A stretch of 44,221 bases of DNA, from positions 14,189 to 58,409 of the forward strand of contig VXPE01000135.1 in NCBI GenBank assembly GCA_009839745.1. Reading direction: 5' to 3'. Positions 1-44,221 of the stretch are shown one piece after another. This DNA is from Candidatus Poribacteria bacterium (GTDB lineage Bacteria; Poribacteria; WGA-4E; WGA-3G). A program made the position numbers and the translations under genes. The notes under the pieces were generated by a model. The model worked only from the letters and a program-made list of their open reading frames with translations. It searched no databases and was not told the origin of the DNA. Position 1 is the stretch's first letter; the number at the start of each line of letters is the position of its first letter.

Positions 1-98
1 GCTACAATTCCGTTAAAACTGCACAATCTAACAGATTATGCTACAGGTTCTCAGAAACTGGCGCGTAGTGGAATAGAGCGCAGTCCAAAGGCTCATAA

Positions 99-572
99 TT
101 AGAAAAACCGTTTCTGTAGGAATCCAAAAATGCCCTGTTTTTCGGGTTCGGGTTCCGGGGTTACAGGGGCGTTCTGTTGACGGTCCGGAATGGCGAATCC
201 TATGAAATTCCGTTTGCCAAGCTGCTGCATAAACGTAAAGAGGGACGTTTCCGCTTCTTTCCGAGTCAACTGGTACTGTTTTTGGACCCCCTTTATAATC
301 TGTGAAAGGGTATGCTTACCGTCGCACATCTGCCACACATAAGTTCCGATAGAGTCTAAGACAATAACCCTTCTATCAGGGAGCATAAAGAGTTTACTGG
401 CGAGTCGGATCCAGAGTTTGTCTTTCTGGGGAACAACGAGTGAGGCTTCGCCTTTGTCGTCTATCTCCCAGTTTATCAACTGATTCCGAACGGGGAACGA
501 CTTCATAAGCCGAGTCCGATCCATATCCGGACGTTTCTTAAGTTTGAGGGCGTATAGAATTCTGTTTAGCAT
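99..572 (-). CDS. PqqD-family (RiPP recognition element-like) protein
   Basis: A 157-aa protein. Residues about 55-125 read as a PqqD-like winged-helix domain: a beta hairpin, then 'DSIGTYVWQMCDGKHT', then 'LSQIIKGV' and a helix ending in 'FMQQLGKRNFIG'. The motif of hydrophobic residues, DGxxT and a final L..rgfi is typical of PqqD (PF05402). Such domains bind a precursor peptide and present it to a radical-SAM enzyme, but no radical-SAM enzyme or precursor peptide is visible here. The N-terminal 50 residues are basic, and the C-terminus is a Pro/Glu-rich tail. The ATG at 572 has no strong ribosome binding site, and an internal Met (residue 17) is possible. It lies about 130 bp downstream of the 348-aa gene on the same strand, so the two may form an operon. 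Function beyond the fold is unknown. Confidence 0.75.
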   Translation of the reverse strand: MLNRILYALKLKKRPDMDRTRLMKSFPVRNQLINWEIDDKGEASLVVPQKDKLWIRLASKLFMLPDRRVIVLDSIGTYVWQMCDGKHTLSQIIKGVQKQYQLTRKEAETSLFTFMQQLGKRNFIGFAIPDRQQNAPVTPEPEPEKQGIFGFLQKRFF

Positions 573-592
573 ATTTCTAATTATGGGAATAT

Positions 593-622
593 AGGCGTTG
601 CTCCACTTCGTTTCGCAACGGT
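593..622. repeat. Intergenic inverted repeat
   Basis: CGTTGC (596-601) and GCAACG (615-620) form a 6-bp perfect stem around a 13-nt loop. The loop contains CCACTTCGTTTC, which also occurs near 19790 upstream of the 1401-aa gene, so this looks like a piece of a dispersed repeat. It sits between two co-directional minus-strand genes. Confidence 0.45.
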
Positions 623-701
623 TTCTGGTTAATCCTAACGCGACCGGAGATCTTTACGGTTTTTTTACAGGGCTCTCCCCATAATACGCCGATTATCAAT
701 A

Positions 702-1748
702 TCAATGGCATTTAATACTTTCGGCAACCTTTTGAACGGTCGAACGCACATCGGTACTGCTGATAGACTGGATGACATAGATACGGTTGGACTGATTGCA
801 TCGCCATAGATGAAATACAAGGGCTGTCCTCTTGGATAACTTATCAAGCATCAGCACGGGACTGAATGGCACACCATCATAGAGCCGTGTTTGTTCCCCG
901 ATAAGCGTCAAACATTCATCCGCCGAATCTGGGTCGGATGTTACTTCAAATCCATAGCCACGAATCGCTTTTGCGTATTTGGCGCGAAACCATGTCTCTA
1001 ATGGATTTGAGGTATCTTTATAGTCGCTCAGCATCACCTCTGCTGGTCCGTATCGCTCCACACTCAGGCTCCCTTTATCGGGTACGACCGAGGTTACTTC
1101 GCCTCTATGATCTTCTAAAGAACCATTATTTCGTAGACGACTGCTTACCAGTTTCGCAAGCCGTACTGCACTCTGAAAGCGGACAGGTTTTGCAACGAAG
1201 GCGAACAGCAGGTAGCCACTGAGCAGTTTCTGACGTTCCAGCTTGTATTCTTTTGGAACCCCTAACTTAAGCCCATAAGCACTCCACAATGTTAGTGGTG
1301 CGTCCCCGCGGTCTGTAATTGATTCAAAAACCCGAAGGACCGTAGGTCGCCAATTCTCTTTGAGCCGTCCCATCACCTGCACGATCGTAATCCGTTTCCC
1401 GGTGTGAAAAATCAGCCCACTTGCACGGATACTCCCCTTCCAACTGAAACCGAGAACGGTGCGTCCCTCAAAGAATTCCGCTTCTTTGATGAAATTAACG
1501 TTCCGACGGAAGGAAAGTTCGGTCCCCTTCTTATACGTCTTGCGGATCAGTTTGAAGTATTCGTCGAGTGTCGCGTGAAGATCCGGCTTTTTGCGTCGGG
1601 TATGTGCCCATTTAAGTTCAAGGCGAGGCATCTCTGGATCGTCAAGTCGGAGATATCCTGTTTTCTGATCTCCGCTAAGCCCACTCAGTTCCCATGTCGT
1701 GGGGATCTCCAATTCTATACCTGCCCACCCAAAAACAGTCCATTCCAT
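702..1748 (-). CDS. Hypothetical protein with two PsbP/DUF1795-like halves
   Basis: A 348-aa soluble protein with no signal peptide or membrane segment. I do not recognise a named family. It reads as two related halves, each starting with a beta hairpin of the type 'GIELEIPTTWEL' (about residue 10) and 'GLKLGVPKEYKLE' (about residue 160). Each continues into a strand-rich region and a helix near its end ('VLRVFESI', 'TVQKVAESI'). This pattern resembles the PsbP/DcrB/DUF1795 fold, which is inference. The ATG at 1748 is preceded by an A-rich stretch but no clear Shine-Dalgarno sequence. The gene is upstream of and co-directional with the PqqD-like gene, which may be its functional partner. Confidence 0.6.
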   Translation of the reverse strand: MEWTVFGWAGIELEIPTTWELSGLSGDQKTGYLRLDDPEMPRLELKWAHTRRKKPDLHATLDEYFKLIRKTYKKGTELSFRRNVNFIKEAEFFEGRTVLGFSWKGSIRASGLIFHTGKRITIVQVMGRLKENWRPTVLRVFESITDRGDAPLTLWSAYGLKLGVPKEYKLERQKLLSGYLLFAFVAKPVRFQSAVRLAKLVSSRLRNNGSLEDHRGEVTSVVPDKGSLSVERYGPAEVMLSDYKDTSNPLETWFRAKYAKAIRGYGFEVTSDPDSADECLTLIGEQTRLYDGVPFSPVLMLDKLSKRTALVFHLWRCNQSNRIYVIQSISSTDVRSTVQKVAESIKCH

Positions 1749-1782
1749 TTTTTTATACTTGTCAGTTGCGAGTTATCAGTTA

Positions 1783-1889
1783 AAGAAGTTTGCAAGTGTT
1801 CTAAAGTTTGCAAGTGAGGAAGTTAAAAGCGACAACAGTCTGCGCAACTTCGCAACTTCACAGATTTTAGAACACTTTACAACTTTCTA
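1783..1889. repeat. Long imperfect hairpin between two minus-strand genes
   Basis: AAGTGTTCTAAA (1794-1805) is exactly complementary to TTTAGAACACTT (1866-1877). Pairing extends outward (AGAAGTTTGC against an AACTTTCT-like arm), giving a stem of about 22 bp with few mismatches, and partly inward (GAAGTT against AACTTC). It fills most of the 155-bp gap between the 662-aa and 348-aa genes. It could be a terminator-like structure without a T tract, a processing site, or a palindromic mobile repeat. Confidence 0.55.
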
Positions 1890-1903
1890 CCAAAAAGGTA
1901 AAA

Positions 1904-3892
1904 TTAAAAGGGCTTGACGATTACGGCTTTAGAGACAAGTGCAATTGCAACAGTTCCCATACCGATAAGACCCACGCCGCAGGCAAATCCAGCAGCGAGT
2001 ACCGGGTTGTACATATACCAACGCCGCATCCCAAATCGCTTGATCATGTAGAACCGTCCAATGACCGCACCGAGTAGCCGTGTAACTATACTTCCTGGAT
2101 CCGCGCCGATGCCACCGACAATACCGTAGAACCACATTGAGGGGAGTTTAAATACCCACAACATTCCATAGATTGCGAGACTTCCGGTAAACCCGGCAGC
2201 GATGTAATCCCCCCGAATCGCTTGAAGCATCTGACTGTTTCCATCCCGCAGCGACGTTTTCCAGAGACACTCATTTGTGGCGTTAATCGGCCACATCATC
2301 TGTGCGAATGGATACTGGGCACTCGGGATAGGCGCAATCTTCCAGATAAAGTGAAGCACTATGATTCCACTGACAAGTAGAATCGGCATAATCAGCAGTG
2401 TACCCGCGAGATTTGACGTGAAGGTCGTTCCTGTCAATTCAAGGACTCGCCAACTCTGAGTGCCGCGTCCATAGTCCTCGTCTGGGAGTGGCGCGAACCA
2501 GATATCTATCTCTTCATAGCGACTTAAAATAAAGGTGATTTCATGTAGATACGGTATCTCAAAAAGGTCGCGTCCCAACACACCGAAGGTTCGGGCAGTA
2601 ATATACGAATTGATCGGTGTATATAGGAAAGCATAACCTAACAGGAAACTTAACGGGAAATTCGGGACCATCCAGTGAATGAGCCATACAAATCCACCCA
2701 TACCGATGAGCCACATTAATCCCATCAACCATATTGGGAAATCCCCACGATTCGGCGGCGGTGCGAAGGAACCGCGTTCGCCTGCCACTTTTTGGGCTCT
2801 CCGCATTTTAAAGAGCATCGGCACCGAAGCTGCCATCCCTACAACTGCGAAACTAAAGGATTTTCCCATGCCGCCACTCTGCCAGAAATCCAGTCTATTG
2901 AACAACTCAACACCGCGGACATCCAAACCCGGAGTCCACTGGTGGAGAATCTCATACCGGTACAGAATCTGTGGGTTCAAGATAAATTGTGTTGCCATTG
3001 CTGCGATAAATTCCGTCACCACAATCGGGAACGGCAGCACGAACCCGAAAAGCATCTGTCCGAAGTCGGTTCGGAAGGCGAAAACACCAGTGGGTGCGAA
3101 ACCTTCTATGCTCTGTGTGAAATCTATCCACGGGATCTTCAGAATCTGAATCGGCTGGCTCATCATGACACCAGTGAGTGAAGGCACACCGATATAGAGG
3201 AACCCCCAAATGAGTCCTGCCATGGAACCGATAGAGAAAACACGCCATCGCCAGGTTTCTTCTTTACCTGTCGTTTCTGCGAGTGCAGTTGCCCCCTGAG
3301 CACTAATCGGTGCCATTGGGTATGGAAGTCGTTCAAGATCTGCCGTGAGTCGGAACAGAATATACTGTCCACTGACAAAACGCAGGGTTCCCAGCAATTT
3401 GCCTATCAGGTAGATGCCGATAGGCAGAAACCAGTCTGGATGTATGAGGCTTCGCGTGAGCACGCCAACGGAATCGCCTGCTGGCACAATCCACTCTGGG
3501 ATTTTGTCGGCGATTTCATAGGAAGCTGCTTGTGGCGTGTTAATAAAGTAGGCGTACCAAATAAAGTTCCGGTACTGAAGTCCACTTCCGACAGCTGCAC
3601 CTGTTAATCCGAGGAGCATATAAAGCTCCTGTCGTCGGGCAGTCGTAAAAGAACGCCGCGCGAGCTCAGTGAATAGAATAACGGCAACCCAGGGTGCTGC
3701 ACCAGCACCGGATTCACCGGATACATAACTGAGATAAATGGAACCTGGCATCATCAGCAAGCCAACGAAAAGTGCTCCAACAAACACCTTGACCGTTAGT
3801 CCCGACTCAAAGGTCCGAATACCACCTTCAATGTCGTATCGCTGTGCCCACGCTTGCCATTCATCTGCTTGTGATACTCTTTCTCTCGCCAA
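1904..3892 (-). CDS. OPT-like/DUF6785-type multi-pass membrane protein
   Basis: A 662-aa integral membrane protein with about 13 hydrophobic segments. Residues about 184-200 carry 'RLPYPMAPISAQGA', which recalls the motif following an early helix pair in oligopeptide-transporter (OPT/YSL) proteins. The family is probably the DUF6785/DUF6784 relatives often annotated as peptide transporters in Poribacteria and Planctomycetes. The substrate is unknown. The start is TTG at 3892, chosen because GGAAGGAGAA lies about 10 nt upstream and the reading frame has no better ATG. It is followed upstream by a 61-aa membrane protein and the 2443-aa FtsX fusion, all minus strand, consistent with one transcription unit. 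A second, divergent family member lies at 33520-35556. Confidence 0.7.
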   Translation of the reverse strand: MARERVSQADEWQAWAQRYDIEGGIRTFESGLTVKVFVGALFVGLLMMPGSIYLSYVSGESGAGAAPWVAVILFTELARRSFTTARRQELYMLLGLTGAAVGSGLQYRNFIWYAYFINTPQAASYEIADKIPEWIVPAGDSVGVLTRSLIHPDWFLPIGIYLIGKLLGTLRFVSGQYILFRLTADLERLPYPMAPISAQGATALAETTGKEETWRWRVFSIGSMAGLIWGFLYIGVPSLTGVMMSQPIQILKIPWIDFTQSIEGFAPTGVFAFRTDFGQMLFGFVLPFPIVVTEFIAAMATQFILNPQILYRYEILHQWTPGLDVRGVELFNRLDFWQSGGMGKSFSFAVVGMAASVPMLFKMRRAQKVAGERGSFAPPPNRGDFPIWLMGLMWLIGMGGFVWLIHWMVPNFPLSFLLGYAFLYTPINSYITARTFGVLGRDLFEIPYLHEITFILSRYEEIDIWFAPLPDEDYGRGTQSWRVLELTGTTFTSNLAGTLLIMPILLVSGIIVLHFIWKIAPIPSAQYPFAQMMWPINATNECLWKTSLRDGNSQMLQAIRGDYIAAGFTGSLAIYGMLWVFKLPSMWFYGIVGGIGADPGSIVTRLLGAVIGRFYMIKRFGMRRWYMYNPVLAAGFACGVGLIGMGTVAIALVSKAVIVKPF

Positions 3893-3939
3893 ATTGAATG
3901 TTCTCCTTCCATTAGTTTTAATAGTTGTCGGTTCGGTTT

Positions 3940-3982
3940 TTTCTTGCGAAAAAACTAACTGATAACTGCTAAAACTGACAAC
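3940..3982. repeat. AACTGATAACTG-type intergenic repeat
   Basis: The sequence AACTGATAACTGCTAAAACTGACAA lies between two minus-strand genes. A similar arrangement, AACTGATAACTCGCAACTGACAA, is read on the minus strand directly before the ATG at 1748, and a fragment (ACTGATGACTGATAA) occurs near 14980. I read this as one dispersed repeat family. No function is visible. Confidence 0.4.
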
Positions 3983-4167
3983 TAATCCTTCTCCTCACCT
4001 GAGTCTTCGGTGTCTCGTAATTCTTCCCAGAAATGTGCGCAGAAAATACCAACCGTCAGCACAATGGCTGAGAACATCTGCCATTGCCAACGTCCTTCGA
4101 GAGCGAAAATACTAAACAGCCATAAGAAGGTGCCAATGATGATAATAAGACTTGCTAATTTTTCCAT
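3982..4167 (-). CDS. Small two-helix membrane protein
   Basis: A 61-aa protein with two hydrophobic helices (about residues 4-22 and 30-46) and an acidic tail (ELRDTEDSGEEKD). The ATG at 4167 is preceded by AGAGGA, a usable ribosome binding site. It sits between the OPT-like permease and the giant FtsX fusion, 66 bp downstream of the latter and on the same strand. It is not a recognised family. A role as a small subunit or stabiliser of one of its large membrane neighbours is a guess from position only. Confidence 0.6.
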   Translation of the reverse strand: MEKLASLIIIIGTFLWLFSIFALEGRWQWQMFSAIVLTVGIFCAHFWEELRDTEDSGEEKD

Positions 4168-4220
4168 GATTCCTCTGATTTATGTGACGGACCCTGATTA
4201 CGGGAGCATCTCATCACAGC

Positions 4221-4237
4221 CATAGTTCAGACTTTAA
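4221..4237 (-). repeat. Gene-end repeat supplying a stop codon (copy 1)
   Basis: A 17-bp sequence, TTAAAGTCTGAACTATG on the minus strand. Its TAA is the stop codon of the 2443-aa gene. An identical 17-mer at 12330-12346 supplies the stop codon of the MDR oxidoreductase gene in exactly the same register. Confidence 0.75.
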
Positions 4238-7200
4238 TCCGCTGGGGTCGGTACTGGATCCATCTGTCCTGCTTCTTCAGTTTCCGATGTGTCCATACCT
4301 TCGGTTCTGCCGCGTTCATGGAACTCTGCTCGAATATCTACACTGAAGGTCCGCCAAATCAGGAGTTGTTTCCGCAGCAGATTGAGGAAACGTCGATTGA
4401 CCCGTTTCCAAGAGGCAATCTCACCACTTTCACGATGGACATCCAACGTGATTTTGTAGAGATCCTCTTCTTCACCACCTACCGGAGATGTAATAAACTG
4501 GATAGACTGGCTCACACCTAAGTCGTAAGGAGCCAACCATACCATCATCCCAATCTGATAGGAATCTTCAGCCTCCACTTGACTGAATGCAACCTGATCT
4601 GTGTAGAAGTCACTGGCGGATTCGTCTGCGTGTGCCTCGAAATAGTCTCGCATAAAAACGTTCAGTCCGAGCGCTTCTTCTTCAAGGACGGTAAAGGGTA
4701 AGTTGAAGTGCCATACATCCCCTTCAGGTTCTGGGAGTTTCCATTTACGTTCGATATCAGGCACTGCCATCCGTGAAGCCTTGATTGCCGGATACATGGT
4801 ACTGAGTAGAACGACAAGCATGACAATAATTGTTGCGACAACGGTTGACATTGACGAATAGTTAAGCGTCAGCCCAGCGAGCCAACCGAAATGCACGAGG
4901 GTTGTTGCGATGGCTTGGCCCATAAGATAGCCTAACACCGCACCCACGATGGCATATACACATGCCTCTGCAAGGAAGAGGAAGGCGATATGCACAGGTG
5001 CAAGTCCGACGGAACTGTAGATGCCGATTTCACGTACCCGTTCATAAACGGCTCCCAACATGGTGTTAAGAACGATAAGCGCGGCGATCAGGATCGGTAC
5101 GAACAGGTTACCCATACCGCTGAAACTCGTCATTCCGATACTACTGTAGAGATATGTGTCTTTATCGCGTCCTACAAAGAAGTCAAGGGCAATGCGGTTC
5201 ATGAGTGGTGCCATGATGAGGTCTAACTTATCGATCGCGCCTAACAACTTCGGATCATCCTCTTGGGGCTCCATGTTAACGGCAACACTTCGGAGTGTGC
5301 CTCCTTGATTCATAACCACCTGATAAGGAAGGATAGCGACACTGTCTGGCGTGAGATGGAGGTATTTCTGTAATTCACCTTCAAGCGTCTCATCACCCGT
5401 TGCACCCCGACTTCGCTGCTGCTGCATCAACTGATAATCAACAGGCGTAAGTTCTTCGCCATCGTTATCAGTAAGATCCTTGAAACCGATACCGAGGACA
5501 CCAACGACAGTAAAGTCGGCACCGTAAACAGAGACGGTGGCTTTACCCATATCGCTTTCGGTGATCTTGAGCAATTCTGCCATTCCTTTGGGCAGCACAA
5601 TGGCATAAGGCCACTCCGTCGGCCATTCATTGGCATCTGCTGGGTCAAACCATTTTCCGTATTGGAGGTATCTATCAATACCACTGACACCGGGTTCTGA
5701 TTCATTCATACCCACGAGCATGTTTGCCGCGAAAGTCAACGCTTCACCCGTGAGTTGATGCGTTGGTGGCGATGTATCTGCTGTGTTTGCCGTGCGTGTA
5801 AGTTGGACAAACGATTGGTCGCCAGTTCCTGAGGATTGATACCAAGCGCGCGGTGCGACGACGTTCCGAACGATTAAGATGGACTCTTCGTCTACTTGCT
5901 CAATAAACCCACCTTCTTCTAAAGCCCTACGTGCTTCCGCGATGTCAACGGGTTGTTGCCCTTGTTTAACCAAGAGTTCGTTCTTACGTTCCAAAAGCCG
6001 TTCTAAGGCGGTAAGTGTGATTTGCGTCTTTTGCATGTCATTCAGCACGGAGGTAAGCACCGGTTCCTCAAGTGGACGCCAATACTGGTCGCGGATAAGA
6101 AGTCCGGTATAACGCGGTGTCACTTGCGGAAGGCTCGTTCGATTCGGGTGCATAAAGGTCCGCACAGAGGTAAACGATATAACAGTAAAGGTAAGGATTA
6201 CCAACGTACAGCAGGTCAGGATCGTCCGTCCTTTCCGTTTCCGCATGTTGGAAATACCCAGACTAAATGCAGCAGCGCTCGCACTCAACCGACCGACATC
6301 GGCTTTGTAAACTTTACTGCCCTCTTGTCGGATCTTTTCGAGTTGCTCCTCAAATTTTCGGACAATGATACTGATGACAATAACCGTCAAGGCAAGCACA
6401 ACAAACGCGATTAGAATAATCACAGGTGTGGTAGTAATCTGGAATGCGGGGTGAACCTGGCTGAGGAAGAAGAATACAAGTAAAAAGATGCCGAATGAAC
6501 CCAAAATCTGTTTATGGATATTCGGAAAGCCGAAAATGAGCCGTTCCATGAAGTAGGCGAACGGCATCAGCAGGGCAAGATAGAACATCACACCGTTGAC
6601 GACATCGTTACCCGTCTGTTTGACATCTGGGTATGCGCGTGATTCATAACCCCACGCCGCACGAGCGAGTTTGAGTGCCTGTTGATAGTCGCTTTGGAGC
6701 AATTCGGTCTCCGCGCGGGCAAGATAATCGTTCGCAAATTGGTGGAGTTTGTCAAGACGGTCGCTGGAGATACCAAACCGTTTGTAAAGTCGTGAGCGGT
6801 TCTCGTCGAGCCACCACATATCTCGGACAACGACGTAAGGTGTGAGGCGAATTTGCCCATTTTCGCGGACGACAAAACCCTCACCGGTATAGAGCGTCGG
6901 GTTCTTCATACCGCTTTTTGTTGCTTTGATGAGAAGGAGACGTTTACCAATCTGTCCGTATGCCATGCCAACTTTGATACGCGTGTTAGGTTCACTATAC
7001 ACGAGGGCAATGGGTTCGGCTGCGGACACACCTTCCTGCTGCCACGGTTTGGACATCCCGAACTTCTCCGGTGCACTATCCGTGAGGGCATCGTAGACTT
7101 CGAGTTCCCGAAGGGTTCGCAGATACCGCTGATCTACCAAGTCGTAGATAGTTGTAGATACACACGGAAATGTAACAACACGACAACCACGCCTACGGGT

Positions 7201-10200
7201 GTTGATCGGAATTTTATTGGGAAGTAGTTTCGCACCATAATTCCCCAGATCGGGGGCATACACAATGTCTCCTGAATCTTTGTCCAGAATGTATGCTTCA
7301 ACTTCTTGAACACCACTGAGACGCCGTGTAGCTCTGCCTTCCATCGCTAATCCAGCCACCTCAAAATTGCCCTTGTTATCGCCCATCACAAACAGGTCGC
7401 CGCGGACACCCATCATGGTTTTGTGTTTCCTGCGGAGCGTCAAAATCGGGTAAGGCACCGGTTTATTCGGTAGTGCGGACTCCCGTGCGTCAAATTCAAC
7501 GACATCACCGAAGAGGTTACAGTAGAAATTCCCGACACGTGCGGCGGTGGGCATTTCTTCGTCCCGAAGTGCTTGGATGAGTAAGGATGCCAATGTCTGT
7601 GCTTGTTGATGGAGATTACCGCCTTCTCGTAAATCAACGCGTTCAATCGTATCGAGGGGAGTGTCCGTTAAGACGCGGGCATCTTCAATAGTTGCAAAAG
7701 CGATTCCAGTCTTTCCGACAAGCGTGGCGACCTCGCTGTCAAAAGCAATTTTACCCGGAATATAGGTCTTCCACGTCTTTCCGCCGCTTGCGGAGATGGC
7801 GTTAACAAAGTTTGACTCACCGCCGAGACCCGCAATCGAAATAAGAGTTTTAATATCCTCTATTTCTTCATCGGAGAAGGTGTCCGGATCTTCGTGTCGA
7901 AGTCGGAGCATTGCGTCCAACTGCTCACGTGTCCGGATGTTATTCTTTCGATTTTTCTTTGCGGTGCGGACATCATTTCGGATGAAACGCTCAACCTCTT
8001 TGCGGATGTAATCCATATCTTTGAGCATATCCTCAGAGGGTTCACCTTGATTGCGCCACTGTTCAAACTGCATCTTCATCAGTCGGCTCACACCGCTGAG
8101 ATCGGTGAGTTTGTTGAAGTGCGAACTCAATAACGTTTCAAGCGTCTTGCCTTCGAGGGCGGCTTTGTCAGAGATCCCGTTTGCGACCGTCCATTGGCGT
8201 GCCATAACGGCTTGGCGAATTTGATCGTCTGTCCACTGCCAGAGTTTCCGGACACGGACACCGAAATCAGCATCTTCAGCGTAGGAGGCAAGTTTATTGC
8301 CGATGCTTGCAAACTCGCGACGCAATACAAATTCGGGTTGCTGATCGTAGAACCATCCCTTGTTGAATACCCCGAACTGATTCGACTGTGAGGAGAGGTC
8401 AACGCTAATATAGAGAGAGGTATAATACCGGTTGAACAGGTCTTGTAGCGCGATTGCCGCCTCGATCTGTCCAAGCTTTCGGTTGTATTCATCGGTATCA
8501 ATGCGCAACATCTTTTCAATACGACTCTGGATGTTACGGAAACGCGCGTTACGGAGGGTCAACATGTTATCGCGTAGCAGTACTTTCGTCTCTTCATCTA
8601 AATCGGTATCTAATGTGGGTAACCGTTCAATAAGGTTTTCGAGTGCTACGATATCCGTGTCCGCACGTTTTTTGACGATCGCTAACAATTCTTTTTCGAT
8701 AATCTGTGATGCGATGCGAGAGCGCAAAGAAAGTGCCTGTTCAATTTCATCATCTGATAGATAGTTTTCCAAAATGAGACGTTCTTCATCCAAGTATTCC
8801 CGCCCCAAAGTCTCAGCTGTTGTGATCAAATTCTGGATACGTGTTCGTTCCAATCGAGCGTTCCGGAGTGCAATTTCAAAGATACCTTGTTTATCTTTGA
8901 GAAGATCTGCTATCAATACAGCGATATCAGCAGTGTCTCCAGATTCAGATAATCGCTGTCGAAGCTGCGTATCAATAGTGTTGAGACGTTCTATCCCGGC
9001 TTTAGACAAAAACTGTCCGCCATAAATCAAAGAATCGCCACTCGGTTTTCCCATCGGCGTTTCTTTGAGCCGCCGGATGCTCGCTTTAATCTCATTTTCA
9101 ACCGGTTGGCTATCGGGTATTTGTGCCAGAACCTTTTCAAGTAGCTGCGTTTCCCGTTGAATTGCTACTGCTTGGGTGTCATTGGCATCGCGCAGAACAC
9201 TGCGTGCATCTTTTGCTGTATTGAGTGAGTGTAGATCGAGATGCCGGTCAACTATCTTCTCGGGTGTCCACATCAGCGCAAATTTGCGTTTGTCGCTCAT
9301 CTCCCAGTTTGCGAGGGTTTTGTTGAGCATCTCGATATCAGGGATGAGTTCTTGTGGGAGGTCGTCCGGTATTGGAACTTGCCAATCTGAACCCTGTTGT
9401 ACTGGAATAAGATAGGCATTATTAGGATGCGTACTGTATTCGTCGGTACTACCGGTCTCTATCGCGTGAATGAGTTTCTCTACCGCCCATATATCGAGAC
9501 GCGCAATCGGTAGTCCAAGTGATTCAATCAATTCGCGCTGTGCGGATCGACTCGTGTTGAGTGCAACGCCGCGAACCGCAGCTAATCTACCGACAATATC
9601 TCGGAGGAAATGGGTCGTTTGCAAAGCTTCTTTCTTCGAGCGGGCAAGATTTGCTAACAGACGACTCTTCTCTTCACCTGTGAAGCCTTGCTTTTCGCGT
9701 TTTCGATTCCTATCCGCCTGTTTCTTCTGTCGTTCTGAAAAGTCCCGCTGCTGCTCCGTAAGGGATTCAATCTCAGACCGTGTTTCTGCCAAGCCATTCA
9801 GTGTAGTTGTGAGGGAGTCCAAGTCAGACTTTACGTTGTGGATACCGTGGAAAAAGTCGGCAGGGAGATCGACAAGGACGCTCCGGTCAATGGAGAGTAC
9901 AAGCCTTCTGCCTAACTCTTCAAATTCAAGGACATCTGTAGAAAGTCCACGGCGAAGTCCGTGCATTGTTGGGGTGCCGGGTGAATCGGTGTCGGAACCG
10001 ACGATATCTTGTCCAATACCTTCCATAAAAGCACGCATACCGGCAAGCCCTTGGAAGTGTCCATCGACTGCAACAAAGAGGACAGAATAGCCGGGTCGAT
10101 ATTGGGGTTGACTGAAGAGACGCGCAAGTTCCATGAGGGTCGCGATACCGCAAGTTGGATCGGCACCGGGTGCCATTGCCGGAACAACCGACATGGAGTC

Positions 10201-11565
10201 GTAATAAGCCGTGAGAACGATGAGTTCATCGCGTAAAGTTGGGTCTCCGCCTTCCAAAAATCCGCGTATATTTTGCCCGACGCGGCGTTCCCACGTCATC
10301 TTCCCTCTCACACGAACATTGACTTGATCGCCCTGAGTGTGTTGTTCCTCCATCAAATTGGAGAGGGCAGCAGCATCTTCTTGGGATATCCAAAATCGTG
10401 GTATGTTTGCAGGAACGGTCCCGAACTTATTTTCTGCTTCTCCTCGAATGGTTGTGTCGGGTTCGATGAAAATCACAGCAGTGCCACCGAGCATTGCTGC
10501 ATTGATATAACGAGTACTGGAGTTAAAATCGAGAAGGACTATTGCCCCTTTCGGAATAAAGATGTGAGATTCACTCGCAGCGACAAACTCACCGGATTCA
10601 TCGATTTCTCCATTGTTGTTATTATCTATTCCATCAGTGTCATTCCCCGGAGTTTCATCTGTCCAACCATCGGCATCGTTATCAATGCCATCTGTTGCCC
10701 ATCCTAAAATTTCAGAGAGCAACGGGATTTCACCGTATTCATCAGTAGTGCCATCCTCGTCATTGTCAATGCCATCGGATGCTTTTTGCAGATGTTCATT
10801 AAGTATATCATCGGTAATGCTGGCTTCGGTGATGCGATACCGTCGGGCGAGCGTTGTGAGTGTATCCCCGTCTTGGAGTTTGTACCAAAATCCACCAATG
10901 TTAGTGCCATTGAAATCAGCGAGTTCAGCATCATCGCCATCAAGGAGGGGACCAGATAAACCTCCTGTTGGAATAAATACTGTGCTTCCTTCGACAACCG
11001 GAGTCGCCAGAAATTTGTTCCGATCGTCTGCAAGGATAACCGTCTCGTCAATTTGGTAACTTTCTGCGATGTCTTTAAGCGTTTCGCCTGCTAATACAGT
11101 GTGTTTAATGCCGTCTGCTAATAGCGAGGTCCGCACAAGGTTGGGCCAGAGGGGTGTGAGTTTAAAGGCGTGTAACACATCGCCTTCCGGTGAGAGGACT
11201 TCAATGATGCTATCACCTTGGTCAATCGGCACAGTGACGGAAAATTCGCGACTTTCTACGTTCTGCAAACCGGTTTCGACGAAACGATCAAAAATGTATT
11301 TACTCCCACTCGCAGCTTGAGGATAACCCGTTACGCGACTGTCGAGACTTGAGAGGCGTGCGATATCCTTTCGAAGGTTGCCTATAGAGAGGTCATCCCG
11401 AATCTGAATGGCTGCAGATTGCATGCCGGTACTGGAAACCGCTTGTGCGTATACAGTATCCGAGAGTTGCCCAGCGACAAGCAAAACCGAAAGAAAAAAC
11501 ATTAATACATTTGTTAGTGCACTGAAGTGCCGCTCTCGGTACTCGTGTCTACTATGAATTTTCAT
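4234..11565 (-). CDS. Giant M28-like/LysM/coiled-coil/FtsX-type permease fusion
   Basis: A 2443-aa envelope protein. Domains in order: N-terminal signal or anchor helix (about 16-40); M28/PA-like region (45-150); LysM-like unit (about 155-197, starting 'HTVLAGETL'); a second LysM-like unit (about 225-340, 'YKLQDGDTLTTLARRYRI') interrupted by three Asp-rich 'DGIDNDxDG' calcium-type loops (262-320); M28 aminopeptidase-like core (about 440-520); a long charged helical region (about 560-1250); a beta-rich region (about 1255-1640); membrane helices (1655-1745, 1775-1800); a MacB-type extracytoplasmic region; the FtsX core with three helices (about 2150-2265, including 'ERVREIGIYSSVG'); and a 180-residue cytoplasmic tail. 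The M28 site is degenerate: 'TAYYDS' replaces the His of HxDS, and 'VDGHFQG' has Asp where Glu is usual, so peptidase activity is doubtful. FtsX-family permeases normally work with an ATPase, and none is in this window. The start ATG has GGGAGA upstream. A likely job is mechanical or lipoprotein transport coupled to a peptidoglycan-binding arm. Confidence 0.85.
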   Translation of the reverse strand: MKIHSRHEYRERHFSALTNVLMFFLSVLLVAGQLSDTVYAQAVSSTGMQSAAIQIRDDLSIGNLRKDIARLSSLDSRVTGYPQAASGSKYIFDRFVETGLQNVESREFSVTVPIDQGDSIIEVLSPEGDVLHAFKLTPLWPNLVRTSLLADGIKHTVLAGETLKDIAESYQIDETVILADDRNKFLATPVVEGSTVFIPTGGLSGPLLDGDDAELADFNGTNIGGFWYKLQDGDTLTTLARRYRITEASITDDILNEHLQKASDGIDNDEDGTTDEYGEIPLLSEILGWATDGIDNDADGWTDETPGNDTDGIDNNNNGEIDESGEFVAASESHIFIPKGAIVLLDFNSSTRYINAAMLGGTAVIFIEPDTTIRGEAENKFGTVPANIPRFWISQEDAAALSNLMEEQHTQGDQVNVRVRGKMTWERRVGQNIRGFLEGGDPTLRDELIVLTAYYDSMSVVPAMAPGADPTCGIATLMELARLFSQPQYRPGYSVLFVAVDGHFQGLAGMRAFMEGIGQDIVGSDTDSPGTPTMHGLRRGLSTDVLEFEELGRRLVLSIDRSVLVDLPADFFHGIHNVKSDLDSLTTTLNGLAETRSEIESLTEQQRDFSERQKKQADRNRKREKQGFTGEEKSRLLANLARSKKEALQTTHFLRDIVGRLAAVRGVALNTSRSAQRELIESLGLPIARLDIWAVEKLIHAIETGSTDEYSTHPNNAYLIPVQQGSDWQVPIPDDLPQELIPDIEMLNKTLANWEMSDKRKFALMWTPEKIVDRHLDLHSLNTAKDARSVLRDANDTQAVAIQRETQLLEKVLAQIPDSQPVENEIKASIRRLKETPMGKPSGDSLIYGGQFLSKAGIERLNTIDTQLRQRLSESGDTADIAVLIADLLKDKQGIFEIALRNARLERTRIQNLITTAETLGREYLDEERLILENYLSDDEIEQALSLRSRIASQIIEKELLAIVKKRADTDIVALENLIERLPTLDTDLDEETKVLLRDNMLTLRNARFRNIQSRIEKMLRIDTDEYNRKLGQIEAAIALQDLFNRYYTSLYISVDLSSQSNQFGVFNKGWFYDQQPEFVLRREFASIGNKLASYAEDADFGVRVRKLWQWTDDQIRQAVMARQWTVANGISDKAALEGKTLETLLSSHFNKLTDLSGVSRLMKMQFEQWRNQGEPSEDMLKDMDYIRKEVERFIRNDVRTAKKNRKNNIRTREQLDAMLRLRHEDPDTFSDEEIEDIKTLISIAGLGGESNFVNAISASGGKTWKTYIPGKIAFDSEVATLVGKTGIAFATIEDARVLTDTPLDTIERVDLREGGNLHQQAQTLASLLIQALRDEEMPTAARVGNFYCNLFGDVVEFDARESALPNKPVPYPILTLRRKHKTMMGVRGDLFVMGDNKGNFEVAGLAMEGRATRRLSGVQEVEAYILDKDSGDIVYAPDLGNYGAKLLPNKIPINTRRRGCRVVTFPCVSTTIYDLVDQRYLRTLRELEVYDALTDSAPEKFGMSKPWQQEGVSAAEPIALVYSEPNTRIKVGMAYGQIGKRLLLIKATKSGMKNPTLYTGEGFVVRENGQIRLTPYVVVRDMWWLDENRSRLYKRFGISSDRLDKLHQFANDYLARAETELLQSDYQQALKLARAAWGYESRAYPDVKQTGNDVVNGVMFYLALLMPFAYFMERLIFGFPNIHKQILGSFGIFLLVFFFLSQVHPAFQITTTPVIILIAFVVLALTVIVISIIVRKFEEQLEKIRQEGSKVYKADVGRLSASAAAFSLGISNMRKRKGRTILTCCTLVILTFTVISFTSVRTFMHPNRTSLPQVTPRYTGLLIRDQYWRPLEEPVLTSVLNDMQKTQITLTALERLLERKNELLVKQGQQPVDIAEARRALEEGGFIEQVDEESILIVRNVVAPRAWYQSSGTGDQSFVQLTRTANTADTSPPTHQLTGEALTFAANMLVGMNESEPGVSGIDRYLQYGKWFDPADANEWPTEWPYAIVLPKGMAELLKITESDMGKATVSVYGADFTVVGVLGIGFKDLTDNDGEELTPVDYQLMQQQRSRGATGDETLEGELQKYLHLTPDSVAILPYQVVMNQGGTLRSVAVNMEPQEDDPKLLGAIDKLDLIMAPLMNRIALDFFVGRDKDTYLYSSIGMTSFSGMGNLFVPILIAALIVLNTMLGAVYERVREIGIYSSVGLAPVHIAFLFLAEACVYAIVGAVLGYLMGQAIATTLVHFGWLAGLTLNYSSMSTVVATIIVMLVVLLSTMYPAIKASRMAVPDIERKWKLPEPEGDVWHFNLPFTVLEEEALGLNVFMRDYFEAHADESASDFYTDQVAFSQVEAEDSYQIGMMVWLAPYDLGVSQSIQFITSPVGGEEEDLYKITLDVHRESGEIASWKRVNRRFLNLLRKQLLIWRTFSVDIRAEFHERGRTEGMDTSETEEAGQMDPVPTPAD

Positions 11566-11698
11566 CTTGTGAAGTCTCCCGCCTTTTTCTAGTTTTTCAG
11601 ATTTTCTCCTCAGCGGGCATTTGGGTATTCCTCTGAGAATACGCGAGAAAACAGCGCGCGAAGAGAATGCATCCCGAATTTTAGGAGGCAGTATTTAT

Positions 11699-11728
11699 AT
11701 TGTATATTATTATTGCAATTTTTGTCAA
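11699..11728 (-). promoter_or_regulatory. Sigma-70-like promoter for the 2443-aa gene
   Basis: On the minus strand TTGACA (-35, 11723-11728) and TACAAT (-10, 11699-11704) are separated by 18 bp. The predicted leader is about 125 nt. The -35 box is a perfect consensus match. This is sequence inference only. Confidence 0.55.
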
Positions 11729-11739
11729 ATTAAAAAAAT

Positions 11740-11768
11740 TTGCATTTAAGGCTTTTTTAGGTTAAAAT
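11740..11768 (+). promoter_or_regulatory. Sigma-70-like promoter for the XRE regulator
   Basis: TTGCAT (11740-11745) and TAAAAT (11763-11768) have a 17-bp spacer. The predicted leader is about 135 nt. The two divergent -35 boxes are only 11 bp apart, so one bound repressor could cover both promoters. Confidence 0.4.
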
Positions 11769-11908
11769 ATATTTCACGCTTTTGCTTCTCATCGAAGTAG
11801 AACTCTCTTCAAACTACATTTCACTGCGATACTGCAGCAATACTAAAAAATGTAAAAAAAATCAGCAGCAGTCCAACTGTAATTTTGCTGCCTGATAAGG
11901 AGCCAAAC

Positions 11909-12268
11909 GTGGGCAAAGAACCAAGAGACTCGAATATAGACAAAGTCGTCTCACGTATAAAACTACGTCGTCATGAACTGAAGTTGACACAAACAGAACT
12001 TGCAAAGGTGGCAAATCTCACACCTGCTGCGATCTCTCAATTTGAATCAGGAGCCCGAAAACCGTCGTTTAAAACACTTTCAAGTCTTTCCGATGCTTTA
12101 AAAGTCACTACCGATTACCTACTTGGAAAAGCCAACAAAAGTTACGATGACCTCTTAGCCGACCCAAAGATTAGTGCTATGTTCAAGGGGATGATGGAAT
12201 TTACGGAAAAAGATAAAGAGACGCTCTACGAGTTCTATGAATTTCTTAAAATGAAAGCGAAACAGTGA
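11909..12268 (+). CDS. XRE-family HTH transcriptional regulator
   Basis: A 119-aa protein with an N-terminal Cro/C1-type helix-turn-helix (about residues 12-68: 'IKLRRHELKLTQTELAKVA', 'LTPAAISQFESGARKP', 'LSDALKVTTDYLLG'). A short helical tail follows, ending 'YEFLKMKAKQ'. I place the start at GTG 11909 because AAGGAG (11897-11902) sits 6 nt upstream. The open frame also extends back to a TTG at 11885, but that would place the ribosome binding site inside the coding sequence. It is divergent from the giant FtsX-fusion gene and is the natural candidate to regulate it or itself. No toxin-like partner follows, so an antitoxin role is not supported. Confidence 0.85.
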   Translation: MGKEPRDSNIDKVVSRIKLRRHELKLTQTELAKVANLTPAAISQFESGARKPSFKTLSSLSDALKVTTDYLLGKANKSYDDLLADPKISAMFKGMMEFTEKDKETLYEFYEFLKMKAKQ

Positions 12269-12329
12269 TTATTGTAATTCGCTATGATGAGACCTCCGAT
12301 CATTGAGGTAGTCCTTCAACCCGTTAAAT

Positions 12330-12346
12330 CATAGTTCAGACTTTAA
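12330..12346 (-). repeat. Gene-end repeat supplying a stop codon (copy 2)
   Basis: Identical to the 17-bp sequence at 4221-4237 and in the same orientation. Its TAA terminates the MDR oxidoreductase gene. The sequences on both sides of the two copies differ, so this is a repeat at a gene boundary and not a larger duplication. Confidence 0.75.
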
Positions 12347-13404
12347 CGCTCAGTTCCTCTTGGACAGAGGCAAATTTTCCCGAAATTTTGGCGGTTCTCT
12401 AAGAGTAAATGTGCCTCACCGGCACGATGAAGTGGTAAAATCCTGTCAATAATAGGTTTCAGTTTTCCTTGGCCAGCGAGATGGACAAGCGTTCGCAGCT
12501 CAGCGACTGTGCCGAGGGCAGAGCCCATCAGTGTTAGCTGCTTTTGGTACATCTTTCGGATGTTAATCGTGCCAATGTTCCCTGTTGTCACACCACACGA
12601 AACAAGCCTCCCATTTTTAGCAAGACTCGCGATGCTCTGATCCCATGTTGCAGCACCAACATGCTCAAGGACAACATCGACACCGCGTCCATTGGTTACC
12701 TCAAGCACAATCTTTGAAAAATCTGTGTCTTTGTAGTTAATCGTAACATCAGCCCCCATCTGTCGTGCGCGTTCCAGTTTCTCATTGCTGCTCGCTGTCG
12801 CAAAGACGCTGGCACCCGTTAATTTTGCGATTTGGAGTCCCGCACTTCCGACCCCACCCCCTACACCGAGAATTAAGACATCGTCCTCTGGACGAAGTTG
12901 GGCACGCGTCATGAGCATATGCCATGCCGTGAGATACGCTATCGGTATCGCAGCGGCGTTAACAAATGACAGGGTTTCCGCTGGCATCTGAATAGCGTTT
13001 TGGGCAGGAGCTTTTACGTATTCCGCGTATCCGCCATTTGTTTGGAAACCGATGAGTTCTTGTGTGTCACACAAGTTTTCGGCACCGCGATGGCAGTCGC
13101 TACAGATACCACACGGAATGCAGGGTGCGAGAACAACGCGATCCCCAACTGCAACACCGCGGACTGCGTCACCAATTTCGGCGATTGTTCCAGCGATGTC
13201 GGAACCGAGTATGTGTGGCGTCCCCTCCCGACGGAGTTTCTCTTCTATCTCCGGTCGGTTCCGCCGGGCGTGAATATCCAGATAGTTCACCGCACAGGCT
13301 TCGACTTTAACGAGAACTTCATCGGTATCAAGCGTCGGTTTAGGTGCGTCTGTGTACTGAAGTACCTCTGCACTGCCTTGTTCTGAGAAAACAATTGCTT
13401 TCAT
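12343..13404 (-). CDS. Zinc-containing MDR oxidoreductase (quinone reductase-like)
   Basis: A 353-aa medium-chain dehydrogenase/reductase. The N-terminal GroES-like half carries the structural-zinc loop C98-x2-C101-x2-C104-x7-C112. The Rossmann half has a nucleotide-binding glycine motif near residue 177 ('GVGGGVGSAG'). The catalytic-zinc ligands are absent: the usual Cys-His-Thr stretch reads 'CAVNYLDIHAR' and the GHE motif reads 'LGSDIAG'. It is therefore closer to zinc-lacking quinone or enoyl reductases that keep only the structural zinc. The substrate is unknown. I chose the ATG at 13404 ('MKAIVFSEQG'), the family's usual N-terminus, over an upstream in-frame extension. The stop codon is provided by a dispersed 17-bp repeat. 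Confidence 0.88.
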   Translation of the reverse strand: MKAIVFSEQGSAEVLQYTDAPKPTLDTDEVLVKVEACAVNYLDIHARRNRPEIEEKLRREGTPHILGSDIAGTIAEIGDAVRGVAVGDRVVLAPCIPCGICSDCHRGAENLCDTQELIGFQTNGGYAEYVKAPAQNAIQMPAETLSFVNAAAIPIAYLTAWHMLMTRAQLRPEDDVLILGVGGGVGSAGLQIAKLTGASVFATASSNEKLERARQMGADVTINYKDTDFSKIVLEVTNGRGVDVVLEHVGAATWDQSIASLAKNGRLVSCGVTTGNIGTINIRKMYQKQLTLMGSALGTVAELRTLVHLAGQGKLKPIIDRILPLHRAGEAHLLLENRQNFGKICLCPRGTER

Positions 13405-13488
13405 ATTTTTTCGTTGGGTGGTGGACAGGAAAACAGGCAATAGATAGAGCAAACTTCCTGATTCATGATATGGTTAGGGGTTTAAAGC

Positions 13489-13878
13489 CTATGTAATACA
13501 TCTAAGCAATCCGAAAGCCCTAATATCTGTAATTCTCTCTTCGGCAGCAGACAGGAGATGAACTTTAACGCGTTCAAGGGTGATTGTAGTTCCTATGTGT
13601 AACCAGACATCAACTCGCAAGCCTGCTGTTGTGATGCAGGTCATCATCTGTCCAGGAAAAGTGTCTTTGAAGAGCACCAACGACTGAATATCGGATAGCC
13701 AAGATTCTAATCCCTGTTGGAAAGTTTCTTTATTCTCTTCGGCGACCAGTAGATGAATGTCAATATCTGAATATCTGTCGGCAGTGCCTGTTGCAAAACT
13801 CCCTTCAAGCCACGTTCCTAATACGCGCACGTCCGATGCTGCTTTATCTGCAAATGCCTTCAGATATTCTTGATGCAT
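13489..13878 (-). CDS. Short nucleotidyltransferase-domain protein
   Basis: A 129-aa protein with the pol-beta/MNT signature: 'EGSFATGTADRYSDIDIHL', with Gly26-Ser27 and metal-binding Asp38 and Asp40. A third strand ('GLRVDVWLHIG') carries a plausible third Asp. Related stand-alone nucleotidyltransferases are usually around 250 aa with a helical C-terminal domain. Here the frame stops soon after the catalytic core, so it may be truncated or a minimal type. The start is ATG 13878, with AAAGGA seven nt upstream; a TTG two codons earlier would overlap the ribosome binding site. The substrate is unknown. No HEPN partner is adjacent, so it is not an obvious MNT/HEPN toxin pair. Confidence 0.7.
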   Translation of the reverse strand: MHQEYLKAFADKAASDVRVLGTWLEGSFATGTADRYSDIDIHLLVAEENKETFQQGLESWLSDIQSLVLFKDTFPGQMMTCITTAGLRVDVWLHIGTTITLERVKVHLLSAAEERITDIRAFGLLRCIT

Positions 13879-13938
13879 TTCCAATCCTTTACAACAAATT
13901 GCTCAGGCATTTTGTGTTTGTTAGTGTGGCGCGAAAAA

Positions 13939-14748
13939 TTACCCATAAGCACCGTGGTTAAGGAAGCCGAGAAGTCTGCGTAAACGAGGACTTGCCTCTT
14001 TGTAAACAGACTCAGGCATACTATAGTTCATAAACGGGTAGTATTTATGCCCAACAAGGCGGCGACCGTAGGTCACCTGTGTGATATATCGGGTGCGCTG
14101 GCTCTGATTCGGACCCCCGCGATGCCAGACCTGATTGTTGAACATGATAACGCTGCCCGCTTTTCCAAGGTTGTACTGAACTTTGTCCTCCCACTCCGTT
14201 CCTTCTATCGGATTCGGAGGCGACGCGCCGAAAAGATGTGAGCCTGGAACAACTTCTGTGCCGCCGTGTTCAATTTCAGTGACATCAGTGAGGTAGTAAT
14301 TTGCCGTGAAGAGCAGGACTGGCAACCGGACGTTCTTTGGCGGTTCACCGTCCGTTACAATGTAGTGTGGTGCATCGTCTTGATGCCACGACGTAATTCC
14401 ACCACCGGGGAACGTCTGGAACGAATTGTTGTGAATGACGTGACAATTTTCAGCGACGAGTGCCTCGGCAAAGGAGACAATCGGTTCGAGGTCGAACAAT
14501 TGCCGGTTGGCTTCACTGTGTTCAAACATTCGATGGCTTAAGTGCATACGACCTGCGGGGCTTCCACCATTTAAGTCATTCGGATCGTTTTCGAGTGCCC
14601 ACTCTAAATCTTGTCGAAGTTGCGCACATAAATCAGGAGGCAAGACGTTTTGCAAAAATAGACAACCTCGCTCGTGGAACGTCTCTACCCATTCCTGGAT
14701 TTGTGCTTCGCTGACGATCTGATCTGCCAAGTAGGTTGTTTGTGCCAT
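13939..14748 (-). CDS. Phytanoyl-CoA dioxygenase (PhyH) family protein
   Basis: A 269-aa Fe(II)/2-oxoglutarate-dependent dioxygenase. The iron-binding facial triad is visible as His122 and Asp124 ('SWHQDDAPH') and His209 ('NQVWHRGG'). An Arg nearby ('NQSQRTRY', about 218-220) would bind 2-oxoglutarate. 'FQTFPGGG' and 'VVPGSHLFG' are also typical of the PhyH family. The start ATG has GTAGGAGAA immediately upstream. The substrate cannot be read from sequence. PhyH paralogues are strikingly expanded in Poribacteria, which supports the organism guess. It appears to be a single-gene unit, with repeats on its upstream side. Confidence 0.9.
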   Translation of the reverse strand: MAQTTYLADQIVSEAQIQEWVETFHERGCLFLQNVLPPDLCAQLRQDLEWALENDPNDLNGGSPAGRMHLSHRMFEHSEANRQLFDLEPIVSFAEALVAENCHVIHNNSFQTFPGGGITSWHQDDAPHYIVTDGEPPKNVRLPVLLFTANYYLTDVTEIEHGGTEVVPGSHLFGASPPNPIEGTEWEDKVQYNLGKAGSVIMFNNQVWHRGGPNQSQRTRYITQVTYGRRLVGHKYYPFMNYSMPESVYKEASPRLRRLLGFLNHGAYG

Positions 14749-14789
14749 TTCTCCTACCCTTTTTCGAGTTGTTAAGTTTTCGCTCTGCC

Positions 14790-14935
14790 TTCCTTGCGCA
14801 AGTTTCCTGTAGAGGCTTGCTGGATAATGTTTCGGGCAGGTGTTCGCGAAAGTAGCGAGTGGATCGGGAACTTGCTTACGGAAAAGAAGCGATCAGCAAA
14901 GAGGGCAGGTGCGGTTACAAACCGCACCTACCGAC
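14790..14935. repeat. Cluster of palindromic intergenic repeats
   Basis: The gap between the PhyH and DUF350 genes holds two repeat types. At 14796-14840, GCGCAAGTTTCC and GTAGAGGCTTGC form a degenerate version of the perfect hairpin found at 24838-24859. At 14907-14929, AGGTGCGGTT and AACCGCACCT form a perfect 10-bp stem with a 3-nt loop. No gene is visible in this gap. Confidence 0.6.
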
Positions 14936-15002
14936 CTGTTACTAATGAATTCCTACGGAAACCGACAGCGCAGCGATTTTTACTGATGACTGATAATTCT
15001 TG

Positions 15003-15341
15003 CTAACCCATCGCTGCAGCGACGATAATGCCGAGTGAGATGAGGACACCCGCAACTGCAATACCCGCCGCGGTGTTGTTCTCTTCGGCGATCTGACGGT
15101 TTAAGTCGTAGGGGGTCGCCATATCGAAGACTTTGTAGCCTACCATCAAAATGATTAAACCGACGATACTGAAGACAATGCCTTCAATGATAAAACCACC
15201 CAAGACTTTAAAGTCTATCATCGGGACATCTCCAGACGCAGCCGCATCGGATTGGGCAACGGCGTTATGTGAGAATAGGACAAAGGCAGTAATTGCGACA
15301 GTAACCAGGATAAGCGTAGTGAATACAATCTTCTTAGCCAT
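15003..15341 (-). CDS. DUF350-family small membrane protein
   Basis: A 112-aa protein with an N-terminal signal-like helix ('TLILVTVAITAFVLF', then 'NAVAQ'). Two further hydrophobic segments follow, separated by 'KVFDMATPYDLNRQIAEENN'. The order helix, D.xTPxD, Gln/Glu, E.NxA, helix matches one DUF350 unit (PF03994). The ATG at 15341 is chosen because AAGGAG lies 10 nt upstream; the open frame extends 18 codons further without a ribosome binding site. Function is unknown. It is 172 bp downstream of the 1401-aa glycan-related gene on the same strand. Confidence 0.8.
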   Translation of the reverse strand: MAKKIVFTTLILVTVAITAFVLFSHNAVAQSDAAASGDVPMIDFKVLGGFIIEGIVFSIVGLIILMVGYKVFDMATPYDLNRQIAEENNTAAGIAVAGVLISLGIIVAAAMG

Positions 15342-15513
15342 TTTAATAGTCTCCTTATTTAGTAGGTATCGGTGTAAGACAGCCGTCATTCCCACAACTA
15401 CTGTCTAATGCTATGCCTCGCAAAGAAGACACTTGTACTCCCTTGCAGAAATTGTAGACTTAATCAGAAAACATCGGTCTTGGTAATAGCAAAACCAGAA
15501 CAGAGATCTATAC

Positions 15514-18500
15514 TTAAGAGATTTCAAACTTAACGTCCGTGGTAGTGTGCAGATATTTTACCAATATAGCGTCCTTATCTTCGATATAAAGCCATCCGGA
15601 TTCAACGTCTTCGAGTGTTTGCACATTTGCAATCTCGATATCTGCATATTTGTCCGGTATGTTGACGGGTTCAGAAGCGTCAGCGGGTGTATCTTCATCA
15701 GCAATGGGAGGTTCGTCCACTGGTGATAAAAACTGATAGCGTGCTCGAAGGGCTTGTGGCACACGTCCATAACCAACAATAAGGGTGTAGCTCGTTTCGT
15801 CCTCGGCATAGCTGAGTTGCCAGTTCAGTTGACCCTTATCGGTTAAGGTAGGTTCATCTACTATTGCACCCGCACTGAGGTGTATCTCCCCGACGATAGC
15901 GGTTTTAATTCCCGGATCGACCCCTCGAAGCGTATAAACATTCACCATAATGTCTTCGGGATTCAAGTGGGGTCCCTTGCCTTCAGTGCAGAACCCATAA
16001 AATCCATCCGGATAGGTGCCTTTGAGCGCACCGTCTTCCCACTGTTGATACATCGCACTTACCGTGATACCCTCAGCGATTTGAAGCCATCTGTCATTTG
16101 GAGTGTGTCGGTTCAAGCGTTGTAAGTAATAAGCGAGAACTAACCCGTTCCATTGAACAGGGACACCGAACCATGGATGCGTGTAAAAAGAGGTCCCGAA
16201 GACGGGGATGGAGGCGAACTGCATACCGGGTCGGTCTGGGAGATGCCAATGGTAGAGGAAGGGTAGGGCGGTTGTCGCCCAATGCGTTGCGTGTTTGAGA
16301 TGTTCTTTTTCTGCTGTCAACTCGTAAGCCTCAACATAAGCACCGATGGCATACGCAGCCGCAAGGACATCTGGTTGATACATCGGGCATTCCCACATTT
16401 GTGCCCCGCGTGGCACGGAAAATTGCTGAATGAATCCGAGTGCTTTCAAACCTGCTTCACGCGAGGTTTTATTCCCGGTAATTCGAGCATGTTTCAACAG
16501 TAAAAGTGCTGATTCAGCACAGGTGCCAAGTGCTGCTTCACCTGCAGTTCCGAGGGAAGTGGTTTTCGCGTCTGTTGGGTGCCACCGCCAACTTCCATCC
16601 GGTTCTTGTGTAGCAATCCGTTGCTGTATTTCTTCCGCCATGTGAGATAATCCGGCACCGATATTGCCGATGTAAAACGGGAATTCCCATCTTAAAATGT
16701 GACACGAACCGCGTGCCGCCAATCCTTCTACTCCGGATTCTGCTATGGTGTTTTTGGCAATTTCTAACACCCGTTCTTTCACGTGTTCATCTTTCGTAGC
16801 AAGATAGTCGTACCAAAGTAGAGTGCCGAAACCGGGTTCATTCTGCGGTGCCCAGTCTACGCAGTGCCGGGATTTTCGAGTCGCTTCATCCCATGTTGTC
16901 TGCATCAACCCGTGCCGTGAGAGTAAAACCTCATCTGCATCACTACGGGGGGGAGGTAACGGTTCAGGGGCACCGTAAGCGTTATTCCAATGCGCTATGG
17001 CATCTAAGATAGAAGCATTTCCATCCACGATGATTTCGGTTTTGATGGACACTGGACGCGCCGGTGTGAGTGGATACGGGATAGAAGCCTCTGTCTGGTT
17101 CTCTCTGACCCATGCTGGCACAGTCGGGACGAATACGCCGAGGGCGTGATTTTTCTGATACTCATGCCAATTGGGCGAAGCGAATACCGCAGAGAGCATC
17201 TGATTCTCACCGTCCCAGGTGTCCAGAGGATTCCAGATGATGCCGACTATGGATTTCTGCATCTCTACTGCCATGACTGGCACTGTGATTTTATAGGGAT
17301 GCGGGACAAGTCGGTTGTCGAACGGTGGAGCTGCGTCGCGTGTGCTTGAGGAACGTTCATCGTTTTCCAAGAACTCGAGTCCAGGGAAAAGTGCTGCCGT
17401 TTTCTTCTCACGATGTCGTCCTTGCCCTGCATAAAGCATCGGACCGCGAAACGCAAGAAGTTCTCTGTTGCCATCCGTTTGCAACTGATATTCCGTTTTC
17501 ACCCGCGTCGCACTTTCGCTAAGCGTCCACTGCATCTCATAAGTCCACTTAACACCATCTACATCTGTATCCGAACCGCTGAGGCGGACAATTGACTCTC
17601 CTTGATTGTTCCCAGCAAGTTGATAGTCTGTAGGTGTAAGTTGCGACGTTTGGCGATTTTGTGATGCATCTAAATAGACAACCTCAGAGAGTGCCGGACA
17701 AGTTGCTACCTGCTGGTAGTTACCACCTTTCGCGACAAAGATTATGCAATACGCAAATCCTCCCTCAATCCCCTTTTTGTCAGAAGCGATGGTCTCTTTC
17801 TTGTTTTCATTCTTAATTGCTGGTGTTGCTTCGAGCCCACGGACGAAAACGATACGAAGGTGTCTGTTCCCCAACACGACACTACCATTTTCCGTATAGG
17901 TATGTAGTTCTTTCACCACCTTGGCGGCAAGTTTAGGGGGCTCAGGGCGGACTACAACGCTTTCTTGGGCTGTTTGGCGTCCCTCGCCTGCTGAGGTTTG
18001 GCATTTGAGCGATACGGAAATGGAGACTACAGTCGGATTTGGGAAACGGCGTGCTATCCAAAAAACAGAGACTTCTTCACCCGGTTCAATTTCTTTAATG
18101 GTTTGTCTGGGGCGTCCACGCCGTAGTTTCACACCATTGATAGAGATTCGCGCCGTATCCGCTTTACCGAGTGGCGCGGTGCCGGTATTCCGAAGTGTAC
18201 ATTGCACTTCAAAATCTTCGCCCGCGGGGACAACTGCAGCCGTCGCTCCTACGTTTACGATTTCTAATTTCGGCTGTGCCGCGTAAAGCGATATTTGGGC
18301 AGGAGGCTTTTCGGATTCGTGCAATTCAAGGCATAAATTTACCACATCGGAAGCCTTCGTTGATGTGGATTGACTGAACTCCCGCAACTGCATCGTGTCA
18401 TCTTTAAAGTGTAGAATAGCGATTCCACATCGTAGTTCCGGTTCGCTATCTCTTTTCCCTTTTCGGAGGGACATCTCTTTAAATTTCCGTAACTGTGGTT

Positions 18501-19719
18501 TACCCCATAAAGCCCACGCGTAGTTACTATTGCCTTCTATATTGCATTCCGTCAGAAATGAGATGACGACCTCTTTACCAGCATAGGACGTGAGTTCAAT
18601 GCTTTCTTCTATCCACTGACATTCGGTTGATATGGATTCAAAACATCTTTCCGGTGCGGCTTCTAAACCTGTATTAAGAAGATCGAAAATTTCGATAGCG
18701 AACTTCACACCTCCAGGCTGCCGTTCCACATCGTTAAAAACAACGCCATCCCGTAATCCGATGGAAAAATGTAGGAAGAGCTTCTCTTTTTCATCGACCT
18801 CCGGAAGTGACAGTGTGTAGTCGATTTTTGCGGCTTCTATTGGGGTGGGATGTTCAAAGATAGCAGGCTTTGTCACGCCGCCGGAACAATCTATTCCGCT
18901 GACGGATGCCTGATCTGTACCGGAAACAGTGCTTTGTTCGAACATCTCTACAAAGTCATAAATTTCTTCAATAATGCCGAGCACTAAGGGTATGGGTTCT
19001 TCCTCAGCTTCAGGGGCGGTTGCTTCTGTTTCGGTGTCGCCGCCTCCGTCTGTTTCCTGCGGTAAGGGGTTTTTGCTTGGGGTTTTTGCTTGGGGTTTTT
19101 GCTTGGGTGTTTCCTCTGTGGATTTCCCCAAAGTTACCTCGTCTTTATCTGCTTCAACGTCAGAAACCTGGGGGCGCTGCGTTATAGTCCCCTCATTTTC
19201 CTGTTCAGATATTACAATTTCCGTTGCAAAGTCTGTCTTATCTTCAGAAACAGGATCGGTGTCTTCCAGTGGCTCAGTTGCTGCATCATCGGACGGCGCG
19301 AGGTTGGTGATCTCGACGCCAGGGGTTTCTTCTGCACTGGATGTATCGGGAGGGTTGTTCTCACTGGCATGAACCTCTTCGTCTATAGAGATGGGTAAAA
19401 CCTCACTGTTAGATTCTGTGTGAGAACTGTCATCATCTTCTATAGCAACAGGGTCCACATCGTCTTCAGACGGTATTTCCTCCGACTCGGACGGCACGTC
19501 AGCGTTTTCAATTTCCGAGGGTTCAGGAACCGGGGTATCGGAGGCATCTGATGCTTCAGATTCAGCATCGTTTGTAGAATTATCGTCAGCTGCGAATTCC
19601 AATTCCGCTTGCTGTTCGTCACGCTGCTCTGTATCGGAAACCGATGGATCGGTCTCATCCTCCGTATTTCCGATACAAGCGGCTAAAAATTGTTGTACAA
19701 TATAGGGCGCGGTGAGCAT
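15514..19719 (-). CDS. Large acidic-linker, CARDB and alpha-toroid protein (glycan-active?)
   Basis: A 1401-aa protein. Residues about 18-240 are a low-complexity Asp/Glu/Ser/Thr/Pro region. A beta-sandwich follows at about 285-410 ('LFLHFSIGLRDGVVF' to 'YAWALWGKPQLRKF'), like carbohydrate-binding jelly rolls. Next comes a CARDB/Ig-like domain (about 483-593), a large beta domain (595-940), an all-helical region (about 950-1300) rich in Trp, Tyr and 'PDGSWRWHP'-type motifs like alpha/alpha toroids of glycoside hydrolases and polysaccharide lyases, and a short beta tail. I cannot assign a catalytic family or acid/base residues. The N-terminus 'FLAACIGN' looks like a lipobox but lacks a convincing hydrophobic, positively charged leader. 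A dispersed repeat provides the ribosome binding site before the ATG. A 13-bp tandem repeat codes for residues about 205-218. It lies next to GH172, suggesting work on glycans. Confidence 0.75.
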   Translation of the reverse strand: MLTAPYIVQQFLAACIGNTEDETDPSVSDTEQRDEQQAELEFAADDNSTNDAESEASDASDTPVPEPSEIENADVPSESEEIPSEDDVDPVAIEDDDSSHTESNSEVLPISIDEEVHASENNPPDTSSAEETPGVEITNLAPSDDAATEPLEDTDPVSEDKTDFATEIVISEQENEGTITQRPQVSDVEADKDEVTLGKSTEETPKQKPQAKTPSKNPLPQETDGGGDTETEATAPEAEEEPIPLVLGIIEEIYDFVEMFEQSTVSGTDQASVSGIDCSGGVTKPAIFEHPTPIEAAKIDYTLSLPEVDEKEKLFLHFSIGLRDGVVFNDVERQPGGVKFAIEIFDLLNTGLEAAPERCFESISTECQWIEESIELTSYAGKEVVISFLTECNIEGNSNYAWALWGKPQLRKFKEMSLRKGKRDSEPELRCGIAILHFKDDTMQLREFSQSTSTKASDVVNLCLELHESEKPPAQISLYAAQPKLEIVNVGATAAVVPAGEDFEVQCTLRNTGTAPLGKADTARISINGVKLRRGRPRQTIKEIEPGEEVSVFWIARRFPNPTVVSISVSLKCQTSAGEGRQTAQESVVVRPEPPKLAAKVVKELHTYTENGSVVLGNRHLRIVFVRGLEATPAIKNENKKETIASDKKGIEGGFAYCIIFVAKGGNYQQVATCPALSEVVYLDASQNRQTSQLTPTDYQLAGNNQGESIVRLSGSDTDVDGVKWTYEMQWTLSESATRVKTEYQLQTDGNRELLAFRGPMLYAGQGRHREKKTAALFPGLEFLENDERSSSTRDAAPPFDNRLVPHPYKITVPVMAVEMQKSIVGIIWNPLDTWDGENQMLSAVFASPNWHEYQKNHALGVFVPTVPAWVRENQTEASIPYPLTPARPVSIKTEIIVDGNASILDAIAHWNNAYGAPEPLPPPRSDADEVLLSRHGLMQTTWDEATRKSRHCVDWAPQNEPGFGTLLWYDYLATKDEHVKERVLEIAKNTIAESGVEGLAARGSCHILRWEFPFYIGNIGAGLSHMAEEIQQRIATQEPDGSWRWHPTDAKTTSLGTAGEAALGTCAESALLLLKHARITGNKTSREAGLKALGFIQQFSVPRGAQMWECPMYQPDVLAAAYAIGAYVEAYELTAEKEHLKHATHWATTALPFLYHWHLPDRPGMQFASIPVFGTSFYTHPWFGVPVQWNGLVLAYYLQRLNRHTPNDRWLQIAEGITVSAMYQQWEDGALKGTYPDGFYGFCTEGKGPHLNPEDIMVNVYTLRGVDPGIKTAIVGEIHLSAGAIVDEPTLTDKGQLNWQLSYAEDETSYTLIVGYGRVPQALRARYQFLSPVDEPPIADEDTPADASEPVNIPDKYADIEIANVQTLEDVESGWLYIEDKDAILVKYLHTTTDVKFEIS
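19066..19114 (-). repeat. 13-bp tandem repeat inside a coding sequence
   Basis: Three perfect copies of GGGGTTTTTGCTT (19066-19078, 19079-19091, 19092-19104) are followed by GGGTGTTTCC. Read on the coding strand, the unit length of 13 means each copy is translated in a different frame, giving KQKP, QAKTP and SKNP. Three copies (39 bp) restore the frame. The same core occurs at 32228-32248 and 34387-34407. Confidence 0.9.
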
Positions 19720-19771
19720 CTTTTAATTATTCCTTGCGGTTCGGTAAGCTGAGTTAGGGATTTGATGTGCC
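19720..19771 (-). repeat. RBS-carrying dispersed repeat (copy before the 1401-aa gene)
   Basis: On the minus strand the element runs GGCACATCAAAT, CCTAACTC, ACCGAACCGCAAGGA, then AATTAAAA and the ATG of the 1401-aa gene. The core CCGAACCGCAAGGA occupies 19731-19745. AAGGA serves as the Shine-Dalgarno sequence. It aligns over about 50 bp with copies at 26079-26130 and 32161-32211. Confidence 0.85.
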
Positions 19772-19818
19772 TTTCCGTAGGTCCGCCTTCCACTTCGTTT
19801 CAGGCTAAGTGCTTTGGC

Positions 19819-20964
19819 TTACGACCGGCTCCATTTATGCTTCATTTGTTTCATTTCGTCATTGAGCACTACTTCTGCCGAGGGTGTCTGTGCAGAAGCC
19901 TCAATCTGCCACGCACCAGAGGCGTCCTTCAGCACGGGTTTGCGCTGCGCAACAGGTAGCACACCAAAAGGTGTATGCGGTTCAATTTGATACCAGTATG
20001 CCACAGAGGAGGTCTCATTGCTGAGATGGTTCCCGTGTCCGTGCTCTATCGTAACCCGGATCTCCTTCTCAAAGCGGATCGGATTTTCAATGTGATAGAC
20101 GTAGGAGGTCTGATAGCCATCGGTATTGTTTTCGTGGATAGAAGAACCGTTGTGTGCAAAAGCGTTCTGTTGCATGCCCCACGCTTGATTGAGGTAGTCC
20201 TCTGAACCGGTGCCGTGCAGATCTGGGGGCCACTTATAACCGTCGACCCAGATCATATCATCACCTTCACCCCACCATGTGCCTTGAAAGTTGGTGATCG
20301 AAAGGTTGCAACCGATGTAATGCCCGCTGCCTTCGGCGGACAGAATTAGGTAATTGGTGTCCCACGCGAGGCGTTCCGCGTTGATAATATTGGCTTCGGG
20401 GGTGTTCACAGTAATTTCATGTCCCCACCCATCACACGGGTTTTCACGATGGAATTGGGCATGAAAATAGGCAATATCATCGTCGAGCGGCTCAGGGTAC
20501 TGCTCATAGTCGATGTAGAAGTATTGGCGGTGGGTTGTATCGCCTTCGTTGACGAGTTCGATCCGTGCGCTGCGGTTAAAGGGCATCTGCAAATAGCAAT
20601 TAAGCGCGCAACCTGTATTGAACTGATTGTTCTGGTGTGTGGAAGCAGAGAACGCAATGGAATCGTAGGAGTTAACGATTTCGTTGCCGAGCCCAAAGAA
20701 GTCCCCTAACGGACATAGGACACTCGGGTGCTCCTCATCGTCCCAAAACATTCGGATCAGTACGTTTCGATAACCATTTGGCTGTGTCATCCAGATGTGA
20801 TTGATGCAGCCGGGTCCTTGAAGATCTGCGATAACACGGGTTTCGCCGGGCTCGACATTCCATGCGTCGCTATTTCTACCTGTTGTGTCCCATGAAGAGG
20901 CGCGTAACGAACGTGCTTTTCTAACGCGCGTCAGCGATGACAATAATCCGTCAACGTAAGTCAT
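19819..20964 (-). CDS. GH172/DUF2961 family glycoside hydrolase
   Basis: A 381-aa DUF2961 protein with no signal peptide. Family hallmarks are the N-terminal 'SSWDTTGRN', 'PGCINHIWMT', 'FWDDEEHPSV', 'PLGDFFG', and the paired acidic motifs 'GEGDDMIWVDG' and 'GTGSEDY'. The two Glu of these motifs, 22 residues apart, correspond in spacing to the catalytic pair described for alpha-D-fructofuranosidase/difructose-dianhydride enzymes of GH172; the assignment is by analogy. GH172 members act on fructosides or arabinofuranosides, and the substrate here is open. The ATG at 20964 follows an AGGAAA ribosome binding site. A promoter and a leader hairpin lie upstream. Together with the downstream 1401-aa protein it suggests glycan processing. 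Confidence 0.88.
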   Translation of the reverse strand: MTYVDGLLSSLTRVRKARSLRASSWDTTGRNSDAWNVEPGETRVIADLQGPGCINHIWMTQPNGYRNVLIRMFWDDEEHPSVLCPLGDFFGLGNEIVNSYDSIAFSASTHQNNQFNTGCALNCYLQMPFNRSARIELVNEGDTTHRQYFYIDYEQYPEPLDDDIAYFHAQFHRENPCDGWGHEITVNTPEANIINAERLAWDTNYLILSAEGSGHYIGCNLSITNFQGTWWGEGDDMIWVDGYKWPPDLHGTGSEDYLNQAWGMQQNAFAHNGSSIHENNTDGYQTSYVYHIENPIRFEKEIRVTIEHGHGNHLSNETSSVAYWYQIEPHTPFGVLPVAQRKPVLKDASGAWQIEASAQTPSAEVVLNDEMKQMKHKWSRS

Positions 20965-20987
20965 AATTTCGTTTCCTAATATACATC

Positions 20988-21009
20988 ACGCTGCACGTAA
21001 GTGCAGCGT
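20988..21009 (-). promoter_or_regulatory. Perfect hairpin in the leader of the GH172 gene
   Basis: ACGCTGCAC (20988-20996) and GTGCAGCGT (21001-21009) form a 9-bp perfect stem with a 4-nt loop. It lies between the predicted promoter and the start codon. It could be a repressor-type operator, an RNA stability element, or a dispersed palindrome. Confidence 0.5.
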
Positions 21010-21034
21010 TCAAAAAGTTGTTCCTTACTATATA

Positions 21035-21062
21035 ATTATAGCATATACTACCAGAAAAGCAA
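21035..21062 (-). promoter_or_regulatory. Promoter for the GH172 gene
   Basis: On the minus strand TTGCTT (-35, 21057-21062) and TATAAT (-10, 21035-21040) are 16 bp apart. TGC directly before the -10 box makes it an extended -10. The predicted leader is about 65 nt. Confidence 0.55.
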
Positions 21063-21082
21063 CAGAAAAATCCAATTTTCTG

Positions 21083-22051
21083 TTATTCTGTTTCTTCGGA
21101 AAGAGGGTTTTTCGAGGTATATGTCCATTGCTGTTTCTGACGAATAAATTTTAACTGTAGCGCGTCTGCTGCATAGTTATTGAGTTCATCAGTGTTTTTT
21201 CTCGGCATAGCTGCCGCCGGTTTGAAATTGGTGATGAGTGCTTCCAACATCGGTTTTCTATTGGATTCCTTAGCACCGACATGATAAAAATGTTCCCTTG
21301 TGATGACATTAAATTCTGACCATAGATTCGGGATCGCGGGATTTTCTCTATGTTCGTTGCTATGCCAGGTTGAGAGAATAAACTGTGCTTTCGTTGTTTT
21401 CAAACCTTCATAGAGCGATTTTTCGTGTGCTTCATTCCAAGTGTTGAAGTAGTCGGTATGTCGCCCGGCATAAGGCGGATCACAATAGATGAGGTCGTTC
21501 TCAGTTGCACAAGACAGCGTAATGCGAAAGTCCTGATGCAAAAAAGTCCAATCGCTAAGGCTGGCGCGTTTGGCAACCCATTCCACCTGATTCACGATTT
21601 TAGTGATATAGGCTTTAGAGAAGCGTTTCGGCTTATGCCCGAACGGCACATTAAACTCGCCTTTCCTGTTAAAACGGATAAGCCCGTTAAAACAAGCGCG
21701 GTTCAAAAACAGAAAGTCTAAAGAAGATTTCTCTACATTAAATCGTTTTCGGACTTCATAATAATGGTCTGCACCGTGCTTAGCTAACTGGGTCCCTTCT
21801 GATTCGAGAAATTCGCGGACAACAATCGGAGTTATCACCCCGCTGTTTATTCCCTGATAAAAGGAAATAAGGTGTGGATTTGTATCGCAGAAAAGTGCCT
21901 TGCGTGGTTTAAGATTAAACCCGACGACCCCCGACCCCATGAATGGTTCAATCCAAACCCCTTCTCCATTCCATTGGCGTGTCTCATCTATCCACTTAAC
22001 CAATTTACTTTTGATGCCTTGACATTTTATAGGTGGAATAAGGATCTTCAT
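21083..22051 (-). CDS. D12-class adenine-N6 DNA methyltransferase (EcoRV-type partner)
   Basis: A 322-aa DNA methyltransferase. The SAM-binding motif 'EPFMGSGVVGFN' (about 35-46) and the catalytic DPPY (191-194, 'YCDPPYAGR') come in the order of alpha-type Dam/D12 enzymes. A central target-recognition region (about 90-165, 'LNRACFNGLIRFNRKG') is typical of this class. It overlaps the upstream restriction enzyme gene by the 4-nt ATGA at 22048-22051, so the two are translationally coupled. By partnership with an EcoRV-like nuclease it should methylate adenine in GATATC; this is inference. The pair is AT-richer than the surrounding genes, suggesting horizontal acquisition. Confidence 0.9.
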   Translation of the reverse strand: MKILIPPIKCQGIKSKLVKWIDETRQWNGEGVWIEPFMGSGVVGFNLKPRKALFCDTNPHLISFYQGINSGVITPIVVREFLESEGTQLAKHGADHYYEVRKRFNVEKSSLDFLFLNRACFNGLIRFNRKGEFNVPFGHKPKRFSKAYITKIVNQVEWVAKRASLSDWTFLHQDFRITLSCATENDLIYCDPPYAGRHTDYFNTWNEAHEKSLYEGLKTTKAQFILSTWHSNEHRENPAIPNLWSEFNVITREHFYHVGAKESNRKPMLEALITNFKPAAAMPRKNTDELNNYAADALQLKFIRQKQQWTYTSKNPLSEETE

Positions 22052-22893
22052 TTTGAACGTGCTTTCCTTTGTGAGGCGCGCGGAACGACAAGATTTGTAT
22101 CTCCGCCTCTGTAGACAACGAAATCATGCAGGTTTGTAATTTTTGTCGTTTTGCTCGTGTCATCCTGCACGGTAATCTTCCGGTAATTCATCCAATAGTC
22201 ATCAAACCATTTTTCGCCCAACTGACCAAACATGCCGTTACCTGATAGAATGTCAGCGATTTTATTGATGCTACCTATGTTTGCAGTATTACCACTACCC
22301 CTTCTGTCGCTTGCAATTCTCCATTTCTCAACCGCAAAAAACTGAAAATCTCTAATGACAGAGGGAATTGAGTTCAAGTGTTCAAGCGTATACAACTCTG
22401 TTTCATCTACTGATGTAGCACTCGCTCGTGTATAGATAATTCCCAAACAGAAATGTCCCATGTATTCATTGTACGGAAACTGAATGTTTTTACGGTTATC
22501 GCGCTCTATGAAATAATTTCCGTGCGAACCGAGCGTGAAGCCATTACAGAATTCTGGATTTTCAGGAAGTCTGTATGTTGTTTTAAAATCAAGTGCAAAC
22601 TTGTGATCTCCAGTTTCGCTAATCAAGGAAATATCTGGATAGTAATTCTGCTTTTCCGCAGGGATAAGCGTGTAACCGTTTTCTTCCGCGAACGCTAACA
22701 ATTGGGGCAACAGATGGATTTCCAATAATTTAGATACGATTTTCGTATCTGTTGAAATTGTGTAAATTCTCCGGTAGATATCAATGAAACCTTTGATTGT
22801 CCACTGCCCATTAGCAGTCTCAACGTACGAATTGAGTGTTTTAACAAATTCATTGAGTTTTGTGCTAAATACGCTTTTTACTGTTTCTTTCAT
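22048..22893 (-). CDS. EcoRV-like type II restriction endonuclease
   Basis: A 281-aa nuclease recognisably related to EcoRV from memory of that sequence. 'KQNYYPDISL' matches the EcoRV Q-loop and catalytic Asp74, and 'ALDFKTTY' matches Asp90 and Lys92; here these are Asp87, Asp102 and Lys104. 'GSGNTANIGSI' (199-209) matches the EcoRV recognition loop GSGNTTNIGSI, including the base-contacting Asn. The 'DTKIVSKLLEIHLLPQL' helix also aligns. Predicted specificity is therefore GATATC. It is about 35 aa longer than EcoRV, mostly at the two ends. The ATG follows AGGTGAG. The nuclease gene comes first and the methylase second in a single unit. Confidence 0.92.
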   Translation of the reverse strand: MKETVKSVFSTKLNEFVKTLNSYVETANGQWTIKGFIDIYRRIYTISTDTKIVSKLLEIHLLPQLLAFAEENGYTLIPAEKQNYYPDISLISETGDHKFALDFKTTYRLPENPEFCNGFTLGSHGNYFIERDNRKNIQFPYNEYMGHFCLGIIYTRASATSVDETELYTLEHLNSIPSVIRDFQFFAVEKWRIASDRRGSGNTANIGSINKIADILSGNGMFGQLGEKWFDDYWMNYRKITVQDDTSKTTKITNLHDFVVYRGGDTNLVVPRASQRKARSK

Positions 22894-22947
22894 AAAAATC
22901 GGCTCACCTAAAAATTACTAAACTTTGGACAATTTTGAACGCGATAC

Positions 22948-23018
22948 ACATTTCGCCCCGCTGGGGCTTAGGGCTTAGGGAAGCACGGTTCCTACAGACA
23001 TTTCACCCCGCTGGGGCT
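22948..23018. repeat. Direct pair of CCCCGCTGGGG palindromic repeats
   Basis: Two 21-bp copies differing at one position, ACATTTCGCCCCGCTGGGGC and ACATTTCACCCCGCTGGGGC (each followed by T), lie at 22948-22968 and 22998-23018. Each contains the palindrome AGCCCC/GGGGCT-like arms. This is a REP-like dispersed sequence. Two copies separated by 29 bp are too few for a CRISPR array. They lie upstream of the restriction-modification pair, at its junction with the sugar-isomerase genes. Confidence 0.75.
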
Positions 23019-23136
23019 GCCGCTCTGGGACTTTGACGTTTATTTCTTTATAAGGTGCGTTTGTGTCAAGAACTCTCAGAAAAATCACAAAGGCTTTGAA
23101 AATCGGATAGGAACCCGATCAAGATTGTCCAATACC

Positions 23137-23952
23137 TTAGTAATTACTTAGGACAGCCCGCATCTTTTCTAATCCAATTCGAGCAACTTCTGCGGGATCT
23201 TGTTCCCAATAACTCGGATTGAACAATTCCAATGAGATGACACCCGTATAATCTGCGTCTTTCAGAATAGAGATCATCTGTCCCAGATCAAGGATACCGT
23301 CACCAGGGTAAACCCTATCAGCATCTGTTTGTTCCGCACGCGCAGGTTCCGCAGGTGCATCGTTGAAATGGAAAACAGCGATTTTATTGCCGGGGATACC
23401 TTGTATGTCGTCTATTTCGCCACCGCCGCGATAGATATGGAACGGATCGAGGACAATCGTGCTATCCGGGTGATCTGCCACTTCCATGACTTCCCACGCA
23501 TGCTTGACTTGATTGACACCATCGACGAAGCCGAGAAATTCCATAGCGGGTTTAACCCCGAATTCGCGTCCGAGTTCAAGCAGTTCTCGATAATTCTCGC
23601 CACCTAACTGGAGATCTGCCACTTCACGCGGTGGACTTGAGACGATATAGGTCGATCCAACAGCGGCGGCTTGTGCCATGCGCCGTTTCGCTTCTTCAAT
23701 CGCTTCCTGATGTTCCTCACCGGTCGTGTTGAGCCACCCGTGCAAGGCGATCACCGTAGGTACTGAAAGTCCGTGATCATCGAGTGCTTTTTTGACATCG
23801 GTAAGCGAACCGCCCTGTTCCTCGTGAGCCGTTAAATCGTCATTCCATAACTCGATCGCTGTATAGCCGGTTTCGGCAGCGATCTGAATCTTATCCATTA
23901 ATCCGGCGGGACGGATTGTGCTCGTGTTTAAGCCTAATTCAAATTGTGTCAT
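23137..23952 (-). CDS. Sugar phosphate isomerase/epimerase (TIM barrel)
   Basis: A 271-aa xylose-isomerase-like TIM-barrel protein (AP2Ec, PF01261). The divalent-metal ligands are in place: Glu138 ('AMEFLGF'), Asp169 ('VLDPFHIYRGGG'), His195 ('VFHFNDAP') and Glu242 ('SLELFNPS'). This matches the set in hydroxypyruvate isomerase, IolE and related enzymes. The exact substrate is unknown. The start ATG follows AAGGAAAAAGAG. The next gene downstream is a second member of the same superfamily. A GGGCAAT/ATTGCCC palindrome lies in the short gap. Confidence 0.85.
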   Translation of the reverse strand: MTQFELGLNTSTIRPAGLMDKIQIAAETGYTAIELWNDDLTAHEEQGGSLTDVKKALDDHGLSVPTVIALHGWLNTTGEEHQEAIEEAKRRMAQAAAVGSTYIVSSPPREVADLQLGGENYRELLELGREFGVKPAMEFLGFVDGVNQVKHAWEVMEVADHPDSTIVLDPFHIYRGGGEIDDIQGIPGNKIAVFHFNDAPAEPARAEQTDADRVYPGDGILDLGQMISILKDADYTGVISLELFNPSYWEQDPAEVARIGLEKMRAVLSNY

Positions 23953-23969
23953 TCTCTTTTTCCTTGGAC

Positions 23970-23985
23970 GGGCAATGAATTGCCC
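23970..23985. repeat. GGGCAATGAATTGCCC palindrome
   Basis: A perfect 7-bp stem (GGGCAAT and ATTGCCC) separated by 2 nt, in the 35-bp gap between the two isomerase genes and ending 2 bp before the downstream gene's stop codon. It is in the style of the other palindromic repeats in this window. Confidence 0.6.
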
Positions 23986-23987
23986 TA

Positions 23988-24797
23988 CTACAAACCGGAT
24001 TTTTCCATCAAACTGCTAATGAAACGGACATCTATACGCGCAAGGTCGATAACGGTGTCCACAGGCTCTCCACTGTATTCGCTATGGAAACTCACGGGAC
24101 CTGAAAATTCTATTGTTTGTAGCGTATTGACTGCCGTTTCCCAATCAACGAACCCTTTTCCCATTCGGACGACGCTGCCGCCGCGCATACCGGGCGAGCG
24201 CGCCAGATCCTTGAACGCCATAACTGCGAGATGCGATTTAACAATGTCCAACGCCATCTCAATCGGTTCCCCGACGATGGAGAGATGCCCTGTATCGGCA
24301 AAAACACCGACGTGCTGCGCGTCGAAACCTTTTACGAGGTTCATCACCGCACACGAATTCAGTCCCATGGAGGTTCCAGAATGGTTGTGGATACAGGTCC
24401 GGGGTCCGTATTGGGCAGAGAGTTTCGCGAACCCGTCCAATTGCTTACGGATAAAATCGACCTGTGACCAGTAGCCGCCATTTTCTGCGTGCCAGTGCCA
24501 GTATCCGAGTTTGATGTTTTCAACACCTGCTTCACCCGCAGCGGCGTAGACGCGACGCGTCTCTTCCTGTCCCGGATCAAGAAAATCCCCCGGTGTTGTG
24601 ACGAGGGGGATGGACAAGCCTGCGGCGGCGAACTGCTTTGCGGCGGCGGGCAGTGCTTCCGTCGCGTTTTCTGGGTTCACTGGATAGCCCGGACGCACAC
24701 ACAGATCGGCACCGCTCACGCCGACAGATTGCAGCGCGGTAATAATATCTGGAATTTCTAAGCCTTCCAGATGTTTCGTAAACATAATAAATTTCAT
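23988..24797 (-). CDS. Sugar phosphate isomerase/epimerase-like TIM barrel (atypical ligands)
   Basis: A 269-aa TIM-barrel protein of the same superfamily as its upstream neighbour, but with a different active site. The first metal-ligand Glu is replaced by 'CIHNHSG' (His137/His139). Asp168 is kept ('VFADTGHLS'), the His position reads 'AFKDLAR', and Glu240 ends the set ('SFHSEYSGE'). The enzyme therefore either binds metal differently or is non-catalytic. The ATG at 24797 is preceded by AAATTAAAAA, as in the repeat-supplied starts, but the CCGAACCGCAAGG core is missing. Its neighbours are an isomerase and galactonate dehydratase, suggesting sugar-acid catabolism. Confidence 0.8.
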   Translation of the reverse strand: MKFIMFTKHLEGLEIPDIITALQSVGVSGADLCVRPGYPVNPENATEALPAAAKQFAAAGLSIPLVTTPGDFLDPGQEETRRVYAAAGEAGVENIKLGYWHWHAENGGYWSQVDFIRKQLDGFAKLSAQYGPRTCIHNHSGTSMGLNSCAVMNLVKGFDAQHVGVFADTGHLSIVGEPIEMALDIVKSHLAVMAFKDLARSPGMRGGSVVRMGKGFVDWETAVNTLQTIEFSGPVSFHSEYSGEPVDTVIDLARIDVRFISSLMEKSGL

Positions 24798-24837
24798 TTT
24801 TTAATTTATGGGCTCCTGGGCTGCCCTCCATTCCTGG

Positions 24838-24859
24838 CGCAAGCCTATAGAGGCTTGCG
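24838..24859. repeat. CGCAAGCCT hairpin repeat
   Basis: CGCAAGCCT (24838-24846) and AGGCTTGCG (24851-24859) form a perfect 9-bp stem with a 4-nt loop, in the 177-bp gap before the isomerase gene. A diverged copy followed by similar sequence (GGCAGG) lies at 14796-14845, and a related GCAAG/CTTGC hairpin lies at 40211-40227. Confidence 0.7.
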
Positions 24860-24974
24860 GGACAATGGGCAGGTTTTCGGTTACATCGAGAGCAATTAAG
24901 GAACTGAACAGTCTTTTAAAGATTTAATCCACGCTTTTTCACCGGATTACGGCACATCGAAACCGGGCTATTCC

Positions 24975-26078
24975 TTACCAATCAACGACAGAGCCGTCGT
25001 CAGGATGGTATGTCACGGGATTCTGCCAATCGTGGTCAATCTTATCTTCAAGGGCGTCTTCATCGAGTTCGATGCCGAGTCCAGGACCCGTGGGCAATTC
25101 AACGAATCCGTCTTTGAAGACGAAGGGATTCTTGAGATACCCTTCACCGAGGGTCGTATGCTCCTGCATCAAGAAGTTCGGAATAGAGGCATCCAACTGA
25201 ATACACGCCGCTAAAGAGATGGGACCGAGAGGATTGTGCGGTGCAATACCACCGTAGTAAGCTTCCGCCATACCAGCAATGATGCGTACCTCGTTGATAC
25301 CCCCAGCGTGACAGAGGTCGGGTTGGAGAATAGACGCTGCCTGTTTCTCTAAGATTTCGCGGAAACCCCACTTTGTGAACACACGCTCACCTGTCGCAAT
25401 CGGAATGTGGGTACTTCGCGCGATTTCGGCGAGGGTGTCCACATTTTGGCACTGAATTGGCTCTTCAATGAACATCGGTTGGTAGGGTTCCAACGCTTTA
25501 ATCAGAACTTTGGCGGTTTGCGGGCTGACCGCACCGTGGAAGTCAATCGCGAGGTCAACTTCTGTGCCTGCGGCTTCGCGCAACGCTGCGAAGTGATCCA
25601 CGGCTCTGTCGATAAAGGCTTTGTTTTCGATGATACGTGCGGGTCTGCCGCCTGCAGGACCTGTTTTGAATGCAGTGAACCCTTTGTCAATCCACTCTTT
25701 GATTCCGTCTGGGTCCCCCCCACCTTTATAGAGCCTGATACGGTCGCGTGTCGGTCCACCGAAAAGTTGATAGACAGGGACCCCCAGCGATTTGCCTGCG
25801 AGATCCCAGAGGGCTTGTTCTACACCGCTCAAGGCACTCGTCAGGATGGGACCCCCGCGGTAGAATGCGTGGCGATACATCGCTTGCCAATGGTGGACAA
25901 CGCGTCTCGGATCTTGACCGATGAGGTAGGGTGCGAGTTCATCGACGGCTTGTGCACACGTTTTCGCGCGTCCTTCCAGAATAGGCTCGCCGAGTCCGAC
26001 TAACCCCTCATCCGTATGGATTTTCAGAAAGAGCCAGCGCGGTTGCACCAGAAACGTTTCCAATTTTGTTATCTTCAT
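24975..26078 (-). CDS. dgoD: D-galactonate dehydratase (enolase superfamily)
   Basis: A 367-aa mandelate-racemase-subgroup enolase that aligns with E. coli DgoD along its whole length. Metal ligands are Asp179 ('DFHG'), Glu205 ('FIEEP') and Glu231 ('ATGER'). The catalytic His181 and His281 ('APHNPLG') match DgoD His185 and His285. The N-terminal 'PRWLFLKI', 'YRHAFYRGGPI' and C-terminal 'DDGSVVDW' are also DgoD-like. It removes water from D-galactonate to give 2-keto-3-deoxygalactonate; close paralogues use other sugar acids, so the exact substrate is likely but not certain. Its ribosome binding site lies within a dispersed repeat (26079-26130). Confidence 0.88.
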   Translation of the reverse strand: MKITKLETFLVQPRWLFLKIHTDEGLVGLGEPILEGRAKTCAQAVDELAPYLIGQDPRRVVHHWQAMYRHAFYRGGPILTSALSGVEQALWDLAGKSLGVPVYQLFGGPTRDRIRLYKGGGDPDGIKEWIDKGFTAFKTGPAGGRPARIIENKAFIDRAVDHFAALREAAGTEVDLAIDFHGAVSPQTAKVLIKALEPYQPMFIEEPIQCQNVDTLAEIARSTHIPIATGERVFTKWGFREILEKQAASILQPDLCHAGGINEVRIIAGMAEAYYGGIAPHNPLGPISLAACIQLDASIPNFLMQEHTTLGEGYLKNPFVFKDGFVELPTGPGLGIELDEDALEDKIDHDWQNPVTYHPDDGSVVDW

Positions 26079-26130
26079 GTTTTAATTGTTCCTTGCGGTT
26101 CGGTCAGGGGAGTTAGGACTTTATGCTGCC
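26079..26130 (-). repeat. RBS-carrying dispersed repeat (copy before dgoD)
   Basis: On the minus strand: GGCAGCATAAAG, TCCTAACTC, GACCGAACCGCAAGGA (core at 26090-26104), AATTAAAA, then the dgoD ATG. It matches the copies before the 1401-aa gene and pyrB over about 50 bp. Confidence 0.85.
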
Positions 26131-26402
26131 TTCCGGTAGGGCGTTAGCATTGCTTTCTCGAATCTGTTCTCCAAATGTAAAGCTAAGACAAATTATGCCA
26201 TTTAAGGAGGACCTAATTTCATTACGAGCTACGATTTTCTATTTTACGGATGCCTTGAAAGTTAATAGGGGCTTACCAGCGGCAATTCCCCACTTGAAAC
26301 GGATCGTTTCCTATGTTATAATGTTATAGTATCATTTTCTCCTAATTTTTTCAACAATATTAATCCAAGTTGCTACGGACAAGGTTTGAGGAGGGCTCCG
26401 CA
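26131..26402. other. Divergent intergenic region upstream of the lectin genes
   Basis: The rest of the 324-bp gap between dgoD (minus) and the first lectin gene (plus). Apart from the promoter at 26294-26322 and the ribosome binding site of the lectin gene, I see no gene. A 68-codon open frame at 26123 has no ribosome binding site and an ordinary random composition. Confidence 0.5.
26294..26322 (+). promoter_or_regulatory. Sigma-70 promoter for the lectin gene pair
   Basis: TTGAAA (26294-26299), a 17-bp spacer, and a perfect TATAAT (26317-26322). The predicted transcript start is about 74 nt before the ATG at 26403. It is one of the best promoter matches in the window. Confidence 0.65.
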
Positions 26403-27653
26403 ATGAACCGTGCTTATGTCCATTCCCTAACTGTTGTCATAAGTGTCGCACTTCTGTTTTTGATGTCGTCTTTCCAGAGTGCTGCGACGACATTTTCTGG
26501 GCGGGTTGTTGATGAGACGGAGAAACCGGTTTCTGCTCTCCAGTTAGCCGTGCCTGGATTCGCAGTCCCCATACCTCAGTACCGAGATGAACCTGTGTTT
26601 CTTCCTTCTCAACAAACTGAAACGGATGAAGTTGGCGAGTTCCAGATTAACGATATTACGTCGCCTGCTGTTAAATTAACACTGCTCCCTGTCCATGCTG
26701 CAGACTACGAAATTCGCTCTGTCAAAATTGAGGGGATATCCTTCTATCTTGATCGACATCTGGACTATTTTGGAGGGTTCGCATTTGCTATAGAACCCGG
26801 GGCGGATGTTGAAGATATAGAGATAGTTGTCCGTCCTCGCATGCGGATCCGTGGACGCGTTTTGTTAGCGGACGGCACTCCACTTCGCAATGAACGCGTC
26901 AGCATCAGGGTAGAACACCGCAACATAGGGGGTGGTGGTGGGAGTGATGGCGGCACGAGAGATCTTGATGATGAGGGTTACTTTGTAGAGTACGTGGAAG
27001 AACCTGCCTATTATACTGTCTCTGTCGGGTATCAGACCCAGTCGGCAGAATCTGAAGACATATTGCTTAAAGATGGGGAACGCCATGATAAACTCGTCTT
27101 GACGCTCGATGGCAAACCACCTCCCAAGCCTGATCCGGCAGTCGCTGGCGTTCCCGACAGAAAACGCTTTGAAGCCGCATGGAAGCGCGATCGCGAAGGC
27201 GTATGGGCAATCAATCCCGAAAACCGGCATGCCTACAAAAGGATTTATTGCGAAAGCCGTGAGGAGGCATACACCCAGGCTGTTGACCAAGGGGTACATC
27301 TCGTGGCAATTAACGATGCCGCAGAACAGGCATGGCTCCTTGAAGTCTTTGGACGAGAAAACTTTTGGATTGGACTGACTGACGCTTCAAAAGAGGAGAA
27401 CCCACACTGGGATAACGGTGAATCGCTCACGTATACCAACTGGAACCTATCAAAAAAGACGGCTAGCGGTGAGGGGACCAGTCAAGATGGTGAAGCACAC
27501 CAGAATTACACGGTACTCATCGGATTGACAGGAAAATGGCAAGAGACCCGTCAAGGCAGCCCGCTCGCGCGTCTGACTGAGCGAGCCATTCTGGAAAAAG
27601 CGCGTTTCACCGTAGGGGCATCTGAGGTGGACAGCGACATTGAAAAACGTTGA
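26403..27653 (+). CDS. Secreted C-type-lectin-domain protein (paralogue 1)
   Basis: A 416-aa exported protein. An N-terminal signal peptide (about 1-30) is followed by two carboxypeptidase-regulatory/CNA-B-like beta domains (about 30-115, 'FSGRVVDETEKPV', and 130-230, 'MRIRGRVLLADGTPL'), a Pro/Lys linker, and a C-terminal C-type lectin fold (about 265-395). The lectin core shows 'ENFWIGLTDASKEE', 'HWDNGESLTYTNW' and a late 'LTGKWQETR'. The usual disulfide cysteines of eukaryotic lectins are mostly missing. I start at ATG 26403 because GAGGAGGG lies nine nt upstream. The downstream paralogue begins right after it, so the two are co-transcribed. The proteins probably bind glycans or surfaces outside the cell. 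Confidence 0.85.
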   Translation: MNRAYVHSLTVVISVALLFLMSSFQSAATTFSGRVVDETEKPVSALQLAVPGFAVPIPQYRDEPVFLPSQQTETDEVGEFQINDITSPAVKLTLLPVHAADYEIRSVKIEGISFYLDRHLDYFGGFAFAIEPGADVEDIEIVVRPRMRIRGRVLLADGTPLRNERVSIRVEHRNIGGGGGSDGGTRDLDDEGYFVEYVEEPAYYTVSVGYQTQSAESEDILLKDGERHDKLVLTLDGKPPPKPDPAVAGVPDRKRFEAAWKRDREGVWAINPENRHAYKRIYCESREEAYTQAVDQGVHLVAINDAAEQAWLLEVFGRENFWIGLTDASKEENPHWDNGESLTYTNWNLSKKTASGEGTSQDGEAHQNYTVLIGLTGKWQETRQGSPLARLTERAILEKARFTVGASEVDSDIEKR

Positions 27654-27681
27654 ACGCATCAAGACACGGGGAGGGGTCAAT

Positions 27682-29064
27682 ATGAACCCGACTTATATTA
27701 CACCAAAGTTGGTCATGCTTACGTTAGTACTTCTGTTTCTTGTAATAGGGATTGAAGCATCAGAAGAGGCATCCAGTGGGTTTTCGGGGAAAGTCGTGGA
27801 TTTAGATGGAAACCCTGTTGCTGACTTCATATTTGCTATTGAACCCATGCAACGTCACGACGGTTTTCTGGTCCCCGAGAACAGATTTTCATCCACTTCT
27901 GAAAAATCAGGGGAAGGCGCGGATCCCTCAGAAATCCCGCGCGTCATATCTAAAGTGCAAACCGATTCAGATGGGACTTTCGTCTTTACGAATGTCCAGC
28001 CCGGACTTGTTCGATTGAGTGTGCCTCCCAATATTCCGTTGGATAAGCTTGAGATGTTGGATGCACTGTTTAACTCGGAGACGTTTCCCTCGGTGGAGGA
28101 GATCCCAGACGAATTGATGAAGCTAAGCCGGCTTGAACCGGATAAGCGGATTGTCTCTGTTCAAGTCGGGAGGGTCACCTTCTTCTATACGGGAGACCCA
28201 GACTTTTCTGAAGGACTCACATTTGCGCTCGAACCCGGCGGAACTATTGAAGATGTTAAAATTACCGTTAAATCACGGCTTCAGATCCGTGGACGTGTTA
28301 TTTATACTGATGGCACGCCTCTCGCTAATGCCGAAGCAGATCTCACTATGGAGCAGCGTCATGAATTCCTTCCGAATCACGGGGGAACCCATGGGATCGA
28401 TTTTTTTACGGATGCCGACGGGTACTTTACACAATATATGGATGAACCTGGATTTTATACACTGTCTGTGGAATATAACGACCTTTCTGCCGGGATGGGT
28501 CCCTTCTTGCTCAAAGCTGGCGTGCAACCTGAAGAGATCGTCTTAACGCTTGAAGGGAAGCCAGCTCCTGTTGAACTCCCCGCTGATAACATTCCAGCCC
28601 CCGGTAACATTGAATTCCGCGAGCCACCGACACCACCGCCAGCAAAAAGCGTGTGGATTATTAATCCCACAAATGGACACGCTTACAAAAGGGTTCATTG
28701 TGAAGACTGGCAGGATGCCCAACGCAAGGCTGTTGAGGAAGGCGCGCACCTCGTTTCCATCAACGACGAAGACGAACAACATTGGCTTGAGGTCATCTTT
28801 ACACACAAACCCTTTTGGATCGGACTCACCGATGTGAAAAAAGAGGGGGAATGGCAGTGGGATAGTGGTGAACCTGTCACTTACACGAACTGGGCGACCC
28901 AATCGATTTTCCGTGATAGACTTCCAGACGCTAAGAAAGACTATGTCGTGGTCACCTTTAGACAGGGCGCATGGCAGTCTGCCGGTCCTGAAAGTCCGCT
29001 CTGGCGCATGGCACGATGGGCGGTCATCGAAAAAGACGGCTTGCTTTCTACGATAGGGAAGTAG
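27682..29064 (+). CDS. Secreted C-type-lectin-domain protein (paralogue 2)
   Basis: A 460-aa paralogue of the preceding gene with the same layout: signal peptide, regulatory-like beta domain with a longer insert ('FSGKVVDLDGNPV', then 'SDGTFVFTNVQPG'), a second beta domain ('LQIRGRVIYTDGTPL'), linker, and C-type lectin domain ('KPFWIGLTDVKKEGEW', 'QWDSGEPVTYTNW'). The ATG at 27682 has GGGGAGGGG upstream and lies 28 bp after the previous stop; the open frame also extends back to 27640, overlapping that gene. Tandem duplication is clear. A fragment of a third copy lies at 30674-31030. Confidence 0.85.
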   Translation: MNPTYITPKLVMLTLVLLFLVIGIEASEEASSGFSGKVVDLDGNPVADFIFAIEPMQRHDGFLVPENRFSSTSEKSGEGADPSEIPRVISKVQTDSDGTFVFTNVQPGLVRLSVPPNIPLDKLEMLDALFNSETFPSVEEIPDELMKLSRLEPDKRIVSVQVGRVTFFYTGDPDFSEGLTFALEPGGTIEDVKITVKSRLQIRGRVIYTDGTPLANAEADLTMEQRHEFLPNHGGTHGIDFFTDADGYFTQYMDEPGFYTLSVEYNDLSAGMGPFLLKAGVQPEEIVLTLEGKPAPVELPADNIPAPGNIEFREPPTPPPAKSVWIINPTNGHAYKRVHCEDWQDAQRKAVEEGAHLVSINDEDEQHWLEVIFTHKPFWIGLTDVKKEGEWQWDSGEPVTYTNWATQSIFRDRLPDAKKDYVVVTFRQGAWQSAGPESPLWRMARWAVIEKDGLLSTIGK

Positions 29065-29134
29065 GGTGTCTTTTCACGTTTCAGACGGTTCCGACGCCAC
29101 GATAGACGGAACCAGCGATAAGGAAGTGTTTCTA

Positions 29135-30673
29135 TTGAAATATGTATTTTTAGGCGGCGCAGGCGAAGTCGGGGCATCGTGTCTGTTAGTATCCGTTGCT
29201 GATCGGAACATCCTCATCGATGCGGGGATTCGGGTCAACACGTCCGGTGAAGCCGCCCTGCCAGACTTCAAGACCCTCAGAGAGATGACATCGACGCTTG
29301 ATGCAATCTTTATCTCTCATGCCCATGCCGATCACGTCGGTGCCCTGCCGTTGGTCCATAAGCTGTTCCCACAAACGCCGATCTATACCACCTTACCCAC
29401 CCAACGGCTCTCCGCAGTGATGTTAAGCGATTCCGTGCGGGTGCAGGAATTCGGTGCGGAGAAACTCTTTAACCAAGAAGCCGTCGATACTGTCCTCTGG
29501 AAGATGGAAACGGTTGAAATGGGGATCTGGCATCCGCTCTGGGATGACTTCCGGTATCAGTTTCACGCTTCCGGACACATCTTGGGCGCCGTCTCTATCC
29601 TCTTAGAGACCCCCGAAGGCAAGCTGCTTTATTCTGGAGATGTCTCGGCATTTAACCAGAACACCATCGACGGCATCAAGGATATTAGTTTTTTTAAACC
29701 GGATCTGATGTGGTGTGAGGCGACGTACGGCGCATCTAATCATCCGTCCCGCAGTGAAGAAGAGAAACGGTTGGCAACATCGGTTGCAGAAGTCATTGAA
29801 GGGGGCGGTTCGGTGCTGATCCCGTCTTTCGCGCTCGGACGCGCCCAAGAGATCATTTTGATCCTCAAGAAGATGCAAGAGGCGAAAACGATCCCGAAGT
29901 TCCCCGTCATCACCGACGGGTTAGTGAATGTGATCTGCTCGATTTATGAGTCGCTCCCGCCGCATCTGAGTACAAAACTTCACAATTACGTTCTCAACTC
30001 CCGGCAGCCGATTTTCCATACCGCCTCGGTCCGAAAAGCGAAACCGGGTGAACGTGAAAAACTTCTCAATGATGGGAAACCGAAGTGTATTATTGCCTCA
30101 TCTGGGATGCTAACGGGGGGTGTGTCTGTGTTTTATGCGACAGGACTGGCAGGTAACGAGAAAAACGCCATATTCCTCTCTGGCTACCAAGACGCGGAAT
30201 CCCCTGGACGTAGACTACAGGAATTGAAATCCGGCGATGAACTCCAGCTCGCGGATAAAACGGTGGAAGTCAAGTGTCGGATCGATCGTTTTGGTTTATC
30301 GGCACATTCCGACCAACAACAACTCATGAATATGATCCGCCAGGCTGCTCCGAAGGCACTTGCACTGGTGCATGCTGAACCTGAAGTCGCTGAGGCACTG
30401 CGGGAGCGGATCTATAAGGACTACATTATGTATTCGCCTATCAACGGGCAGGTGGAAGATGGAACACAGCGTCCACTCTGGCACCCCCCGGAGAAGAAGG
30501 TAAAACCCGAGACACCACCCCCATTGGAGTTTGATATCGCCTTTGGAGAGGCGAATACCTTGCATATCCCTGATGAAATTGCCGATGTCGATCGCTGGAA
30601 GGCGTTCATTGAGGGTGAGCATACGGCGCGATTAAAGGGAAATGCGTTGATCATTCGAAAGCGAGAACCGTGA
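29135..30673 (+). CDS. Beta-CASP metallo-beta-lactamase nuclease (CPSF/RNase J-like)
   Basis: A 512-aa MBL-fold protein with all beta-CASP features. 'ISHAHADHVG' (His62, His64, Asp66, His67) is the metal site, followed by 'SGHILGAVSI', 'YSGDVS', 'CEATYG', the beta-CASP 'PSFALGRAQE', 'IIASSGMLTGG', and a C-terminal RMMBL motif 'GLSAHSDQQQL' with 'LVHAEPEVAEAL'. This family cuts or trims RNA. The TTG at 29135 is preferred because AAGGAAG precedes it and the protein then begins 'KYVFLGGAGEVG', the usual start. A GTG at 29066, directly after the lectin stop, is the alternative. It lies between a lectin gene and a lectin remnant. Confidence 0.85.
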   Translation: MKYVFLGGAGEVGASCLLVSVADRNILIDAGIRVNTSGEAALPDFKTLREMTSTLDAIFISHAHADHVGALPLVHKLFPQTPIYTTLPTQRLSAVMLSDSVRVQEFGAEKLFNQEAVDTVLWKMETVEMGIWHPLWDDFRYQFHASGHILGAVSILLETPEGKLLYSGDVSAFNQNTIDGIKDISFFKPDLMWCEATYGASNHPSRSEEEKRLATSVAEVIEGGGSVLIPSFALGRAQEIILILKKMQEAKTIPKFPVITDGLVNVICSIYESLPPHLSTKLHNYVLNSRQPIFHTASVRKAKPGEREKLLNDGKPKCIIASSGMLTGGVSVFYATGLAGNEKNAIFLSGYQDAESPGRRLQELKSGDELQLADKTVEVKCRIDRFGLSAHSDQQQLMNMIRQAAPKALALVHAEPEVAEALRERIYKDYIMYSPINGQVEDGTQRPLWHPPEKKVKPETPPPLEFDIAFGEANTLHIPDEIADVDRWKAFIEGEHTARLKGNALIIRKREP

Positions 30674-31030
30674 ACCCTTCGGCGAAAATGGAATAACTTT
30701 TCGCATTCACATCCAGGGTTGGAAGCAGTTTTTGGACATAAATTCTATGGGATTGGACTTAAGCGCGTTCCCGCGACAGGCGCGCTTTCTAAACGGACAA
30801 AAAAGTGGTGGCAATGGGATAACGGCGACCCTATCACCTACGCAAACTGGTTACCTAACGATTTCTTTTCTGAGTCCTTAGATGCCAGTGAAAGGGATTA
30901 TGTCGTTATGAGCCTCCCTGACGGAAGATGGTATGCCGTGAGTCCTGACAGTGTTATCTGGCGTATGACTGAGATGGCGATCCTAGAAAAAGCAGATGTA
31001 TTTGATAACTCTCCTGCCCAGGGGAAATGA
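30674..31030 (+). pseudogene. C-terminal remnant of a third C-type-lectin paralogue
   Basis: The open frame directly after the nuclease stop codon encodes 'GLEAVFGHKFYGIGL', 'WQWDNGDPITYANW', 'RDYVVMSLPDGRWYAV' and 'WRMTEMAILEKA'. These line up with the last 100 residues of the two intact lectin proteins. The signal peptide, both beta domains and the first half of the lectin domain are missing. There is no convincing ribosome binding site for the first usable start (TTG 30719). I read it as a decayed tandem copy cut off at its 5' side at the junction with the nuclease gene. Confidence 0.75.
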
Positions 31031-31073
31031 GGAGGTCAGAACAGAAAGAATGTGTAAATTGCGTGTGGGTGCC

Positions 31074-32153
31074 TTATGAAAGTAAATTTCCGCAATACGC
31101 GCAAGCGTTCAACTTGACATCCCCCTTAAACGTTTCACGTTCAGGCGTTAGGTAGGTTTCGTAATTCGTAACACAGTTTGTGTTTTCACAAGTATGTGTA
31201 GAAGGAGCGATGTCTCGCTCTGGCGGTTGTGTCAAGATAAGCTGCTCCAGTCCCACAAGGCTGGCAATCAGTGCCATCCGCACCGGGACTGCGTTCGCGG
31301 ATTGCTCGAAATACGCCGCACGCGGATCGTCATCTAACTCGTAGGCGAGTTCATTGACACGCGGGAGTGGATGCATAATCATCGCATCGGGTTTGGCATG
31401 CTTCATAACGGCTGCGTTCAACAGGTAGCTGCCCCGGACGGCTGCCGCATCCATATTCGGTGGAAGCCGTTCCTCCTGAAGTCTATTGACGTAGATGACA
31501 TCCAGCCTATCAATCACCTCTGTAATACTTTCTACCTCAAGCGGTATCTGCCTATGGCACTGTTCCAGTTGTGCGAGCACCCACGGCGGCATTTGTAAGG
31601 GTTTCGGCGCGATGTGAACCAGATTCCCACCAAATCGTGCGACTGCAAGTGCGAAAGAGTGTGCCGCCCGTCCAAACTGAAGATCTCCGCAAATACCGAC
31701 AGTTAACCCCTCTATCTGTGATTTTCGCTGTATAATGGTATACAGGTCCGCGAGTGCCTGTGTTGGGTGTGTATGGCTCCCGTCACCGCCGTTGATGACT
31801 GGGATGTGTGCGTGCTGTGCAATGACGCGCGCTGCACCTGCCCAGTTGTGCCGAACGACAATGAGATCGGCATAGTTTGTTACCATCCGTGCGGTATCGG
31901 CAAGTGTCTCTCCTTTGGTAGCGGAGGTTGCTTGTGGATCGGCGAAGCCGAGTGTGCCACCGTTAAGCCGTTCCATCGCACTTTCAAACGAAAGCCGGGT
32001 CCGCGTACTGGGTTCATAAAAAAGAGTTGCCAGCAGTTTACTTCGGCAGATGCCTGCCCATGTCTCCAGTTGCGACTGCATGCCTGCGGCGAGTCGAAAG
32101 ATTTGTTCGATCTCAAAATTCGACAAATCGTCGAGTGTTATCAGATGCCTCAT
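31074..32153 (-). CDS. pyrB: Aspartate carbamoyltransferase with a PyrI-like zinc tail
   Basis: A 359-aa PyrB that joins carbamoyl phosphate and aspartate, the committed step of pyrimidine synthesis. Motifs are 'FYEPSTRTRLSFE', 'SATKGET' (loop Lys), 'HPTQALADLY' and 'MHPLPRVNE'. After the normal PyrB end (about residue 300) comes a short linker and a cysteine module Cys-x4-Cys ('CENTNC'), 23 residues, Cys-x2-Cys ('CAYC'). This is exactly the spacing of the zinc domain of the E. coli regulatory chain PyrI (Cys109, 114, 138, 141), but without PyrI's nucleotide-binding domain. The start is set at ATG 32153, because a repeat-borne ribosome binding site lies just upstream; the frame extends to 32201. 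Confidence 0.92.
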   Translation of the reverse strand: MRHLITLDDLSNFEIEQIFRLAAGMQSQLETWAGICRSKLLATLFYEPSTRTRLSFESAMERLNGGTLGFADPQATSATKGETLADTARMVTNYADLIVVRHNWAGAARVIAQHAHIPVINGGDGSHTHPTQALADLYTIIQRKSQIEGLTVGICGDLQFGRAAHSFALAVARFGGNLVHIAPKPLQMPPWVLAQLEQCHRQIPLEVESITEVIDRLDVIYVNRLQEERLPPNMDAAAVRGSYLLNAAVMKHAKPDAMIMHPLPRVNELAYELDDDPRAAYFEQSANAVPVRMALIASLVGLEQLILTQPPERDIAPSTHTCENTNCVTNYETYLTPERETFKGDVKLNACAYCGNLLS

Positions 32154-32160
32154 TTGCCTT

Positions 32161-32211
32161 TTTTTAATTTTCCTTGCGGTTCGGTCAGCGGGGTTTGGCA
32201 TTTGATGTGCC
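32161..32211 (-). repeat. RBS-carrying dispersed repeat (copy before pyrB)
   Basis: On the minus strand: GGCACATCAAATGCCAAACC, then GACCGAACCGCAAGGA (core at 32171-32185), AATTAAAA, then seven bases and the pyrB ATG. It supports the internal start at 32153 over the longer frame. Confidence 0.85.
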
Positions 32212-32227
32212 TATTCGTATACCTGAA

Positions 32228-32248
32228 GAAACACCCAAGCAAAAACCC
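32228..32248 (+). repeat. Intergenic copy of the AAGCAAAAACCC repeat
   Basis: The sequence GAAACACCCAAGCAAAAACC is identical to parts of the coding repeats at 19092-19114 and 34387-34407, but in the opposite orientation on this strand. It sits in the 232-bp gap between pyrB and pyrD. Near it, at 32277-32290, is a small palindrome, GATCTTAGAAGATC. Confidence 0.75.
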
Positions 32249-32385
32249 TACCATTTCATTACAGGCTTGGTATTTGATCTTAGAAGATCAGTTTCACGCT
32301 TTTCAATGGGTATAGGAAGGTGAAAACACCAAGCAAAATACTCCAATACGCCTGGCACGATTTCTCTTATCCTGTAAGTCCTGAC

Positions 32386-33327
32386 TCAGGCAATTGTTGG
32401 CGGGTTGACTTGCAAACTACCAACCAATTCTTTAATTGACCCCATATCTGTATTTTTCAGGTAGGCGTGAAGACCCTTCACGACCTCCATTGATGCCTGT
32501 GGATTGACGAAGTTGGCTGTCCCGACCGCCACGGCGGATGACCCAGCGATGAAGAATTCCACAGCGTCTGTTGCCGTCATGATGCCCCCCATTCCAACGA
32601 TAGGAATAGAGACGCTCTTATAAACCTCCCAAACCAATCTTAATGCCACCGGCTTTATCGCCGGACCTGAGAGTCCACCTGTCACGTTTGCGAGTTCCGG
32701 TTTCCGGGTTTCCGCGTTGATCGCCATGCCGAGGAGCGTGTTGATCGCAGAAAGCGCGTTTGCACCGGCATCCTCAACAGCGCGAGCAATCAGCGTAATA
32801 TCTGTGACGTTTGGGGAGAGTTTCACCAGTAGGGGTAGATGGGTCTTTGCCCGGACTTCTGTGACGAGTTGGTGTGCCAATGTCGCATCAACACCGAAAC
32901 TCATACCACCACAGTCTAAGTTCGGACAGGAGATATTCAGTTCTATACCCGCAACACCATCCACACTGTTCAGTTTTTCAGTTACGATGAGGTATTCTTC
33001 GACTGTTTTGCCGCAGACGTTGACAATCACGGGGACATCAAAATCACGTAGATAGGGAAGTTTTTCCGAGATAAAGCCATCTACGCCGACGTTTTGGAGT
33101 CCAATCGCATTCAGCATGCCGGACGGGGTTTCCATGATGCGTTGCATCGGGTTGCCGGGCCACGGCACACTCGTAACGCCTTTAACGACCACCGCACCGA
33201 GCTGGTTCAGGTCCACAAAGTTGACGTATTCACTACCGTAGCCGAATGTGCCGGATGCTGTCATGACAGGGTTTCGCATCTGGATTCCGCCGATATTTAC
33301 ATTGAGTGATAAATCTGTTGTGTCCAT
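32386..33327 (-). CDS. pyrD: Dihydroorotate dehydrogenase, class 1B-like catalytic subunit
   Basis: A 313-aa FMN enzyme that oxidises dihydroorotate to orotate in pyrimidine synthesis. 'MRNPVMTASGTFGYG' and 'MLNAIGLQNVG' bind FMN and substrate. The catalytic cysteine lies in 'NISCPNLDCGGMSFG', the class 1 pattern. 'GMGGIMTATDAVEFFIAG' and 'AVAVGTANF' hold the phosphate. The residues fit the 1B type, which normally needs an electron-transfer subunit PyrK; none is in this window. The start is ATG 33327 ('MDTTDLSLNVNIGG'), the usual length; a 48-codon upstream extension has no ribosome binding site. It precedes pyrB on the same strand. Confidence 0.92.
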   Translation of the reverse strand: MDTTDLSLNVNIGGIQMRNPVMTASGTFGYGSEYVNFVDLNQLGAVVVKGVTSVPWPGNPMQRIMETPSGMLNAIGLQNVGVDGFISEKLPYLRDFDVPVIVNVCGKTVEEYLIVTEKLNSVDGVAGIELNISCPNLDCGGMSFGVDATLAHQLVTEVRAKTHLPLLVKLSPNVTDITLIARAVEDAGANALSAINTLLGMAINAETRKPELANVTGGLSGPAIKPVALRLVWEVYKSVSIPIVGMGGIMTATDAVEFFIAGSSAVAVGTANFVNPQASMEVVKGLHAYLKNTDMGSIKELVGSLQVNPPTIA

Positions 33328-33519
33328 CGTATATAAGCGAAGGGTTTGTAGCTTTAGCGAAAATAATCGAGAATAGCAGGGCAAAACAATAGAATGCCAA
33401 CTATAACGACGAATACCCAAGATGTCGGTAGGCGTCGTTGGTACAATCCAGTAGGAAAAGTGTAACACCAATATATTTTAGGAGTCAAGGAAATTTTCGT
33501 ACGCACTTAGCAAGAGATG

Positions 33520-35556
33520 TTACCAACTCAGATAGACGACACGGAAGTCGAAAATCAATCCCAGAATACTGATGATGGATGCAACGATCACGTCCCCGAT
33601 AACCAAGCCGATGAAAAACGGAATAGAACGTCTATACAAGCGAACACCGCCTGTTGAAAGCAGGATCCGTTTAATTATCCAGCTGATGAGGAGCGGAAAC
33701 CAGAGACCAGTAAACGTCCACCAACTGGAGACGACGTAGCCGACGGGGTGCAGGGGCCACTGAACGAATCGCCATCGCAGGAGCAAAAGACTGATGGCGA
33801 AAGCGAATCCACCGGTAGTATAAAGCATGCCACTGATGCTCGTTTCGCTCGGATTGTAGAGCCATCCCGCCAGCCTGTTGAAGGCGGCGCGGGCATACCA
33901 CGAACGTGCTTGTTCTAAGCCGACTTCGTAGGAGAGATGTAGGTGTCCCCAAGCCGCGGAGAGCGCACCTACGAAAATCGCGATTGCCAATACCCACAGC
34001 AGCTGGGTCGGATTGAAACGGGTTTGATGTGCGAGTTTCAACCCCTCCAATTGGTGCGGCATTGGGTGTGCGCGATAGGATAGGTGATTCAACCAGAAAA
34101 AGAGCGACATTACCGAAAGATTCCGATTCCCAATGCGCCGTGTACCGAGAGCATCTGTCAAGAGCAAGTCTGGACCGGCGTTGTAAAGGTCGTGTGCCGG
34201 TGGTCCCAATTCGGCGCGAATGCGGGTAATTGTTATCGACATCGCGAAATAGAGGACGAAAAATAGACCCGCAAACCAGAGCGACATTCCTGCCTTGAAA
34301 CAGAATCCCATAATCAAAATAAATCCGACAAGCACCCCGATTCCCGCTGTTCTGTAACGTAACGCCTCACCTTCGTCACTCGTAGGGGGTTTTTGCTTGG
34401 GTGTTTCTTCGAGGTTTCCCTGCCCGCCCGGACGAGATAACCTCGCCCCTACGAAAATCGTTTGCAACACGACCTTAACGTGTGCGCGTCCCATCCATAA
34501 TGTCCAGAGGAAGAGGGCTATCCATACACCTCGTATTTGCGCCATTTCTCTCGGAAATCCGATGGCACTTCGCCAACCGAACATCTCACCGACGATCCGT
34601 TGGAAGTGCCAAAACAGATGGAAGAACCAGCAAGAAAACCCTAAATCCAGTGGAATCAGGAAACCTACGCCAATCGCAAACGGGAAAAAACTGATACGGA
34701 AACCCGGATTGTTCATCGCGCTCCACGGTTTATCGGGGAGTCGGAAGCCGCGATACAACGGAATTGTAGGGAAAGCAGGATCGATTTGGTGTAAACTATA
34801 GAGGAGGTTCAGGAGAGCGGCGATGCATAAGCCGACAACCATCATCCGTTTATTAAAAAATAGATGAGATGTCGTTCGTAGGGAGTTTCCTACGTTTGAA
34901 GCTGCGCGTGTGATTTCGTAAGGCAGTTGTGCGATCGGATAGGTGAGTCGTTCATGTTCCTGCCACTGCTTGCGTAAAAGCACGTTGAGGCAGAGCATTG
35001 TCACCCCGATGACGAGGCAGAACCCCACCCATATCAATGTTGGTAGCAGCCATGCCTCTATGTGTGTCTGAAGATAGAATGTGGATTCACCTTTGTAGAA
35101 CCCCTGCAGGACCTCTTGTTTTCCGACGACAAGCCATTCGGGGAGGTGTTGATGGAAGAGGTGTGCCCATTCGTTTTCGGTTGTTGCATACCAAAAACCG
35201 TTACCCATCAACGGCACCAAGACTTGTAGCATGTCGCGACCTGCGAAAACGGAGGCTTGGCACAGCATCGCATAGATGGTTAACAACTCGCTCTGTGTAA
35301 ACGCCAATGTTGGACGTAAACGACGCAGGACCGCGCTGAATCCGATAAGGACAAGCAACGTAAATAGAACATTAAAGAGTAATGCCAAACTCGTGGGGCG
35401 GTTGGAATCCCAGATATAACTGAGATGTAGAACCCAGTAGCTATTAAAGGGGATGAGAAGGATGCCGATCAGCGTTGCGCGTAGCGTAATAGGACTGTTT
35501 GATTTTTTAACGATTGAATCCGGGCTGCTGCGTCCGTTGTCCTTGCGGTATTCCAA
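33520..35556 (-). CDS. OPT-like/DUF6785-type membrane protein with in-frame palindromic insert
   Basis: A 678-aa protein with about 13 membrane segments, related in layout to the permease at 1904-3892. The motif 'RLTYPIAQLPYEIT' (about 202-218) occupies the same place as 'RLPYPMAPISAQGA' there. Residues about 368-392 ('VGARLSRPGGQGNLEETPKQ' and onward) are encoded by a 73-bp palindromic element and form a hydrophilic loop between membrane segments that looks foreign to the protein. The start is TTG 35556, with GAGAGG upstream. The alternative ATG just upstream is in another frame. The substrate is unknown; related proteins are loosely annotated as peptide transporters. Confidence 0.72.
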   Translation of the reverse strand: MEYRKDNGRSSPDSIVKKSNSPITLRATLIGILLIPFNSYWVLHLSYIWDSNRPTSLALLFNVLFTLLVLIGFSAVLRRLRPTLAFTQSELLTIYAMLCQASVFAGRDMLQVLVPLMGNGFWYATTENEWAHLFHQHLPEWLVVGKQEVLQGFYKGESTFYLQTHIEAWLLPTLIWVGFCLVIGVTMLCLNVLLRKQWQEHERLTYPIAQLPYEITRAASNVGNSLRTTSHLFFNKRMMVVGLCIAALLNLLYSLHQIDPAFPTIPLYRGFRLPDKPWSAMNNPGFRISFFPFAIGVGFLIPLDLGFSCWFFHLFWHFQRIVGEMFGWRSAIGFPREMAQIRGVWIALFLWTLWMGRAHVKVVLQTIFVGARLSRPGGQGNLEETPKQKPPTSDEGEALRYRTAGIGVLVGFILIMGFCFKAGMSLWFAGLFFVLYFAMSITITRIRAELGPPAHDLYNAGPDLLLTDALGTRRIGNRNLSVMSLFFWLNHLSYRAHPMPHQLEGLKLAHQTRFNPTQLLWVLAIAIFVGALSAAWGHLHLSYEVGLEQARSWYARAAFNRLAGWLYNPSETSISGMLYTTGGFAFAISLLLLRWRFVQWPLHPVGYVVSSWWTFTGLWFPLLISWIIKRILLSTGGVRLYRRSIPFFIGLVIGDVIVASIISILGLIFDFRVVYLSW
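34381..34453. repeat. 73-bp palindromic element inside a coding sequence
   Basis: The element is bounded by perfect 8-bp inverted repeats, CGTAGGGG (34381-34388) and CCCCTACG (34446-34453). It contains a second inverted pair, CGAGGTT (34410-34416) and AACCTCG (34439-34445), and the 20-mer GGGTTTTTGCTTGGGTGTTT (34387-34406). The nested structure resembles a REP/MITE-type mobile unit. It lies in frame within the second OPT-like permease. Confidence 0.8.
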
Positions 35557-35606
35557 TTGTGAAGAAACCTCTCATAACCTGAAGCAGATGAAGGAGATAA
35601 CCAGAG

Positions 35607-35828
35607 ATGGTAATGATGATAATATTTAGTCTCGTTGTTATAATTATGATCTGTGGGGGTGTGCTGCTTGCACGCTTGGCAACGGTTGCCAAATCTAAGA
35701 GGTCGTGGATATGGGGATTTTTCATTCTCATCGTGCTTATCTGCGTGCCACTTTTTCTATTGGGTCTCGGCGTATGGTTTCTCCACTTTCGTGGAATATC
35801 GTCGGGACAATTTAGTCCATTTGGTTAA
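35607..35828 (+). CDS. Small two-helix membrane protein
   Basis: A 73-aa protein with two strongly hydrophobic stretches (about residues 4-24 and 34-57) separated by a basic loop 'ATVAKSKRSW'. The ATG at 35607 is preceded by AAGGAG ten nt upstream. It is divergent from the OPT-like permease, with only 50 bp between start codons, and convergent with the M50B gene, whose stop lies 15 bp beyond its own. It is not a recognised family. The good ribosome binding site and two clean helices support a real gene. Confidence 0.6.
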   Translation: MVMMIIFSLVVIIMICGGVLLARLATVAKSKRSWIWGFFILIVLICVPLFLLGLGVWFLHFRGISSGQFSPFG

Positions 35829-35843
35829 TAGCGCGTTGCAAAA

Positions 35844-36536
35844 TCAGAGGTTTTCCTCCGCAGATATTTCTTCTTGGGCAACTGGCGTTTTGCCTGCCAG
35901 ATACAGAAACCATAGCGTAAGTGCGATTGCAATGAGAATCCACAGGACACCCCAAACCTCAGTCGGAATACCTGTGATCTCCGAGAGCATTCGGGCATCC
36001 GAACGGAGGTTCGATCTGTCCAGAACATCGCTTTTAATGTCAAGAATCGCGTAGAGACAACTCGTCACACCGATAATACGGAGAACCCAATCGTTGAACA
36101 CTTCTGGGAGATAGAAACCGATGGCAACCAGCGCGATGCCAAAACCGATACCGAACAGATACGTAAATGTGCTCTCCCCGTAGCCGATGGAGATAGCCAC
36201 CAGACCGACGCCGATAAGGATACTAATCACTTTATCGAAGTGAGTTCTCGCCGCCAAGAGTAAGATGAGTCCACCCCACAGCAGACTGCCAAGATACCCC
36301 GCGGTCAACGTCAAAAACCGGGAGCCGCCTTGTGTCAGGGCATACCCTCCCTGCTGCGGGTTAATCTGGATCTCTACAATGCGACCGCCGGTTGCGACCG
36401 CCGCGAGTCCGTGGCTCACTTCATGCATAAAGACGACAAAGATTTTGAGGGGATACACAAACAGGGTATTCCATAAAAACACAATGCCAATGAAAATCAG
36501 AAGCAGCGCAATGTAACGTTTAAAAATTGATACCAT
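35844..36536 (-). CDS. M50B-type membrane metallopeptidase
   Basis: A 230-aa multi-pass protein of the Peptidase_M50B group (PF13398). A first helix ends at the zinc motif HExxH ('MHEVSHGLAAVATGG', His38, Glu39, His42). 'GSRFLTLTAGYLGSLLWGG' follows, and near residue 180 is the third-ligand region 'SDARMLSEITGIP', with a conserved Asp. Such proteins are site-2-protease relatives; the substrate is unknown. The start ATG has AAAGGA five nt upstream. Its promoter region is shared with the divergent aroC gene. Confidence 0.88.
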   Translation of the reverse strand: MVSIFKRYIALLLIFIGIVFLWNTLFVYPLKIFVVFMHEVSHGLAAVATGGRIVEIQINPQQGGYALTQGGSRFLTLTAGYLGSLLWGGLILLLAARTHFDKVISILIGVGLVAISIGYGESTFTYLFGIGFGIALVAIGFYLPEVFNDWVLRIIGVTSCLYAILDIKSDVLDRSNLRSDARMLSEITGIPTEVWGVLWILIAIALTLWFLYLAGKTPVAQEEISAEENL

Positions 36537-36553
36537 AGAATCCTTTAAATTGC

Positions 36554-36582
36554 TTGCTTTTTACGGCAGAATCTGATATAGT
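36554..36582 (+). promoter_or_regulatory. Promoter candidate for aroC
   Basis: TTGCTT (36554-36559), a 17-bp spacer and TATAGT (36577-36582). The predicted transcript start is about 65 nt before the aroC ATG. Confidence 0.4.
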
Positions 36583-36618
36583 ATACCATAAGATGCTCAA
36601 AATATACAATTCTAAAGG

Positions 36619-36653
36619 TAAGGGACACGCTTTCAAAGCGTGCCTGTAAAAAA
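36619..36653 (+). promoter_or_regulatory. Hairpin between Shine-Dalgarno-like site and aroC start
   Basis: CACGCTTT (36626-36633) and AAAGCGTG (36635-36642) form a stem directly after TAAGGG (36619-36624) and 11 nt before the ATG at 36654. No other ribosome binding site is visible. Folding the hairpin would bring TAAGGG to roughly normal distance from the ATG; this is inference. Confidence 0.4.
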
Positions 36654-37739
36654 ATGAATACATTCGGTCATCTTTTTCGGATTACAACCTGGGGCGAATC
36701 ACACGGCGGAGCTGTCGGCGTTGTCGTTGACGGGTGTCCACCGCAAATCGACCTGGATATATCCACAATACAATTTGAACTGGATCGGCGGAGACCGGGG
36801 CAGAGCCATCTGACGACACCGCGTCAGGAGAGCGATATCGTTGAGATACTTTCCGGTGTCTTTGAGGGAAAGACGCTCGGGACGCCTATCTCCATGCTGG
36901 TGTGGAATAAAGACGCACGCCCGTCAGCCTACGAACACCTGAAAGACGTTTACAGACCCTCACACGCCGATTTTACATATCAAGAGAAGTACGGAATCCG
37001 AAACTGGCAAGGTGGCGGTAGGGCAAGTGCACGGGAAACCATCGGACGTGTCGCGGCGGGAGCAATTGCGAAGCAAGTTTTGCGCGAAATGTCCGGAACT
37101 GAAACGCTCGCTTATGTCAAACAGATTCATACCTTGGAAGCCGAAGTCGATGCAGATATGGTGACGCTTGAAGAGATAGAAGCGAGTCCTGTCCGGTGTC
37201 CCGACCCTATTGTCGGTCCGAAAATGGCGGAGCGCATCGATCAGGCGCGGCGGGATCTCGACTCTCTGGGGGGTATCATCGAATCGGTTGCTCGTAATGT
37301 GCCTGTTGGACTCGGCGAACCCGTGTTCGATAAACTCAAAGCGGATTTGGCGAAAGCAATGATGTCGCTCCCCGCAACGATGGGGTTCCAAATCGGCTCC
37401 GGTTTTGGTGGTGTTACAATGACGGGGTCTGAACATAACGATCCCTTTTATCTCGAAAAGGACGACCAAACGGAGCACATTCGGACGCGGACAAATAATT
37501 CCGGCGGTACACAGGGCGGTATTTCAAACGGCGAAAATATTCTGTTCCAAGTCGCTTTCAAACCGACAGCAACAATCGGTAAACCGCAACAGACCGTTGA
37601 TATGCACGGGAGTGAGGTGACGTTAGAAGCAAGCGGACGACACGATCCCTGTGTTTTAGTGCGAGCCCCCGCTATTGTCGAAGCGATGGCAGCACTTGTT
37701 CTCACGGATCATCTACTCCGGCATCGTTCCAGATCTTAA
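36654..37739 (+). CDS. aroC: Chorismate synthase
   Basis: A 361-aa enzyme that converts EPSP to chorismate, the last step of the shikimate pathway, using reduced FMN. Family motifs are complete: '[17 protein letters not shown]', '[17 protein letters not shown]', '[18 protein letters not shown]', '[16 protein letters not shown]', '[13 protein letters not shown]' and the C-terminal '[19 protein letters not shown]'. The length is normal. It starts at ATG 36654. A hairpin rather than a plain ribosome binding site lies before the start. No other shikimate gene is nearby, so it stands alone. Confidence 0.96.
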
Positions 37740-37852
37740 GAGCCAAGGGTTTCCATTCAAGTTCCCGGAATTTTCCAATAGTTATTAACAAACCTTTCAT
37801 AACTCAGGGGGATCAAAATTAACCAGAAACCACTGCGTAATGAAATGGAGCA

Positions 37853-37972
37853 GTGGACATTACCTCCCGTTCCATCTTCAGGAATACGCGAGCGCGTCTG
37901 CCGTGGCTACTGGCGAGTTTTGTAGGTGGCCTCCTCGCTCTCTATGTCATTGATATTTTTGAAGCACAATAG
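37853..37972 (+). pseudogene. MgtE magnesium-transporter fragment
   Basis: A 39-codon open stretch encodes 'RNTRARLPWLLASFVGGLLA' followed by 'LYVIDIFEAQ' and a stop. This resembles the start of the MgtE membrane domain, where a basic stretch, RLPWLL and a helix ending in FE are typical. No other part of MgtE (CBS domains, remaining helices) is nearby. It is most likely a decayed relic. Confidence 0.5.
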
Positions 37973-37991
37973 CGATTGATGTGGTCGGTAT

Positions 37992-38029
37992 TTTCGCCTA
38001 TTTTTTATTGGCGAAAGCTTTACTTTTTT
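37992..38029 (+). terminator. Possible terminator hairpin
   Basis: TTTCGCC (37992-37998) and GGCGAAA (38010-38016) form a 7-bp stem with an 11-nt T-rich loop, followed by CTTTACTTTTTT. It is weaker than a classical intrinsic terminator, because the T run is 7 nt from the stem. Confidence 0.35.
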
Positions 38030-38045
38030 GATGGGGATCAGAATA

Positions 38046-38543
38046 ATGGCTACAGGATCGGAAATCAAAGGCATCATACCTGATGAAGCGTTGGAAGTCT
38101 GCGCTCGACAGATAATTGTGAGCTACTTTCATGAAATGCTGTCCTACAAAAAGGGAGCCAAAGAGGGAACTGATATCGAATTTGTCCACGATATGCGTGT
38201 CACCTCGCGTCGGTTACGAGCCGCGATGGACAATTTCGCTGACTGTTTTCCAAAGAGACCGTTCAAAAAACATTACAAAAAGGTAAAGGCAATAACCCGA
38301 ACCATGGGAGCCGTGCGGGATTTGGATGTCCTCATCGTTCGTTTTGAGACCGAATTGGTGAATCTGACGGAGGGGGAGCGGTCGGACATCCGAGAGGTAA
38401 TTGAGCACCTACAGCGGAAACGGAAAGACGCACGAGAACCGATGCTAATGCTCTTTGAAGAACTCGAAGAAACCGGTTTTGAGACCGAGTTTTTAGAATT
38501 TTTTGCAGATCGCCAATCCACCTTACCGAACTGCAAGGTGTAA
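38046..38543 (+). CDS. CHAD-domain protein, N-terminal half
   Basis: A 165-aa protein containing the first half of a CHAD domain (PF05235), a helical bundle that binds polyphosphate through conserved basic and His residues. 'FVHDMRVTSRRLRAAMDNF' and 'MGAVRDLDVLI' are the typical first-half motifs. The second half is missing here but is encoded by the next gene. The last residues before the stop (STLPNCKV) are encoded by a degenerate copy of the RBS-carrying repeat, so an insertion probably created this end. The ATG at 38046 is preceded by GGGGATC; ATG 38031 is an alternative. Confidence 0.78.
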   Translation: MATGSEIKGIIPDEALEVCARQIIVSYFHEMLSYKKGAKEGTDIEFVHDMRVTSRRLRAAMDNFADCFPKRPFKKHYKKVKAITRTMGAVRDLDVLIVRFETELVNLTEGERSDIREVIEHLQRKRKDAREPMLMLFEELEETGFETEFLEFFADRQSTLPNCKV

Positions 38544-38660
38544 TTGGAAAGAAAAAGTATACCAAGGCGCGTAGCTCGTAATGTAATCGAGAGCGGGTAT
38601 ACGGAGAGGAACTTGATGGTTATCAACCGACCTCACCGAACCGCAAGGTATAATTAAAAA
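38525..38660 (+). repeat. Two RBS-type repeat copies flanking a hairpin inside the split CHAD locus
   Basis: The first core, ACCGAACTGCAAGG (38525-38538), lies at the end of the first CHAD gene. The second, ACCGAACCGCAAGG (38635-38648), is followed by TATAATTAAAAA and the ATG at 38661. Between them, GTATACC (about 38567) and GGTATAC (about 38596) form an inverted repeat with partly paired inner arms. The cores are 110 bp apart in direct orientation. Confidence 0.8.
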
Positions 38661-39152
38661 ATGGCGAAGGCGCATAAAATTACCGGTGTTGCACCGCTGC
38701 GGAGTTATCGGGAGAACGCACGCATCATTCTCCCACAAAGGCTTGAAGAGGTGTATACGTGGGAACCGTTCATTCGAGACGAGACGAAGCGTGAAGAACT
38801 CCACAATATGCGGATCTCCATTAAACGCCTCCGGTATACGATGGAACTTTTTCGTGTGGCTTCTGGATTACCGGCTGATGACCAATACGCTGGGTTTCTC
38901 GCCGTAATCGTTGATTTACAAGAGATACTCGGTGATATTCACGACGCTGATGTCGTCTTGGAGGTCTTAGCGGATTATACATCTCAATCGGGAAACCGGG
39001 AAGGACAGGTTGATATCCCATCGGGTGTAGCAACGCTCATCGCTCGGACGCAGGAAACCCGCAAAGCGGATTATGAAACGTTTTTGGAAAAATGGGACCA
39101 ACTCTCCGCCGCAGGTTTCAAACAGGAATTGTTATCATTTTTTCTGTCATAG
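38661..39152 (+). CDS. CHAD-domain protein, C-terminal half
   Basis: A 163-aa protein with the second half of a CHAD domain: 'LHNMRISIKRLRYTMELF' and 'LQEILGDIHDADVVLEVL'. Intact CHAD domains of about 280-300 aa carry both half-motifs, so this gene and the preceding one look like one gene broken in two. The ATG at 38661 gets its ribosome binding site from a dispersed repeat (ACCGAACCGCAAGG). The two halves may still assemble as separate chains; this is inference. It is directly upstream of the ROK kinase. Confidence 0.8.
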   Translation: MAKAHKITGVAPLRSYRENARIILPQRLEEVYTWEPFIRDETKREELHNMRISIKRLRYTMELFRVASGLPADDQYAGFLAVIVDLQEILGDIHDADVVLEVLADYTSQSGNREGQVDIPSGVATLIARTQETRKADYETFLEKWDQLSAAGFKQELLSFFLS

Positions 39153-39171
39153 AAAAACCAAACACGCCTCA

Positions 39172-39196
39172 ACGAACCGCAAGGAGAGTTAAAAAT
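39172..39196 (+). repeat. RBS-carrying dispersed repeat (copy before the ROK gene)
   Basis: ACGAACCGCAAGGA (39172-39185) is followed by GAGTTAAAAAT and the ATG at 39197. AAGGA is the ribosome binding site. Only the 3' part of the repeat is recognisable here. Confidence 0.75.
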
Positions 39197-40171
39197 ATGA
39201 GTGCTAATGTTATCGGTGTGGATATGGGCGGCACTAAGATTCTGTCCGCTGTCATTGATACAGAGGGGAATGTCTTAGCCACAGCCAAAGTCCCAACGAA
39301 GGCGGACAGAGACGTATCCGAAGTGATTGATCGGATCGCAGGTTCCGTCCAGAAAGCGATTGACAAATCAGGCGTTGCCTCCGATTCAATTCAAGCGATT
39401 GGCATTGGTGCCCCGGGACCGCTTGACCCCGCAACAGGTGTTGTCATTTTCGCACCGAATCTCGGCTGGCAGGACGTTCCACTGAAGACAGAGTTAGAAA
39501 CACGCACGGGCTTCCCAACTTTTGTTGACAATGATGTGAACGTCGGAACGCTCGGTGAACACGTGTTTGGTGCGGGACAAGGTGTTCAGAATGTCGTTGG
39601 AATTTTTGTAGGCACGGGTATCGGTGGTGGCATCATTCTAAACGGTGAATTGTTCCATGGGGCAAGTAAGACGGCTGGTGAAATCGGACATATCATCGTC
39701 AAAGCGGGCGGACCCCGCTGTGGCTGTGGCACGCGTGGATGTTTAGAAGCAATCGCCAGCCGCACGGCGATGACAAAGCAATTCCGAAAGGCTATTCTAA
39801 AAAAGGGAAAGAAGAGTATAATTTCCGAACTCACCGGCGGTGACCTGAGTGCGATTCGGAGTGGCGTTTTAGCGAAAGCGATCCGCGCAAACGATAAGTT
39901 AACCCTCAAAATTTTCAAAAAAGTAACGAAATATCTTGGTATTGGCATTGGTTCTATTGTAAATTTCTTGAATCCGGAGATGATTGTGCTGGGTGGGGGT
40001 GTCGTTGAAGCATTGGACGATAAATTCTTGGACGATATCCGTACCGCCGCTGAAAAATACGCGCTGCCCAATACGCTGAGCGGGGTTCAAATTGTACCGG
40101 CAAAACTGGGCGATAATTCCGCTATTCTGGGCGCAGCTGCCTTAGCACGACAACGATCCGAAACGGCGTAG
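39197..40171 (+). CDS. ROK-family sugar kinase (glucokinase-like)
   Basis: A 324-aa sugar kinase. 'GVDMGGTKI' is the ATP phosphate loop. 'VDNDVN' (catalytic Asp113), 'GTGIGGGIILNG', 'GEIGH' (sugar-binding Glu162, His165) and the zinc motif Cys175-x-Cys177-x4-Cys182 ('CGCGTRGCLE') complete the ROK pattern. It phosphorylates a hexose, most likely glucose, at O6; N-acetylmannosamine or others are possible. The start is the repeat-provided ATG 39197; the open frame extends further upstream into the CHAD gene. Polyphosphate-using relatives exist in this family, but the intact zinc motif fits an ATP enzyme better. Confidence 0.88.
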   Translation: MSANVIGVDMGGTKILSAVIDTEGNVLATAKVPTKADRDVSEVIDRIAGSVQKAIDKSGVASDSIQAIGIGAPGPLDPATGVVIFAPNLGWQDVPLKTELETRTGFPTFVDNDVNVGTLGEHVFGAGQGVQNVVGIFVGTGIGGGIILNGELFHGASKTAGEIGHIIVKAGGPRCGCGTRGCLEAIASRTAMTKQFRKAILKKGKKSIISELTGGDLSAIRSGVLAKAIRANDKLTLKIFKKVTKYLGIGIGSIVNFLNPEMIVLGGGVVEALDDKFLDDIRTAAEKYALPNTLSGVQIVPAKLGDNSAILGAAALARQRSETA

Positions 40172-40210
40172 CGAAACTGAGACCCGACGGTATCGTTTTA
40201 CTTTTCTATA

Positions 40211-40258
40211 GCAAGTTTTGGCTTGCAAGCTGCGCCAAAATCGAGGGAGAGTGAATCC
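40211..40258 (+). other. Leader of the VTC-like gene with hairpin and ribosome binding site
   Basis: GCAAG/CTTGC (about 40211-40227) forms a small hairpin. GAGGGAGAG at 40243-40251 lies 7 nt before the ATG at 40259. This placement favours 40259 as the start over the longer frame beginning at 40223. Confidence 0.5.
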
Positions 40259-41938
40259 ATGTTAGTTGATGATAACAGAGAAGAACACCGGATGATGATT
40301 TTCGGCAACGATAGCCGCCTCGTTCAAGAGCGGTTAATCGTGGAAAAAGATGCAAAGCGGGACGGAATCTTGGCACAGAAGGTTCACGTGGACTCCTATA
40401 CCGTCACGCTGTATGTGTTGCTGAAGGATTACGGACTTACGCCGGTCTTTCGCATCAAGCCACGCATCCGCTTCCATCGCTCTAACTACGATAACCTCTC
40501 TTCGAGTGCACCCCTAAAGTATCGTCTTGATGACATCATCCATTTCGCTGAGTTAAAACGCGGCATTGACTTGACAGAAAACATTGATGATGTCAAACTC
40601 GCAGAAATCCTCGGAGACGCGCCTGCCCTCAAGGATGTAACAGGGGACCCAGCGTTGCATCTCGTCTCACAACGCGATGTTTTCCTTCGAAACCCTCCTT
40701 TTAAAACCAAAACCAAGGTTTTTGGAAAGAATGAAGATGAAGGTGTAGAAGAAGGGAGGATTCAGATTGGGACGTTCCTTGATGCGCTCAATCAACCGAA
40801 ACAGACTGAGCAGATTTTCAAACGTTTTGCACGCGGGAAAGAATTTGCCCGTGATTTGCGAGAAGCCTTAGCACCTTACGAAGATTTTGAATTTCAGTTT
40901 GGACTCTATTCTCGGTATGAACGGCGAGATTGCATATTAGCGGATGGAGATGCGGAAACCAGTGGGAATTATCGTGCCACATTCGACCCATGGACAGCAC
41001 TCGGGTATATCCGAACTGCCGGCGATGCGCAACAGTTCCAAATTTTAGCACACGAACGCGGCACCCGGTGGGAGCACAAAGTTATGTTGGAGCAACTGGA
41101 TGCACCAACGCTTGAGCGGCTTGCTACGGAGATCCCTGGACTCCGCCGCCAGTATCTGATCGGACGGGTTTTGTCGAAAAGTCAAACGGCATTGACCCGC
41201 TTAGCCGAACTGCGCCAATCGCAACTGAATCTCACAACCGATTTGCATACCGGATATACGCTCCAGTTAGAAATGCCCGTCGCGAAGAAGCGGTTCTCTG
41301 TCATAGAACATCGTCGAAAATTGCGGCGTATTTTTAACGGTGGCGGTGCTTATTGCCTGCATCCACTCAACGGGGAGTTTGTTGAAAGGCATCATAACAT
41401 GGCGAAAGGCATCCGAGAGGGTATCGTCTGGACTTTAGATGCTGTTGATTTGTTTACAGGGCAACCGCCATTAAAGGACCAGAACGAAGAGTTTCTTATC
41501 ATCAAAACGCCGCATCAGAACAAATTCGTGGTCCGCTCTGCCCAAGAACTTCGCGAACGCCTGCCTCAAAACGGATTTGACAAGTGTTGGAACGAAGCCG
41601 TCGATGTCGGTGGGTATACCATCCTCAGCCGGATGACCGGGAGGGTCTATCTCGTGAGCTACGGACGAAGGAATACCGGCAGCATCCGTGAAGGCAATGT
41701 TACCCAGGACGATGTTGCGCATTATCTCTCAATTGAATACTTAGGACTGGATCCTGATCGTATTGGAAATTCACGTTTCGGCGTGCCGCTCCATGTCCAG
41801 CAGGGTTTCTTTGAAAGAATCTTCAGCAGGCGACCTGTCCCGCCCATCTTTAGCCAGTTGATGCAAACCGAGGCACAGGTCATCGCAGAAATGAAAACCC
41901 TCGCGCGGCACTGTAAAGAGAAACTGGAGATTCCGTAA
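40259..41938 (+). CDS. Protein with a possible VTC/TTM-like domain
   Basis: A 559-aa soluble protein that I cannot place firmly. The N-terminal 280 residues show, in order, 'KPRIRFHRSNYD' (67-78), 'FAELKRG' (96-102), 'RYERRD' (219-224), 'YRATFD' (238-243) and 'EHKVMLEQ' (272-279). Basic strands, then E.K, then YxR, then RxTFD, then E.K recall the VTC domain, the triphosphate-tunnel fold of polyphosphate polymerases. The remaining 280 residues are mixed alpha/beta with no recognised motif. CHAD proteins two genes upstream, which bind polyphosphate, support the reading. The family assignment is inference and could be wrong. Confidence 0.5.
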   Translation: MLVDDNREEHRMMIFGNDSRLVQERLIVEKDAKRDGILAQKVHVDSYTVTLYVLLKDYGLTPVFRIKPRIRFHRSNYDNLSSSAPLKYRLDDIIHFAELKRGIDLTENIDDVKLAEILGDAPALKDVTGDPALHLVSQRDVFLRNPPFKTKTKVFGKNEDEGVEEGRIQIGTFLDALNQPKQTEQIFKRFARGKEFARDLREALAPYEDFEFQFGLYSRYERRDCILADGDAETSGNYRATFDPWTALGYIRTAGDAQQFQILAHERGTRWEHKVMLEQLDAPTLERLATEIPGLRRQYLIGRVLSKSQTALTRLAELRQSQLNLTTDLHTGYTLQLEMPVAKKRFSVIEHRRKLRRIFNGGGAYCLHPLNGEFVERHHNMAKGIREGIVWTLDAVDLFTGQPPLKDQNEEFLIIKTPHQNKFVVRSAQELRERLPQNGFDKCWNEAVDVGGYTILSRMTGRVYLVSYGRRNTGSIREGNVTQDDVAHYLSIEYLGLDPDRIGNSRFGVPLHVQQGFFERIFSRRPVPPIFSQLMQTEAQVIAEMKTLARHCKEKLEIP

Positions 41939-42006
41939 CATACTCACCCAACTCTAACGGAGAATGGATATACGAAAAGGCAGTTGAAATGCGAATCCCA
42001 CATTAT

Positions 42007-42031
42007 CCGAACCGCAAGGAATGTTTAAAAA
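42007..42031 (+). repeat. RBS-carrying dispersed repeat (copy before the SDR gene)
   Basis: CCGAACCGCAAGGA (42007-42020) is followed by ATGTTTAAAAA and the ATG at 42032, in the same layout as the copies before dgoD, pyrB and the ROK gene. Confidence 0.8.
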
Positions 42032-42859
42032 ATGCAAAACTCCAGAAAAGTCCTTATCACCGGGGCATCCGGCTATATCGCCGGACGGATGCTCCCCGAA
42101 TTTCGTGAACGTTATGAACTCGTCCTGTTAGACGTGAAAACCACGAATCGGCAGGGAGATGAGGTCGAAGGCGTTCAAATTGCTGAACTCACCGACCCCG
42201 ATCGCGACGCATATAAACACCACTTTGAAGGCGTTGATGCAGTCGTCCACTGTGCATTTAAGGGCGGTAGTTTTGAGAACGAACTTGCCAACGTCCAGAT
42301 GGCATACAATCTTTATCAGACCTGTATTGAGACCGATGTCCGACGCGTCGTCGTCTGTAGTTCCAACCACGCCGCCGACTATTACGAGCGGCTTATCTGG
42401 GCAGATAAATGGGATGTAGTGACCCCAGAGATGCGTCCGCTCTCCGATAACTTCTACGGATGGGCAAAAGAGGCGTATGAGCACCTCGGCTTTGTCTTTG
42501 CGACGGGACACGTTGAGGGTAAGAAATTGCAGAACGTCCAGTTGCGTATCGGCGGACCGCGTGAGACAGATATGGCGAATTCTTCAGCGGACGATTTGAA
42601 GGCGATGCACCGCGGACTCGGCGCGTATTTGAGCATCCGAGATCAGGTCCAACTCTTCATCAAGAGCATTGAGACAGAAGATATAGAGGACGAAAACGGG
42701 GTCCCGTTCCAGATTTTCTACGGCATCAGCGACAATACGCATAAATTCTGGAGTATCGCCAATGCACGAAACGTCATAGGCTATGCCCCGGAGGACGACA
42801 GCCAACGCCGTTTTGCTGACCGCTTGGCAGAATTATTACAACAGGCAAAAAAGACATAG
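42032..42859 (+). CDS. NAD-dependent epimerase/dehydratase (uronate-dehydrogenase-like)
   Basis: A 275-aa extended short-chain dehydrogenase. The N-terminal nucleotide motif is 'GASGYIAG' (11-18). The catalytic pair is Tyr142 and Lys146 ('FYGWAKEAYE'), with Ser110/Ser111 in 'CSSNHAADYY'. The SSNH motif before the active site is shared with uronate dehydrogenases, which oxidise galacturonate or glucuronate with NAD. That substrate would fit the sugar-acid genes elsewhere in the window, but it is only a suggestion. The ribosome binding site comes from a dispersed repeat. Confidence 0.8.
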   Translation: MQNSRKVLITGASGYIAGRMLPEFRERYELVLLDVKTTNRQGDEVEGVQIAELTDPDRDAYKHHFEGVDAVVHCAFKGGSFENELANVQMAYNLYQTCIETDVRRVVVCSSNHAADYYERLIWADKWDVVTPEMRPLSDNFYGWAKEAYEHLGFVFATGHVEGKKLQNVQLRIGGPRETDMANSSADDLKAMHRGLGAYLSIRDQVQLFIKSIETEDIEDENGVPFQIFYGISDNTHKFWSIANARNVIGYAPEDDSQRRFADRLAELLQQAKKT

Positions 42860-42880
42860 CCAGATTTCCTGCTTCTTTTT

Positions 42881-42938
42881 GTAGGAGCGATCTCTGGTCG
42901 CGATCCCCTTTAGAGGGCCTGCGACGGACGTTTTTGCA
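42881..42938. repeat. GTAGGAGCGATC palindromic repeat at a truncated gene end
   Basis: GTAGGAGCGATCTCTGGTCG (42881-42900) continues as CGATCCCC and has arms GGAGCGATC and GTCGCGATCC that pair around a short loop. It lies between the SDR gene and the point where the AAA ATPase stops early, and may mark the insertion or deletion that cut that gene. Confidence 0.6.
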
Positions 42939-43613
42939 TCATTCGTCCGTATACTGCGCGAGCAAATCGCTTACCTGCTTGTGCGTGAAGTTAGGCAAGT
43001 GAAACTCATCTTGAATATTAAAGGGCGAGATGGATCGGTCATAATCAAGTTGTGTAATGTTTTTGACACCAACGATCCCCACGCTATGTGGGCACCGTGT
43101 TTTACCGGATAGATAAATATCACGGAGCACGCGCAGAAACCCCGTCACGGCACCGCGTGGAATCGCATCGAATTCGTCAATGATGAGGACAACCCGTTGG
43201 TGCTTTAGCAACTCAGCTAACTGTCTAAAGAATCTTCGCAAGGAGAGGTGGTTCGTGAATTGCGCGTTCTCCAGAAACTGTGTGAATGCCTCGGGCAGTG
43301 TCTCGCCACGTTTTTGGAAGACATCCACTATTTTCTCAGGAATGTCTTCTGCAAGACCTCCGTAAAACTCTGTAGGCGCACAGCCTTCATACACCTCGAA
43401 GTTAAGGTGAATGGGGAAGTAGGTTGGATCTGTGGCGGCAAGTTCTGCGAGTGCTAATTGGAAAAAAGTGGTTTTGCCCGTCTGCCGGGGCGCGAAAAGG
43501 ACGATGTACTTTCCCTCTTTGACGCGCCTGATAAAGTTGGCAACCTCTGCGGTCCGGGGGACGAGATAGTTATCTTCAGGATATAGGCGGCCTTGGGTTC
43601 CAAAGCGTCGCAT
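42939..43613 (-). pseudogene. C-terminally truncated AAA_35-like ATPase
   Basis: A 224-aa open frame starting 'MRRFGTQGRLYPEDNYLVPR'. Walker A is 'APRQTGKTTF' (41-50) and Walker B is 'VVLIIDEFD'. 'SVGIVGVKNITQLDYDRSIS' and 'FTHKQVSDLLAQYTDE' follow, after which the frame stops. From memory, relatives continue past YTDE with a winged-helix region ('VGQ...GQPFLVNRLAQ'-like) for at least 100 more residues. Here that part is gone and a palindromic repeat begins within 40 bp. It may still be expressed: ATG 43613 has GGAG upstream. It could also be a real short variant. Confidence 0.7.
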
Positions 43614-43657
43614 ATTTATTCGCATCTCCAAAGCAATATCTGGCTAAGTTTCTATTT

Positions 43658-44017
43658 TTAAGAATTATATACCCTGTCACGACTCGGACACGGGTGTATT
43701 TGTGTGACTCGACGTTCCTCAATCAGATGCAGCGGTTCTGTGTCGTGTTTTTGCCTGCGAAAATAGTCGATGCAGACATTTTCCGCAATACGGTAAAGCC
43801 ACGAAGAGAACGCCGATGTCCCTCGGAACGTGTGGATGGCTCGGAACGCCTTTAACCAGGTCTCTTGTGTGAGGTCTTTGGCAACCCCCGCATTCGTGAC
43901 ACGGCGCGTGATGTGGGTATACAGGCGGGAGTGGTATTTGTCTACCAGTGGACTGAAAGCTTCAGGGTCGCCGGCTTGCGTGCATTCAATCAGATGTTTT
44001 TCGTCCAGAGTTAACAA
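43658..44017 (-). pseudogene. Truncated ECF sigma factor (region 2 only)
   Basis: A 119-aa open frame covers sigma-70 region 2: 'FSPLVDKYHSRLYTHITRRV', 'DLTQETWLKAFRAIHTFRG' and 'FSSWLYRIAENVCIDYFRRQ'. It ends in a short tail 'HPCPSRDRVYNS' with no region 4, the part that binds the -35 box. The next gene on the same strand begins only 45 bp later, so region 4 has been deleted. The start is TTG 44017, with AGAGGA about 11 nt upstream; no ATG is available in frame. A 12-codon upstream frame overlaps this start. A region-2-only product is unlikely to work as a normal sigma factor. Confidence 0.75.
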
Positions 44018-44049
44018 CGTTTGGGGATTCCTCTGTAGTAATCACTCAT
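44011..44049 (-). other. Short upstream ORF overlapping the sigma-factor start
   Basis: ATG at 44049 encodes the 12-residue MSDYYRGIPKRC. Its TAA stop (44011-44013) overlaps the TTG start of the sigma gene by a few bases. AAGG precedes it. It could be a coupling leader peptide, or the true N-terminus separated by a one-base frameshift. Confidence 0.35.
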
Positions 44050-44221
44050 ATATGCCTTGACCTCTTGAGTCGGTTCAAAGTAAAAAAATAAAACCGCAAA
44101 AAAGCGAGAAGCAATAGCACCGTAGGAGATGGAGTGATGATGGATTTTATTGAAATATCTTCCTTACAATACCTTCGCCAAAAAAGTTGATTAAATAGGG
44201 TAAATATCCTAAAGTTATAAG
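44050..44221. other. AT-rich window end
   Basis: The last 170 bp carry A/T-rich sequence upstream of the sigma-factor remnant. I see no gene and no clear promoter. Confidence 0.4.

Follow-up and report, generated by a model that had tools for sequence, protein, structure and literature searches.

A single gene conserved across the Poribacteria

In a Candidatus Poribacteria genome, an uninterrupted, stop-free frame of 2443 codons (ORF analysis) joins parts that a sequence-only reading had described as peptidase-like, LysM, coiled-coil and FtsX permease. Is this frame one gene, and what could its product do? We analysed it within a window, the whole 44,221-nt stretch of DNA at positions 14189-58409 of contig C135.

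4234..11565, minus strand: whole permease gene P0001, 2443 aa (ORF and homologues)

Homologues, mostly full length, were found in 82 of 85 Poribacteria genomes, among them several assembled as a single contig and two that fall outside the class. Across the phylum, identity ranges from 51 to 99%, and the frames are unbroken and of comparable length. In the other three genomes the second gene of the cluster described below is unmatched too, and loss is inseparable there from missing sequence. A merger of two genes, a frameshift and an assembly or annotation artefact were rejected, given the unbroken full-length frames in most of the independently assembled genomes, single-contig ones included. 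A merged-gene error was one of the doubts that the earlier reading had raised about itself; we found no point in its favour and give it practically no chance. The permease frame is a real gene, not a merger. Pfam profile searches upheld the single-frame fusion as well, with FtsX, M28 and LysM all above cut-off.

Among the best 80 matches listed by a short-pattern scan aimed at close relatives, all relatives were Poribacteria. A plasmid collection contained no full-length relative, the matches listed covering at most 6% of the query, and a literature search for the domain architecture of the permease found nothing relevant. The permease system is a core feature of Poribacteria, an uncultured and often sponge-associated phylum.

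A second, solitary copy of the permease occurs in two genomes (G036 and G039; loci L093, L094, L107 and L125); it is 2558-2559 aa long and has an insertion around query residue 1880.

Nested modules and a pseudopeptidase

The following features were assigned to the signal peptide and to the PA, LysM and M28 parts of the chain.

11443..11565, minus strand: signal-peptide-like N-terminus, residues 1-41 (basic n-region, hydrophobic 14-32, AQA site read from sequence)
11128..11418, minus strand: M28-type N-terminal segment, residues 50-146 (hhalign with L130, an M28 protein encoded in this genome, E 1.6e-6, single comparison)
10966..11103, minus strand: LysM module 1, residues 155-200 (Pfam LysM, alignment, LysM1-LysM2 hhalign)
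10546..10890, minus strand: LysM module 2 with inserted acidic loops, residues 226-340 (Pfam LysM positions 1-24 of 43; PA insertion by excision)
10738..10776, minus strand: putative Ca2+ loop DGIDNDEDGTTDE, residues 264-276 (conserved motif; weak MopE metal-binding match)
10654..10692, minus strand: putative Ca2+ loop DGIDNDADGWTDE, residues 292-304 (conserved motif)
10597..10635, minus strand: putative Ca2+ loop DGIDNNNNGEIDE, residues 311-323 (conserved motif)
10363..10545, minus strand: PA domain second half, residues 341-401 (Pfam PA, positions 3-95 of 95, above cut-off after LysM excision)
9874..10308, minus strand: M28-like pseudopeptidase core, residues 420-564, HxD changed to YYD and EE to HF (Pfam, PDB, alignment, hhalign)
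7531..7809, minus strand: possible C-terminal M28 segment (DTPLDT..), residues 1253-1345, ligand His absent (hhalign to M28 C-terminus, P 0.0034, one of nine segments tried)

On the whole permease, Pfam LysM matched in two stretches (E 2.8e-6, 27.6 bits versus a cut-off of 20.9); these matches are weak, each spanning about half of the profile, the first half only. The Pfam PA and MacB_PCD matches in the intact permease are sub-threshold. Upon excision of both LysM modules, the PA score rose to 26.2 bits (cut-off 23.9) and the match widened from profile positions 25-95 to 3-95 of 95. Because excision restores a full, above-cut-off PA match, we take the LysMs to be insertions inside the PA domain; LysM1 is naturally absent from one lineage (G037/G040). 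By these profile comparisons the modules of the permease are nested, not tandem. All modules of the order proposed earlier (peptidase, LysM, coiled-coil, FtsX) are present, but the LysMs lie inside PA and the order is not that of a simple chain.

The two LysM modules were aligned with each other by hhalign at E 3e-18, while control segments gave nothing; by this measure LysM1 and LysM2 are duplicates. Most lineages have an acidic DGxDNDxDGxxDE loop at the equivalent place in both modules; in the window genus LysM1 is without the loop and LysM2 has three. The loops resemble calcium-binding repeats and are putative metal sites, with a weak match to the MopE metal motif in support of binding. Judging by domain type, the LysMs may bind glycan, and the arm may be tethered through peptidoglycan or calcium.

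Pfam M28 matches residues 432-515 (E 6.7e-8; profile positions 1-78 of 193), and hhalign relates the core to the phylum's own M28 proteins (P 5.5e-16). In 24 of 24 permease sequences aligned, Tyr replaces the metal-ligand His, and His-Phe stands in place of the catalytic/ligand Glu-Glu pair. Relative to the bacterial leucyl aminopeptidase (Aeromonas/Vibrio proteolytica), the changes are His97 to Tyr, Glu151 to His and Glu152 to Phe, where we take His97 to be a metal ligand, Glu151 the catalytic residue and Glu152 a ligand. The second metal ligand Asp varies (D/E/Q) among the 24 sequences, and no terminal ligand His is conserved at the expected site of the permease alignment. Metal and catalytic residues are thus lost while neighbouring residues stay invariant. 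The alignment shows a catalytic-position His in the best PDB match, 2ANP, too.

An active M28 peptidase was rejected on the replacement of metal and catalytic residues in all 24 sequences; read from the alignment, the M28 region is a catalytically dead pseudopeptidase. The term 'peptidase-like' therefore holds for the fold relationship, seen as M28 similarity, but not for the active site, which is destroyed in every aligned orthologue. Since strong, ordinary M28 matches turned up in every one of the 83 genomes searched, the change is peculiar to the permease and not to the M28 family in the phylum. Residues 1253-1345 may complete the M28 fold after the arm, a suggestive match only. Splicing the M28 pieces together did not extend the Pfam M28 match past position 78, and the LysM-excised region, aligned to the phylum's own M28 proteins, gave no more than weak local matches.

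Nicalin and nicastrin are inactive M28 relatives. The permease shares with them and with M28 aminopeptidases an M28 core with a PA domain, and its PDB matches are to leucyl aminopeptidase (best 2ANP) and nicalin. Where it differs is in the replacement of the metal His, the catalytic Glu and the ligand Glu, in the LysMs inserted into PA and in the long run of helix that follows the core. It adds a bacterial case of the nicalin/nicastrin-like use of an M28 pseudopeptidase.

The arm, the FtsX core and the topology

Downstream of the M28 core, the chain continues with the following features.

8434..9873, minus strand: helical arm, residues 565-1044 (AF2 helices up to 75 residues, mostly pLDDT ~80-94)
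6616..7530, minus strand: highly conserved region, fold without assignment, residues 1346-1650 (~80-84% mean identity; AF2 low confidence)
6346..6603, minus strand: three extra TM helices, residues 1655-1740 (hydropathy)
6151..6234, minus strand: FtsX TM1, residues 1778-1805 (hydropathy and NMRKRKGRTILT motif)
5134..6150, minus strand: extracytoplasmic domain between TM1 and TM2, MacB_PCD-like, residues 1806-2144 (Pfam MacB_PCD, sub-threshold, E 1.7e-3)
4768..5133, minus strand: FtsX TM2-TM4 with coupling motif YERVREI, residues 2145-2266 (Pfam FtsX 1.6e-12; PDB MacB, LolC, YtrF, LolF)
4276..4740, minus strand: cytoplasmic C-terminal alpha/beta domain, residues 2276-2430 (AF2 pLDDT ~55-80; weak START/Bet v1-like Foldseek match)

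About 1600 residues, after the signal peptide, precede the first membrane helices; with the LysMs and the putative Ca2+ loops, they agree with the earlier idea that a sizeable extracytoplasmic arm is coupled to the FtsX core. The coiled-coil stretch was also recovered, as coiled-coil-like long helices predicted by AF2 at about residues 565-1045, with low confidence elsewhere in the model. Structure prediction of the full chain, proposed as a check, was of use in part: the helical arm and the C-terminal domain are usable, but mean pLDDT was 58 for residues 320-1490 and 44 for residues 1372-2443. Confidence was low in the TM1-TM2 extracytoplasmic domain (Porter/Sabre fold check), in the permease half and in the M28 core. 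Foldseek searches with the AF2 models gave no match at E < 1e-3; the helix-grip (START/Bet v1-like) resemblance of the C-terminal domain is weak (E 5e-3, modest model).

The FtsX assignment is firm (Pfam FtsX, residues 2156-2266, 47.9 bits versus a cut-off of 25.5, E 1.6e-12). PDB profile matches of the core are MacB, LolC, YtrF and LolF, with LolC the best permease match. The coupling and TM1 motifs are nearly invariant in a 51-sequence alignment, and by hydropathy ~340 residues separate FtsX TM1 from TM2. The three extra TM helices would return the chain to the cytoplasmic side ahead of FtsX TM1, which is where the fold needs it, and the arm would be periplasmic. ADOP duplicated permeases (TIGR03434) share the FtsX core, the match being weak; we rejected this assignment, as the score is 26 versus a cut-off of 622 and there is no duplicated permease.

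A five-gene cluster ending in an ABC ATPase

On the same strand the permease gene is followed by four genes.

1904..3892, minus strand: cluster gene 2, 662-aa polytopic membrane protein, no family match
702..1748, minus strand: cluster gene 3, 348-aa protein, no family match, no TM
99..572, minus strand: cluster gene 4, PqqD-like protein (Pfam PqqD 1.9e-11)
contig C135:13089-13901, minus strand: cluster gene 5, 270-aa LolD-like ABC ATPase, starting 287 bases beyond window base 1

The order (permease, 662-aa membrane protein, 348-aa protein, PqqD-like protein, ATPase) and the strand are identical in 67 of the 67 loci where the set is complete; these loci represent ~58 distinct contigs (about nine contigs were counted twice) and come from both of the phylum's classes that were sampled. 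The sequence-only reading had reported no adjacent ATP-binding protein, because the window ends 287 bases before the ATPase gene; in fact a LolD-like ATPase ends the same conserved cluster. The neighbourhood survey that it recommended found this partner gene in the cluster across the phylum, and its alternatives of a distant ATPase or of working without ATP did not hold up against a same-strand cluster ATPase in a conserved order.

Walker A, signature and Walker B motifs are present in the ATPase, as read from its sequence; its nearest families are LolD, DevA, YbbA and MacB, and its closest solved relative is MJ0796. It is the best-conserved cluster member (75-100% identity, median 93% to the window copy), and the 348-aa protein has the lowest median identity to the window copy (60%). 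Cluster gaps are 129-385 bp in the window genome and, between genes 2-5, 1-18 bp in the G037 lineage (L108). In several genomes extra intervening DNA puts the ATPase 4-5 kb away, and in G065 genes 3-5 were not found within ~15 kb downstream. No Pfam, NCBIfam or PDB match was obtained for the 662-aa protein, and no Pfam family match for the 348-aa protein.

The 662-aa polytopic protein is 57-100% identical across the phylum and constitutes a conserved orphan membrane family; its gene is tandemly duplicated at four loci (L122, L123, L124 and L126) of one family (f4), which belongs to the same taxonomic order. Elsewhere in the window, 15514-19719 (minus strand) encodes a 1401-aa protein with a sub-threshold CARDB match only, and in many relatives the permease has an ORF of about this size upstream, at a comparable distance.

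Could the permease work without ATP, or with a shared ATPase encoded elsewhere in the genome? Three genes lie between those of the permease and the ATPase, and neither another cluster gene nor an ATPase was found in the DNA examined around the solitary paralogues (L093, L094). Yet conservation of the five-gene order and strand across the phylum, with the ATPase as the best-conserved member, makes such working very improbable.

PqqD domains bind leader peptides in RiPP systems. The PqqD-like gene, present in the cluster at all of the complete loci, thus raises the option of peptide or RiPP-type processing and export, in which the PqqD-like protein would deliver a peptide, the 662-aa protein would transport it and the pseudopeptidase would bind it outside. 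This is doubtful, and we think it quite unlikely: the cluster encodes neither a radical-SAM enzyme nor any other RiPP maturase, no precursor peptide stood out on casual inspection, and PqqD-like folds occur outside RiPP pathways too.

A probable type VII system with its envelope partner in cis

Type VII systems move parts of the envelope by ATP-driven closure of a transmembrane bundle and are defined by their partner protein (PMC12646458, PMC5985334). Probably, the permease is the membrane subunit of such an ABC system (MacB/LolCDE/FtsEX-like, working by mechanotransmission), with its envelope partner fused to it and the ATPase in trans. In common with MacB, LolCDE and YbbAP (type VII, ABC3) it has a four-TM FtsX-type core, an extracytoplasmic domain between TM1 and TM2, coupling motifs and a LolD-family ATPase. 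In contrast to them it adds an N-terminal arm of ~1600 residues, three TMs and a cytoplasmic C-terminal domain, its ATPase is encoded three genes away and there are extra conserved partner genes.

FtsEX-EnvC and FtsEX-PcsB resemble the Poribacteria system in the FtsX-type permease, the separate ATPase and a coiled-coil envelope element; here, however, the coiled-coil arm is in cis, and no LytM, CHAP or other hydrolase domain was found. A division FtsX was rejected: FtsX_ECD (PF18075) is absent from the permease and present once in the genome, on another contig. Because the genome has this FtsX_ECD protein of its own, and also Mur-ligase-domain genes, the permease is not the division FtsX and a peptidoglycan-containing envelope is plausible.

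We infer a physical partnership of ATPase and permease, the topology given above and mechanotransmission. As it binds and hydrolyses ATP, the cluster's LolD-like ATPase would bring the nucleotide-binding domains together as a dimer, which would push the FtsX coupling helices (the YERVREI loop and the C-terminal PAIKASR segment) and so move the extracytoplasmic parts. The fused envelope partner would consist of the PA/M28 pseudopeptidase with LysM modules and putative Ca2+ loops and then of the long helical arm, the chain re-entering the cytoplasm via the three extra TM helices ahead of FtsX TM1; ATP-driven movement of the arm would do work on the cell envelope. For the ligand of the arm and the physiological job of the system we can offer guesses, of which the likeliest is that a peptide or peptidoglycan-stem ligand sits in the dead M28 pocket while peptidoglycan is touched by the LysMs.

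An extractor like LolCDE or YbbAP, which would pull lipoproteins or lipids from the inner membrane while the arm receives and passes on the cargo, is possible but in our judgement unlikely. LolD and YbbA are among the closest ATPase families, LolC is the best permease match by profile, and type VII systems often extract lipid-like substrates (PMC12646458). However, LolD-family similarity is common to all type VII ATPases, and Pfam found no LolA-like or lipid-binding domain in the arm. The weak START/Bet v1-like match of the C-terminal domain could also speak for lipid cargo, but that match (E 5e-3) derives from a modest model, and the domain is cytoplasmic.

As a tentative reading, to which we give somewhat less than even credence, we propose a type VII machine that is a signature of the phylum. 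Its effector would have been built into the permease by nested insertion (LysM-Ca2+-loop modules in PA, PA in a dead M28, a coiled-coil arm after), and ATP would drive a peptidoglycan-anchored pseudoprotease arm with two protein families assisting.

Elsewhere among type VII systems, the envelope partner (MacA, EnvC, LolA or TesA) is recruited as a chain of its own. Type VII ABC systems are sorted by this partner, normally a separate protein; here it is fused in cis throughout the phylum. What is new is the combination of a known FtsX-type engine, an arm that is unusual in being in cis, and two partner families that Pfam does not match. The five-gene set, which includes the ATPase and both of these families, is a defined system to reconstitute and a handle on the envelope biology of an uncultured phylum. 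Genome G000 is rich in MacB-type permeases: apart from the window protein, fifteen MacB_PCD matches exceed the cut-off there.
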